NCBI GenBank assembly: GCA_963971425.1
Contig: OZ020524.1
Span: 7,116,417-7,180,416, forward strand
Reading direction: 5' to 3'
Length of the DNA stretch: 64,000 nucleotides
From: Bryoerythrophyllum caledonicum
Taxonomy: Eukaryota > Streptophyta > Bryopsida > Pottiales > Pottiaceae
The notes beneath the pieces are model-generated. The model did no database searches, was not told the origin of the DNA, and was given only the letters and a program-made list of their open reading frames with translations. Position 1 is the first letter of the stretch, and the number at the start of each line of letters is the position of its first letter. Of the stretch, positions 1-64,000 are shown piece by piece. Made by a program: the position numbers and the translations under genes.

Positions 1-612
1 GTCAATTGGACCGTAGAGCAGTGGAAGAATGTGATTTGGACAGACGAGGCAACCTTTGAAATTGGCAAAAATTTCCGGCAAATTCGGGTGTGGCGTAGCA
101 CCAAAGAAACTTATGAACCGGACTGTTTGGCTCCAACTTTCAAGAGCGGTAGGACTTCAGTGATGATCTGGGGTGCTTTCTACAATAATCTAAGGTCATC
201 ATTAGGGTTTATGATACCAGGAAAGCGAACTGCTCTTGATTTTGTGGATATAGTTTACGAAGGGCCTCTGAAAGAATTTTTGTTGTTAGTTCCTGGGGCA
301 ATTCTCATGGAAGATGGTGCTCCTGTGCATCGTAGTCTTGCACCAAAAAAATGGAGAGAAGATTGAGGATTGCAGAAGCTTGAATGGCCGGCACAGTCAC
401 CAGATTTGAATCCGATTGAAAATGTGTGGGCCATGATGAAGAGCAGTATACAGAATCGCTCAACACCAATTACAAACATTGCAGACATGAAGATAGCTCT
501 GCAAGAGGTGTGGGTAGGCTTAGACATTGAGAACTTTGAAACTTTGATTGTAAGTTTGCCCACCAGAATGGCTGCTGTGATCAAGGCCAAGGGAGGAGCA
601 ACTCGATGGTAA
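1..612 (+). pseudogene. Tc1/mariner-type DD34E transposase, 5' truncated by the window edge, one in-frame stop
   Basis: Frame 1 is open from base 1 to the stop at 610-612 except for a TGA at 364-366. The catalytic triad is visible: the first Asp in WTDEATF (about 37-57), the second in EDGAPVH (about 311-331), and the Glu in SPDLNPIENVW (about 397-429). There are 34 codons, including the stop codon, between the second Asp and the Glu, which is the DD34E spacing of Tc1-like elements. This class cuts and pastes DNA at TA dinucleotides. The N-terminal DNA-binding part lies outside the window. The internal stop means this copy is probably dead unless read through. No terminal inverted repeat was identified downstream. 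Confidence 0.85.
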
Positions 613-1349
613 ATTGGTATACTTGCAGAAAGAGATTCTCAATTGACTCAAGATTTTTCTTGTATTTTCATGTGTTGGTTGTCGATGAGTATAAAAAATT
701 TGAGGTCAGTGCATGGATTTTGGATTGTGCTACATCAAATTTGATGCCAAGCGATGCGGCTGTCCAAAGTCAGTTTTCTTGGTTGTCCGAAGACTTTCCG
801 AAGGGGACTGTACAATGCATGCAAGAATTCAGAAAGAGAATACAATGGTGCTACACACGACACATACAATCGCTGATGGTGCTAGGCTATGATACAATTT
901 GTGATACAAAGCTTGTATCCTACAACCAAAGGTAATCGACACAGAGAACAAAAACTACTACCATGCACTCATCCTCAAAATATCATGCCCCATCGAACTC
1001 ATCCTCATGGTCATCAAAGATCTCATGGACTTTGTTGAGAAATTCTACCACATCTGTAGAGGTCAATTTGCACTCACTTTTGGCAGAGCCAATCTGCAGA
1101 GCCGCCATTCTACCAAGGATTGAAGCAAACTTGCATACTAGGGTGTCGGGTTCTCAAAAGACGTGGTTGCGGGGGTAAGTATTGACCTTCAGATCCTGAC
1201 CAGGGTATCAAACACAAGTATTGGGAGTCAATACCGGCGCTGTACCAAGTACTGCCCCATCTAAATACTTTGGGCAATATGGTATTGAATACCATACTTG
1301 AACTTTTGCTCATACCAGGCTTGACATGCAATACCGGTCCAACACTGGT
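613..1349. other. Intergenic, no gene recognised
   Basis: Short open frames occur here but none shows a recognisable motif. The part around 1180-1340 contains repeated ATACCGG and GGTATTGAATACC-like short palindromes. It may be the non-coding end of the Tc1-like element, but no inverted terminal repeat could be paired. Confidence 0.4.
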
Positions 1350-2302
1350 TTAACCCCAAAGGTACCAAGTGTCAAAAATGGGCTTTTTGAAAGTTCGGTC
1401 AGGTTCCTATGGTGTCAATTTCTAACATTCTTCTTTGAAATTTTTACTATAGAAAGACATTACCAAGACCTTAGTGGGAAAACAATTTTTTCCTAAATTG
1501 GACATTTGATGAAAAAGTTATAGGGTTTTGAATTTTAAACGGGGAGGGCAGGCACCTCGGGCAGCTCCAAAAACTTTTGATAGGACACTCTATTGAAAGT
1601 GAGATTTTCAGTACTTGCAAGTCATATTATTTTCCTTCATATTGTCAAAAAAAAGTTCTTGTCTTTAGTGAAAAATAGCATACCAACCCAAGTCAAACAC
1701 TTTCACACATTGTCACTCATTGTCGGGCAAGGTACCAAAAAAACTTCTTCTTTTCCACATAAAACCTAGGTATCTTTATATTTTTCACTTTTTATTTTTT
1801 CCACAACAATATGTAATGTAAACCTTCTTATTAACCATTCGGATTATCAATCGAAAACATATTAAGTTCAAAAAAAATTAAAGTGTGAATTAACAAATTT
1901 CGAGCCTCCACTCCTTGCACACTTGTTTTGAATATGCTACACCCCGTCTTTACCTCTAAAAATTGGTGTGTAAGGAGCTAACATCATGCTTAACAAGATG
2001 GTAATAGATTTAGACCTTGTGTAGTGAAATTTTTTGACACCAGTTGAAGTCAAAGTCTGTTGATCCACTAAACGTAGGGAAGAAAATAAACCATTTGCTT
2101 GACTTCAATCACTATAATCTTTCAATCCGTGCGGTCAAAGTTTATGAAATTTTGTAAATGTATTACTTAATAAGCCTTTATTGAGATCCTACGGTCAGAA
2201 CTAAAAATCAAAGTTTTTGTCACCTTCTTTATTCATTGCACTAGAATCCATTAATTTTGAAGTGTTTTTGGTGTAAAATTGTCACGGTACCTTAGGGGTT
2301 AA
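1350..2302. mobile_element. TTAA-flanked non-autonomous element A (piggyBac-like ends)
   Basis: The element proper is 1354-2298, bounded by TTAA at 1350-1353 and 2299-2302. The left end reads CCCCAAAGGTACC and the right end GGTACCTTAGGGG, an imperfect inverted repeat. A TTAA target duplication with CCC...GGG termini is the pattern of the piggyBac superfamily. There is no transposase, so it would depend on one elsewhere. Internal sequence near 2045-2215 (around GCGGTCAAAGTTTATGAAAT) recurs in diverged form near 11040-11220, 28270-28450, 48350-48500 on the opposite strand, and 55510-55580. That ties several copies in the window together. Confidence 0.65.
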
Positions 2303-2485
2303 ACTCAGTACACTAAACATGGCATTTAGTGTCGTCTACACTAAATACGAACTCTTACACTAAAAGGAAGAATTACAATTAGTGTAACGACACAACATTA
2401 CACTAAATTTGAAACATTACACTATATGTGAATTGTAGTAAAAATGGGTGGTTTTCTATTTTTACTTGTGCACAATTAGTGTATG
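2303..2485. repeat. TTAGTGTA-rich short repeat related to the MITE at 27271-27491
   Basis: Begins with TACACTAAACATGGCATTTAGTGT, the same end sequence (one base different) as the 221-bp MITE near 27.3 kb, and carries repeated TTACACTA/TAGTGTAA words up to about 2485. It abuts the right TTAA of element A. A clean 3' end could not be set. Confidence 0.4.
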
Positions 2486-2824
2486 AAAAATCTTGCCGCA
2501 GTGAATAAAATCAGCACTATTCAAAGGAGCATAAGTCACTCAAAAAGGATCGGAATTACAGTCATGAGATGTTTTTTGACATCTACATTTTTGTAGATTT
2601 CAAAAAACATATCATATGTTTGATTTGAAGAATATATGAGTAAGTTATGGGCATTTCCAGAGTTTGGTGATGTAAATTCAACAAAGTGGCAAAAATGAAG
2701 GAACATTTGTATTAAAAAGACTAAAATCATAAGACATGCAATATATTGAATAAAATAGGGGTAAAAAAATATGTAAGGAAAATGAAAGTAGAATTGCAAA
2801 TTCATATAAAACTGAGCTCATACA
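2486..2824. other. AT-rich spacer
   Basis: AT-rich sequence with no recognisable gene. A small minus-strand open frame at 2536-2805 has low-complexity hydrophobic content and no motif. Confidence 0.4.
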
Positions 2825-3998
2825 TTAATTTGCCATAGGCAAATTTGGGACTTGTTGTCCTTCAAAGTAAGGACGATATTTTGCAATAATTTCCCGAAGG
2901 TGGGGAAATAGTTGCTCAATAGTCCAAGTGCCATCTAAACCTAATGATAAACCGCACCTAATCATGGCCTTTCGGGCATATGAAATATGTTGAGAATCAA
3001 CCATGCGGTTTACATCATCCACGGCATTTGCTGCTAATTGAAGAAAAAATTGCTTACCCGGATTTTGAAGCTTCCCGGACCATTGACCGTCACCACGTGG
3101 AGTATTTTGCCATGCACTTGCTTGGAAAAGGTCGGTTTTTTTTTGCCTCCCAACGCTTCGTTTATGCGTCTTTAATTTTTGAAATAATAAATGTGTCGGC
3201 GGGTTGGCAAAGGTGAGTCGCACAAGGAGGTAAGTATTTTAAAACGGTTCTCTTGACCGCTAAAATGGCCGCCAACCAAGGGGTTACATTGTGGGCCGTA
3301 CAATTGTCCACCCACACGTATTTTATACAGTTGTTAAGTCCTAGCTTCCTCAAAATATTGTAGAAACAAATGTTGGTCCATCCACCCTTTGGGCCCCGTA
3401 CGATAACAAACACCCGGAATAGAGTCGTCCAAACCTCTAATTGGGTAATTACTGTTTGGGTTAGAGAATATCAACATTGGTGCCTCTATGATTGATCTAC
3501 GGCCCCCGGAAATCCTAACCACCATAGTCATTGCCTCTCCGCCGGCAACAACATCCGCGTACTTCACGGAAGTATCTCCACGAAAGCCAAGGGTTTTACC
3601 ATTGTCAACATTAATGGAAAAGTGAGTTTCGTCCAAATTTTCCATCAAATTTTCATCAAATTCGCCCGAAAGAAACCCACGGTGTAAAATGCCTAAATGG
3701 AAAGCCGTGTTCATTCCAATGAGTGCTTCTTTTTCCGGTCTACAAGTTAGACGGCCTCTTTGTGACAATAATACTATACTATAGGCATCCATAAAATGGA
3801 AAATCCATACGTTTGTTATTTTCTTTGTTAAAAGAACATTGTCCTTAGGGTCGGTTGATTGGAGTTGTAAGGTGAATCTATCGACAAAAGAATAGAAAGG
3901 GCCAATTCTATAAGGATGGCTGGAGAGAATTTTACCTAGGTGAACCGCTCGACGATGTGGGATGGGAGTCGATGATTCCGCCCCTGCGCTAACGGAAA
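2825..3998 (-). pseudogene. pogo-like transposase remnant (DDE_1 superfamily endonuclease)
   Basis: Three minus-strand blocks in different frames line up as one transposase. The first (about 3998-3340) carries HRRAVHLGKIL, FHFMDAYS, NLDETHFSINVD (first catalytic Asp) and CYRTGPKGWMDQ. The second (about 3340-3170) carries YVWVDNCTAHN (second catalytic Asp) and PPCATHLCQPAD. The third (about 3170-2825) carries AWQNTPRGDGQWSGKL and ISYARKAMIRCGL, and ends in a stop. Two frameshifts, near 3340 and near 3170, break the frame. No ATG was found at the 5' end, so the N-terminal helix-turn-helix part is missing or unrecognised. The family (pfam DDE_1) is common in oomycetes and occurs in some plants. 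Confidence 0.75.
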
Positions 3999-5843
3999 AT
4001 GGGAGTTACATCGGTGATTTCTACTCAGCTTTTGGAAATGGATGAACTTCGTGGATGAATTTCATACCTTGGGGCGGTTGTGCGGTGGCGTCATCACTTT
4101 GGTCCATGGTGAGCGCGGGCCCAGGTCACGCGTGGGTCGTTGTTGTTGCTGGTGGGGCCGTGGTCACGCATGAGTGGATTGTAGAGTGGTCGCGCGTGGT
4201 GTCGTGGCGGACTTCAAACCCATAAGGTTTGGAACTGCTGCCCCTAAACCGACCCCGACCTGCGGGGTATAACCACCCCCCTACCAGGTGGACTTCTGGC
4301 GTCGTAGAGATAAACCGTACAGTTAAGCCTGGAAATAACCGCTGGCAGCCCGCTCGGAATCGCTGGACTTCAAGTGGGCAGCTCACTCGGACTTGAAAAG
4401 GGCAGCTCCCATAAGGTTTGCTACAACTGTAGCCAGCTCCCCCGTAGGTCAGGGTATAAGCCCCCCCCCCCTCCCCCGCGAAAACATAATTTTTCTTGAA
4501 CCCCGAACCGGGAGCCCCCGACACCTCAAACCCCAGATTTCTAGTAACCCCAGCAACTCCTATACCACATTCCAGCCCGTGAACAAATAAGGTGAGAGCT
4601 TGAGCTTAAGGCATGACGGCCGGTAGGCGAATGATTAGGAGTAGGGAGAGGTGGAAATCAAGAAAAGTCAATATAGAGATTAAATACTTGACGGCTAGTA
4701 GGCGGTTGGTGGAGGCATCATTAATGATGTCGGCCGCTAACACTAGTTGTGAACAAGTTCGCAAATAGTGTAGTAGGGTAATTACACTATTTGTGTGACC
4801 GCGATGTTTAGTGTAGTGATTGGTTTTGACTATATTATAACATGTAAATGGCTTGATGTTATAAGTCAAATTTACAAGTAGGAAATAGTGGTGTTAACCA
4901 ACAAGTCCATTTAGAGATAAGATTGTGGTGCTTAGTAAACTATGAAGTGTAGATACATCCATTAAAACTTTTTGATAAATAATGTTTGGATTTTTGTGGC
5001 ATGTTATGTGGATCCAAATTCCAATCTAAGTGGTTGATTCTTTCCAGTCCTCATTTTGAAATAGGATTGCCATGACTATGGTGATAATCATTTTGAATGA
5101 ATTTTTGAATGACACTATGAGGTATTTTTGAAAAAAATGTTCTATTAATTTCCTAGATAATGTGAGTGTTATTGTTCTTGCACCTGTAGTTAGCAAAATA
5201 ATGGGATCAAGTTTCAATCTATAAGTGGAGATACTATCTATGTGTGGTTCATATTTGTCTATCTTACTATCAATTGTTTCAATCATCGATACAAACAAGA
5301 AACTTCAATGATTTGTATGGTGCGATTTAGGTTTATGTTATTTGGAGGGACACCTTGGAGCGGAAGGCTTTCAACGTAGAGTATGTTTGAATTAAATCCA
5401 GGATTGCAATGGCATCTTTGTTGTCTACATCTACAAGGCAATAACTCTAAATTTGGTACTATAATTTATCATTGGTAATTATAGTAGATTCCAGCGTGCA
5501 CAAGAGTGTAGCATCTAGATCTATGATCTATGACCAGCATACATGTATTCATATACGTGCAATGAATACCTACAAAATACAATAACACATGGTTTGGTAC
5601 TTTCTACTCAAGGAAAATAATTTTGCAATCAAACTTCAAGTTCTTGCACGCTTGAACTTGGTTACAAGATTGCATACAAACTGAGCAATTTTACATTAAA
5701 ATGCTCAAATAGTGACTTAAATAGTGAAACTAATGAGATCCAAAACTCCCTATTCAACTCTACCACACAATTCACTACTTGATAATTTACAAATCATTCT
5801 ATACACAGAATCACGTTTCACCCAAAAATGCTTCTGCAGTGCT

Positions 5844-5873
5844 AGGTTTAGGGTTTAGGGTTTAGGTTTAGGG
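5844..5873 (+). repeat. Interstitial plant telomere-type repeat (TTTAGGG)n
   Basis: Three to four near-perfect TTTAGGG units, one of them missing a G. This is the Arabidopsis-type telomere unit and supports a plant source. Read on the minus strand it contains telo-box (AAACCCTA) words. It lies about 670 bp beyond the 3' end of CNX2. Confidence 0.8.
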
Positions 5874-6270
5874 TGATGAAATGTACCCAAACAAGAGGAT
5901 TTGCAAGCCCCCTCGCTAGTAATACACTTCGTCCTCCTGCATATACAAATGCTGATGGCCCTGAAACAAAAAAATTCAAAATGAGAATCAACCATTTGAC
6001 AAGTCAATCCAAGTTTCAATAAGAGACTTCCTCTCTTTTATTTTCATACTACTCTTTTTCCTCACTCTTGATACAGTGGCTACTAATTCAATGGACGAGC
6101 TTGAGGTCTCTAAAGTCAAATCAGAACTGTTTTAGTCGCTGAAGAAGGAGAAGTCATATTCTACCATGAAACTTTCCCTCTTTGTGAGGTTCCTAGATCA
6201 ATTGAGAGCTATTTAGTGCTGATTTTTACGATTAAAAATGAGAAAAGGGGTCTAATCTTAGAAATAAAAA

Positions 6271-7915
6271 CTTAAAAGGCGACTAAAACTAGTTCTAATT
6301 TGAGTTTAGAGACCCATAAGCTCTTCTATTGATCTGATAGCTATTTAAGAGGGAGAAAAGAGGGGTATCTTGTCGAAACTTTGGGAGACAGAGAACTCAG
6401 GAAGTGAGACTTACAAGATGACAAGTTTTCCGGCTTGGCGAATCAGTCCTCTTCGAAAAACTCGGGTGCAATTCTCCTTCAGGTTTGGAGTTTAAGGTTT
6501 AGGGTTTAGGGTTTAGGATTGCAATCCTCCTCTTGATCTGAATCAATCAACCGCCAATGTGGACCATCGGCCTGTTTTGCGTCCGAGCTATTTCGAACAT
6601 GCCTGCATGTGCAGCCTTCTTCCTCTTCACCTGAGAACTCCAACAATCACGTATTAGTAACTCAAGCCATTCTTACACCTTATCACTACACCCTTATCAG
6701 TTTTATAGAATTCACGTACCGCATCACTGATAACCTGCTGCAATTCTGGTTCTTGCATTCCACTGCGAATAGCATCTCGTAAACTAACCTGGGAAACGAC
6801 AGGCAAAAGTTTTTTAGCACATGATATTTGTAAAGGCGAAGGTACCAAGAGTTTTGACCTCTTGTCTCATTAAATATCAGCCCTAAATAGCTCTCTAAAA
6901 TCAGCACAAATAGGAGAAAGGCAGCTGAGCTTCATGGTACAACATAACCTCTCCTTCCTTCCCAAAGGCAGCTAAGACTACTTCTAGCTTGAGTTCAGAG
7001 ACCACCAAGTTGATCTAAGAGTGAGGAAAGAGAAGTATTATGAATCATAAGAGGGGTAATCTTGTAGAAATGTTTGGGTGACTCTACAAAGAACTCTGTA
7101 ATAATGTGGTTCATTATCTGATCGAGTCCAGGCAAATCCTCATGTGTTGTCATTCATAAACTTTGGTAATGGTGGAGATTAAAATCGAAAACCACCACAT
7201 ATCCTCACCTCTGAAGGACCGAAGAGACAGACTTTGAGGTTGCCATCGGCCATGAGGCGTAACCGGTTGCAACCAGAACAGAAGTGTTGTGTCATCGAGG
7301 TGATGAACGACACTGTTCCTTGAAAGCCCTCCACCTGAAAGTTCTTAGCTGTGTCGGTGGGGTGGTCTTTCTTCCGGTGCATACTTGGATACTTTTGCTT
7401 CTGCAACCCAGCAGCAGCACCAGTCCAGGCTCAATAAGGATTCCTGAATGCACAGGAATAAACAGTTGCAAAAGGACAGATTTCAGGATACTTACAATCT
7501 TATCCATCATCTCCATGTACGATACTAGCTTCTTCGAATTCCAGACATTGCCATCGAACGGCATAAATTCTATAAAGCGGACGTTGATGGGCTTGTCCCG
7601 CGTCAACTCAACAAAATCTAGGATCTCGTCGTCGTTGAGACCTCTCATGACGACCGTATTTACCTGTGTAATAAAGACAATAAGCAAACAATCAGCTCAT
7701 AATCATGTAAAGTGAGGCAAGAGTAGGAAAAGGAAAGGGCAGCTAAGATCAAAGGCAGCAAAAACTAGTTTAAACTGGAGTAACTTTGAGGATGCAAATT
7801 GAGAGACCACCATCGATCTAATAGCTATTGAGAGTAAATGGACACTAGTATTGAAAGACCAGTATCTTCTTGAAACTTTGAGCGGCTTTGGAAAGAACAC
7901 ATGAACCATGACTCG
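6271..7915. repeat. Three diverged copies of a dispersed repeat in and beside CNX2
   Basis: Related blocks at about 6271-6405 (3' flank), 6960-7100 (intron) and 7730-7915 (intron) share the order: GGCAGCTAA or GGCGACTAA, then GAGTT(T/C)AGAGACC, then GATCTAATAGCTATT-like words, then ATCTTGT(A/C)GAAA. They look like copies of a short non-coding transposon that entered the locus several times or was locally duplicated. Confidence 0.5.
6491..6518 (+). repeat. Second interstitial (TTTAGGG)n run
   Basis: Three to four units, slightly degenerate at both ends (TTTAAGG, TTTAGGA). It ends about 30 bp from the CNX2 stop codon, so on the minus strand it would fall in the CNX2 3' UTR. Confidence 0.75.
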
Positions 7916-9180
7916 GTGCTTCTGAGACCTGACTGATCAGTAAACTAGATGACGCTTTCATGATCCAAAAAAGAAGGCAGGAATAGAGTTCACAAGAAGA
8001 AAAGATGATGTTTTCATGATCCGTTCAACCACAACGAAGGCAGGAATTGAGTTCACAAGAAGAAAAGATGATGCTTTCAACGACAGAGAAGATAGTAATT
8101 GAGTTGACAGAATGAGAGAAAGGATTCACACACACCTTCACCGGGTCGAATCCCAAGCTCAGAGCTGTGTCGATGGAGTGCAGGACTTTGGAATGTCCTT
8201 TGCGCCGGGTGAGAAGCTCGAATTTCGCAGGCACCAGTGTGTCTAAGCTGATGTTGAGCTGGTCCAATCCAGCCGCGTGCAAGCGCGGCAGTTTCCGTGA
8301 CAGGACGATGCCGTTGGAGGTCATGGCCAAGTGCTTGAGACCTGGCAGACCGCTCAACTGCGCACAGATGTCCTCGATGTCCTTCCTGATACTCGGCTCC
8401 CCGCCCGTGAGGCGGATCTTGTCCACGCCGCCGTGAACGAAAGTGCTCGCCACTCGGACAATCTCGCTCTGCGACAGCAACTCGGAGGCCGGCGTCAGCT
8501 CCACGCCCTCCGCCGGCATGCAGTAGTTGCAGCGCAGGTTGCACCGCTCCGTGAGCGAGATCCGCAGGTAGTTGTGTCTGCGTCCGTGCGCATCAATCAG
8601 CATGTCGGACACTTCTCGTCTCCGCCTCAAAAACTCCACAGACGCTGAAAAAAAAAGCACAAAAACTTGTCAGCAATTGCCGTGAAAATCTCTCGGAAAA
8701 ACTAGGTGCAGCGGCTAATCACCTTCTTGACGATGATCATCATCCGATGATTGCGAGTCCTTCTCAAGAGCTAAAGCGTGAATCTCTGCAACACCCCCCT
8801 GTCTATACAAGAGCGCACGCGCGCCAGACGTCCCCTGTGAGTCCAAAACCCATCAGTCACAGCTCGAAATCCTCAGAAAGTCTCCCAGGAGACGATCATA
8901 AACAACAAACACAGAGTGTTCAAAAACACTGATCACAGAACCCTAACCGCACTCCCAGTCCGAGATTAGGGTTCCAGGTCCCCAGTCGCGAACCCAATTC
9001 CATCGCTTTTCCAGCTACAAAAGCGTACCCATCAAAAAAATCTACACACCACTAGAATCCTCAACATTCGATGCAACTCAGAGAAAACAGAGGGGGCTCC
9101 GAAGCGCACACCTGATAAGAAGGCGGCGTTTTCGACAGCGATCGCGCACAGGAGCGAGCAATCGACTGCGCCCATCTCAT
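6547..9180 (-). CDS. CNX2: GTP 3',8-cyclase, mitochondrial (molybdenum cofactor biosynthesis protein CNX2/MoaA)
   Basis: Radical-SAM enzyme that rearranges GTP in the first step of molybdenum cofactor synthesis, before cPMP formation; in plants it acts in mitochondria. Seven exons join without a stop: 9112-9180, 8723-8834, 8136-8644, 7496-7663, 7209-7400, 6720-6788, 6547-6630 (1203 nt, 400 aa; the Arabidopsis protein is about 390). All introns are GT-AG. The N-terminus ([17 protein letters not shown]) is Arg/Ser-rich and lacks acidic residues, as expected of a mitochondrial presequence. The SAM-binding [4Fe-4S] cysteines are 95, 99 and 102 (CNLRCNYC); GGEPSIRKD follows. The second cluster is C327, C330 and C344 (HFCSGCNRL...VCLFG). 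The protein ends in the conserved HIGG, whose Gly-Gly tail is needed for activity in MoaA. All key residues are present, so it looks functional. The start was chosen because it gives the presequence and keeps every splice phase. Confidence 0.95.
7947..8075. repeat. Tandem duplication of about 60 bp in a CNX2 intron
   Basis: The words TTTCATGATCC, GAAGGCAGGAAT(A/T)GAGTTC and ACAAGAAGAAAAGATGATG occur twice in the same order about 60 bp apart. The second copy has a small insertion. Confidence 0.75.
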
Positions 9181-12100
9181 GTTGGCCGCAGCTCACACCC
9201 AATCAGCCAACGCACCACCAAATCACCAAACACTGCCGCCTCCAAAGCATGAACCGCCGCAACGAATCAACAACAGCTCCAAAGGTTTCACATGATCAGG
9301 CCAAGATGCAAGTTTTCTAGACAATAAGAGTGGACTCGTGGTTCCTGAATTCTTATCTGGGCTCGTACTGTCACGTCGGATCGCATTTACAGGATTCCGA
9401 TGTTGTTTTCTTGTGACAGCGGCGCCCGGGTATCATACCGAGTATCGGGGTAGTTTCTCATGTGTATCGCCAGGTATGAAGCGGGTGTCTATCGGACTGG
9501 AGGCACTTCGTGTGGGATTCACAGTCGTCGACTCGTCGCGTACACAGCAGCATGTGAGGGTTCCTACTACGTCATACCAGACCGGGGACCCAGAACCGCC
9601 AGAGTCGATGGTGTTCTGTAATATCTACAGAATTTGTAGATTACGCGGAGCCCTCTATGCCGGTCGTAGATGTTGGGGCAACTTCTATGTCGGTCGGTTG
9701 CTGGTCTTTAGGGCCCTGTTGCGGCCGCCGCGGATTAAACTAAATTTAGTGAAGCTGCAGAGGGAACACCCCAAAGACGCGGGTGGGGTTTCTGAGAGTG
9801 AGAGATGAAACTCCGCAGAAATGGGGTGTGGGTTGGAAACTACACCAAACACTGCATGTAGTGTGGACCAAAGTAGTTTTGACACTAATTGGAGATTTAC
9901 ATCCGATCGTCGACTTGCACACACTTGCTTGAAAACAAATAGCCAATCAGATTTTGACATGCATGTGTGCTTGATGCAAATTAGAGTGGGTGATCCACAT
10001 CAATTATGAATCCACACTTTATTCAGTGTTTGGCGTATTGGAGTTCCTTTCACCATCAACCAAGAAGAAGAAGAGGAACTCTAGTTGAGCTAGGAGGGGC
10101 CAGAGTGAATAAAGTGTCTGTTCGTAACGCCACTAAATCTATGTCCACCTGACATAGATTTACCTTTCACCATCAACCAACAACACATGAGGAGTATATT
10201 CTTAAGCCCTATATGACAAAAGTTATGAACTGGGCTATTGTGAATTTTGAACAAAGATGTACGAAGACACTAGAGACATGGGAATATAATTTTGATTCTC
10301 ATTGGATCTATATAAAGAAAGTGATGTCATTGCAACTCCTCAAATTCTCAAAACTCCCTTTTGAGAACATTAAAAGTCCTCCAAGGTAACTGGTGGGAAT
10401 CTATGGGTTAAAGCCAAAAAAATTCAAGAGCGGGCAGGCTGGACAACTTCAAAAGCTTTTGCTAGGACACTATGTTTAAATGTAAGATTTTTAATACTAG
10501 CAAGTAATATTAATCTCAAAAATAGAATTGTTGTGTATTATGAATAGTGCAATTTTTAAAGGCAAGAATCAATTAAAGCAAGTTCCTAGTGGCCTTCATG
10601 GATTTTACTTTTAAAATGTGTAGAAATTAGGAATTTTGTCTTTTTCAACAAAATAAATTAAAAATGTAAGGCATGATGCTCTTATCTAACGTTTGGATTT
10701 TAGATTCAATAATATCTATTCAAATAAAAAACAAAATTGCTACGCAAAAAAAAGGTTGCATTCTATACCCCTAGTCATTGCAAGGCCGTTTTCCTTATCT
10801 AAAATTGCTTAATTACATGTGATTTTTGGCATGCAATGACCTAAAACAATGTAAGAAGAAGAAGAACTCCGGTCCACGCAGGGGGGGGTAACCCGAGTGA
10901 ATAAAGTGTCTGTTCGTTCCACCACAAAACCAATGTTCACCAGACATAGGTTTAGTAGTATGGAACTACTCCCCCCTCTCGAGGATAGACTAAAACAATG
11001 TAGATTATAGTTCCACAAAACATTTCCAATGTGTAGTGGGAAAATATGCCATTGTACCAAGTCAAAGTACGTTGACCTTGTCCGCTCATGGAAGAAAAAA
11101 ATGTATTGCACGCTTCAAATGCATGTATCTTTTAATCAACAAAGTCAAAGTTTATGAAATAATTTTGAGTGTCTTCTTGTACATATTAAATTAGGGATCC
11201 TACGATTGAAAATAGTTAGAAGATGGTTGAATGAGTTTCATAGCATTTCATCTTAGAAGAGCAACTCTAGATTGGTCAATGAAGGTGATGACTTAGTAGG
11301 TGGGGCCAATTGTGGTCACCGGAGCTAAGTGAGTGTTGTCACTCATCTAGGGAAAGGAATGCATGAACCTTGGAGTTGTCTCTACGGTAAGTGTTCATGT
11401 GGATTAGACTAACTCAGTCTTAGGATAGTCTTTGGACTTGCTAAGTGGTGTTTATGACTTAGTGTTGGAAATGTGTAGGTAACTTGGTGAAATAGGAGTA
11501 AGGTTGTGAAGGTAATGGACGCTTTTGGATACTAACACATGGAGCTAGAGATAGGGCATTACATAGAGACACCATCCTTTTAGGGCAAAGCCCTCTTTGT
11601 TGGAGGCTCTATAAGTGATGAGGCTTGCTTTGTGGGGCTTCATCTTATATAGAATCAACCTGAGGACAACTTCTGAGGTTAAAGAAATTATTTCTACTTT
11701 TATGATTACTTCTTTTTCAAACACACAATATTCATTCCTTCACTGACACATATTAATTTATATCTATTTGTTTCATTTTCAACAACCTCTCCAAGTTGGG
11801 CTCAAATAATAATAAAAAATAAAAACTCATATAAAAAGCAACCTCCTTGAAGATTTTTGAGCAAAAGGCCATCCTAGCACTAGTTCTACAATATCTTATT
11901 CCTTTGGATTAAAAAAAATGTTTGACTCCTATAGAAAAAATGTCACAAAGTGGGGGTTTGCAAATCATCAACATGTTCTAATGATTATAATTTTGTTGAA
12001 TTTTGTCAAAATTGCCAAAGTTATGCCATCTTAGTTTTACAAAATTGTTGAGGGGCGGGTATTTGGGACAACTTTGAAAACTTTTGTAATGACCCGCTAT

Positions 12101-12333
12101 CAAATATAAGATTTTTTATACAAGTACGTAACATTTATTTTAATTGTGTTGTAAAAAAAATCTTGCATAATCACCTAAAACTTTCACACCAAGAAAAGTT
12201 AAAGTTTTCTCACCTTTCTCAAGCAAGGTGCAGAAAAAAAGTTTCTCTCAAAATAAGATTTTCTTTTCATTTTCTTTTCCTTCAAGATAGAGCATGAGCT
12301 TTAGCTTTGACAATATTTATTTTCAATCTACAT
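9181..12333. other. Repeat-rich intergenic spacer
   Basis: 9181-9337 is the likely CNX2 promoter side. 9338-9808 holds a 156-codon open frame in GC-rich sequence with no motif (rejected as a gene). A block near 10060-10165 recurs near 10850-10955: both carry a run of AAGAAGAAG, then GAGTGAATAAAGTGTCTGTTCG, then GACATAG and TTTA. Parts near 10430-10510 and 12045-12125 resemble the interior of TTAA element A (GGGCAG..., then ...CAACTT...AAAAGCTTTTG). The rest is AT-rich with no gene. Confidence 0.45.
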
Positions 12334-12395
12334 AAGAATGAATTATTCAATAATCATAAGAGTGAGTTATTCAATAATCATAAGAATGAATTTTT
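12334..12395. repeat. 24-bp tandem repeat, about 2.5 copies
   Basis: Units of AAGA(A/G)TGA(A/G)TTATTCAATAATCAT follow one another directly. Confidence 0.75.
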
Positions 12396-12479
12396 GTTTC
12401 CTTCTATTTTTGGTGAAACATAGTCTGGGTCCTTTAGGATTCAAAAAGTAAAGGAAAAATAAAATGAAATTGAATATTT

Positions 12480-12800
12480 TTCAAATAAAAATTTCAAAGT
12501 ATATAGAAAGTTAAAAATCATATAAAAAGCTGAAATGGATATAAAAAGTTAAAAAACACACAGAAAGTTAAAAAATATATAAATAGCTAAAAATTAGACA
12601 TAAGTTCAAACATACATAGAAAGTTAAAAACTCTGTATAAAAGTTAAAAGTATTAAAAAGTTAGAAGTGTATAAAACGTTAAATAGTGTATAGAAAGTTA
12701 AAAAATATATGATAAGTTTAAAAATATGTAAATAGTTAAAAAGCAAACAAACTATAAAAAGTAGGTAAAAGTTTAAAAAGTAATTAGAAGTTTAAAAGTA
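12480..12800. repeat. Degenerate AT-rich tandem array around a GTTAAAAA core
   Basis: About a dozen loosely spaced copies of ATATA(A/G)AAAGTTAAAA(A/G) with period near 20-30 bp. No coding potential. Confidence 0.6.
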
Positions 12801-12829
12801 TCTGAATAGTTTCGCAACCTTTTCGTCTT

Positions 12830-13069
12830 TCATTCGCGAAGCAGTCCACTGAAGTAGACATTCATCGAATCGCAAGAACGAGTCATTCTTACCATTTCTT
12901 TGAAACAATCAAACTTCGCAAATGCTGGAGGTAAGCACACACATGTGCGCTTGCGGTGGAAAAACATGCGGCATTTGTAGCACGGCATTCTCGTCGTCAC
13001 CACCAAGTCTCCATCGCTGCAGTCACTGCTACCGTCTGTAGCAAGTAGAGGTTGCAAAAAATTCTCCAT
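12830..13069 (-). CDS. Hypothetical small Cys-rich open frame (79 codons)
   Basis: Begins with an ATG at 13067-13069 and lies about 0.9 kb from the M16 gene start in the opposite direction. It contains a PCYKC and a CVC motif that could form a metal knuckle. No family is recognised, there is no visible splice partner, and the length is within chance expectation. It may be an exon of something larger or not a gene. Confidence 0.2.
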   Translation of the reverse strand: MENFLQPLLATDGSSDCSDGDLVVTTRMPCYKCRMFFHRKRTCVCLPPAFAKFDCFKEMVRMTRSCDSMNVYFSGLLRE

Positions 13070-13199
13070 AATGGCAGTCGCCGTCGTCGGTTCAGCTTAG
13101 TCTCGTGATTTTCAACCGGATGAGGCTGTCTGTAAACCAGTTGCTGGGAGGACGCGGCACTGCTCTCGAGGTTCTCGACCCTTACCGATTCTGAAATAT

Positions 13200-13930
13200 T
13201 GCGGAGGTGGCGCTCGCGTTATTTCAAGAATCGCTGCATTCACCAGAGTCTTGGAGAGGAGCGGTTGCAATTTGTTTCTGCGATCGTTCATTTCCGATGT
13301 TAGTGTTTTGAAGGAGTCCGAGTGAGTCTCTTGTTAGCTGGTAACTTTGAATATCTGATGTTTTAGTTGCTCCGGAGGAAGTTACTCTAGAAGCTGGGGG
13401 GGAGGAGTCCGTGGACGGTGCCGGACTGTGAAGCTCGGGTCGCCATTGATCTCCTAACGATTATTCGACTCGAGGTATTAATCGCTCGGTATTTGAACAA
13501 TCTCTGTAAGAGTCTTCAACAGTTTCAGAGTTGTAGAGAGGCGGTCGCAATTTTGAAGTAAGAAAGCGACTCCGGCGAGGACAATTGCGCTGGAGGAGTT
13601 TGTGAACGGCGCCGGGGTGTGAAGCTCCGGAGTGAGATAGTGTAGAGAAATGGTCGCCTGTAATATCTGAGCTATCGTTCATGCCTGTGTTAATCCCGTG
13701 TCGATTTCTTGGTATCTGAACAATCTCTGCACATTAGTCTCGTGTGCGCGGGAGCGATTTTCTGAGGAGGAGCGGTTGCAATTTGTCTGCGCATTCATTG
13801 GATTCTGTTGCAATTCGCTGTTAATATTTCCGAGTGAGCCTGTTGTGTGAGATGATTCGGAGGACACGTTGCTCCAGTAGGTCCGGAGGGGGAAGTGTGC
13901 TCGAGTGTGAAGTGCGGGAGTGAGTTCCAT
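13200..13930 (+). repeat. Degenerate 230-280-bp tandem units upstream of the M16 gene
   Basis: Three diverged units are visible (about 13250-13490, 13490-13720, 13720-13930). Shared words include GCGGTTGCAATTTG or GCGGTCGCAATTTT, ATC/TTGAACAATCTCTG, GTG(G/A)ACGG(T/C)GCCGG, TGTGAAG(C/T), and CTCCGGAG-like words. They lie directly before the protease start codon and would form its 5' UTR and core promoter, so the repeats may be duplicated regulatory sequence. Confidence 0.5.
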
Positions 13931-14010
13931 TAGGAAATTCGCAATGGTGTCTTATTCCTGTCTGATTTGCTGATTTAGTGACAGGAGTGTGTGAGGGAGC
14001 TCGGGGAATT

Positions 14011-17000
14011 ATGGAGTCCGTCACGGAAGCAGGCGAGGTGAAGAACATGCCGACGGAAGGAGGTGAGATGCAGCCGATATCGGAAGGAGGCGAGATGAAG
14101 AGGATGCCGAGCAGGAGCTTCTCGCGACAGCCGTCATCGCGACAGTTAGCGAGATCGAAGTCGATTCTCGAGTCTGGAAGGACGTACTCGCGATCGACTT
14201 CAATCTTGAAGTCGGAAGAGGTGGCCGTCGAAACTCCGGAGTCTGTAGAGGAGCCGGCGGTCCCGGTCGGTTTCGAGGCGCTGCCATGTCTGGACGTGAA
14301 GCCGGAAGATATCCTTCCCGCAGGCCCGGCGGACACTCTGCACGGCGTGTTGGAGAATGGACTTCGGTACTATGTGCGCAAGAATGTGAAACCGCGAGAT
14401 CGCGCAGCTTTGGGCCTGGCGGTGTCGATAGGGTAAGTCGGTCGTATCTTATCTTTCATTCACTTGATTAATCGTAACCGGAAAAACGCACAGAGAATCG
14501 AAAATGTAGCTCGGGAAAGCCAATCTAGATTTCCATGTCGCGGTTATTCTGTTTGCGACGGGTTTGGCCTACTAAAGAAGTAGGCCATCGCCAGTGGATT
14601 TGAATCGCGCCAATTGCTTTGAAGAGTAATTTAGTTCCTAAAGAACGTGGATCTGAGAGTTGAATATTGGGTTGCAGGTCTGTTGTTGAGGACGACGGCG
14701 AGCAAGGTGTGGCACACATTGTGGAGCACTTGGCTTTTAGTGCGACCAAGGATTATTCAAACCATGATTTGGTTCACTTCTTGGAAAGCATAGGCTCTAA
14801 GTTTGGCCCGTGCAACAACGCCTACACATCTTTTGATGAGACCGTCTATGAGATACTCGTTCCTGTCGATAGACCTGAGATTTTGTCCAAAGCTCTTCAC
14901 GTACTGGCCGAGTTCAGCTCAGAGGTATAGTTCAGCTTACGAGAGAATTGTTCCGAGGCTGAGTGATCTCTGTGTCCTGTTCTCTTTCTAGGATTAGGCG
15001 TGGTTGTCTGAAGTTTTTCTAGAAATTTTTGTACTTTATAAAAGTGGCAATAACTGCCTGGCAGACCTCCGGAAAAGCATTGTGAAACTCACAAGTGGTG
15101 TACTCAATAATTTCAGATTAGAGCTTCCGATGATGATTTGGAGAAGGAGAGAGGTGCTGTGTTGGAGGAATGGAGGCAGGGGAAAAATTTCAGCGGGCGA
15201 GAAAGCGATACATATTGGAAATTCTTGATGCAAGGCTCGAAGGTAATATATATGAACCTCAAGAAACTGATTCAAGTGGTGTAATCAAGAGCAGCTATGC
15301 CAACGTGTGACAGTGACAATCCCTGACTGTCATCTTGCATATGACTGCGAATGGTAGCTGGATTCACAATGTCATGTGGCTCTACAGTAGTAGAAGCTCC
15401 TCTCGATTTTGTACGCTAACAAATGGCAATTCTTCCAGCGAGAACATAATCAGGCCTTGCTTAACTCAATTTAATATGCTTGCAGTATGCGGATCGTCTG
15501 CCAATTGGAGAAGAGGAGGTTATCAAATCTGTGCCTGGGCAACGTGTGCGAGATTTCTACCACACTTGGTATCGACCAGAAAACATGGCAGTTGTTGCGG
15601 TGGGAGACTTTTCTGATCTCGAGGTATGTTACTTCCTTTCACGAAGCGGCAGGAATCAATTCTTCTAGGTCTATGCGCTACTCGGTCTCGGTTGAATCGA
15701 TTTGTAATAATGGTAAGCTGGTCGAAGTCTTACAACAGATTTGGACATTACTAGGAATGCTTCTATACACTGACAGCATCGTTTGTGCTTGGAGGGCCTT
15801 ATTTGTTGCGTACTTCTCTTCATTGACATTTTAATCAGTTCTGTTCATGAACTTTGTCCCAGGATGTCGTCAATCTCATCAACCATCATTTCGCTGCTAA
15901 GAAAGGTCATGTTCAAGGGACAGATCACCCGATCACAGTCCCGAGATTCCCAGTTCCTGCGCATGATGAACCACGCTTCTTATGTTTTCAAGATCCTGAA
16001 GCAGCAGTGGTACGTGCTAATCTTATCGACTTTGTTTACTTCTTTCGTTTCTTTTTCTTTGATAGTGATTTTTAAAGCAGATATCATTGTCACAAAGTGG
16101 TCTTGTTTGCATCAGTTCTTAACTTTCGTAAAAATGCTTAAAGCTCATGTCCAGCTTACAGTTTTGACTTGAATCGTAGTTATGTCGTACTCTGAGGTCG
16201 GTAGTAAAGCCATGATATGAAACGGAATAAGTTCCGCACATGCAACAGATATCATCAATAAATCTAAAAAATGCAAAAGATGAAGTACAACTACAATAAC
16301 ATCGCGTGCAAAATCTGCCTCACAGTTCAAGATTTACAAGCATCATACAAATATTATTAGTGTTGGTACTAATGGTTATGGCATTCATAAATTTCTTGCA
16401 ACTTGGGCCTGATTATGGCTGAGAATTTGGGTTCAACAAAACCATGTGGGCAGTATTTGGTAGCAAATTCACAAATTACGAACCAAGAGGTTCAATTTGT
16501 GCGACTCAAAGGCTGTATTGACGCTAAGCAAGCACACGCCTTCCAATGCTATTTTTGAGTTTCAGAAGAACTAACATTCGATTTTGATTGTGGGATTCAG
16601 TCGATGGTCGACATAACCTGCAAGGTACCAAGGACGATCGCGAAAATAGTACAAGATGTACGTCAAGACCTGGCTAGTTGGATGTTCTTGCTTGCTTTAG
16701 ATTCTAGATTCTTCAGGATTTCCAAGCAGGCAGATCCTCCGTTCTTTTCTGGAGTCTCCAACACACGTATATTATCTACTTCAACAATGTGTTACAACCT
16801 TCAAGTACCATGCTGCGAGGGAGGAACATTGCAAGCACTCGAACAATCGCTTACAGAGGTGACGCTCTTGCGCTCTTCTCACTCCTGCGATCGTTTTTAT
16901 TAGTATTCTTCGCGTTCAGTTTTGACGTCTAACTTGTGTGGGTACTATGTAAACTAAAGATTGCACGAGTACGATTACACGGGTTTTCTGAGCGGGAGGT

Positions 17001-20000
17001 AGCAGTCGCACGTGCAGAGGTGATGATGTGCCTTAAAACCAGCTATTTACAGAGAGACCAACTCCAATCCACACAATGGCGTGCCGAATATGTTGAGGTG
17101 AGGCACACATGGCACTGATTGTACCTAAGAAACAACTCAGTGAGAATCTGACTTTGAATTTCAGAGTTTTTGTGGTTAGGAATCACTGAATTCGTAGCAT
17201 GAGTTAGTTGATTTCTTTATTTGTTTTCTTTTTTTCTTTTAGGTTTATTTGGAGAACTTCGCACATGTAGAAAGTGCCTGTTGCAACTGTTTCTAACCAA
17301 ATGAAGTTTGTTTCATAGCACTTCTTAACTGGTGCTGCGATGCCATCAATCGAATACAGAACTAAGCTTCAGAAGACTCTCCTGGAAGGTGATCCGTTAT
17401 TGCTTCACGAAATTCCTTCTTGTCTATGTTTGACGGACTTTGATATTTTCGATTCGATCGCTCTTTGGGAGGACCTCATAAGTCCTTAGGTAGCTAACTT
17501 GAATCGAACCTTAATCTCTACTTGAATGGTAATGAGGCCTTTTAACACATTCTCATTTGTAACATCAGACATTACTGCGGAGGAGGTGATCAAAGTTGCA
17601 GAGAAGTTTGACACAAGGTTTAGCTGCTCAATAAAGTCTATTGAGCCTTATGCGATTGCAAATGAGGAGGATTTGAAGGCTGTTGTTGCGAAAGTGACAG
17701 CCATGGAAAAGCAGGGAGACATTGCTACTTGGGAGGAAGAGAATATTCCAGATGTTTTTGTTAAGGAGATCCCTACACCAGGGTAAGGAAACCATTGCCT
17801 GCATCGAAAAACTGCTAATTAATAATACGTGCTGTGTTGTATCTTCAAAAAAAGACAGTAGCAGCAACATTACCTTGTCTTTGTGTGATGAGGTGTTAGG
17901 TTTGTAAAAAGTTTTTGGCAGACTGCATTTTGGTCTTCAGGCAAATACTTATCTACATGAGGGGTGCATTACGATACTTGATGTTCTGTGGGTTTGAATG
18001 AATAGAGTTATTACTGAGACCAAGGAATTCCCGGAGTTTGACGCAATAGAGGTAACTCTAAGTAACGGGATGCGTGTGTGCTACAAATGCACAGACTTCA
18101 ACGATGACGAGGTGCGTATTCACTTCATCTTGCTAACCTTGACCCACGTGTATGTTTTGTTTCCCCTCATGGATACGATGAGAAACGTAGTAAACGTTTA
18201 TGCGGCACTTTAATGGAGGATATAACGTAGTGTGATCTGCTTCACCATATCTCGAGAATGTAATCTAGTGGATTATCCGTGCAGTGGAGTAGAAGTTGTG
18301 TTTCACCGGCGACTTGTACGTTGGTTAGGCAGTGCTGGTTGTTTGTGAGGCTTTTTGAAAAACATTTACTAGATCTTTGCGTGCCGTTTTGGTTGCTTCA
18401 GATCCTTGTACGTGGATTTGCATACGGTGGAATCTCTGAAGTAGATGAAACCGACCATTCTTCATGCAAAATGGGACGACCAATTGCTGCTGAAATCGGC
18501 GAGTATGGCCTTAAACCAACTGTACTGGGGGAATTGTTTGCTGGCAAGAATGTTGTTGGGAATACGACACTTGGTTACTACACGCGCTCTTTTGAAGGAG
18601 ATTGTGCTAAAGGAGACCTAGACGCAGCTCTTCAGGTAAAACATACTCAATTTCTTCACATATAGTGGCTATAAACAAGGCCTACGCAAAAACTTATTGA
18701 GCTGTGAGAAGATTGCTGTTCAACTGTCTGTAGTAGTTTTAAAAGAATGTTTGTTCGTTATGTTTGGATAGGACAGATTCACAATTACAACTTTTACGTA
18801 AGATTTCTCCCTAATACATTGGCCGTGCATGAGGTTTATCTGTTGAATCATGCCCTTGTTAAGCCATGGACTTATGAGAGAAAAATGGATCGACTTTCTT
18901 AACATATTGGCTGGATTCTTCTTCAGCTCGGACACCAATTATTTCTGACCGACGTGGAACCTTCCGAAGCCGAAGTGAAATTGGTGATGCAGAGGTGTCT
19001 TGAGAGAATCAAGGCCCAAGCGCGAGATCCTCAAACAACATTTAATAACAGGATTAGGGCTGTCAATCTTGGCAATTCCATCTTCTACAGGGTTAGTACA
19101 ACGTTTCCAGCCATGACTAAGTTTCTTTCAAACTTGTCCGCCGTGTGCATCAATGAATGACTATTTGTTGACGATTCATGTTTTTTCTAAATTGCGCATT
19201 TGATTGGTTGTTGTGCACTGATAGGGTTGGACACCAGAAATGCTCACCAAAGTAGATCCCAAGAAAGCCTGCCAATATTTTAATGACAGTTACAAAGACC
19301 CTTCCACATTTATAGTACTGTTGGTTGGGGCCATTGACACCGATGTGGCCTTGCCACTCATACTGCAATATCTGGTAGTGTACTGCTTACCATCGACTTT
19401 ATTATTTCTTCTCGCCGTTGAGATCTATGGAATTTCCTTAACAGACTATCTTTCCCTTGTGATGTATTAATCTCATATGTCATGAATTACACTGCTAGCA
19501 CTGTGAAGCGTGAACTTCATTTGGGGACCCTTGTCCTGATACTTTTGCTTTGTATGCTTGAAGGGTGGAATTCCGAAGCCAGAGAAGCCAGTAATGCATT
19601 ACGATCCCAAGAACCTTACAGTTGTTCCTGTGACTCCCGTTACAGAGATCATAAGGTATCGTAGACCTTTTACTCTCAGAAAGGGAAAAATTCTCTCGGT
19701 TACGTTTCGGAATATGTATGTTTAATACTTCTCGGATGGGGCTAACCACACCTTTTTGAGCATTCTTTGCGTTCATTTTATCAGAGAAGAAGTGCGGATG
19801 GATATGGTCGAAGCTCAATGTGAAGTTTATCTCACTTTTCCTTTCCATTTAGACGGTCCAAATGTGGTAAGCACTCATGTCTTTAGTTGCTCCCGTCACC
19901 ATGCCATTGTCAAAGTTCAGTTTCCGTGATATTATTCTATATTTTTCCGTATAAAGATTTTGATGGTATTTATACCTCTTTCATTCAGGATACTGATATG

Positions 20001-21461
20001 GAGAAGACAGATTACATGTGCAAGTTCCTACAACAAAAGATTATAGAAGTTTTACGGTTCAAGCATGGGAAGGTACTAGAGTCACTTCCGAATATTTCTA
20101 ATAAGTCCTTCAAACTAAGCTTTCGTGGAACTTTGTCTAAACAACTTATCATGCTGAATGACTTACGTGGTGTATGTTCTATTCTCCGAGGGTGATTTGA
20201 TTTTGAACCGATTCGGTAGATGTTCTATCAACGCTGAGCTTTATCACTCTAGCTGATATTGGAAACCATCAAGCTATCAAATACAAGAGTGGACTTCCAT
20301 TAATTTTCTATAATTTTTTAGAAGCTTACTTGTCAAAATTGTTACCAAACCTGGCAGGTGTACGGCGCAACTGTGTCTGCCTTCATGGGAGGAAGTAACC
20401 CATTTTTCTATGATGAGATTTCCGGACATGTTGCTGTCAATTTTACTTGTGATCCAGATGTACCGTGGATGCTGGTAAGCACTCCTGTGAATAGTACTGT
20501 AAAATTTCTGTATGCCAGATTGTACACACATATACATCATTCTTTTCCGGAAAGCAGTTCGACCAAATAATGTTTTAATTAGGATCGGTACTTTCGTTTG
20601 CATTTATATTCCTGATAAATATCTGCCTCTTTAATGTATACCATCCACTTCAAAATCCAAATTTGACTTTTAATTTGACTTTTGATTTGCATTCGAACTG
20701 AATTTTGCTTTCATGTCTACCTGTGGACTTTTCCTTCACTTTTCTTTTATACCTCCATGCTGTTGATATGTGAATTCGTCACTAATCATGTACGAGATAA
20801 ATACAGATTGATATCACCCTGGAGGAAATAAATCGACTTCAAGAGGAAGAGCCTCGAAAAGACAATGATGATGTGGAAACTGTTTTGGAGATTGACCAGC
20901 GCCAATATGAAATTTCCCAAGAGGTATGCAGTTTAGGGATAACTAGGAATGCAAGACGTGAATCATGTACATATCATATGTAGGGAGTCGTAGCCTATAT
21001 CGAAGCTTTAACTATTTTGTCTATCTGCTTATTGTGATCTATCTTATGAGAATGTTAAATTTCTGGTATTCAGGACAACGAATATTGGATCAACCGAATG
21101 AGACAAGCCTACCAGTCCAGACGTTATAACGGGGACTTGGATACACCTCTGAAGGTGAGCAGAGAGCACTTCACATAAACATCTATTCCCTGTCGTTATT
21201 GACAATTTGCCGGCGAAGGATCACTTAATCTTCCGGACGTGGGTTCACATCTTTCGAGGAGTAGGTTATGATATAAGATGCTGCCCACCAATTGGTTGAT
21301 GTTTTTGTGGTCATACGTGTCTGCAGGCCCAAGATGAGTTGCGAGACGCAGTCAGGGAAGAGACAAATACCGAGTCCATGCAAGCATCACTTCGTCGCAT
21401 TCTTCCGCTTCCTTGCACAAGCGACTACAAAGTAGTTGTCCTACTGCCCACTGAGGCATGA
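14011..21461 (+). CDS. Zinc metalloprotease of the M16 (pitrilysin) family, plant PQQL-like
   Basis: Peptidase with the inverted HXXEH zinc site; plant PQQL-like proteins resemble bacterial PqqL and have an unknown physiological substrate. Twenty exons join in frame: 14011-14432, 14678-14924, 15117-15242, 15486-15623, 15863-16009, 16601-16858, 16960-17097, 17319-17388, 17569-17782, 18006-18111, 18402-18635, 18927-19091, 19225-19374, 19564-19655, 19785-19866, 19989-20072, 20358-20474, 20807-20923, 21074-21154, 21327-21461 (3123 nt, 1040 aa). The zinc motif HIVEH is residues 154-158. The third ligand Glu234 (KERGAV) is 76 residues on, the normal M16 spacing. Family-like blocks follow to the end (YADRLPIGEEEV, VAVGDFSD, LHGFSERE, YQSRRYNGDL). 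The first ~100 residues are a Ser/Glu-rich extension with internal GGEM repeats, longer than in Arabidopsis. The exon 7 acceptor (AAG at 16957-16959) is the weakest. The gene looks intact. Confidence 0.92.
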
Positions 21462-22310
21462 GTTCGCGCTGAATCAGCTTTGAAGTAGCCTCTAGCCTAC
21501 ACAATTCGAGGTTGAGTAGAGGGATGTGGTAATTTTCTTATAAAAATAACACGCCAGTATTTGTCCATAGGTTATGTTACACATAGCTGTTTACTGGCGA
21601 AGATCTTGTCGTGGCGTTTGCTATTAGTAAAACCTCATGGTCGCATCTCCACCACGGAGACCCTTGTCCATGGTGGGTCGCGTTTCTAACCCGACTTGAA
21701 CTCTAATTCGTCGTTGTAAATGTAGATGTGTCAAGTTTATTGATCATCTTGTGAAGTGAGACGAGGGAAAATGACTTGAACGCATGAGTCCAGATATCCC
21801 GCACTTTGCAGCTTCGATCACCTCACATAAATTCAAGCTTTCACTTTCCAAATCCTGACCTGAGTGAACCACATCATTGTACCTTAAATCCACCTCTGTT
21901 TCTTCAAGCACATCTTCTATTGAAATCTAGATTCATGTCATGTTGAAGCGAGCTAATTCATAGCAGCACTTGTTCGGAGCTCAAGTGTCGGTGTAATGGC
22001 GCCAGGATCATGCGGTGGCCAGTTGTTTACTTAGAACTGGAGATGATTTCAGCAAAGTGCTCGCAAAGTTGCAGGCCTTGGGGAGCATTCATTTCATAAG
22101 ACACTTGCCCGGCGGTCCAATTTTAGGTTCACTCAAGGCGAGAAGCTGGTATTATGCTCCTTATGCCAGTTCATTGTCGAAGTTGGTTCAATCATATTAC
22201 GTTTGTTCTCTTTCATTGATGGTGATTGAGCCATGGTTTGTCTCAAGGCTTGATCATATATGAGTGCTCATTTGCTCTTGCCCTCATGCCCGTAGTGCGT
22301 GCCGGTGTAG
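21462..22310. other. 3' UTR and intergenic, nothing recognised
   Basis: The first few hundred bases should be the 3' UTR of the protease. An 82-codon open frame at 22015-22263 has no motif. Confidence 0.4.
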
Positions 22311-22530
22311 TTTGTTAAAGAGAATGGTGACAAGTTCGAAGAGTGGGTCACTCTTCCAACTCTTTCTTCTACAAAATCTTGGAAAGTTTACGTCAAAGTT
22401 GCCAGGACACCAGATGGAGCTCCCCAAGCCCGTTTCCAGGGACATGGATAGAGGAAATTTGCTCTCGACAATCGCGATTCCTTGATCTTCGATTACATCT
22501 TGGTATGGTTTGTCCTTCACCTCCAGGCAA
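22311..22530 (+). pseudogene. Possible B3 DNA-binding-domain remnant
   Basis: After a possible splice acceptor (GGTGTAG at 22304-22310) one frame reads FVKENGDKFEEWVTLP, then SWKVYVKV, then ARFQGHG, a TAG stop (22449-22451), then RKFALDNRDSLIFDYILVW. This order resembles a plant B3 domain (strand, WxV strand, then a GWxxF..DN..L..GD..VF end), with the stop at the expected Trp. Only weak pattern similarity supports it, and no other part of a B3 gene was found. Confidence 0.3.
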
Positions 22531-23099
22531 ACGGGCCTCGCCTCTTGCAGAGTCGGCGATTCCGGGATACTCTCCGGAGTGTGTAATGTCGGAAGGGTGT
22601 AATACTGTCCCCGTCACCTTTATTTTGCCCATGCTATCGGCGTTGTCCAAGCTGGAACTCTGACCATGCTCCAATCCCTTACCTAAAAAAGACACAGATG
22701 CTCTCTGCAATGGTTAGAGACTCGTGCAAACCCAGCAGACAAAGTTCAAGTATGTCAATCCAGCAGATACGAAGAGAATTACATGTGAGTTGCACTTTAA
22801 GACAACTCACAGCAGTCTTGACAGAAACCTTCAGCCATCGAAACCAAAGCACTAGTTTGTGCAAGCCATTCCCACAAAGACAATTCTGATTTTCAACGAA
22901 CAAAACATACCAAAAACTCTACATCAGATTGCACAATCTCAAAATGCAGAAGAAAAATTGATAATAACCAGAGATTTCTAAGGTTTGAGAAAAAGACAAG
23001 GCAACCAAACGACTCACAGTCTGCCTACAACTGCTAAGAAATAGGACGCTGAACTCATACACACCTTTCTGACTTTCACGAGCTCCTTCACTTCTCCCC
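22531..23099. other. Intergenic, nothing recognised
   Basis: Open frames on both strands (for example 22393-22710 minus) show no family motifs and no coherent splice signals. Confidence 0.35.
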
Positions 23100-25906
23100 C
23101 TACCTCTTCCCTTGCCTCTTCCTCTTCCTCTTCCTCGTCCTTGTTTCATTCGGTATGGCCACATTATCTCCAACTCCAATAACTTCCAGATTAGCCAGAG
23201 CAGCCTTATCAGCCGCAGCCGCCAAAGCTTTCAGCCCTTCACTCCGCTCATTCCTAACCTCATTCCTAACCTGCCCTCCCTCGTACACCGCATGACCGCC
23301 CTTTCCGATCATGACCCCAGCCCACTTTGGGCCCTGACCAGCTGATGCTTTCTTGTTGCGTGTCTTCATACTTCGAAGGTCAGCTTTGCTTAGCAAATAA
23401 TTTGTCCATTCATCTTGCATAACCTGCAATACACATGGTATTCGTAATAAAGCAACAAAAGAAAAGGTACTATAATGATGTTAAAACGAATCTGTAAACC
23501 AACTACATGGGATAGAAGAGATGAACCAAAACTCCTGAAGCAGGCACTCAATATTAGACTTCACATGTAAATTACATGACGGAAGAAAATCTCCGTGACA
23601 TGAATAAGACTGCATGACTACTGTAGCAATGAATTACAGACAGCTAAACATCAAACTAGCGTGGCGGTTCCAGAAGGTGCTCGGATGTTTAAATCAAAAG
23701 CATACCACTCCAAAACAAGCATTTACGAATCCATTGACAAATGTGGCAGCCAAATTTTGGCGAGCAGAATCTACGTTGGCTCCTGCACTTGCACGGCCAT
23801 CCACCAAATGAGCCTGAGACACACACAAACACAGTATTGGTAGAAGTAGAGGCATTCACACCTCACCAGATCAAAAGGACAGATACGCCTTCAACTCCCC
23901 AGCGCGACCATCACAAACCTTCTTCAAAGGAACTGAGACAACGCATGAGAAAACTTTTCGACCTACTTGGCAGCCCAAATGTTAGGTGCTGGATCTCAAT
24001 ACTTTGGTTAAACCAAGACAAAATCATATGTCAAAGACTATGTTCACCTTGTAAAGATCATCCGGGGTTTTAGGCTCCATCACATCAAGATCGCGAGCTA
24101 GAGTGAGATAGCCATCGCTCAACTTGCTATTGCTAATAAGTTCTTGAAGCAATTCCCGTTGCGTCTCATTGTCAGTCATTTCCCCATCAAGCTCAATGGA
24201 GAACCAGCATAAAGAAGAGCTGCAGAGCTTCCCAAAAAATCACAAAGTAAGGCATTTTAGTGCTCAAGAGCTCCCACGCATTATTCCCCTTATGAAAACA
24301 AACGCACTTAATCGATACCATTACAAAAAACATAATTATGAAAACAAAGAATCTAGAATCGTAATCTATTGTCCTGCACGGCCAACAGAGACTAAAAACC
24401 AGATGAAATTGAAATACTAACATAACAAGACGCTCACCTGTTTGCCTAGAATGTAGCACAGCTGTTGCTTTTCTAGAGGGTCTTTGCAAGCCGCAAATGT
24501 TGTTTTTGCATTCTGCACCATCAACATAATTCTTAGCGCTACCCAACCCTTGCAATCATTCGAGTGCAAAACTAACTACAAACTGAGAATTCGTGATTAA
24601 AATATAACTCGAACTCAACTACATAGTAGTTAACAAACCTGTTCTGGACGACGTAAACCACTATCCCAATATAATGACATACCTGTGGATTTCCCATGCG
24701 TAGCGCAACTCGCAAAGCCTCTGGAAATTTGTTCAACTTGCAGTACAACTAGTACGCAATTTTCAGAACCGCCATATCATCTGGTTCTGGGACATAACTG
24801 CATGGCCATTCAATCAGCTGATTGAATTCTCCTGAAAGGTATTCCGAATAGGCGCCCAAATGCTGCATCTGAAGTAAGAAACAACACTTTTCAAGCAGAA
24901 CAAAGAAGAGCATGATGAAGAGCCTAGTACCTAGCAAAACTGGTAAGATAGGAACATGTACGCTTATGGTTGGCTTTGTCAATATGGTCGATAAGCACGT
25001 CAAGTTTGTCTACCTGTAGAAAGAATCGCAACCATGAAAAGAAAAACTTCAATCATGTATATCTACTAAGGCGCCACAGTGAAGTCCTACGCTACTAAGA
25101 CAAGTAAGAAACTAACACAAGCTAACACATCGGACTGCCGTACAAAACAATAACTCGTGATGCCATACATTCCCTTCACATGAAATGGACCAATCTGCTT
25201 AACCCTTCAACGCCTGGAGCCTATGACCATGGAAAATTCTCAATTTCATTTAACTGTGTGCTCTAATTTTTCATTCAATATGAGTGGGATTTTTATTTTT
25301 TTTGCCATATTTCAGGGATGCAATCACATGTTCTGATTATGTCACAAAAATCTCAGATTTGTTTGTGAAAATTCGAAATTATTGTGATTTCGTGAAGGAA
25401 AACTGAAGAACAATCATAATAAATACAAATTGTGCTTAAAAATTCTGAAAATTTCTCCAAAGGTGCACATTGTAGTGCCAAAACGTATGGTGTAAATGAA
25501 ATTTCCGTGTTCAGCTTAAAATAGAAACTCGATTGTAGGTCCAAGTTCAAATTGCAATAACTTATTCAATTTTAGGTATCTTTCAGAATTTCAAATTGGA
25601 ATGGAAACTAGACTTCATAAACTTCATTTCACACAAGTTCAAAAAACATCAATTGAATGGATCAAATTCAGATTTTAACCTTAAACTAGAAGTTTCTCAA
25701 ATACATTACATTGAGATCCTGTGTCACAAGCATTTTCTTTCTTAGATAAAACATTATTACCTCAATGAGGCAAGTTTCACCATCATCTAATGCTTATACA
25801 TTCAATAAATTATTTACCAAAAATAGATTGGATGAAAAAAGACCATGGACGTTGCTGGTCATCCACAAATGTCATCCTAGAAGCCAGAAATTGGGTGCTT
25901 CGGCGT

Positions 25907-26723
25907 TTAACCCTTTAGCGTCCAGGAAGCCCGAAATGGGACTCCGGAGGTGCTCAAACTCAATTTGCATGAAATCCATGAGGAACTAGGCTTCAAGATA
26001 CAAGGTTCAGATTTGCGCACTCATTACACAAACACTCTCCAACAATCAGATCATGATTTGGATTTGTAGAACTCTTGGAAAAGCTAGGAATACAACACAA
26101 AATACACCAAATACACTAAAATACAGTGAATACAGTGAATACAGTGAATACTATGCCACATACTATGTTGTATTTCACAAACATGCACATTGATTTTGGT
26201 CTTAAATTTTGATTGAACTTGGTCTTTAAGACATCCTTCATTGTTTTGTCATTGTTGATCTCTCTCCTCACATACGAAACTTCCGTTTTGATTCGTATAA
26301 GGTTGGAACATTTTGTATACAACCAAGTAGAAAAAAGAAAAAAAATCACCAATAATTGGGTATAAATATTTTCTTCACATATGATATGTCAATGCGAAGC
26401 TATCAACCTAGTGCACATGTGAACCGCTCTAATTCAAAGTAAAAAAAATTCTTGCAAGACTCTATTGATAGTTAAAGTAGTACACCCTCCAAATTCCACA
26501 GTTTTCACTACCAATATACGGTAACTTTAAACACTATAATCTATTCCATCAACGGTTGGATGTTGTGCAAAATCTCCCCAAAGTTGAGATCATGGGTTAA
26601 GTTCAATTTTGTAAGGTTAGATATTAATATTAGTCATTGTATTTCCATCAATTCCGGTTCAAAGAAAAAAATCAGCAGAAATCTTGGTTTTTCCAGAAAC
26701 ATCCCTGGGCGGTAAAGGGTTAA
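25907..26723. mobile_element. TTAA-flanked element C nested inside element B
   Basis: The element proper is 25911-26719 (809 bp), with TTAA at 25907-25910 and 26720-26723. Its ends are CCCTTTAGCGTCCAGG and CCTGGGCGGTAAAGGG, a 16-bp inverted repeat with two mismatches. It sits three bases from the right end of element B. It has no coding capacity. Confidence 0.75.
26115..26150 (+). repeat. 10-bp microsatellite (AATACAGTGA)n
   Basis: Three perfect units preceded by related AATACAC words, inside element C. Confidence 0.8.
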
Positions 26724-26912
26724 GGGTTAACGAGGTCCATCAAGTCATCGTAATCTTCCTCGGCAGCCTGCAAGGATATCAACAGATAGATCAAGCAATA
26801 CAATTAGATTTCACTGTCCACTATTATAACCGACTAGAACTAATTTTGATAAATCTTAGAGAGACACTAAATACGTCAAAACCAAGCACGATTGAACATT
26901 GGAAATGATTCC

Positions 26913-28538
26913 TTAACCCCTAAGAGCCCATTCAACCCACGGGGGACGTTTTGGATTTTGGGCAGGTACCTATGATTGGAAAAAGTCTTCAATTCTTCGA
27001 AATCTTTTACGTTAGATAGTCCTTGATGAGATCTTTGTAGAGAAGTTTACAAAAATGTATTTGGACTTACGGTTAAAAAGTTATAAGCCTTCAAAGTTTA
27101 AACGGGGTCTCTGGGCAGCAGGGGCAGCCAAGTAAACCAATACAATACAAACACATAAATCGGACAGAAAATCCGGTTAGAGAGGGTGAAGAAGAGTGGG
27201 CCGCCAAAATCATGGGTGGGAAGGTAGAGAACATGAAGACTAGACTTCGAGGCTCAAAGTCTAAGAGCAGTACACTAAACATCGCATTTAGTGTTGCGCC
27301 CAGTAAATGACTTGTAAATGCAATAAGTTTTTACTCTTGTTGCCAATTTTTACCGAGAGCACAACTCTCTATAGTATTCAAATAAGAGGATCATTATAAA
27401 CATAGTTGGTAAAAATATTCACTTAAAGTAAAAACTTATAGCATTTACAAGTCATTTACTGGGCGCAACACTAAATGCGATGTTTAGTGTAGTTCTATAT
27501 AGAAATAAAAAGCAATTTTGAAAATTAATTTTTTAAAATTTTAATAATTAAATAAAAAAATAAAAAAAAATAAAAACAAAAAAGTTTTATAATAATTGTT
27601 TTAATAGTTAATATTATGAAACTATTCTATTAAATAATTAAATAGTTAATATTATGAAACTATTATTAAATTATTAAATTATTTAACTATTTATTATTAT
27701 AATTATTAAAAATATTATTAAAAATATTTATTTTTTTAATTAAAAAAATTAATATTTGTTTACTGTATATTATAAATAGCTGAGGATATTATAAATTTAT
27801 TTATTTTTTAAAATAATTTTTGTTTACTGTATATTTTGAAGACACTTCCATATTCCAAGTCTGTTCCACGAAGACTGTGACTTCAAAAGGAGTGGGTGAA
27901 TGACGTGGCCCTTCATATTGTGAAGGGTCCCCAATTTCAAGCACTGCCCTCTCGTATATTGCTTCATATAATCAATAAATTCATGGAAATTAGAGGTTTT
28001 ACTACTTTTACTCAATTTTTTTTCTAAAATTAGTGAAGACATAACTTGAAAGTTTTCACCGTTGGGATTCTCAAATGCATGAGGTTGAATGAAGCAAACA
28101 ATTACATATCAGTTATGTAGTATTTTGTCATCATTTTGAACCCCTTTACTCTAAAGTATATATTTCTACATCTAATATCACTCAAATTGATCTCAAATTT
28201 AGCACGCAAATAGCTAACAACATTTGGGTCATAGTGGTATAAAATTTTTATCAGACTTTAGTGTAAAAGTTAAAAGATATGCTAAGTCAAAGTGGGCTGA
28301 CCTTGCCGGGCAAGGGGGGAAAAAAACTTTTCATTGCACTTCAAACCTTATGATCTTCATATCTGTGCGGTGGATTCCAACTAAATTTTTTCTAGAAGTT
28401 TATGTGAATGTCTATTTTAAGATCTTACGGATGAATGTCCATAATTAGAGTTTAAAATTAGATTTTATTGCCACTTATCGATTGTGGCAGTTTTGGAGTG
28501 TTTCATGAGGAAAAATGCCTTGGGCTCTTACGGGTTAA
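26913..28538. mobile_element. TTAA-flanked element D in an RPN1-like intron
   Basis: The element proper is 26917-28534, between TTAA at 26913-26916 and 28535-28538. The left end is CCCCTAAGAGCCCA and the right end TGGGCTCTTACGGG, inverted with one mismatch. It is 1.6 kb long, partly because it contains the MITE at 27271-27491 and a very AT-rich stretch (about 27500-27835). The right end lies 13 bp inside the intron from a splice donor. No transposase is present. Confidence 0.7.
27271..27491. mobile_element. 221-bp MITE with 65-bp terminal inverted repeats
   Basis: 27271-27335 and 27427-27491 are near-perfect inverted copies starting TACACTAAACATCGC. The outermost bases are TA on both sides, consistent with a TA target duplication (Tc1/mariner class). 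It lies inside element D. Related end sequences occur at 2308 and near 4810. Confidence 0.85.
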
Positions 28539-28848
28539 GTATAATAAGTACCTTGAAACTCGTTCCCAATCTCTCCAGCCAAGTTCCTGCAGAATATCAA
28601 AGTGCAAACTGCCCATAAAGCCCCGATGTGTATTCCACCAAAGAAACTGATGATGAGGCTTTCATGAAACTATACTAAACCTTCACACCTCCTATTCAAA
28701 GAACAAGGCTTAGGATTCTAGTATAACATCATCATACTCGTCATTGTTTCCTCTTGCGAAAAACAATAACTTATACGAACCTGACGTATTCGTGACCCCA
28801 AAAACCAATATCTCCGACTGTACCATGCAATCTGAAGTGCAAAATATC

Positions 28849-30838
28849 CTGCACAAGTTATTACGCCGAGGTTAAACCAACTGTCACATAAGACACTTTG
28901 CGAACCCAGAACTATTGCGACTTTATACAACTAGAATGAAGCAAAACAAGATTCAATGCCACTGCAGTCTCCGGTAAATCCATAGTTTGCAATTGAAGGC
29001 TGAGCAGGTGAGAGGAGTGCTCTTAAGGCTTAGAAAGCGTACCAGAAACGCTGTCTGTTCCACTTCCAAGAGAGAATCGCAATCGCCTTCTCCGCAATCA
29101 CTGTCCACAACATCTTATCAGTTTCCCAAACGTGTCTGTTCAAAGCTATCTATCTCCGGGAAGTGTTAAGCATTGAACATGACGCGTTGAATGATGCGAG
29201 CCCACAGAAAATTTGTGAAACTTCCACCACACGCAATTGCATGTCAGAGCACAATGCTGAGAGCAGGTATACCGAGACTTCACGTTTTCTAACTCCGCGA
29301 TAAAGGCAAAGCACGCACGCGGTTAATCACTGCCAAGAAAAGACCTCACACGAGGATACCTCTCAAGAACACTCCCTCTCTCCAATTCACGACAATAGGC
29401 AACATCCAATACTCTCATGACGACTATCGCAACAGAAGAAGGAGCACCTGTAATTGAAGCTATCCTACCAATCAAGAAAACCGGGAAAAATCGGACAACG
29501 ATCGAGACACGGCAAATCCACACAAACAAAGTTACAATTGAAACAATAGCTCTACAAAACAGTGTAGCGGGAGCAAACAACTCACCTTCTCCCCCGAATT
29601 CTTCAACCTCCGAGCTATCGCAATTTAAGCCTGCGCAACCGAACTAAGCCTGCGACCGATCCTACAAAACGCAAATTCACTCTACATTTGCCAACTCGGA
29701 ACGCCAAACACGATCTCTAACGGCAAACTACACTCATCAAGATATCATGTCCGCAACGAATAGAAAACTATTCTAAGCAGACTCCTCCTTCTCCTAGATA
29801 AACAAGAAACATCTCATGGAGCTGTGATCGTGATCGCAGCTCCGGAACTCATTTCCTCCAGAAGAGAGCGACGAAAACTAACGCTGCGGAGTGCGCACAC
29901 AATGAAGCCTGCACACGAATCAAACCGACATACAACACTGTCGTGAGAGACGACAGCATTTGTCCGTCTGTTTGTCCATCCCGTCCGCCCATTTTGGCCA
30001 TGTCCGTCCTTTCTGGCTACCCTGATTAGAATGCATTGACACCCCAATCCTTGATTTTGAGCTCACAGTTTGAAGTTCTTTGGTAGTTGTATGTCCATTT
30101 GATGTGTTTCGCTGAGCTCGAGGCAAATTTCTTCTCTCTGGTCTACAATTTCATTATGAATATTGTCATCACACAATGCCAGTAGTTACGAACTTATCTC
30201 TTTCACGAATGTTTTTTCATATTGTTTCACGAATACCAAATATGCATCCGTGTTCAAAGTGAATATATTTTTCTCATACATGCTTCAACAGGTGGTTGTC
30301 GTCACACAAATTAAGGTCCATAGTGTGGTTGTTGCAACATAAATTAATGTCCACAGCGAACTTGATTCTAATCGCCAGCTACATACATATAGAAAATCAC
30401 AGCAAGAATGTCGTGTAAAAATTGCTACTGCTTTCATTCCATTTGGAAACAAGAAATTATATATATTCCATTTGACAAAGCTCCCTATTTGTGAACTTCG
30501 ATTGGTGAGGGCCGCCGAAAACGAGCCCCCCCTGCCACAAATTATGGCTTGTATGCCTCCCAAGGAAAGATACTAGAACATCCATCCCCCAAGTGCAATG
30601 GACACGGTTGCCCCAGGCCATCCGCCTTCGTGCTCATGGATCGATCCCGCCCAGGTGAGTGACAAATCGTCACTCCGGAGGCTACTTGTAAGCCGGGACA
30701 TTCACAAATAGCCCCAACGATATGGCACAAAACGAAACTTGGGAAGTGTTGTTACGTATCTTCAGGATGTAGTGTAATAAGTTATATTTTCACGATGCCT
30801 TGAGCTCGCTTCCAGTCCAAGGCATAGCTGGTTTGATG
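28849..30838. other. Intergenic, nothing recognised; one small tandem duplication
   Basis: Open frames around 29323-30126 lack motifs. At 30291-30357 a 33-bp unit (GTGGTTGT...CACA/AACA..AAATTAA(G/T)GTCCA) is duplicated in tandem. Confidence 0.4.
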
Positions 30839-31309
30839 TTACATATTATGCTTGGGCTGAAAACATGGACGAGAATTTAAGGAGAAAGCCACGCATTTGG
30901 ATACCAACGTATGTGGTGTGCAAGCAGCCCCTGTTCTGAGATAATTCTCATCATGGACCATGCTACAACTTCTATTGAATATCTCAAATGCAACCACTTG
31001 AAAACCACCTTCACCTTCGTACAACTACACTCATACGTAATTCCAAATGACATCATTTCACTCACCGACAACATATAATGATCCTTCACTTGTAGTACAT
31101 ATATATCCGATGCGGTCATGAAAACGATGAGAAGCACACTCCAGATTGACATTGAAGTACGTCGCCAGGAGCTCACACATCGTATCAACAACACTTGCTC
31201 TTTTGTAATCATGCGCAGCCTGGGTTCCTTCTTGTGTTCCACACCCTTTTCTATGGTGACAATTTGGAAGCACATCGTCTTGGAACAGCACCGTTGAGAT
31301 ATGAGGCAT
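30839..31309 (-). pseudogene. Possible C-terminal remnant of an F-box/kelch-type gene
   Basis: Two overlapping minus frames give VNLECASHRFHDRIGYI and SLYVVGE, followed after stops or a shift by EGEGGFQVVAFEIFNRSC. The pattern (a short hydrophobic label followed by a self-description strand) resembles the beta-propeller C-terminus of bryophyte-type F-box proteins such as the neighbour at 31727-32824. The resemblance is loose. Confidence 0.25.
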
Positions 31310-31726
31310 TGATTTAGTACGTCTTACTCGTTTCTTTGGTGTTTACAACAACACTGGCTACTTTGCAGAGTAGTAGGTTGTTGTGTTCCACATCCTTTGC
31401 TTGATCAAATCGCTCTTTTATGGCGTCAGCAACAATCCATAATAGTGTGACAGACTCAAAATGCAGTAGACACCACACAACACATGTTTGATATCTGAAT
31501 CCACAAAAACCTAATGAGAAAATGGTTGGAACATATGTCGTTATGTTCTAAACATCTGGAAAGGAATTACTTCTGTGACGTCCTTCTTCCACGATTCACT
31601 CGCCGCCGGCGTCACCAGGTTCATGGGCTCCCGCAGATAAATCCGAGACCGAGACCGGGAATCCGACATCATGGTCGGAGCGAGCGCGGTCTCGCGTAAA
31701 GCATCCCATGTGCATGTCCACAAATC

Positions 31727-32824
31727 TTACACTTCCGTGACCCCAGTCGTCCTAGACAAGACTAAGATGCCCTTCTCCAATCCCAAGGCCTGAAGGTACA
31801 TTTCATTAGGAATTGCCCAGTCTAAGACCCGCTTGAACAGATTCCTCATGGCCGCCTTTGTCACGATCAACACCGGGGTCCTCAGCGTCCGCTCCTGCAC
31901 ATCGATCTCGCTCACTTGGTACGTCCACATCTTCTTCACGGGCACCCATTCAATGCAAGAAACAACCGGCTGTCGCTCACAAGGAACGTCTGCCTCCGCG
32001 GCGGATTCATAGGGAACACAATGCCCATGTCCACCCAAGTGTCCTCAACGTGGTTGTAACTCCACATCCATGAGCTATCCGGGTCGCGTCCTAATGCCAC
32101 AACTGCTTCAAGTTCAACCCACGGCAACACATACAGCAAACCGTTGAAACACACAGAGCTGTACTCCACATTGACACAGACCTCGGTTATCGGCGGCGAG
32201 CTTGAGCTCCACCATGCATCGGTCCACGGCTCGTATACAATCATGAAAGGATCCTCCAGCTGCTTCCGGTCAGGCAGCACGAAAATCGTGTCGCAACCAG
32301 TGCTGGCGTCGACAATCATATCCACCACCGTCCAAGCCTCCAGACAGTGCTTCGGAGCGGGCAGCAATCTGGGCTCCGTCGGGGAGATCGGGTTGAACAC
32401 GAACACCGATGCGTTTTCGTGGCCCGGCAAAACGTGGCACACCAACCCTCCGCCCATGGCCACGCAGCATATGCGGATTGGGCACCTGGAATCGGTCAAA
32501 GAGCTCTTGGTCGGTCGGCTTCGCGATGGTGTACCACCGCCTCGCCTTCACGTCCAAGAAGGCCCATCCGGCACGAAAGTCCACGTCGGCTCCACTCTCA
32601 TTGTCTTCTTTGTCGATGATGTAGATCAGGGCAACGAGGAACGATGCATCTTGTGGTGCGTTTCGGATGCACAGAGCAACGAATTCCGGATTGCAGATTA
32701 GCGAGTTCCATCTCTTGCACACTGTGCGGAACCTGCACAGGACCGGCGCCGAGAGGTAGCACAGCGCTCTCTCCTGCACCTCGGAAGGCAGCCCACCCCA
32801 CAAAGCCGCCTCCATATCCTCCAT
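31727..32824 (-). pseudogene. F-box protein with kelch-like C-terminal region, two compensating frameshifts
   Basis: F-box proteins are substrate receptors of SCF ubiquitin ligases. The start ATG is 32822-32824. Residues ~11-50 form the F-box (LPSEVQERALCYLSAPVLC, then RTVCKRWNSLI). The frame shifts near 32470, and a second frame continues to near 31950 with beta-propeller-like text (GGGLVCHVLPG, FVFNPISP, YEPWTDAWW, SYNHVEDTWVDMG). It then returns to the first frame (EWVPVKKMWTYQVSEIDV) up to the stop at 31727. The two shifts cancel, so either a pair of indels made a pseudogene or the assembly has two single-base errors. No introns are needed. The codon content of the middle block is clearly coding-like. 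Confidence 0.7.
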
Positions 32825-34397
32825 CTCAAAACCAACTGACTATATGCCAACCGTAACTCCAAATTAAACCTCTACCGAAGCAATGGAGACCTCAAACACA
32901 CGAATTCCACCACAAAGCTCCGTAAAATAACACTAGAGAAACACAGAACCTAGTGGAATGGGAGTACTCACCAGCGATGGCGACGATGACTTAGCTGCAA
33001 CCAGGGCTCCGCACACAACACGCTCACAGAGATAGAAAGTTTACTTGCTAACTTTGACATAAATAGTCAAAGAAATGCTGCAGCTCAATGCAAAGTTTAG
33101 ATACCTTCGCGGTTGTGCTTAGGTTGCTTTCCACGCCGTCAGACAAGGTTGCAGCGAAGTTGAAGCGCCCTCTTTCACGTCTTCAGTCTTGGCTCTTGCT
33201 CAGGAAGGTCCATTTTCTTCCCCATCTCCACTGCCTCCAAGAGAATCATCACATCTTGCAACCATGGCCCCAGATAGGCAAGTAGTGACTCTGCCATATG
33301 TGACTTCCTCTGTCATCCCTTCTCCATTTCAGATAGTAAGATTCAATGAATACCTGCCGCAATCAGCAACGAACCCCTCATCTCATCATGAAAAGTACAA
33401 TCATGCGTCATAATGGTAATAGCACTGTTCTTTGATGCTAAGCAACAGACTTTGCAAATAACATGTCCACAATCGTCTCGATGTAAACTTCCAGAGCGTG
33501 AACACTAAGCAAAGCAGCCAACTCAAAGGCCGTGGCAACCCTAAAATCATCAGACGATCAGAGAAATCGAACCCGCAGGCAGCAATCGTGAGACGCACCT
33601 GCAAGTGAGGATGAGATGCGGGTTCCGAGGGCGCCAGGAATGCGAGAATCGAGTGCGATGGCGAGGATGGGAACGAGGAGAGTGAGGATGCTCGCGGACT
33701 GCTGGCGTGAGGTGAAAGCAGAGGCCTGGTCTGGTGCAGGTGACGACCACCAGGAGCAGCGGCAGGAGCGGGGCAGGACGACCGGAACTGTAGCAGCTCT
33801 GCAAACTGCGATGACCAAGTGCCGGGAATCGGTAAGATATGGTATTTGACAGTTTCAAAGACGCGTTACAGTGCGTCTTCTCCCTCGGGTATAAGTGTGC
33901 GTGCTTGCCGTCCCTGAGAGCTCAGTCGTTGAAGAGGGTTTGTGGCGCCGTAGTTGTGAGGTCAGGGTCATCACCTCCACTATCTGGAGCGAGGAGTGAG
34001 GGATGTTTTGTTGTGTGGAGTAACGGGTGGGGATTCTTGTCTGTGGGGTTTCGGTGGGGCTCTCTTTCGTGCTCTCTGTGCAGGTCGGACTGGTTTTTCC
34101 ATTGCTGTGGGTAGGAGAGGCGGTGTCTGGATACGTTGCTTTCGTGCGTGTCGAGCTTGACGTTGTGGGAGGGACGTTGTTTCTTGCACCCAGGTTTGGT
34201 GCTTGTGCATCTTGTCGCGATCGTGGTGCTTCCTGGTTGCTGGCCAGGGCTGGCTGGGTTTGGGCAGAAGGGTACTTGCTACCTGATCAGTGGATTTTGA
34301 CGAGGAGTCGGTTGTTGCGGAGCTTCGAAGATCGAAGTTTTGCGATCTGAGAGATCCGCCGAAGTTGGTGAGGAGAGTAGTTTGCGGGATCTAGGCG
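32825..34397. other. Intergenic and probable 5' leader of the kinase gene
   Basis: No recognised gene. 33600-34390 is GC-rich with chance open frames on both strands. Its downstream end runs into a small frame at 34398 (MGQSWPKALVDAL) that may be the true kinase N-terminus in another frame. Confidence 0.4.
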
Positions 34398-34543
34398 ATG
34401 GGGCAGTCATGGCCCAAGGCTCTGGTGGACGCTCTGTCCGCCGTGGTTCCGGTGTGTTCTGGTGGTGAGAGCGCAGCTAGTTCCGCAGCATCGTCTTCCA
34501 ACCCCCACTCTCTTCTGAGTTCTTCTCCACTCGCATCCAAGAA

Positions 34544-35743
34544 ATGATTGAGAGCAGGGGTAAGTGCAAGACGGCAGTGGATGCGGCGATCGAATCGTCG
34601 AAGGTGCATTGGAGTGAGCTACGGGAGTTGGGGAGCGATAAACAGAGTGGGGTGGAGGAGCTGGAGATCGACAAACAGCATCGTACTGAGGCAGACAAGG
34701 TATTTTTCCGGGAAAGCCTCGAAAAGAACTCTGATGGACGTAACCAGGAATTCTTCTGGGAGTGGGACGCGCATGCGTTGAAAATGGGAGAGAAGATTGC
34801 AGAGGGAGCACAAGGTGAACTTTTTATGGTTCATGATGTGGAAGACAATAGTAATAGTATGGTAATGAAAGTGTTCAAAGCGGAGGCGGGGAGTTTGGAA
34901 GCTCTGCATAAGCTATGGCCCCCGGGGATGCTTGAGGCTATCCAGTCTCATGAGTTGAGTGCATTTCGGATTGGCAATTCGAATCAGCCAAATATGGGTG
35001 GAGTGTCTCCAGTAGGGGCTGGAATTATGTTGGAAGATGGAAGGTTCGGGTTTCTGATGGGACGGTTTTGGGGTGATTTGAGAAAGCTTATTGATGAGCG
35101 AATGATACACAATGGCAACCGAGCTTCGCCCTTTCGTGATGGGAAAGATTTGTGAATCATGTATGAGATTGCGAGGGGGATGATGGGGTTGCATAAGAAA
35201 GACATTATCCATCGGGACCTCAAGGCCTCAAATGTGCTCATTCTTCCTGAGACATGTGATCGTGAAGAGGATATCATGCCAGATTTTGATCCGTTAGAGG
35301 ATTATGAGTTTTATGCCATTGTTGCTGATTTCGAGTGTTCACTCGGAACTGTTGGAACTGAATTTTGGCGAGCCCCAGAGATATTGTTAGCTTTGAAGAA
35401 TCGTCGTTTCGAGCCGAAGGTATGCACTGAGAAGTCAGACGTTTATAGTTTTGGTATGACATGCTATGAAATTTTGACTGGCAAGATACCTTTTGAGGGA
35501 GAGCTTTCAAATAACTATGACATAGTACTTGGGGGTGAAAGATCAAAGTTGCCCAGTGGCACACATCCATGGGTTCGAAGCATGTTAGATAGATGTTGGC
35601 ATCATGAGCCATCCATGAGGCCTTCCTTTGAAGAAATAGTGAAGGAATTTGAGACAATTGGCAATGCACTCATTGCTGATTTTATGGAGAAGTGTAGAGA
35701 AGATAGATATGAAGAGATTGATGAAGAGAGTGATGAAGATTAG
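34544..35743 (+). pseudogene. Protein kinase with internal stop and DFE in place of DFG
   Basis: Ser/Thr or dual-specificity type kinase domain. Residues 85-93 hold the nucleotide loop (KIAEGAQGE), Lys109 in VMKVFK is the likely ATP-binding Lys, HRDLKASN (223-230) is the catalytic loop, VADFECS replaces the usual DFG with DFE, and FWRAPEI and EKSDVYSFGMTCYE are the APE and F-helix motifs. A TGA at 35153-35155 (codon 204) interrupts the frame just before the catalytic loop; frames on both sides are the same. An ATG at 34398 begins a 49-codon frame, out of frame with the kinase, that could be a former N-terminus. DFE kinases of this look occur as expanded families in bryophytes and lycophytes (recollection). 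The C-terminus is acidic (EEIDEESDED). Confidence 0.8.
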
Positions 35744-36011
35744 TCCCAAAGTGAATGTTAGATTTTGCCAAGAAGTTGATTGAAAGTAGGTGTATGAGGA
35801 GGATGTGTGAGAGTGTGGTGAGATATTTTACAAAGAGAAGACAATTGACATCATATCTTACCACTTCTTTTGACAACTACAGTGACAAGTCCCTCCAAAA
35901 CTGCTACCAAAAATCACCGTAAGATGCTTAGGTGACATGGACTGAAGCAAAATCCCCAATATTGACACACTCGACATGTTGCGTATGTACCATTGATTAG
36001 CTAGATCTTCA

Positions 36012-36208
36012 CGTTGAGAAGACAATCATAACTTGTGTGTACAAGCTGAGAGCTGCGCAAGTGCGCACTGCATTATGAAGGGCGAATGCCAGAATATATA
36101 CATGAGTGCTATCAGTACAAATAGACCTAACTAATGAAAAAGGTAAAGAAATGAATGATAGTGGGATGAATGATGAGACGTCCTTCAGGAGCGTTGTATT
36201 CGTCAACA
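36012..36208 (-). repeat. 3' LTR of the copia element
   Basis: Starts CGTTGA (the outer T of TGTTGA has changed to C) and ends TCAACA on the plus strand. Nearly identical to 41341-41537. Confidence 0.95.
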
Positions 36209-36760
36209 TCCTCCCTCGCTCCGAAGACGGCACTCTGCAGACAGGGAAGATGCGATGTCAAGATTTCGGGGGTTTCCCCCTGCCGTGGCCTACCAGTGGA
36301 GAGACCAGGTGGATCGAATGTCAGTGGTAAGGGTCTTGGTTTCCTATATTTGTGTGTCGTTACAGGAATTCACAGGTGCTTGTGGTTGCAGGTGGAGATC
36401 CTGCTGCTCTGTAGTTGGTTGTTGTGTATTGTTGTTCGTCGTTTCTATGACGCAGTGACGGATGTCTTGTTGTTCTGGGCGACGGCCACAAGTAGAGAGG
36501 AAACTGAGTTACACCAAGAAGCGGATAGTATTGTAACTAGGGCTTCATCAAGTGGTGAGTCGGGAGGAAAACGGGAGTTGGTGGAGGCTTTGTGGCAGCA
36601 ATACTTCAATAATCCGGAGGAGTGGTGGGACAACAGGTTGAAGAAGTGTAACCCCAAGCAGCCTGACTTCAAGAATATGAGGACTCGAGCAGCGCTTTGG
36701 ATGGACGGATATTATACGCCTGATTGGGTAAAGATGAGGTTTAGTCAGTTGCAGCAATGA
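36209..36760 (+). pseudogene. OSB-type (PDF motif) gene fragment carried antisense inside the copia element
   Basis: The plus strand between the 3' LTR and the pol end encodes, in one frame to a stop at 36758-36760, LVEALWQQYFNNPEEWWDNR, then KKCNPKQPDFKNM, RAALWMDGYYTPDWVKM. This matches the C-terminal PDF motif of plant OSB proteins (organellar single-stranded DNA-binding; WWDNR...PDFKH...ALW...WV). The OB-fold part is not present. A possible splice donor follows MSRFRGFPPAVAYQWRD near 36330. The fragment lies within the LTR-bounded unit, so it was probably captured by the element. It could also be a chance frame, but the motif match is specific. Confidence 0.55.
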
Positions 36761-39700
36761 TACCGGCGGTGTGTCTGTCCTGATTAAACTTCTTGTAGGA
36801 TAGAGGTTTAGTCAGAAAGTCAGCCTGCTGCAGGACGGTTGGTGTGAAATAAACTTGTGTGTGACCTTGGTCTGTGGTTTCTCTGATGAAATGTGCCTGT
36901 ATTCCGATATGTTATGTGCGTGCGTGCAACACGGGATTCTACACAAGTTTAATGCAAGACTGGTTGTCGCTATAAATTGGTGTTGCGTCTTTCATGTGAA
37001 TGCCAATCTCTATAAGGAGACGTCTAAAATAAAGCACATCTTTAGACGCATCTGTCAACACCCGATACTCTGCTTCAGTACTGGACAGTGATACAGTGGG
37101 TTGAAGCTTGCTCGACCAGTAAATACAAGAGCCACCTAATTTATGCAATATGCCGGATGTGGATCTACGCGTATCAACATCTCGTCCCCAATCCGCATCC
37201 GCATATGTGTGATAAGTGCCTGAGCTTTCTGAAGCAAAGAATAGTCCATGGTGTTGTGTTCCTTTCAAGTATCTTAAGATTCTCTTGGCAGCTTAAAGGT
37301 GTGCTAGTTCAGGTGAGGACATGTAACGTGCCACACAACCTACTGCGTATGAAATATCTGGACGAGTATTAGTTAAGTAGATGAGGCTCCCGACCATAGA
37401 CCTGAATAGTTCGGGGTCTACTATGGCAGTCCCGGTTGATTTCTGTAGTTCTGAACTTGGATCCATAGGAAGTTGGCTGGGATTGCAAGTTTCCATTCCA
37501 AAGCGAAATAATAACTTCTGGATGTAGGCTGTATGGGTGAGAAGTATACCATTAAGGAGGCGACGTATTTCTGTGCCTAAATAAATCTGTGCTAAACCCA
37601 AATCTGACATGCGAAATTCCTTATGAAGTGCTTCTTGTAGATGCTTGATACGTGCCTTGTCATCTCCAGTGATAAGTAAGTCATCGACGTATAGTAGAAC
37701 AAAGATCTTTTTGCCGTTCCGTGTTGCAAAATAAAGATTAGGGTCATATTTTGAACGTGTAAGTCCCTGTGATATCAGCCATGAGTCCATGCGGGAGTAC
37801 CATACTCGAGGTGCTTGTTTGAGGCCATACAGGGCACGGCGTAATCTGCAGACCTTACTAGGATCGCCTGCATGTGGAAACCCCTCCGGTATTTCCATTA
37901 AAATGTCTTCAGTGACAGTTCCATTAAGGAATGCCGTGACGACATCCATTTGGTGGAGGTCCCAGTTGTTCTGTGCTGCGAGAGCTAATATAATGCGTAT
38001 AGTGGACCATCTTGCGACGGGAGCAAATATATCATCGTAATCCACTCCTTCACGTTGCTGGAAACCTCGTGCAACGATGCGAGCTTTAAATTTCTTTGTG
38101 TCACCTGTGACCTTCTCCTTAAATATCCATTTTGCCGTTATGGGCTTGCGGTTGGTGGGTCTGTTGATAATATCCCAAGTGTGATTATCCAACACACTGC
38201 TAATCTCACTGTCGATTGCTGCTTTCCACCCGGCATGCTGGACAGCATCTGCAAAGTGTATTGGTTCCTCGCTGGTTTCCACATGAAGTGCCCAATAATC
38301 ATGCATTCTCTGTGAAGGACGTCGCTCACGTGTAGATGAACGCACCGGCCGTGTTGTTGCGCGTATTTTGGAGCGTTGTGAAACGATTGCTGGTTGGTCG
38401 GTGGTACTGCTACGGTGTTGGTCATCGGTTGATTGTTCCTGCGTGATCGTTAGGCGTGCCTGCAAGTCTGTAGGGGGCATCACGGTAATAGGGCTGACCC
38501 CTATAGCCAATGGAGTGGGCCCGTCTGGATAATGACTGTCGATATTCTCGAGAGGCAAAGTGACCGAGGAGGTTGGTTGGCTGGAATCATGATGTGGATT
38601 CAGAGGCTCATCATGGGTTGCTAGAGACTGGCTTCCCGGAGCTAGTGGAAAGTGCCTACTATTATTGCCGCCCACAGAATGTGTGGTGTATGTGCTCTCT
38701 AATGGATCAGTCGCCGAAAGTGGTATTGTGTAACTAAAATCTGAGTGGCTTTCTGTATGGGTCATCTTCAAATGCTGGTTTCCGACTCGGCGTTCATCAA
38801 AAATCACGTCACGTGTAATTATGATCTTTCTACGAATAGGATCATACACCCTGTATGCTTTTGATTCTGTATCATATCCTACGAACATGCATGCGTGGCT
38901 ACGCTTATCCAGTTTCTGACGTTCACTATCTGGTATATGTACATGCGCCATACACCCAAAAATTTTAAGATTTTGAAGATCAACAGGTTTACCTGTGAAA
39001 CTGGATTCAGGAGGAATGCCATAATTGGAGCGCGTGGGACTTCGATTGATCAAAAAGGTTGCCATTGACACGGCTTCGGGCCACAAAAACGTTGGAAGTT
39101 GACAATCAGCTGCAATGCTTCGTGCTCGCTCCATAATTGTCCTATTTCGTCTCTCTGAGATACCATTTTGTTGTGGTGTCTTAGCCTGGGTCAATTCACG
39201 TTCGATGCTATGTTTAAAACAATAGTTCTTGAAAAGATCAGAAAGATATTCGCCTCCCCTATCAGACCGAAGTGCAAGTAGCTTGTGTCCAGTTTCAGCT
39301 TCTAGCTTGGCTTTAAAATGGGAGAAATATTTGAAAGTTTCACTCTTGTGTCGCAGAAAATATGTCCAGCTCTTTCTTGACAGGTCGTCTGTAAAAACGA
39401 GGACAAAACGTGCACCGCCCAATGACGGTCGCTGTAGCGGGCCTATCACATCCGTGTGAATTCTCTGCCCTACATGTGTTGCTCGAGTTTGTGACCTTTT
39501 TGGGAACCTTTCTCGCTGTTGTCGACCTTCAAGACAACATGTGCAGATGCGGCTGCTAATATTGATGCGGGGGAGCTCGATGATATGCGTTGATCGTGAA
39601 AGAAAGCTGAGACCTGAGTAACTCAGATGACCTAATCTCCGGTGCCACAAGTCAGCCTTGTCACATGTTTCCACAGAAAGTACTTCTTGTGGTTGCTCAT

Positions 39701-41225
39701 TTAAAAAATACAGGCCATTTCTCTGGTCGCGAGTTCCCTTTGCAACTACGTTACCATTCTTGTGAATCCAACAATGTGTCGGGGTGAAAAGAACAGTATG
39801 CCCTGAGTCTGCAATAGTTCCTACAGAGGCAAGATTCTTTCTCAAAGTCGGTACGTAGCGAATGTTCTCGAGTTTTATTTCCCCATTTGAGGTGCGAAGA
39901 GTAGAGGTCCCAGTTCCTTGAACGGAATGAGATTCCCCTCCTCCAGTCCTCACATTACTCTGGAAGTCAGTAGGAGTAGGTACGTAATCTAGTCTGTCCG
40001 CCTCAGATGCTACATGAGACGATGCTCCACTGTCAAGATACCAAGGACTATAGTTCGTATTGTAGTATGGATCAGTATAATAATATGGAGCGTAGGAATC
40101 ATCGAATACCTCAGCCGCATATGCATACTCGTCGGAATCCACGTGAGGAGGTCCGCTTCTACAATCCTTGGCGATATGACCGGGTTTGCCGCATGTGTAG
40201 CATGAGAAAGTCGGTCTTGGTGACGTTGTATGTGATCTTGGTAGTGCCGGTCTCCAGGCAGTGCCACGTCCTCCAACATAGCCTCGGCCTGGAGGTCCAG
40301 CTGCGTATTGTACTCGACCCCAACCTGTTCCTGGAGGGAGCCGCCACCATGGAGGACTTCGTCCCCACCGTCCACGGCCTCGGCCTCTCTGTCCTTGTGG
40401 TTGACTCGTTCCGCCTTGTTGTTGGTTTGACGGTCGTCTTCCCTGTTGCTTGGTCGTAACGGACAAGACCTCATCTTCCCCGTGAAGCTTTGCAAAAGCA
40501 ATGCGCCGATAATGCTCTGTCATGAGATTCGCGCTGAGTTTCTCGAAGGTCATGTTTGGATCTGTGCGAGTGATGGTCTGCACAATACTAGCATAGGAAC
40601 GTGGTAATCCGTTAAGAATAATTTGGTTAAGGTGCTTCACACTAAGTCCCTTGCCCATATTGGCAAGTCGATTCTTGAGTTCACGTGCACTCCTCAGGTA
40701 GTCCTCCGCGGAGCCTCCTTCCGAAAGTTTCAGCGTTTGCAGCTCATTCAACAGTGTGAGAACATTGGTTTGATCGCCGGATGCAAATTCTTCCTTGAGA
40801 GCAACCCATGCTTCACTCGGATCTGTGTGTTCTGCAATCGTATCAAGCAAGCTATCAGTGACTGAGCGAAGCAAAAAACGACAAGCAACAGCCTTTCGTT
40901 TGTTCAGTTGAACTTCAGTGAGTTCCTCTCCTGCTATGTTGACAGGATAGACAAGAGGAGAGTGCTTGGTCTCCGTAATATCCCACACACTCTCTCCTCT
41001 AAGAATGCCTCGCATTTTCAGGCTCCAAGCATAGTAATTTTCTATCCCTTTCAATTTCTCATCCTCCTTTACTGTGGAGTTGTCCATCTTTCTGGATTCT
41101 TCCTCTCTCTGTACCTGTCTAGTGACTAGGCTTGACTCCCTGTAATGTGACAAGGATTCTTCCTTGATTCTAACTGGAGACTCTACGAATTCTCTCGACA
41201 GTTCAACTACCAGCTTCGGCGGCAT
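36740..41225 (-). CDS. Copia gag-pol polyprotein, three stop codons in the RNase H end
   Basis: From the ATG at 41223-41225 (MPPKLVVELSREF; an alternative ATG is 41085-41087) the frame is open to a TAA at 37293-37295, about 1310 codons. Gag carries the zinc knuckle CYTCGKPGHIAKDC. The protease motif is YLDSGASSH. Integrase shows HRRLGHLSYSG...CTCC (HHCC zinc part) and TPQQNGISERRNRT at the DDE Glu. RT has FKARIVARGFQQ, LYGLKQAPRVWY and YVDDLLITG. RNase H continues in the same frame past the TAA (ADADWGRDVDTRRSTSG, SSTEAEYR), with further stops near 36939 and 36910, and ends near 36745 (QADFLTKPLS). The main block is intact but the RNase H end is not, so this copy probably cannot replicate alone. 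Confidence 0.93.
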
Positions 41226-41325
41226 TGCCTTCCAGTCTGCCGGCTTCTTCCTTCTCTGATGATATGTGACAACTCTGTTCCTACTTCCTGTCACAAGTTT
41301 CTCACTTCTATCTATACTAAAAAAC

Positions 41326-41340
41326 ACCGCTCTGATACCA
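41326..41340 (-). other. Primer-binding site of the copia element (tRNA-iMet type)
   Basis: On the minus strand, TGGTATCAGAGC follows the 5' LTR directly; the plus strand reads GCTCTGATACCA. This is the common primer site of plant LTR retrotransposons. Confidence 0.9.
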
Positions 41341-41537
41341 TGTTGAAAAGACAACCATAACTTGTGTGTACAAGCTGAGAGCTGCGCAAGTGCGCACTGC
41401 ATTATGAAGGGCGAATGCCAGAATATATACATGAGTGCTATCAGTACAGATAGACCTAACTAATGAAAAAGGTAAAGAAATGAATGATAGTGGGATGAAT
41501 GATGAGACGTCCTTCAGGAGCGTTGTATTCGTCAACA
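41341..41537 (-). repeat. 5' LTR of the copia element
   Basis: Begins TGTTGA and ends TCAACA (plus strand), with perfect TG...CA ends. Followed by the CTTCA target copy at 41538-41542. Confidence 0.95.
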
Positions 41538-42790
41538 CTTCATCTAGAACAACAGTAATCATGTCTATGGCTTCAGCTGCAACATGGCTGTCAATAGGGT
41601 AGCCCTCCACATGCTTTTGGTCATCTGAGCTTCTGGCCACAACAGAGGCTATACATACATACTGGTTGATCTAATTGAGTCAAAAGAGAGAAAAATACCC
41701 CAATGCCCCCTACACATTGCACACGGTCCTGAATCAAATGCAGATAGCAGAGTGGAGTACCAGAAATTATGGTGGAATTAAGTCCCCGGATTCTTTTTGA
41801 ATCCCAATATGTTTGGATTCGACTTCACTTTAATATATATCAAATATTCGAAAAGAATTCGAGTCGAACGAACAAACCCAGACTCTAAAAATACTACAAA
41901 ATGATAAGTGTTGAAAAGATAGGTCTCCTTACCTTGGCATTATACCCGAAGACCATCTTGAAAGCCAGCTCATCTTTATCGTTGATAATACTATCAGTTG
42001 AGATATTCTCTGGCACATAACTATCTTCACTTGAAAGGAATGAGTCTTTTAATGATAACTCCAAGAGCGAAATTCAGAAACGCACATCAATTACACAAAA
42101 CTCCAGGTAATACAAACTACAAGAACTCCTGGTATCGCTTGGAGACGCACATAGCCTCCAGTAATCAAAAACTCCAGAAACAAGTTTCCTGTTTACTATC
42201 ACGATTTAAATTCTATCTGAGCCTTCACACAACGACACTACCCAATAATGCAGCATTTGCAAAACGACAAAAACGCCTTCAGCAACAGTCTTCATGGTCT
42301 TCTAGCAGCATATTCTAAATTCTATCAACATCGTACGTAAACTGCTCTGTCAAGATAACAACAGAAGACTTCCGCAATAGGAGTTTCTCATAAAGATTAA
42401 CGTATGCAGGTTGTTCCTCGTGTGGTCATATGCAATATTAACTACAACAGCAAGTCCACCATATTACTAAAAGTTAACAAGACAAAAGGTCCCTAAATAT
42501 AATGAAGATCAATACGGATTCCAAAGTACCGGTAGGTTTGCAATGACAGCAAAATATTTTGGTGGAGTCTTAATTTGCTGGTTACATACTACCGGCAAGA
42601 AGAAAATTATCCTGCAGTAAAAGTTACTCACATAATCTCGACCGCTCAAATAAAAAAAGACGGCAGGGCCCTGCTGCCTTGTAATTCCAAAAATGATTGT
42701 GAAAAACTTCCACACCATCTGAGCATGCAACACTTTTGGTCTTCGTGATACTCCCGCAAAATCTCCAGTCATAATGAAACTAACTCAGAA

Positions 42791-43668
42791 TCCTAGTAGC
42801 CTAGAAAAGGGGTAGAATCAGACCCTTGGTGTCTTGATCACGTCTAGTTTAATTTTGCGCCAGCAAGTCAGTCAGCAACTCCATCTCCAGATAAATCCAA
42901 CCTCCACATACTGACCATAACAATACAAGACTTTCCTTGCTCGCAAAGTGCGACACATACCAAAACTCCAAAATTCTTAAGTCTTGTAACCCGACGGTGA
43001 AACTGAACAGAAGCTCAATTAAACGTGATCAAATCTTCGCAACCCCAACGTTTTCTCATGAGGGTTGAAATACCACTCGCCTCTCGAGTCTGGCTTGGGC
43101 TTTCGTTGAACAATGGTGTACAATGGCATACAGCTATTCTGCAGCTGTGCATAAATTGATCCAAACACACACATGCCACCGTCGATGTGCTAGGTTGCCC
43201 TCATAGACGCCATCACAAGGTCCTTCAGGAAGCAAGAAGCCACAGTTTGACCTGAGCCTACTACATTAAGCAGGACTCGATCTCAAAACAAGGACATATA
43301 TCAACGACAGTGTAAGGGACCACAACTCAAGGCAGAACAACGTCCGTACAGGCGCTTCCATTCACGGACATAGCAAAGTAAGACTCCACCAAATTTTCCT
43401 TTAACAATCATGCACTACAACCACCAATCCTAAACTATCAAAACTCCGGCTAAGCGAACTTCGTCAGCACGTTCTTCAAAAACCAAGCTCCCGGAACACC
43501 TCCAAAATGGCATGCAGAAAGATCTACAAAAATGATAAATCAACGAGGGTGTCAATAACGGTAACACATGTTCGAGGATTTTCCAAGTTGAAGGTGGAAA
43601 CTTCCAGTACATCGCTGCCAGGACAACAGGTTTTATAGCATCGTCCTTGTGAGCAGAAGCGCCTGTCA
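42791..43668. other. Intergenic, nothing recognised
   Basis: No family motif. A minus open frame at 43430-43762 partly overlaps the kinase tail in another frame and looks like a shadow. Confidence 0.35.
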
Positions 43669-45253
43669 CTATGATAAACAGGAATTGAGGACCATCTTCT
43701 GAAGCTCCCTTTTCAGTTCGACATAATCCCCAGAACGTGCAGCCGTCCAAGCTGACTGCCATCCTGGATGCTCATCGTAACACACGCTCCAGAATCTCCG
43801 GATTTCATCAAAGTCCTGGCAATTCAACCCTCGTAACATTTTGTGCTTCTCCCTATATCTTTATGCAAAAATGGTGTGGACAAGAGCCTCAGTATCATCT
43901 CGTTCATCGACCACAACTTGGTATTCACCGCCTGCTAACTGTTCTAAAAGCCGCTCCGAGGCATACATCACTCCTCCACTGAAGCAAGAAGACTTTTTCT
44001 TAGTAACAACATAACCCCAATCTAGGATATAGAGCATCTCAGTCTCTTCTGACTCTCTTTTGGCAATCATGATGTTGTCGGGCCGTACGTCGCGATTAAT
44101 GATGCCGTGCTCGTGCGCCCTTTCAAGAACATCCACGAGCCCTCGCACCAATGACCAACGACTGGATATTGACTTATGCGATATCCTTTCCCCTACTGGA
44201 TGGATTCTCAGGGACTTTTCATTGTCAAACCAGCCTAACACCTTGGGCACTCCTTTCACATCATTCAAGCAAGTAAGCATTCGATAGTCATTCTGCAAGT
44301 TCTTCCCATGAAGCGGCATTTTTGCCCCATATTCTCTGCCATCCTCGTCTTTCACACAGAGAACATTACTTGTAGCTCTAAACCCCAGAAAACGGATTGG
44401 CTCGTACTCGACCCCAGCTACAGTTAGTACTGGCACTTCAACCTCAAGGTCGCTCAGACTGCTCTTCAGTAGGGCGACCAGGGATCCACGCACATCGTTT
44501 AACCCGACGTGCACTTCATACGTAACCTCTTTTTATCTTCCATGATGACCTTAAACCATTGCACCATCTCCAAATCTGTAACGCCTACTAGTACCAATCG
44601 CCTGAAACCCATTAAGCTCTCCAACATCTTCTCCCCATATCTTGCAGCTTTTCCAATATTGAAATAGCTGTTGTACTTACCCCCACCTGACTGGAGCTCG
44701 AGTATTACCCCAGTCGTTAAGGGACTTGGATCAACCCCAGCTGATGGAGGTCGTTTGTAATGAGAACATCTGGCTTTAAAACAGGCCCACAAACAGATGG
44801 AGAAGACCCTGTAAATTTTATCTTCCAACATGTTGAAGCATCATCTATCAGTCCCCTCAGAAGCTCTTTGAAGTACTTCTCTGGACTAAGCCCCTTCAAA
44901 TTTTTCCAACAATCTTCTGGCCACAAACCTTCTGCCTCTTCACCAAACAAAGGTTTCGGCATAATGAGCCTCACAGTGCTTTTACTTACTCGAATACCTT
45001 TATCAACACCACTCATTGACGCCATAGAGGAGGAACTTGAATCCAGCTGTAAGCGCAACTCTTCCAGCTTTTTCACAACCGTCTGCTCCTGTTTCACGAG
45101 GGTCTGCTCCTGTTTCACGAGAGTCTGCTCTATGCATCCTAGCCGTAAGCTAACCTGTTTCACCACTTCAGCGACGGGCTCTGACGCATGCCCTGATTCA
45201 CAATGCAATACAACCATGAGACACAACCATGAGCCACATTCTAGGCCGTTCAA
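43669..45253 (-). pseudogene. Coiled-coil / nuclease-like / kinase gene resembling Crinkler (CR) effectors, broken
   Basis: Three minus-strand blocks in three frames read as one protein. The N-terminal block (45253-44750) has a coiled coil with repeated LVKQEQT heptads, then a region ending KPDVLI. The next (44750-44520) has VILELQSGGGKYN, and together these resemble the PD...ExQ core of restriction-endonuclease-like folds. The third (44515-43669) is a kinase-like domain with INRDVRPDN in place of HRD and LDWG in place of DFG. Two frameshifts (near 44755 and 44520) and a TAA before the last ~60 codons (near 43858) break it. REase-kinase fusions are one of the described Crinkler toxin-module types, known from oomycetes, fungi and some plants. 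The Crinkler header domain is not seen, so the assignment is tentative. No intact product is expected. Confidence 0.45.
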
Positions 45254-46611
45254 GTAATCACACGCTCTGAAGATTCTTAATTACTGAAGTCGCAAAAGAA
45301 GAGGAAACCTAAACCTTGAACAAGCGTGATGGAATAGAAAATGTCAGATGGCCGCCCAACAAAAAACAAATTAGAAACACTACCAAAAGAGCCTCCTCCT
45401 CATCAGACTTGCAAACATAAAGATAGACAGGATCAGGTTAAAACACGACAAAATAGTCGCTACCCTACGGGCCAATCTGACAATGCTGTCCCTGCAGACT
45501 ATAGCTTAAGATTGTACAACTTAAAATTTGCGCTGTAAGGGTCCAGTGCATCCTGTTGAGCAGCTGCATAAACCAAAAAAATAAGTATACATACATAGAG
45601 ATGCGAGCCTAAATAAGCAGACCAGACTACCTACGGTTTCGGAAACCTGTGTAGCAATCGTAAAAGAGTAGTGTCCCCTCCAGAAACGAAAAACCCTCAA
45701 GGTATAGAATTCCACACCGACCATCTCAACGCGTCCAGTAACCGCAGGGAAGAAGAAAGAGTGGTGGCTTGGTATATATAGCTGGAACACATTAAGGCAC
45801 AGCTACCGAGACGTAAAGTGGCAGCAAGAGAAGGCCGAAATCAGGTAAATTAAGGCAACGTGTTAGCTGGTTATTAAACACCAGCCAGCAGTAACCCTTT
45901 GTTAGGTGATAATCGTCTGAGGTTAAGTACCATGAGTTCAAACAGCGGGCGAAAGGGTGGCTTCATGAAGAAAACCACCACCCGTTGCCCATGAGTTCAA
46001 GAACTATATAATAAGTGCCATGCAGACACATGTACAACCCTTAATAGGTTCACTGGAGAGATAAAATTGAATCATATTATTTTTCAATGTGAATACAATG
46101 CAAGTGTCTCTGAATGACAAACACCAAAAAAAATTGGGATATGTAGTAGCATGTGTACTTGCATAACCTACATGATCAAGAAGTACCGGAAGAAGAAGAG
46201 GACAGGGGGCTAGGAAACAATAACTGCTGGCATTGATTAAAAACTAGAGAACCCTAGAGAGCGAATACAGTAAGACCAAGAACAACATTCAGAAAGATTG
46301 AAAAGGACAGACCTCTGTCAGTCGTGGAATAAAGCATCTAACAAGCCATCACAAAAAAACCTAATTGTTCTGCTCAAAAAAACATACCAAGAGAAGGAGT
46401 TTGTAAGAATGCATGCTTCAGGACTTGAGGTATCAACTAAGCTACCAAGATAAAAAGGGGAATCATACTTGTAGGAGGTGATACTCCTAAGCCAACCCTT
46501 ATTCCATAACCATGAACTGAACCCTCGCACATGAATATGAACCAGACAAGATACTAATATGATTCCTACTCAAAGGAAAGAAGTGGATATAATCGAGTGT
46601 TTAGGACAAGT
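45254..46611. other. Intergenic, nothing recognised
   Basis: Short open frames only (for example 45521-45790 minus, 46318-46530 minus), without motifs. Confidence 0.35.
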
Positions 46612-46815
46612 GATTTCACCTGAAATATCAGCCTTGAGCAGCAGCAGTTCCTTTGCCTACAATTGCTCCTCATTTTTCCGCAACTGCTCCTCTTTTTTCC
46701 CCTAGTAAGCAAAAACGGCCTTTCTGGCAGCCTGCGCCACTTGTTCTTCCACATGAATAATCCGTTGCACTACTTTCCTAATCTCTTGCTTCACGTCTTC
46801 CATTTCGGTATCCAT
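46612..46815 (-). pseudogene. Coiled-coil N-terminal exon fragment related to the 43.7-45.3 kb gene
   Basis: From an ATG at 46813-46815 the frame encodes a charged heptad-rich segment (VKQEIRKVVQRI, KKEEQLRKNEEQL, AKELLLLKADI) with two TAG stops, and ends at a possible donor near 46612. The VKQ...EEQL pattern is like the N-terminal coiled coil of the gene at 43669-45253 and of Crinkler-like proteins recalled from other species. No downstream domain was found. Confidence 0.35.
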
Positions 46816-48266
46816 TGTCTTGAAATGCCTACGTGACCACCTCCTGTAACATGCAACCTAAGCAGCAATTCATCAGAACGCTGTCACACGTAAACGCGAG
46901 CAGTGCTCGAAACGCATTCAAAGCTCCGCATACAAAAATCCGCTCAGCCAAAACAAACCCCGGCAGAGACAACAAGCACAAAGAGAAAAATCAGCTGCTA
47001 AACCACAATCAAAGCTCACGGCGTGCACGACAGCCACTCTTAAACCCTCCCGAATCATGCCTCACAACTTAAACTATGACGACATAAATAATCACCGTGA
47101 CATTCACCATAGAGACTCGAAATTCACCGTAGAAACACGAAATATGGAGGGGCGGCCAAGAAAATGAACGACCCCTAGAAAAGCAAACCGGTGCAGGAAT
47201 TGCAAGAGGAAAAGAAAATTGGACAACAATGACGATACCTGTGGACGACTAAAGAGCTCAACAGAGAAAGAGTAACGTACCGGTACGAGGAAGGCAAGCG
47301 CTCAAGCGGAGGTGAAGAGGATGGAACTGTCCGTCGTGTAAAAGGCTCTCCACCTCCGCCAGGATCATTCTTGTCAATCACGCCCACGCCCATCAACGAA
47401 GCTACCCAACAAAACGAAGATGTAGACATGGAAGGAGCGAAAGCAACGATCAAACACTAGCGGAGGGAAAAATAGAAATCCTAGCGCAAGGCAAAGAAGA
47501 AAACCCTAGCCAACAGAATGCAATGCTAAAACTGAATTCTCAAAGGGAGACAAACCGTACTTACTCATCCCGCACAAAGAATTCGAATCAGAAACATCCA
47601 GGCACAAGTAAAATCTGGCGGGGAGTGTGGGATTTTGTCATTTGCTTTATATTTACAGTACATCCTGTACATTTGCTTTATGGAAATTAGCAAGTCTTCT
47701 CTTCCAGTTATTCCAGTTGTTGGGCCCTGCCCTTTTCGAGCGAGGGATCCTTGGAATTTTATAACGACACTACGTATTACTTCATTCTATACAGTACTAG
47801 TGGGTGCCCGTTGTACCCAACGGCCCAAAGGCAATCCCAAGTTAAGTAAATATGTAACTTTACTAAAATTAGAATATTTTAAATGACAATAACTTAACTT
47901 GAACTAACTTTGAACTTTGTCTCGTTTCAACAATAAATGGCTCGTGGATGAACATGGATTAGCGGTCATAAGTAAGCCTACAACCAAGGGCCCAGTTTTA
48001 CCAGTCGGACTGTGATCTTTTATATATAAGAGATAGTGTTGGCCACATTAGAACGAACATTCTATACTTTATGAACTTATTCATATTAGAGTAGGTGTTT
48101 CAGCCCTTCAACTTTCCGGCAGAGGAATATTCAGTAAGTACTTCACATTATTTGTTACCCTACACTATGTAGAATCCAACACGTTGTTGTAGGAAATCCC
48201 AAATCATGAAACTAATTTCATATTAATGCGTTAAAAACCCTATGGTAGACTCCGGTTATTTGAACC
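46816..48266. other. Intergenic, nothing recognised
   Basis: No motif-bearing frame. Near 47800 a TAGTGGGTGCCCGTTG sequence looks like a transposon terminus but has no partner that could be placed. Confidence 0.35.
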
Positions 48267-48941
48267 TTAACCCCTAACGACCCGAGGCGTTTTCACACCA
48301 AAAACCCTCGTTCTAGTGCAATGAGTAAGGAGGGAAACAAATGACTTTTAGTCTTCATTTAATTCATTTAAGACTTATTAAGTAACATCCTTGCAAAATT
48401 TCATAAACTTTGACCACATGGATTGAAAGATTATAGTGTTTGAAGTAAAGAAGACCGTTCATTTTCTTCCGTGCCTTAAGTAGATTTGTAGACTTTGACT
48501 TCACTTGGTATCAAGTTTTTGCACTACGCAAGGTCTAAATCCATTACCATCATGTTGATCATAATGTTGTTTCTTTGTGCACCAATTTTTAGAGATGGGT
48601 ACAGCATATTCAAAAATCAATGTGCTATCTTTCACTAAAGACAAGATTTTTTTTTTTGGACAATATGAAAGGAAATACTATTACTTGCTACTATTGGAAA
48701 TCTCACATTTAATAGAGCGTAGTGACAAGAGTTTTTTAAGTGGCTCAATGTGCCCACTCTTCCCATTTGAAATTCAAGACCCTATAACTTTTTCCTCAAA
48801 TGTCGGATTTGGGAAAAGCTGTACTCACACGAAGCTTTAACTAATGTCCATTTACCGTATTAATTTCAAAAAGGAATGTTATAAATTGACGCCTAAACCT
48901 TCAAAGTTCCTTGAGGGGATTCTTGGGCCTTTATGGATTAA
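48267..48941. mobile_element. TTAA-flanked element E, reverse orientation relative to element A
   Basis: Left boundary TTAA at 48267-48270 then CCCCTAACGACCCGAGG. Right boundary TTAA at 48938-48941 preceded by GGGCCTTTATGGA, a decayed inverted end. The interior at 48350-48500 is the reverse complement of the conserved block of element A (GACTTTGACTTCA..., AAATTTCATAAACTTTGACC). Confidence 0.55.
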
Positions 48942-50154
48942 ACTTCAAATTTTCGGCCGATTGTGTTTGCACACATCCTTCTTGTTTTCTCAATGAGTAT
49001 CAATTCTTCGTCAAAATAACAAATTATCATGATTCCTCCCTCCACCTTTTTTCAGCAAGCAAGCAGTATTTCAGCTTCTCAATCAGACTTTGAACCATTG
49101 AGTTCTCTAATTCAACACAATTCCTGTTACAGCAGTCGATGGGAAGATAGCAGTACCTGTTCAATGGATTCTTAGGGGATAAGACGTGGATTTTGTGTTC
49201 AGTTTTTGAAGAAGATTCTACAGCTCCTAAAAGTTGTAGAGGGTAATTGATTAACTGGACCGGCAGATGGATGGTATACGCATCTACATTAGGGGATTCC
49301 TTGCTGCTAGAAAAACACACGATGATGAAGTTCTCCTTGCAATTGTTAATCTAGGGTAAGAAAGTTAGCTTCGAGTCTTGAAGAATTTCAGGCGAGATGA
49401 TCGCTTGCGTCTCGCTGTAAAGATCCTTTCCTGTGAAGTTCAAGACACAGGCTGTTATTGTACATACATCACGAAACAATATATTTCATACTCATTCAAT
49501 TTATACATCATGGCTTCTTTGATCTTTATCTGAAACATGATCGTGTCGAACCAAACCATCCAGAGTTGGAAAACTACTACAGAATTCAACATGCCTATGA
49601 AATTTTCTGCTAGACAAGATGATTGAGTATGAATCACCTAAGCTTGCATCACATCATATGGGGGCGAAGTATTATGCAATACATCTATGTCACCAGTCAG
49701 GTAATCCGAGCTGCAAATGTGAAATCAAATGTTAGAAAGCTCACCCAAACTGCGCTATGTAATGCCAAGGCTTGGCCCTCTTTTCACCCAAATTGACTGA
49801 AGAGTCTATAAAATATGCTCATTGAGGTACCTTCGCTAAAACTGATCATACCCAACTCGCTCTCTAATTGACCTCCGTATATCTTACATGACGAGAATAG
49901 GATTAAGGTCTTTTCTAGGTAATCTTCTAACAAAGTTACATGATTGCGAATAACATTAGGTTGAAAGGTTATGCATACAAGTATTCTGCCGTCCCTCCAG
50001 TTACAGTCTGCGACCATGAGTTGCCATCATCATGGTTACACATTTGGCCAGAATTCCCTCCAGAATAAACAGGATCATTAATTTCCTGCACAGGATCTCC
50101 TATAAATTACTGAGAGGCCTATTTTCTCCTGAGAAATGTTGAAACATTACCTCG
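48942..50154. other. Unassigned; one exon-like minus block
   Basis: A minus frame at 49027-49320 reads SPNVDAYTIHLPVQLIN and VQSLIEKLKYCLLAEKRW and may be a downstream exon of the unknown gene at 50155-51387. No family is recognised. The rest shows nothing. Confidence 0.25.
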
Positions 50155-51387
50155 TCATGCATGTGAACGCAGACTGACTAGGATACGCACTGCAGAGTCC
50201 AAACACGACACTATGATATAATCTAGTACCCGTCTGAGTATCACATATTCAACGGCAGATCGTGCCTGTATGGCAATATTTGAACTCACCTGACGCCGTG
50301 GAGTATCCCATGCCTCAGAAGGGCCGCAATTCCGCTCATCAGAATATGTACATTTCTTGCGTGTCAAGGCATCGTCCCAGTCGGAAGCTCCATTCTCGAA
50401 ATTGCTTCGACTGTTCTTCATCCGTCTTGGAGGGGAGTCATCAAGCAAAGAGAAAGCCGCTGCAGCAGGCTGTTCCTCGTCCTTAAAGCCATCCAATGGC
50501 AGACAGAATCTGTCCAGTTTTATAGCTGCCGTCTCCCTGGTAAATTTCAAGTTCAGAATAGAAATTCTAAGTATGTCTGGAATATTATCATAAGTTCCAA
50601 GTGACAAAAATTGTGTTTTGATGATCCAACACAACTCGGAACTTACTCTGACATAAAATATGCAGGCATCCATGAAGTGATTAGCGGAGGGTCGGAATCC
50701 CATTTGACAGTCTGGATTGCTTCCGGGGCTGCTGGAACTTTCCTTCCGCTCGAAAAAAATCCTACCGACATCGAAAGTGTCCCGATCATAACTGAAGTCG
50801 GTTAATAAAGGATATCTTTTCGTCACAGCTTGGTGATCGTCGGTGTTAAATCGAGGGTCCAAGAAGTCATATTCGTGAATTTCTCGTTTCACTTAATGAT
50901 TGTTAGTGATGGTGAAAGGATAAGAAAACCCCTGTTCTTGATGCTCTTGATTAGCGTCGTAATGGCTGGTGATGGTGACGAAAGGGTCAGAAGTCTTGAA
51001 TTCCTCTGGTTCTTGTTTCACGTGGAAACTCTCCAAGTCAAACTTTACTGTAGAAAAAGTAATAAGGTGAGGCTCCTCCTTCACTTGTCTGCTCGTCGTA
51101 TTGAATGTAGAATTGGAGAAACCAACAGTGTTGCTCTCAGTATGAGTAATTCTGAACGAATTTAGCGGATATTCTGTTTCTAAAAGGGAATCTTTTCCAG
51201 GTATATTGTGTCCTTGTCGCTGACTCCCATGGGAACTTATTTCCTTGAAAATCTGCGACGACGTAGATAACAAGGATGAATCTAGTATTGTTCCAACTAT
51301 TGAAGAATATCTGCAGCAGCTTTCCAGAGTATCATATTCGCTTTTCACTGTCCCAAAACTTGTCACCTTATGTGATGTAACTTGCAC
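50155..51387 (-). pseudogene. Unknown protein, one long frame with a single stop and likely introns
   Basis: The minus frame from 51387 to 50155 is open except for TAA at 50893-50895. It carries HVKQEPEEF and RQVKEEPHL (sumoylation-like VKxE sites), FNTDDHQAVTKRYPLLTDF, and DDSPPRRMKNS. Probable introns inside it (donor after ACIFYVR near 50655, acceptor near 50540 before ETAAIKLDRF; donor GTGAGT after TPRRQ near 50290) mean the frame spans exons and introns. Composition (Ser-rich, acidic) suggests a nuclear regulator, but I do not recognise the family. Confidence 0.35.
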
Positions 51388-53308
51388 AAGAATCAGCGCT
51401 TACAAAAATGTCCTTCTATGTAGCCCAATATGTCAGAATTTCAGCACATTCTCCTTTCAGTCTATACGTACCTTCAATTTCTGAGTCGACAAAAATCTGC
51501 TCAAGAGGTCAGAAGTTTCCTAAGTTTCAGGATTACAATCATAAGTGTAGTTCAGCCGCAGCGATGAAGGGGTTAGTTGCTTCGTGTCACCCCAATCCGC
51601 AACACTGGTCACACACCATCACTTAGTGAGAAAAGAAAGTTTACTACAATGCTCTTAACTGCAGCATAACGCGAAACTACTGTTGCAGCAACTATGAGGA
51701 CGTTTTCTCCTGTAAATTGAATGTCAATATATTGAATGTATAAAATCATAATGACAACTAGGATTGAAGTAATACAACAGACACTAATTTAGATCTAAAT
51801 TATGCCCTACTCGAAAGTGATACAACTGGAATTGACCTAAACAGCTCAATAAACTTCGTTGATCATAGCATACTTCCTGTCAGATGTAATTAATTGTTGT
51901 GGCTGATAAGCATACACCTTTTTGTCGATAGCGTCAATTTCTGAGTTCAGAGAAACTCATCAGAAACAAGTTACCTTTGTAGTCTCTAACGATAAATAAA
52001 ATATGCATGCTACCATTATCAAACATCAGAAACTGTGAAATATCACAAACTTTAAGCCCAACACGTATCACAAATTTCAAAGATCATTGTAAAGCCGCTA
52101 CTTGTTCATGAAATCGATTTCGATCCTACGATATCCACTTCAAGAAATTGCACCTCACAATTTCAATGCGCAAAAAGGGCATTTCAAATCAACTTCTCTC
52201 ACCATCTTGAGAGAGGACGGCATAGACTTCCGAAGGAGATCTCTTTATACCACGGATATCACCTTTAACTTCACTCGTGATCGCGTCCATAAGATTCAAT
52301 TCTGCCAGAACATCAACTGGAAGTAAATAAATAATCGTGTTTCACAATCATTTAAATCTTCCAGCACTGCATCACGGAGTTTCTCGGAGAACAAGTTTCA
52401 CATCTTTACGAATTAGTCCTTGATTTGCACTAACAATCAATGTTCTGGAGAAGAAAATAGGAAACATCTAAATTTAGCAATGCAAAGGAACTAGATTTTG
52501 AAATCTTACGAGGGCTGGTGCTACTTTCTTCGTCTGCAAGTTTCCAACATGAACATGGTTTCTTCCCTTTCCAGGCAAAGGAAGCTTTGCACGGTTCTGT
52601 TTTTCCTGCTTAGCTGCATGAGAAACTTCTGGTATGCATTGGGTGTGTACGCTGCAGGACTCAAGTAAATATTATTGATCGTGATCAAAGTAAATGTAAA
52701 GTATAGTCTCATCACGAAAGTAAATACCTTGGAAGAGATTTAAACTTTCAGTGATATCTCAACCTGCACGTTTGGGTAGATGGAAGTTGAAAAACTACTC
52801 ACTCTATCTCTTGCTTTTGCTCTTCGATGATTTTGCGACTATTAATTATACAGTCTACATCCACACATACCCAAAAAGAGTTTCAGTGTTAAAACTCTGT
52901 ACAAATACCGCTGCGACACTTTCTCATCCTCATAATCTGGATACAGCTTGAGAATTGCACCATCAAATGTAGAATGAATGATCGGTAAAACGTGATATGT
53001 TCCAAATTACAGATCTAAGATGAGCCAAGGTGCATTTTATTTGATCATTTCCCAACATCCAGTAGACGTCGAGACTCGGAAAAGGACAAGATAAATGTAC
53101 CGCGCTGAAGAGACGAGGTGTCTTGGTCATCACCCGCTGGGGCACCAACTGAAGATGCGCTTACATTTGAAGATGCAGCATTCGCACCTCCAGCACTTCC
53201 CGATTTTGGCTTCGAAGAAGCTCCAAGCAAAAAGCATCCAAAAGCTTGCTTAGTATTTTGACAGATACGAGATGGCAACTGAAACTGCGAAGTGAGATCA
53301 CTATGCAA
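51388..53308 (-). other. Unassigned region with exon-like minus blocks
   Basis: Blocks that look coding on the minus strand: 53100-53308 (FQLPSRICQNTKQAFGCFLL followed by a Gly/Ala/Ser-rich linker), about 52880-52960 (LKLYPDYEDEKVSQRYLY) and 52521-52670 (AYTPNAYQKFLMQLSRKNR). They may be upstream exons of the gene at 50155-51387. No family was recognised and splice joins were not established. Confidence 0.3.
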
Positions 53309-54709
53309 CTACTGTAGTTAAATGTTTGTAATGTTGACCACCAGCCTGTCTAGATACTGTAGATAAAATATACTGATTGACAGACTAAACATTAAAACCT
53401 CGATTAATTTTCGTCAATTATTCGTCGAACGGAGGAGACATCTGTTGGGAATCATCGAACAGGCCTTCTAAAGCACTCAAGAATGGTGCCAAGTGGCGCA
53501 AAACTTCCCAGTGTCATTGCCAACATACTGCGGGAGTTCAACCTTAACCTCCGACCAGATGTCACTAATTAGTATAATAAGTAGCAATAAAGGACCGTGT
53601 GGGGTGAGCACATTCTAAAAAAACTAGTGGCAAGAAAATCTTGATACATAGAGCGTAGAAAGTATACCAGTGGCAGGATTTGGTAGGTTGGCGTTAGAGT
53701 TTGCTGGGGAGATGACATTGGCCGGAGTTGGATTTAAACTCCGTAGGCCAAGAATGTCAAGTGATTCGCCCCCGTGCAGATTCTGACGAATGTAATCAGC
53801 AAGCGTTAGTAACTATCCAGGTTCTGCTCCATGCTTGTTTCTTCTTTTCTCTTTGCGATGATCGGAAAACTCACGCTACGTGTATAGTACACCAGGACAT
53901 CGTTGCATATCAATATAATTCGCTAACTGAAAATAATGGAAGATAAAAGAACGAGATAGACAAAACGTTCACCTCTTCAGTTTTGAACCTTTGGTCTTCG
54001 GTGAAGAGTTCCAGCAGGCACAACGTCAAACAGAGGTTCCCGGATAGTTTAAATATAAAACCTTAAATTTACACATTAGTGCGAATCAAAGTTCCAAAGT
54101 ATATCTCGCATTCGTCCAAATCAGAAGAACGTGCAGCTCAACAAATTTTTGAGGCATTTACTGAATTCATTTTCGCCGCGCACCTCCCATCCATTGCAAC
54201 ATTGCAGAAAATTAGGTGTTTACGTAGTTCAGGTACTCAACGCTACGAGACATTTTAGGCCTTCTCTTGCAACGCAGCTATTCCTTGCGAACCACGTCGT
54301 TGACTAACGTAATTCCACCATTCCGCACTGATGCATGAGATCAGGTATTAATCAATACAGAAAGCGGTCTTTAACCCATCCATACTTGTTAGAGTTCCCA
54401 GGGCGGGACTCTGGCGCCCGACTATTCTAATCTGTGAGAATTTGCGGCTAGGTTTGGAATTGAAAATAGGTCCAAAATTGAAAAACTAAAGAAGCTATGT
54501 GTCGGAAGAACCTCTGGCTCACGACTTCGAAACGACCTGGCAGGCGCTAAAAGAAACTACCGTCGATCGAGGCCGCGCACTCGCTTAATGAAGCAAGAAG
54601 TCACTGCCGGAAAAACGCGAACGACAATGCAAGAAAGCGGAACAAAGACCTTTCCACTGCTATCACTTCAATCGCCGTACAAATCACAAACAAACAATCC
54701 ACGATGAAG
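53309..54709. other. Intergenic, nothing recognised
   Basis: No open frame with motifs and no clear repeat. Confidence 0.35.
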
Positions 54710-54739
54710 TTCAGCAAAGAGCAACAAGTCACCACAATA

Positions 54740-55150
54740 GCCAGCACTTCATGTTGTTATTCGCGGCCAAACAAATTCTCGCAGTAAACATCAACACAAG
54801 CTTCCAAGAAAACAATGCGATCAGTCCAAATGTGATCACAACAACCGCAGCGCAAACCACAGGGCACGGTCACTTCCATCCGACGCACTCGCACGACCGC
54901 TCCACGAAAAGAATCGTTGCATTTCAAAAGACGTATATAAGAAAGCTAAGTGTACACTCCTCTACACTTCGCACTTGAAAAGAACCAGAAATCGCTACGA
55001 GCTACCTCACAGAGCCACCGTCAACATAGAAACGACACTTGATGTTCTCAGTTGCAGCAATGAACAAACAAATTCTTGCCAGAAACATCGACATGGATTT
55101 TCAAGAAAGGAATAACGCTAGTGCGATCACAGTAACAAAATCCAAGCCGG
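54740..55150. repeat. Diverged direct duplication, about 300 bp apart
   Basis: Both 54748-54850 and 55035-55140 read, with changes, AACAAATTCT(C/T)GC, (A/G)AACATC(A/G)ACA, then TTCCAAGAAAACAA or TTTCAAGAAAGGAA, then GTGATCACA or GCGATCACA. Small open frames in both copies (54751-54978, 55039-55467) share this segment but are otherwise unrelated, so coding is doubtful. Confidence 0.5.
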
Positions 55151-55460
55151 ACAATCCAAGAGGTCCGAAGCCGAAGGACCGCGATGCTTACCGTGCAGCT
55201 GCAGATTGTTCGATCCGCTCCGCTTCATCGCGCCATGGCTGCTTTGTGAAAATGGAGATCACGGTCCGAGGTCATGGCCTGGCAATGGCGGTTCCAAGCT
55301 TGGAATGCAGACAAAAACCTGCACTACTCTGCGGAGACAGCTCCTTGACAAGCACTGGCATGGCTGATGCTCTATGGATTTTCTCTCTTCATTTGGATTG
55401 GGGAGCCCATCCCAAAGGAGCACATGGTTGGAATTCTGTTCTCCTACATTTTTGGATGAA

Positions 55461-55683
55461 CTGCTAAAGGCCCAAGTGTACCTATCATGGGGTACAAAAC
55501 TGTACACTTTTACTGCAATTATCTTTCAATCCGTACGGTCAATATTCACAAAATTTTGACCACATCATCTCATATAAATGTAGAAGAATATCCTATTGTT
55601 ACATTATCAATAAGTTCATTTTGGCAGGTTTTATTCAACAAAGGAGAGATTCCTCTCAAATGGCTTGCGCCTTTAGGGGTTAA
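55461..55683. mobile_element. Short TTAA-type element F
   Basis: Right end CTTGCGCCTTTAGGGG followed by TTAA (55680-55683). Left end CTGCTAAAGGCCCAAG at 55461 is the inverted copy with three mismatches, and its TTAA has decayed. It contains the CTTTCAATCCGTACGGTCAA block shared with elements A and E. Confidence 0.5.
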
Positions 55684-56176
55684 TAAATCATTGTCTCCTA
55701 CATATGTGAGCTAAAGGGTGGAAGATTGAAATGTCAAGTTCTTAGCTAGGACAAGCATGAACCACCTATTGTTACATCTCTAAAGTATTCAACTCAAAGA
55801 TACATAATACTGTTCAAGATGATTTGTACAAAAGAAAACGGAATTTACTTGTTGAGTATAGCAACTTCTTGCACAATTTTGGATATTTTCCTAGCAATAC
55901 ATTTCCTATTTGCAAGAATATATTTACACTAGCCATTTGAAGACAGTACTTAGTCCAAGAAAAATTTTAAAAATTGTTTGAACTTTTTTTATTTGCAAGA
56001 TGATTGAATCTCAAATCTACTACAGAAAAGCAATGAGTCTCCACTTTAAAACTTTATCATCTTTGGATATATAAGCTTTGGTCTAACATTTTCCTACAAG
56101 TTTAAAGTTTGTACAATGAATTCTTCGATACAATGGTCTACAAACTTCTCAAATCCTTTCATGGACTCAAACAACC
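55684..56176. other. AT-rich spacer
   Basis: Nothing recognised. Confidence 0.35.
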
Positions 56177-56515
56177 TGTTAGGGCCATAGTCTTAGAACC
56201 TTCTAGAGACAAGTTTCTAGAGCCTTCTAGAAACAAGTCTCTAGAACATTCTAGAAGGAAGTCTCTGGAAACTTTTAGAAGGAAGTTTCTAGAAGCTTCA
56301 TGGTTAGCGGAAGTTTTAGAAGTTTCCTAGTTCTAGAAGTATAATTCAGTCTCGACAACGCATCTCTTCGAGCTCTAGCTCACCTCGCTTGGTATTGTTC
56401 GTGTACTCTCTTGTTAATCCAAGTTCTTAGTTTCTTGCCTTCAACTCTTTTCTAGTCCAAACTTTCTTGTTGGTTATTTTTGTGTCCCTGACAGTTTGTC
56501 AAGACTGCATTATCA
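56177..56515 (+). repeat. Putative 5' LTR of the gypsy element
   Basis: Starts TGTTAGGG and ends CA one base before the primer-binding site (an ACA at 56491-56493 is an alternative end). Without the 3' LTR the borders cannot be confirmed. Confidence 0.45.
56190..56336 (+). promoter_or_regulatory. Cluster of heat-shock-element-like TTCTAGAA repeats in the putative LTR
   Basis: Alternating GAA and TTC blocks spaced by two bases recur through the segment; 56243-56257 (AGAACATTCTAGAAG) fits nGAAnnTTCnnGAAn exactly. Others are imperfect (TTCTAGAGCCTTCTAGAA, GAAGTTTCTAGAAGCTTC). This is the binding pattern of heat-shock factors. It would lie in the U3 promoter part of the LTR. Confidence 0.5.
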
Positions 56516-56516
56516 C

Positions 56517-56528
56517 TGATATCAGAGC
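56517..56528 (+). other. Primer-binding site of the gypsy element (tRNA-iMet-like)
   Basis: TGATATCAGAGC differs by one base from the plant iMet primer site TGGTATCAGAGC. Confidence 0.6.
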
Positions 56529-56624
56529 TACAGTGACCTCAACAAATGAGTCAATGCATGTATCTGTCAACTTCGGAGAGATACTCAGGAGATTGTAGAC
56601 ACTCTTGATGCTCCACGAGTCCCT

Positions 56625-57623
56625 ATGGATCATTCTATTCCGTTATTGGCACGTTCTATTCAGTGGCAGCCACTAGTTGAGGGTATCACTCTCGTAGAGT
56701 TGTTCGCAGGCATTGGCACCGGGTTGGCGGCTGTGATTGAAGTCGGGCTCAAGGTACGGCGGTATATCCATGTGGATAGTGGCTTCCCAGCCAACCGTGC
56801 CGCTCGCCATCACATACAACGTTTATTGGCGTTGTATCCACAGCAACTACCATCATCTGCGATCCGTGGCTGCTTTGGCAAATTGCCACGTGATGTTACA
56901 TTGATCAGTGAGGATGATCTTCGACGGTTGAGTCATGTGGATTTGATCATCGCGGGATGGCCTTGCCAAGGTCATTCACGAGCGGGCAGTGGTCGTGGAC
57001 TTGATGATCCACGTTCGGGGCTCTTTGCGGATTTTCTCCAGCTGATTCAGTGGTGGACTACCCACCAGTCCACACCACCGAGGTACATTTTTGAGAATGT
57101 ACCTCCATTAGGGGACACTCGAACGAAGGTGCGTGAGGATAGTGTTTATATCCATCACCTTCTTGGTCCTCCTACTTTTGTAGATGCCGCTGCGTTGAGC
57201 TCATATGCTCATCGTCCACGTTGGATTTGGACCAACTTGGTTTGTTCAGCGATTCTCACTTTGGCACTTGCTCAAGTGCAACGGCCCTTTCACCGTGAAG
57301 TCACTGATATTTTGGATGATCACCGTGTTTCCACGATGGTTATCAAGACTCACGAGCCACCGTTAGCTGTGGTGAACCGAGTAGGCTTTGATCGAGGGGC
57401 ATTTCCTACCTTTATGTGTTACCCGGGGTCTTTTGCTTTTCGAGCACAAGGTCCGGGCATGGTTTGGGATGATGTCTCCCAAGCTTATGAGGAGCCTTTT
57501 GCTGATGAGAGAGAGCGGGCGATGGGCTTTTTGACTGGCACCACCGCTGCTCCACGTCTCTCGGACGGGCAGCGCCGCTTCTTCTTGGGTTAAGCCATTG
57601 ACTTTAATACTCTAGTTTGGGTT
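56625..57623 (+). pseudogene. Cytosine-5 DNA methyltransferase domain at the N-terminal side of the gypsy polyprotein
   Basis: Transfers a methyl group from S-adenosylmethionine to cytosine in DNA. From the ATG at 56625: motif I VELFAGIGTG (residues 24-33), motif II region RRYIHVDS, motif IV GWPCQGHSRAG with catalytic Cys114, motif VI FENVPP (Glu157-Asn158), motif VIII YAHRPRW (Arg197, Arg199), then a short target-recognition region and a motif IX-like ADERERAMGF. A TAA at 57591-57593 falls in motif X, where LG-stop-AID replaces the expected GQA/GNA. The frame continues after it (AIDFNTLVW), so the domain ran to about 57623. At ~330 residues it is a bare catalytic domain with no chromo, BAH or zinc finger part. 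The frame is open upstream to about 56540, so the native start may be earlier. It is in the same frame as the RT. Confidence 0.85.
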
Positions 57624-60030
57624 TGTGGGCATGCATTTGCCATTCAACGCCATGAACGTGACCATTCTTATGTGCTGGGGGCAGCTATTAATGGTCAGGG
57701 GGCAACGAAGCCACACCTCACGGAGACTAAAGAATCGGTGCTACTTCATCGTTTGGAGAGACATGCAGCAGAGGAGCTTTGTGCTTAGCATGTCTTTTCC
57801 GCCTTAGCTCAGGATTTTGGAGCAGCGGATGCTCGGGATATCTTTTCTCGGGTTTATTATCACAATGAGGGATTTTCTATGGATCCCTTGGGTGAGGAGT
57901 CTGGGGGCATGAACGTCCTCTCTGCTACTAAGTAGCAGTCACCGGCCGTGCCAGCACGTGGTGAGTCTCTAACTGTGGAGAAGGAGACCACGGAGTTTGA
58001 TGATTGGCCGTTGGAGTTAGGGCCACATCTTACTGGTGCCGAGGCACGAAGGGTACGGGCGTTCATACGCTCGTACCGGAGTTGTTTTGCCTTTAGCCTC
58101 CAAGATTTGGAGGGCTATAGAGGCAAGTCTATTCACATTCAGTTGGAAGACGACCACCTGATCTTCCGGCGACCGTACAAGCTCAGTCTTTCAGAGAAAA
58201 TTGGTGTTCAGACTCGGTGTCAGGAGTTGTTGGCTGCCAGCTTGATTGAGCTTTCCAACGGCAAGTATGCTTGTGCCACGGTTATGCCATCGAAGAAGGA
58301 TATCTTTGGCAACTGGACGGAGAAGCGGATGTGTGGGGATTACCGACCGGTTAATCGCAAGACTAAATCGGACCGGTACCCCATGCCCACGCCGGAAGAA
58401 TTATTTGATGCAGTAGGAAATTCTAGAGTATTTAGTACTCTAGATTTGAGGTCCGGTTATCATCAGCTGCCATTGATGGTGGATGATCGGGTGAAAATTT
58501 CATTTTGGGGAGTTGATCAGGATGGGAGAGACCAACTTTACCACTGGAAGTTTCTTCCATTTGGCCTCAAGAATGCACCTGCAGAGTTTCAGAGGGTGAT
58601 GGACCGAGTGTTGACTGGTTTACCATTTGCCCGATGCTACATTGATGATGTTATCATCTTAAGTAGTAGCCCACAAGAGCATATGAGGCACTTACAAGCG
58701 GTGTTTGAGAGGTTATGGCAGTGGGGATTGCGCTTGCACCATGGCAAGTGCAAGTTCTTCCACGATCGGTTACCATATTTGGGACATATGATTGTTCTGG
58801 GAGGTCTTGGCGTGTAGCAAGCCAAGGTGGATGCGCTTCAGAAGATTCCGGCCCCAACCGACATGTCACGACTCCGAGCTTTTCTTGGCTTGGCGAATTA
58901 TTATCGCCGGTTTGTCAAGAACTTTAACTTGATTGCTAAGCCGTTGACTATACTCATGGGGAAGGATCAATCATGGACTTGGGCACGGGAGCAAGAGTAG
59001 GCATTTGCTACTTTGAAGCTTAAGCTCGGTGTAGCGCCAGTTTTGCGATGTCCGGTTGCTACACGACCCTTCCAGTTGCACACAGATTGGAGTGCTGTTG
59101 GATTGGGAGCGGTTTTGACTCAGAAAGATGACGAAGGACGGGAGTATGTTGTTTCTTTTGCTTCTAGGAGCAACAACAATGCGGAATCCAACTATTCATC
59201 TTATGAGGGAGAGGCTTTAGCAACGGTATGGGCTATAGCACATTTCCGGCCCTACTTGTATGGGCAACATTTTACCTTGGTGACCGACCACCAACCTTTG
59301 AAGTGGCTTATGGAGTCTGACAAGCTTACTAGCAAGCTGGCCAGATGGGCGTTGTTGCTTCAGGAGTATGACTTTGAGGTTGTGCATCGGGCCGACATCA
59401 CGAACTTGGATGCGGATGGACTTTCCCGCAATCCAAGCCCTTCAGAGGAGGATTTGACTGGTGCCAGGTGGCATGGGGACTGCGATAGAGAGGCGGTTCC
59501 GGGGTGGCATGCAACGGCCTATCTCACTTTGATGTCTGGCTCTGTATCTACATTGTCTGATTTAGCAATGGATGAGGAATCAGACAAGGCCCAGGTTATT
59601 AGTGATGTGTGGGAAGACATTCCAATCTTGCACAAGCTACAACATGGAATGCTTCCACCGGCTCTTTCGGCGATGGAGCGTGATCAAGTTGGACACCAAA
59701 TAGTAAGGTTCCGTTGAGAGAACGTATGTGGCCGGATGGGACTATTTCGTATGTGGCTGGATGGGACTAGGCGCATAGTTCTCAGACCAGATCAGAGAGC
59801 TTTGTTGGTTCGGCAAGTACACGAAGATCTTGGACATTTTGGTGTGCGACGGACTCATTCTATGTCGCGCAACCAGTACTGGTGGACCGGCATGTATCAG
59901 CAAGTCGCCACTTATGTTTCACGGTGTGAGGTCTGTGATTGAGTTAGATCCAGCTTCAACACTTTGTCACCACAGCTGCAGCCGTTGCCCATTATGGGGC
60001 TTGGCTACCGGTGGTCTTTAGATTTTGCTG
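57624..60030 (+). pseudogene. Gypsy RT, RNase H and integrase N-terminus, in frame with the methyltransferase
   Basis: The frame continues from the methyltransferase through a ~110-codon linker with stops at 57786 and 57933. RT shows LIELSNGKYACATVMPSKKD, RMCGDYRPVNRKT, STLDLRSGYHQLPL, FLPFGLKNAPAEFQRVMD and the catalytic CYIDDVIIL. The RT connection (FLGLANYYRRFVKNF) follows a stop at 58815; another stop is at 58998. RNase H shows LHTDWSAVGLGAVLTQ, YEGEALATVWA and LVTDHQPLKWL. After a TGA at 59715 the integrase zinc part reads HEDLGHFGVRRT...CEVCD, a TGA at 59940, and then WSLDFAG, where the element is cut. All stops are TAA, TAG or TGA in one unshifted frame; no indel frameshift was found over 3.4 kb. 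Confidence 0.88.
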
Positions 60031-60879
60031 GTGTGAGCCAAATAAACCGCCCCTAAAGGGTGGCTTATCTTGAACACAAGATCCTAATACGGGGCCTAGT
60101 TCTTTGTGCAACTAATCCTCAGCCCATTCACACACAACTTATACGAGCATGGTGACACATCTCATGCTTACTTAGGTTCCTTGTGGTTGATTAGTGAGGT
60201 GGTGACTTAATCCAGCCTTTTAATTGAACCCACCCTTGAACGGAGGTAACTTTTGCTCTAGAGCTCCGAATCCAACGTTTTCAACCCCCATGGGTTCGAT
60301 TCAGCATCACGAACTCGATTAGACCCTTAAAGGTCAGCTCCAGGCTTAGGTGTGACCCTGGAATCAGTCGGCAGCAGACAGGCCCCCATATTTTCTACAG
60401 ACTTATAGTACCATTTATCTCCTTGACTATAACTCCGTTTCGTATGGTTGTTTTCATTAATCTTATTAGTTTTTTGTGCTTAACATGATGGCAGCCTTCA
60501 ATTAATCATTTGACTCGACCCTCGACCTCACAGCTAGCGACCAGCAGTGCACCTTCAACATACATGTGTACTCAAAAATTGTAACCAACCATTCACGTGC
60601 ACGCCACATATACTTCACATGATTAACCCCACCTTAACACTAAGCTATGCATGAGCATCCCGCTGTGTTTTCTTATTCTTGTAGATTGATCACTTGGTTG
60701 AGTTGAGCTGATTGCAACCCTAATTCTAGTGAAATTTTGACAGCGCTTCCGCGTGACGTGTGTGACTAGAAAATTAGGGTTCCTTTATGCACAAGGAATC
60801 GACTACTAGCCGGGGGGAAGGAGAGGCTCTCTGGTTTGATTCAATTCACCCTCCTTCCTTCAGTTGTTCGTGCTTTGTG
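60031..60879. other. Intergenic, nothing recognised
   Basis: No gene motif. The sequence directly after the truncated integrase (CCAAATAAACCGCCCC) marks the break point of the gypsy copy. Confidence 0.4.
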
Positions 60880-61915
60880 ATCTCGTCTTTTTTGTGTTCT
60901 GCTCATCTCATCCTCTTCGTGTTCTACTCAGCTCGTCATCTTCATGTTTTGCTCAGCTTGTCCTTTTCGTGTTCAGCTTTTCGCTCAGCTCGTCCTCTTC
61001 GTGTTCTGCTCTTCGTGATCTTCGTGATTCAGCTCTGCTCGCCCTCTTCGTGTTCTGCTCTTCGTGATCTCGTCCTCTTCGTGATTCAGCTCTTCGCGAT
61101 CTTTGTGATTCAGCTCTGCTCTTCGTGATCTTCGTGATTCAGCTCTGCTCGCCCTTTTTGTGTTGTGCTCTTCGTAATCTTCGTGTTCAGCTCTGCTCGC
61201 CCTCTTCGTGATTCTGCTCAACTCGTCCTCTTCGTGTTCAACTCTTCGCTCAGCTCGTCCACTTCGTGCTCAGCTCGTCCACTTCGTGCTCAGCTCGTCC
61301 ACTTCGTGCTCAGCTCGTCCTCTTCGTGTTCTGCTCTTCGTGATCTTTGTGATTCAGCTCTGCTCGCCCTCTTCGTGTTCTGCTCTTCGTGATCTTGTCC
61401 TCTTTGTGATTCAGCTCTTCGCGATCTTCGTGATTCAGCTCTGCTCGCCTTCTTCGAGTTCTGCTCTTCCTGATCTCGTCTTCTTCGTGATTCAGCTCTT
61501 CGCGATCTTCGTGATTCAGCTCTGCTAGACCTCTTCGTGTTCTGCTCTTCGTGATCTCGTCCTCTTCGAGTTCTGCTCACCTCGTCCTCTCCGTGTTCTG
61601 CTCTTCGTAATCTTTGTGATTCTGCTCTTCGTGATCTTCGTGATTCTGCTCTTCGTGATCTTCGTGATTCAGCTCTTCGCTATCTTCGTGATTTAGCTCT
61701 GCTCGCCTTCTTCGTGTTCTGCTCTTCGTGATCTCGTCCTCTTTGTGATTCAGCTCTTTGCGATCTTCGTGATTCAGCTCTGCTCGCCCTCTTCGTGTTC
61801 TACTCTTCGTGATCTCGTCCTCTTCGTGTTCTGCTGAGCTTGTCCTCTCCGTGTTCTGCTCTTCGTAATCTTCATGATTCTGCTCTTTGGGATCTCGTCT
61901 TCTTCGTGTTCCGCC
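60880..61915. repeat. About 1-kb minisatellite of CTTCGTG-based units
   Basis: Variants of CTCTTCGTGATCTTCGTGATTCAG, CTCGTCCTCTTCGTGTTCTG and CTCAGCTCGTCC alternate through the block. At about 61252-61318 a perfect 20-bp unit (CAGCTCGTCCACTTCGTGCT) repeats at least three times. The period is a mix of 7-8, 15 and 20-24 bp. Both strands give long open frames (minus-strand Glu/Arg/His-rich text such as NHEDHEEQN; plus-strand Ser/Leu/Phe-rich text), which follow from the repeat and are not taken as genes. Confidence 0.9.
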
Positions 61916-62089
61916 TACTCTCATTCACACTCCTAGTGGCCGGGGCTTCCGGCTCTCCTTCCCTCAAAAAAAATCCTTTGCTTCTCACACACCTTCCCTA
62001 CTGAATAATCCCACTCTACCAGGGTCACCCCCCAGCCTTGCTCTCCTGCGTTCCCATGGGTGTTCCCCGCCGCCTTTGGCCTTCTTCCA

Positions 62090-63036
62090 TTAACCCCTAA
62101 AAATTCTTGTGTTCTTGGGAGCTCGAAAACCAAAAATTGCGAATTTCTACCACCTTGTTGGAATTGAGGTATGGTCAATGTATTTACTGTTTTTTAGTAC
62201 TTTCAACCGTAGGATCTTGAACCTAGCTACTATGGAATGTACCATGTCAAATTTGAGCCGTTGGATGTGCACCATTTGTGAGATTATAATGTTCAAAGTT
62301 GATGCAAAACTTTTTTTGGGCATTGTTTAAAAGACATAGTCTACTTTGTGCAAAGGAAAACTTGATGATTGCTACACCAATCATTTTGTTCAAATTTTTT
62401 TCCATGTCGAGAATCATGTTCTGAATGCCTATGCAAAATTTTAGAGACTCATTTGGCTTTTTGGACCTTCATGCAAATTATTTTCCAACAGAAGGTATAA
62501 AAACGGTGATTTGGAAAAACATGCATCACGTTTATTGTGTTTAATTTAGGAAAAAAATGAACGGTGAGTAGGTACCTCTATAAGTTTGTGAATTTTGAGA
62601 AAAATTATTTTTGAAAAATTATTAAATCTCAAATTTTGACGAATTTTGAAAGAAAAAAATGTAATATTGTAGAAAACTTTGAAACTTGTTGTTGTAATTT
62701 TTAAAGGCTGCCCTTGCAGAATTGGTAAAAGGTTCAACATGGGTCACTTGGAAATTTGAATAGAAACTTAGTTATGAACATATTAGCAAAAAAACATTTC
62801 AAAAAAATGTTGAAAATAAAAAGTTATTTTCTGCCCGCCTAGAGGTTGAAAACTAAAATTTGAGTAAATAAGCTCAAAAATTGGAATTCGACTTTGCAAA
62901 TTGTTGCACATACACCTTGTAGTATAGGGAACACCCCGTAAAAATCTTTTGCAAAAATATTAAATTTAACCCCTTGAACTAGGCTGCCCGAAACAGCAAA
63001 AAGCCATTTTGGCTTTCAAGGATCTTTAGGGGTTAA
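62090..63036. mobile_element. TTAA-flanked element G
   Basis: The element proper is 62094-63032 (939 bp), with TTAA at 62090-62093 and 63033-63036. Its ends are CCCCTAAAAATTCTTG and CAAGGATCTTTAGGGG, a 16-bp inverted repeat with two mismatches. It is AT-rich and has no transposase. It contains a GGCTGCCCG block like the GGGCAGC blocks of A and D. Confidence 0.7.
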
Positions 63037-64000
63037 TGACCCCTTCTTACAAAGCCTATTAACCCTATGACTACTAATCCCGTGCCACCCTTGCATTTAA
63101 CAAAAGTGGGTGTCCCACTAACCAAGGAATATCTAAATCCAAACTTTGACCCCATGCCACATGGGTGTGCATGACCTCCAATAAGTGAGCTTTTAATCTA
63201 ATTTCAAAGATGCGAAAACTACTTAATTGGCCTAGATTGAATTCCCCTTGTCTTGGGTTATGGCAAATTTTGCCAAGTGATGGTGAGGGTTTTTTTTCTT
63301 CCCCACTCCTTGGAGATTTTTGGTTATTTTTTTTATGGCTTTTAAGGCCTCCTTCTTTTTTCTCTTTTCTCACCATCCTTCTTCTTCTTCTCCTAATTTT
63401 TCCCCGTGATTTCCTCACCGAGGCCAATGGCGGTCCCTGATTTGGTAGGAGGTAAATTCTTCTCCACCACTACTAATTTTAATTCTTTTCTATTGTTTTT
63501 GCTTTTTCTACCTTTTCTTCATTTTTTTTCCTTTCTATTTTTTTTTTTTGGCGAACTACATAAACTCCGCGATTGCCAATAAGTGGTTCCTAGTTAAGGA
63601 ATTAGCGCATGGAAGGCTATTTAGCTATTTTGATCAAAAACCGCGAGCTAACCCATGGGATAACCTATCTCCACTACTAGTTAACCTTTATGGTCGCGAT
63701 GCGTGGTCCATTCAACATCGTGGGCCGTTTTTGCGCTTACACATGGCGGCCATCTGGGACAACTCGAAGAGGCAGAGAATCCAACTCTTGCTCATGGGCA
63801 CACGGTCAAGTTCTATCTCTTCGTGTTCGAATGGACCGTAGTTGCAACCCCAATTTGGAGGTCCAATCGTGAAGGTTGTGAGCAATTCACACCTTGTACT
63901 CTTTGCATCGGTTGCCTGAAGTTCGCATGGGAAATTCCTCGCCGTTTAGGGTTTGAAGTTGCACGGAGTTGTTGGGGAAGACCTCTTTCACGAGATATGG
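63037..64000. other. Intergenic, no gene recognised up to the window end
   Basis: Pyrimidine-rich runs (63280-63400, 63480-63550). A 97-codon frame at 63548-63841 has no motif. A gene continuing past the window edge cannot be excluded. Confidence 0.35.

Follow-up and report, generated by a model that had tools for sequence, protein, structure and literature searches.

Cytosine methyltransferases carried by retroelements

Retroelements that encode their own DNA cytosine methyltransferase (DNMT) have been described in a charophyte alga and in dinoflagellates. The closest known system is KnitGypsy-Dnmt3 of Klebsormidium nitens, described as having a coding region in which LTR Gypsy domains are joined by a Dnmt3-type, non-rearranged DNMT, a repeat arrangement resembling that of DIRS elements (Fig. 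4 legend), and purifying selection on the DNMT; the enzyme was proposed to have been acquired within the lineage of K. nitens (de Mendoza et al., 2018; PMC5890265). The same report describes SymbioDIRS-Dnmt3 and SymbioLINE-Dnmt of Symbiodinium, retroelements that likewise hold a DNMT in their coding region, the former with repeats in the order A-coding-B-A-B; the terms "PHD" and "readthrough" occur nowhere in its main text. Both groups had been named in a first-pass annotation of the locus presented here, which was right that the element is of a kind reported in a charophyte. Elsewhere, such transposons are stated to be absent from land plants "such as tracheophytes" (PMC6338049), and LTR and DIRS elements of streptophytes are mentioned as containing members of the DNMT3 family, with reference to the 2018 study (PMC12344493). 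A literature search by title and the start of the abstract, with subscription papers and preprints mostly outside its coverage, returned no report of such elements in mosses or liverworts.

A decayed fragment in Bryoerythrophyllum caledonicum

The window analyzed is a stretch of 64,000 nucleotides of the moss B. caledonicum (contig OZ020524.1, positions 7,116,417 to 7,180,416, forward strand). It contains, at 56585-60031 on the plus strand, a 3.45-kb fragment of a DNMT-bearing Ty3/gypsy element that lacks both ends and shares 83% DNA identity over 3447 bp with one genomic copy; the sequence upstream of 56585 lies outside the element, which had initially been placed at 56533 to 60030. An open stretch of 347 codons (56550-57590) carries, from about residue 12, a C5-methyltransferase region of the DNMT3 type (PF00145, E 1.7e-13) and ends at a TAA decay stop (57591-57593). 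Because this TAA interrupts motif X, where relatives read LGQAIDLN, the DNMT of the window is slightly incomplete, rather than complete as it had first appeared. A linker (57594-57932), containing an additional decay stop at 57786, leads to a stop in a leaky-looking context, TAG CAG TCA (57933-57941), where almost every other copy has TAG CAA TCA. Reverse transcriptase (RT; 57936-58814; RVT_1, E 1e-29), RNase H (59001-59714; RT_RNaseH, PF17917, E 1e-38), and the zinc-binding domain of integrase (59718-59936; Integrase_H2C2, PF17921, E 2.8e-17) follow on the same strand. The motifs on which the element was originally recognized are all present: FAGIG at 56703, PCQ at 56961, ENV at 57093, HRPRW at 57210, and YIDD at 58638.

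These Pfam matches, from the methyltransferase to the integrase zinc domain, share one phase, in keeping with the first-pass recognition of a Ty3/gypsy element carrying a C5-methyltransferase in an unshifted frame; the frame is nonetheless interrupted by seven in-frame stops (TAA at 57591; TAG at 57786, 57933, 58815, and 58998; TGA at 59715 and 59940). Six of the seven fall where open copies of the family read on, the exception being 57933, which is conserved family-wide. Since homology to the family is confined to 56585-60031, the fragment lacks gag, protease (PR), the integrase core (rve), the PHD finger, and terminal repeats; the integrase reported earlier is thus present as its H2C2 domain, the core being cut off soon afterwards, where homology stops at 60031. 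Neither the A nor the B repeats of the family were found anywhere in the window, and positions 56519-56532, read by eye as a primer-binding site, therefore belong to something else; that reading was dropped. Bacterial contamination was also rejected, as the window lies on a 23.5-Mb contig and family matches occur on 13 large contigs.

Abundance, architecture, and selection

A search of the genome (437 Mb) yielded at least 117 scored methyltransferase matches, and the methyltransferase, whole or in part, accompanies RT in 75 of the 77 RT copies scored (the other two have none within the 700 bp read); the joining of DNMT to Pol is therefore not a matter of chance. In better-preserved copies, a first frame of 1353 aa encodes Gag-PR-DNMT and a second of 1047 aa encodes RT-RNaseH-integrase-PHD, with one in-frame UAG between them, such that the DNMT lies inside the element with PR on one side and RT on the other. 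The separate insertion beside a gag-pol element that had been named as the contrary outcome was not encountered. What had been called a fusion of DNMT to Pol holds with regard to phase but is not a simple one: the DNMT closes the Gag-PR-DNMT frame, and Pol follows UAG-CAA-UCA. Likewise, the genome holds joined copies, and 3 of the 20 copies read keep both frames at full length, but the frames are separated by the UAG rather than forming a single open one. Nine of 117 DNMT matches sit in the 1353-aa frame and 13 of 77 RT matches in the 1047-aa frame, in each case matching without a stop; the longest listed frames measure 1426 aa (DNMT matches) and 1112 aa (RT matches), compared with about 2400 for a frame uninterrupted by the UAG. 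The crust contig L002 has the identical stop and an ORF2 likewise of 1047 aa, and ORF1 as a query recovered 22 proteins, of which the 15 long ones (P0078-P0092) terminate 102-161 aa past the DNMT.

The domain order PR-RT-RNase H-integrase, with a DDE core, is that of Ty3/gypsy elements. Protease matches (e.g., in copy L011) score below Pfam's cut-off, and no Gag model matched. Behind the integrase lies a C-terminal PHD finger (PF00628, 1.9e-10 in L011 ORF2), the best PDB sequence matches of which include PHF12, CHD4, KDM5, PHF21A, and UHRF1. Chromoviruses are Ty3/gypsy elements with a chromodomain behind the integrase; the present family resembles them in bearing a histone-reading type of domain at the integrase end but differs in that this domain is a PHD finger, no chromodomain having been matched by Pfam in L011 ORF2.

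Comparison of L011 with L002 gave dN/dS values of 0.049 (DNMT), 0.034 (RT), 0.014 (PR), 0.013 (INT), and 0.058 (PHD), whereas the linker that follows the DNMT had a value of 0.328. By this measure DNMT, PR, RT, INT, and PHD evolve under purifying selection. Terminal repeats differ at 0-4 of 333-362 sites in nine of ten measured copies, and the family is large and apparently recently active.

The methyltransferase and CpG content

Structure prediction for the window DNMT (pLDDT 82.6) returned DNMT3B, DNMT3C, and DNMT3A as the best PDB folds, with TM scores, normalized by target length, of 0.69-0.77 for those of the 15 best-ranked rows that are domain-sized chains. In a PDB profile search the DNMT scored 80 bits against DNMT3A, 38 against DRM2, and 35 against HhaI; no DNMT1, chromomethylase, or DNMT2 label was found among 49 matches, and assignment to these types was rejected. 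Motifs I, IV, VI, VIII, and X run along the frame in canonical, unpermuted order, which excludes the rearranged (DRM) type. The PCQ block is exact in 21 of 22 copies, and the catalytic blocks are retained in most. Judged by sequence and modeled fold, the element methyltransferase is of the DNMT3 type with canonical motif order.

No imprint of self-methylation, in the form of CpG depletion, was found across 20 copies, since their CpG observed/expected ratios (0.73-0.91, mostly about 0.80) are no lower than in the Copia frame of the window (0.79) or elsewhere in the window (0.76), except in two decayed copies at 0.73. Changes seen in single copies are C>T or G>A in 483 of 817 cases, with per-site rates of 0.157 at CHG, 0.138 at CG, and 0.094 at CHH, a pattern that looks as if the host methylates element copies anyway; transposons rank among the main targets of cytosine methylation in plants (PMC5890265).

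The conserved stop between DNMT and RT

After removal of six duplicate loci, 63 stop sites were counted in the moss genome, of which 57 were mapped and six were not; the codon is TAG in 56 and TGG in one, and all 56 TAG sites are followed by CARTCA. TAGCA[AG]TCA occurs once per copy, immediately before RT, in each of 20 copies (L011-L030), and the stop together with the six bases behind it is the most conserved 9-mer among 385 windows. The sequence UAG-CAR-UCA fits UAG-CARYYA, the type I stop-codon readthrough motif of plant viruses (PMC5382211). Tobamoviruses share the UAG followed by CARYYA, but there readthrough yields the replicase (PMC5382211), whereas here candidate readthrough would yield the Gag-PR-DNMT-Pol polyprotein of a chromosomal retroelement. 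RNA downstream of the stop shows only a moderate gain in folding over shuffled sequence (z -2.66).

Terminal repeats and integration

The terminal repeats are arranged A1...B1-A2-B2, with B flanking A2 on both sides in 17 of 20 loci and no B found upstream of A1 in the ten copies in which A1 and the sequence before it were covered. This departs from the two plain LTRs with a tRNA primer site usual in Ty3/gypsy elements and agrees with the DIRS-like arrangement described for KnitGypsy-Dnmt3; by eye, no primer site was recognized after A1. Target duplications of 4 bp accompany eight of ten copies with both flanks read. In place of the tyrosine recombinase and lack of target duplication that characterize DIRS elements, the family thus has an rve integrase and 4-bp duplications. 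The Symbiodinium elements differ accordingly, SymbioDIRS-Dnmt3 employing a tyrosine recombinase and SymbioLINE-Dnmt being a LINE (PMC5890265).

Relatives and novelty

A Gypsy element with a Dnmt3-type DNMT in its coding region was already known in KnitGypsy-Dnmt3. There the DNMT is described within the Pol ORF (PMC5890265), whereas here it stands at the end of the Gag-PR frame and a conserved UAG parts it from RT; moreover, the host is not Klebsormidium, and at least 117 copies are present, many with nearly identical terminal repeats. The Klebsormidium protein P0150, ordered PR-DNMT-RT-RH-INT, falls in both the DNMT and the Pol trees, its exact place weakly supported. The two trees split at the same place. 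Because they also contain relatives from Marchantia, Closterium, and a chlorophyte, the acquisition proposed for K. nitens and its lineage may have to be read more broadly, with the proviso that the DNMT tree is built without host DNMT3. In the Pol tree the family lies beside liverworts, and in a sister clade with a chlorophyte among its members the DNMT occupies a second position, between RNase H and integrase. The suggestion that this architecture might be new to land plants stands only in part, as Marchantia proteins with DNMT and RT (P0207, P0213) are already in public databases; new here are the more than 100 copies in one green-plant genome, the Marchantia kin, the conserved stop, the PHD finger, and the second DNMT position. 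Scans of viral contigs with P0077 and P0101 found no relatives. The sole viral match to A1 was L001, at 32%.

Proposed mechanism and alternatives

From the parts themselves, their order and conservation, the purifying selection on them, and the conserved stop, we infer a model that we regard as likely overall: the fragment in the window is a decayed remnant of a high-copy family in which Gag-PR-DNMT precedes a leaky UAG and Pol-PHD. Because the stop context is conserved and fits the type I motif, the DNMT is probably made together with Gag, and Pol by readthrough. Ribosomes would mostly halt at the UAG, giving Gag-PR-DNMT in quantity, and occasional readthrough would give the complete polyprotein from which Pol derives. 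About as much DNMT as Gag would then reach the particle, and the enzyme, if catalytically active, would work at the site of cDNA synthesis, its simplest substrate being the cDNA or new copy of the element itself, while the PHD finger would serve as a chromatin reader steering an integration that leaves 4-bp target duplications.

It is unlikely, though not far-fetched, that the UAG is an ordinary terminator and that Pol arises by splicing around it or by re-initiation. Relatives such as P0095 and P0098 carry DNMT and RT in a single protein, so the stop is not essential to this kind of element; the short DNMT-RT spacers of the Marchantia gene models P0207 and P0213 could stem from predicted introns; and an ATG lies in some frame near the stop in most copies. 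Predicted ORF2 proteins of the near relatives P0100, P0101, and P0103 also begin with M near the stop, which weakens the case against re-initiation, although these may be GTG or TTG starts called by a bacterial gene finder. Against such a terminator, both frames are kept in the same phase, the six bases after the UAG, of no need to an ordinary stop, are as conserved as the stop itself, and of 22 rows (the 20 copies, L002, and the window) 17 reach their first in-frame ORF2 Met at residue 117, within RT, the frame breaking earlier in the other five.

The substrate is a separate matter. That the DNMT disturbs host silencing, for instance through competition with host DRM or DNMT3 enzymes or through aberrant methylation of other loci, rather than acting on element cDNA, seems to us a minority prospect: the element's undepleted CpG and the singleton pattern suggestive of host methylation agree with it, but a place in the Gag frame would deliver the enzyme to particles more naturally than to the nucleus. 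Quite improbable is a domain serving in nucleic-acid binding or RNA methylation, with DNA cytosine methylation not the point, given its DNMT3-like fold and sequence, the lack of a DNMT2 label among the 49 profile matches, and the catalytic blocks retained in most copies. The broken, truncated state of the window copy might by itself have suggested that the methyltransferase is a chance neighbor of an ordinary gypsy element or was inserted separately next to it; the genomic copies already refute this, with the methyltransferase present in nearly every scored RT copy, under purifying selection, and parting from its relatives where Pol does, and its likelihood is negligible.

Implications for the family

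More tentatively than the model of particle-borne DNMT and readthrough, the data may be read as a green-plant-wide Ty3/gypsy lineage older than land plants, in which a DNMT3 would be packaged with Gag by way of a plant-virus-type leaky stop, the integrase would end in a histone-reading PHD finger, new copies could arrive methylated and aimed at chosen chromatin, and the DNMT would have moved once, between the PR-RT and RNase H-integrase positions. Given this targeting of transposons by plant cytosine methylation, a successful transposon that conserves a de novo type methyltransferase of its own poses a testable paradox, for which this abundant family, with its near-identical terminal repeats, would be a tractable system. 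Its conserved UAG-CARYYA would be a clean readthrough candidate in a plant LTR element, and readthrough at that site would set the dose of DNMT at the level of Gag.

Linkage of the Methyltransferase to Reverse Transcriptase Across the Genome

Within the 437-Mb assembly (894 contigs), a methyltransferase query drew 2168 candidates, of which at least 117, including the window's own, were scored as matches; an RT-RNase H query from the genomic copy L011 gave at least 77 from 6061 candidates. A DNMT match lies upstream of RT, on the same strand and within 8 kb, in 66 of the 77 scored RT copies, and the spacing is exactly 577 bp in 49 of these 66. As reading 700 bp from each of the remaining 11 copies revealed DNMT sequence, whole or partial, in nine, the association extends to 75 of 77 overall.

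Anatomy and Age of the Better-Preserved Copies

Twenty copies (L011-L030) were read as 9.9-kb stretches. Where intact, their open frames span 1353 and 1047 amino acids, in the same phase and with a single stop between them; both are full length in three of the 20. In L011, Pfam identified DNA_methylase in the first frame, together with aspartic protease matches that fall below threshold, and the second frame matched RVT_1, RNase H, Integrase_H2C2, rve and, at 1.9e-10, a PHD finger; no Pfam model matched Gag in this copy, and Gag zinc knuckles were seen by eye in the translated first frame.

The termini follow the order A1 (362 bp), coding region, B1 (about 106 bp), A2, B2, a layout matching the DIRS-like one given for the Klebsormidium element in the legend to Fig. 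4 of de Mendoza et al. (2018; PMC5890265). B flanks A2 on both sides in 17 of 20 loci, the exceptions being L025 and L029, with a single B, and L030, with none. Ten copies were read through A1 and into the sequence upstream of it, and no B was seen ahead of A1 in any of them; in L020, A1 itself was not found. The element begins with TGTCACGG and ends with ACACGACA, and a 4-bp target duplication was observed in eight of ten copies with both flanks readable, but neither at L026 nor at L011 (flanks of the latter compared by eye). The B1-A2 junction of L011 (9101-9180), ACACGACAGCTGTCACGG, is a palindromic join of both element ends, as at a circle junction.

Recent activity of the family is suggested by the near identity of A1 and A2 within copies: nine of ten measured copies differ at 0-4 of 333-362 sites, and one at 10. 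In 14 copies, 483 of the 817 singleton changes are C>T or G>A, with per-site rates of 0.157 in CHG, 0.138 in CG and 0.094 in CHH contexts, a pattern that would fit methylation by the host in plant-like contexts and later deamination. Across the 20 copies, CpG observed/expected ratios run from 0.73 to 0.91, most lying near 0.80. Apart from two decayed copies (0.73), none is lower than the window's Copia frame (0.79) or the remainder of the window (0.76), and no mark of self-methylation is visible in these ratios.

The Methyltransferase

An AlphaFold2 model of the DNMT (pLDDT 82.6) found DNMT3B, DNMT3C and DNMT3A as its best PDB folds by Foldseek, with TM scores by target length of 0.69-0.77 for domain-sized chains in the top 15 and lower values for longer chains. 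A profile search of the PDB scored DNMT3A at 80 bits, 4onj (labelled just "DNA methyltransferase") at 41, DRM2 at 38 and HhaI at 35, and none of its 49 matches at E 0.001 was labelled DNMT1, chromomethylase or DNMT2. Unlike DRM, the element enzyme has the canonical motif order. Of 22 copies, 18 keep motif block I letter for letter, 21 keep IV, 16 VI, 19 VIII and 18 X; the old copy L028 keeps none exactly.

When L011 is compared with L002, a related contig apparently from crust, DNMT has a dN/dS of 0.049, RT of 0.034 and integrase of 0.013, with gag at 0.109 and the linker that follows DNMT at 0.328. Against five other well-preserved own-genome copies, DNMT dN/dS is 0.06-0.14; these comparisons are noisy because dS is small, and three of them give a ratio above 1 for RT or RNase H. 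The value for DNMT is 0.34 in decayed copies L028 and L029.

The Fragment in the Window

The first-pass annotation described one unshifted reading frame from DNMT through integrase. The shared phase held throughout: a DNMT open stretch of 347 residues begins at 56550 (Pfam DNA_methylase, E 1.7e-13) and is followed by RT (1e-29), RNase H (1e-38) and an H2C2 integrase domain (2.8e-17). The frame is not open, however, as seven in-phase stops interrupt the reading from 56550. DNA homologous to a genomic copy, at 83% identity, spans 56585-60031 on the forward strand, and the element here is a fragment, since Gag, protease, integrase core, PHD finger and terminal repeats are missing. With L011 as yardstick, dS is large (0.92 in DNMT, 0.75 in RT) while dN is small (0.097 and 0.027, respectively), such that, on these distances, the fragment seems to derive from an older, separate subfamily itself once under selection. 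The protein of highest identity, P0007, comes from a metagenome (89%, with 66% of the query covered); other copies in this genome reach at most 83%.

Directly upstream, 56519-56532 is not part of the DNMT family; it resembles what we take to be a plant tRNA-Met primer site, and perhaps belongs to another LTR element carrying, or broken by, the fragment. Directly downstream lies a dense tandem repeat of TTCGTG and CTGCTC units (60947-61896). Elsewhere, a Copia-like element recognized by eye (36010-41537) has 199-bp direct repeats, 98% alike, enclosing an uninterrupted 1388-aa frame on the minus strand (37293-41459); a U1 snRNA gene occupies 30506-30662, also minus (80.9 bits); and inverted repeat arms at 1488-2184 and 48364-48817, 46 kb apart, are about 80% complementary.

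A Conserved Stop Between the Two Frames

Of 63 own-genome sites (69 minus six duplicate loci), 57 could be mapped and six could not. TAG is present at 56 of the 57, L090 alone having TGG, and is followed by CAATCA at 55 of 56 sites and by CAGTCA at one, that of the window. Direct search located TAGCA[AG]TCA once per copy, directly before RT, in all of L011-L030, and the same nine bases occur in L002. Mismatches to L011 are fewer in the stop 9-mer than in any other of the 385 nine-base windows at the junction (58 rows). In tobamoviruses and others, type I readthrough is signalled by UAG with CARYYA directly after it (PMC5382211; PMC4132726). Frame 2 lacks a methionine before residue 117, inside RT, in 17 of 22 rows, and breaks earlier in the other five. 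Pol is thus probably made by readthrough of the UAG, in which case DNMT would be part of the abundant Gag-side product. Counting against readthrough, three relatives (P0100, P0101 and P0103) have predicted ORF2 proteins that start with M near the stop, possibly from a GTG or TTG codon.

Among 22 proteins found with ORF1, 15 long ones (P0078-P0092) stop 102-161 residues past DNMT and P0093 ends 92 residues past it, while P0094 and P0096 gave no DNMT match in domain comparison. As judged from these predicted proteins, the stop is a mark of one branch of the DNMT-bearing Gypsy kind, given that P0095, P0097, P0098 and P0099 hold DNMT and RT within a single protein.

Relatives and Standing of the Element

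Protein searches showed DNMT joined to RT in proteins of Klebsormidium (P0150), Closterium (P0172) and Marchantia (P0207, P0213), as well as on numerous metagenomic contigs; a PHD finger is frequently present too. Among relatives, DNMT occupies one of two sites, PR-RT (position 1) or RNase H-integrase (position 2). A 36-protein Pol tree has a branch with support of 100 (quick method) that sets the 20 position-2 rows apart from the others. In a DNMT tree of 53 proteins, rooted on five bacterial enzymes and including six long-branch rows, the 23 position-2 rows cluster at 96/97, joined by two algal proteins that are unplaced, and a single position change explains the labelled rows, with P0016, P0017, P0038 and P0048, whose neighbours were not seen, assumed to be position 1. 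One position-2 carrier, P0211, is presumably from the chlorophyte Chromochloris, going by its JGI code; the DNMT match of Tetrabaena P0187 is no more than weak (25%), and PF00145 is not precomputed for this protein.

A further Pol tree (32 proteins) unites the family and liverwort proteins (Calypogeia, Riccia, Marchantia) in one clade (100/100), chlorophyte elements lying outside. The family-liverwort link within the clade is weak (87/60), a second Calypogeia protein (P0165) is placed elsewhere, and among these liverwort hits only the Marchantia proteins show DNMT. P0215, a Gypsy polyprotein on a 553-kb metagenomic contig, falls close to P0150 of Klebsormidium and to the elements of chlorophytes in this tree; it has a PHD match and PF05869, which we take to be a Dam-type adenine methyltransferase, and no PF00145. 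L002 (9285 bp), a near-identical copy of the element (DNMT 96%), is filed under the cyanobacterial MAG AVDCRST_MAG81, a name that we read as desert crust, presumably through contamination; the 127 bases at its start recur unchanged at its end, indicating a circular assembly that is either a collapsed repeat or a true circle. Together with a Pol akin to that of bryophytes and the plant-like C>T contexts, this contig suggests a moss or other bryophyte as host.

The published KnitGypsy-Dnmt3 of Klebsormidium nitens carries its DNMT in the Pol ORF (de Mendoza et al., 2018), whereas the DNMT here lies outside it, and for this reason strict membership is not asserted. Judging by the Pol trees and the DNMT tree with its bacterial outgroup, the element may have descended vertically within green plants over a long time. 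Taken together, the element is real, high-copy and apparently recently active; it belongs to the established Gypsy-Dnmt3 kind, with a host and an arrangement that are new.
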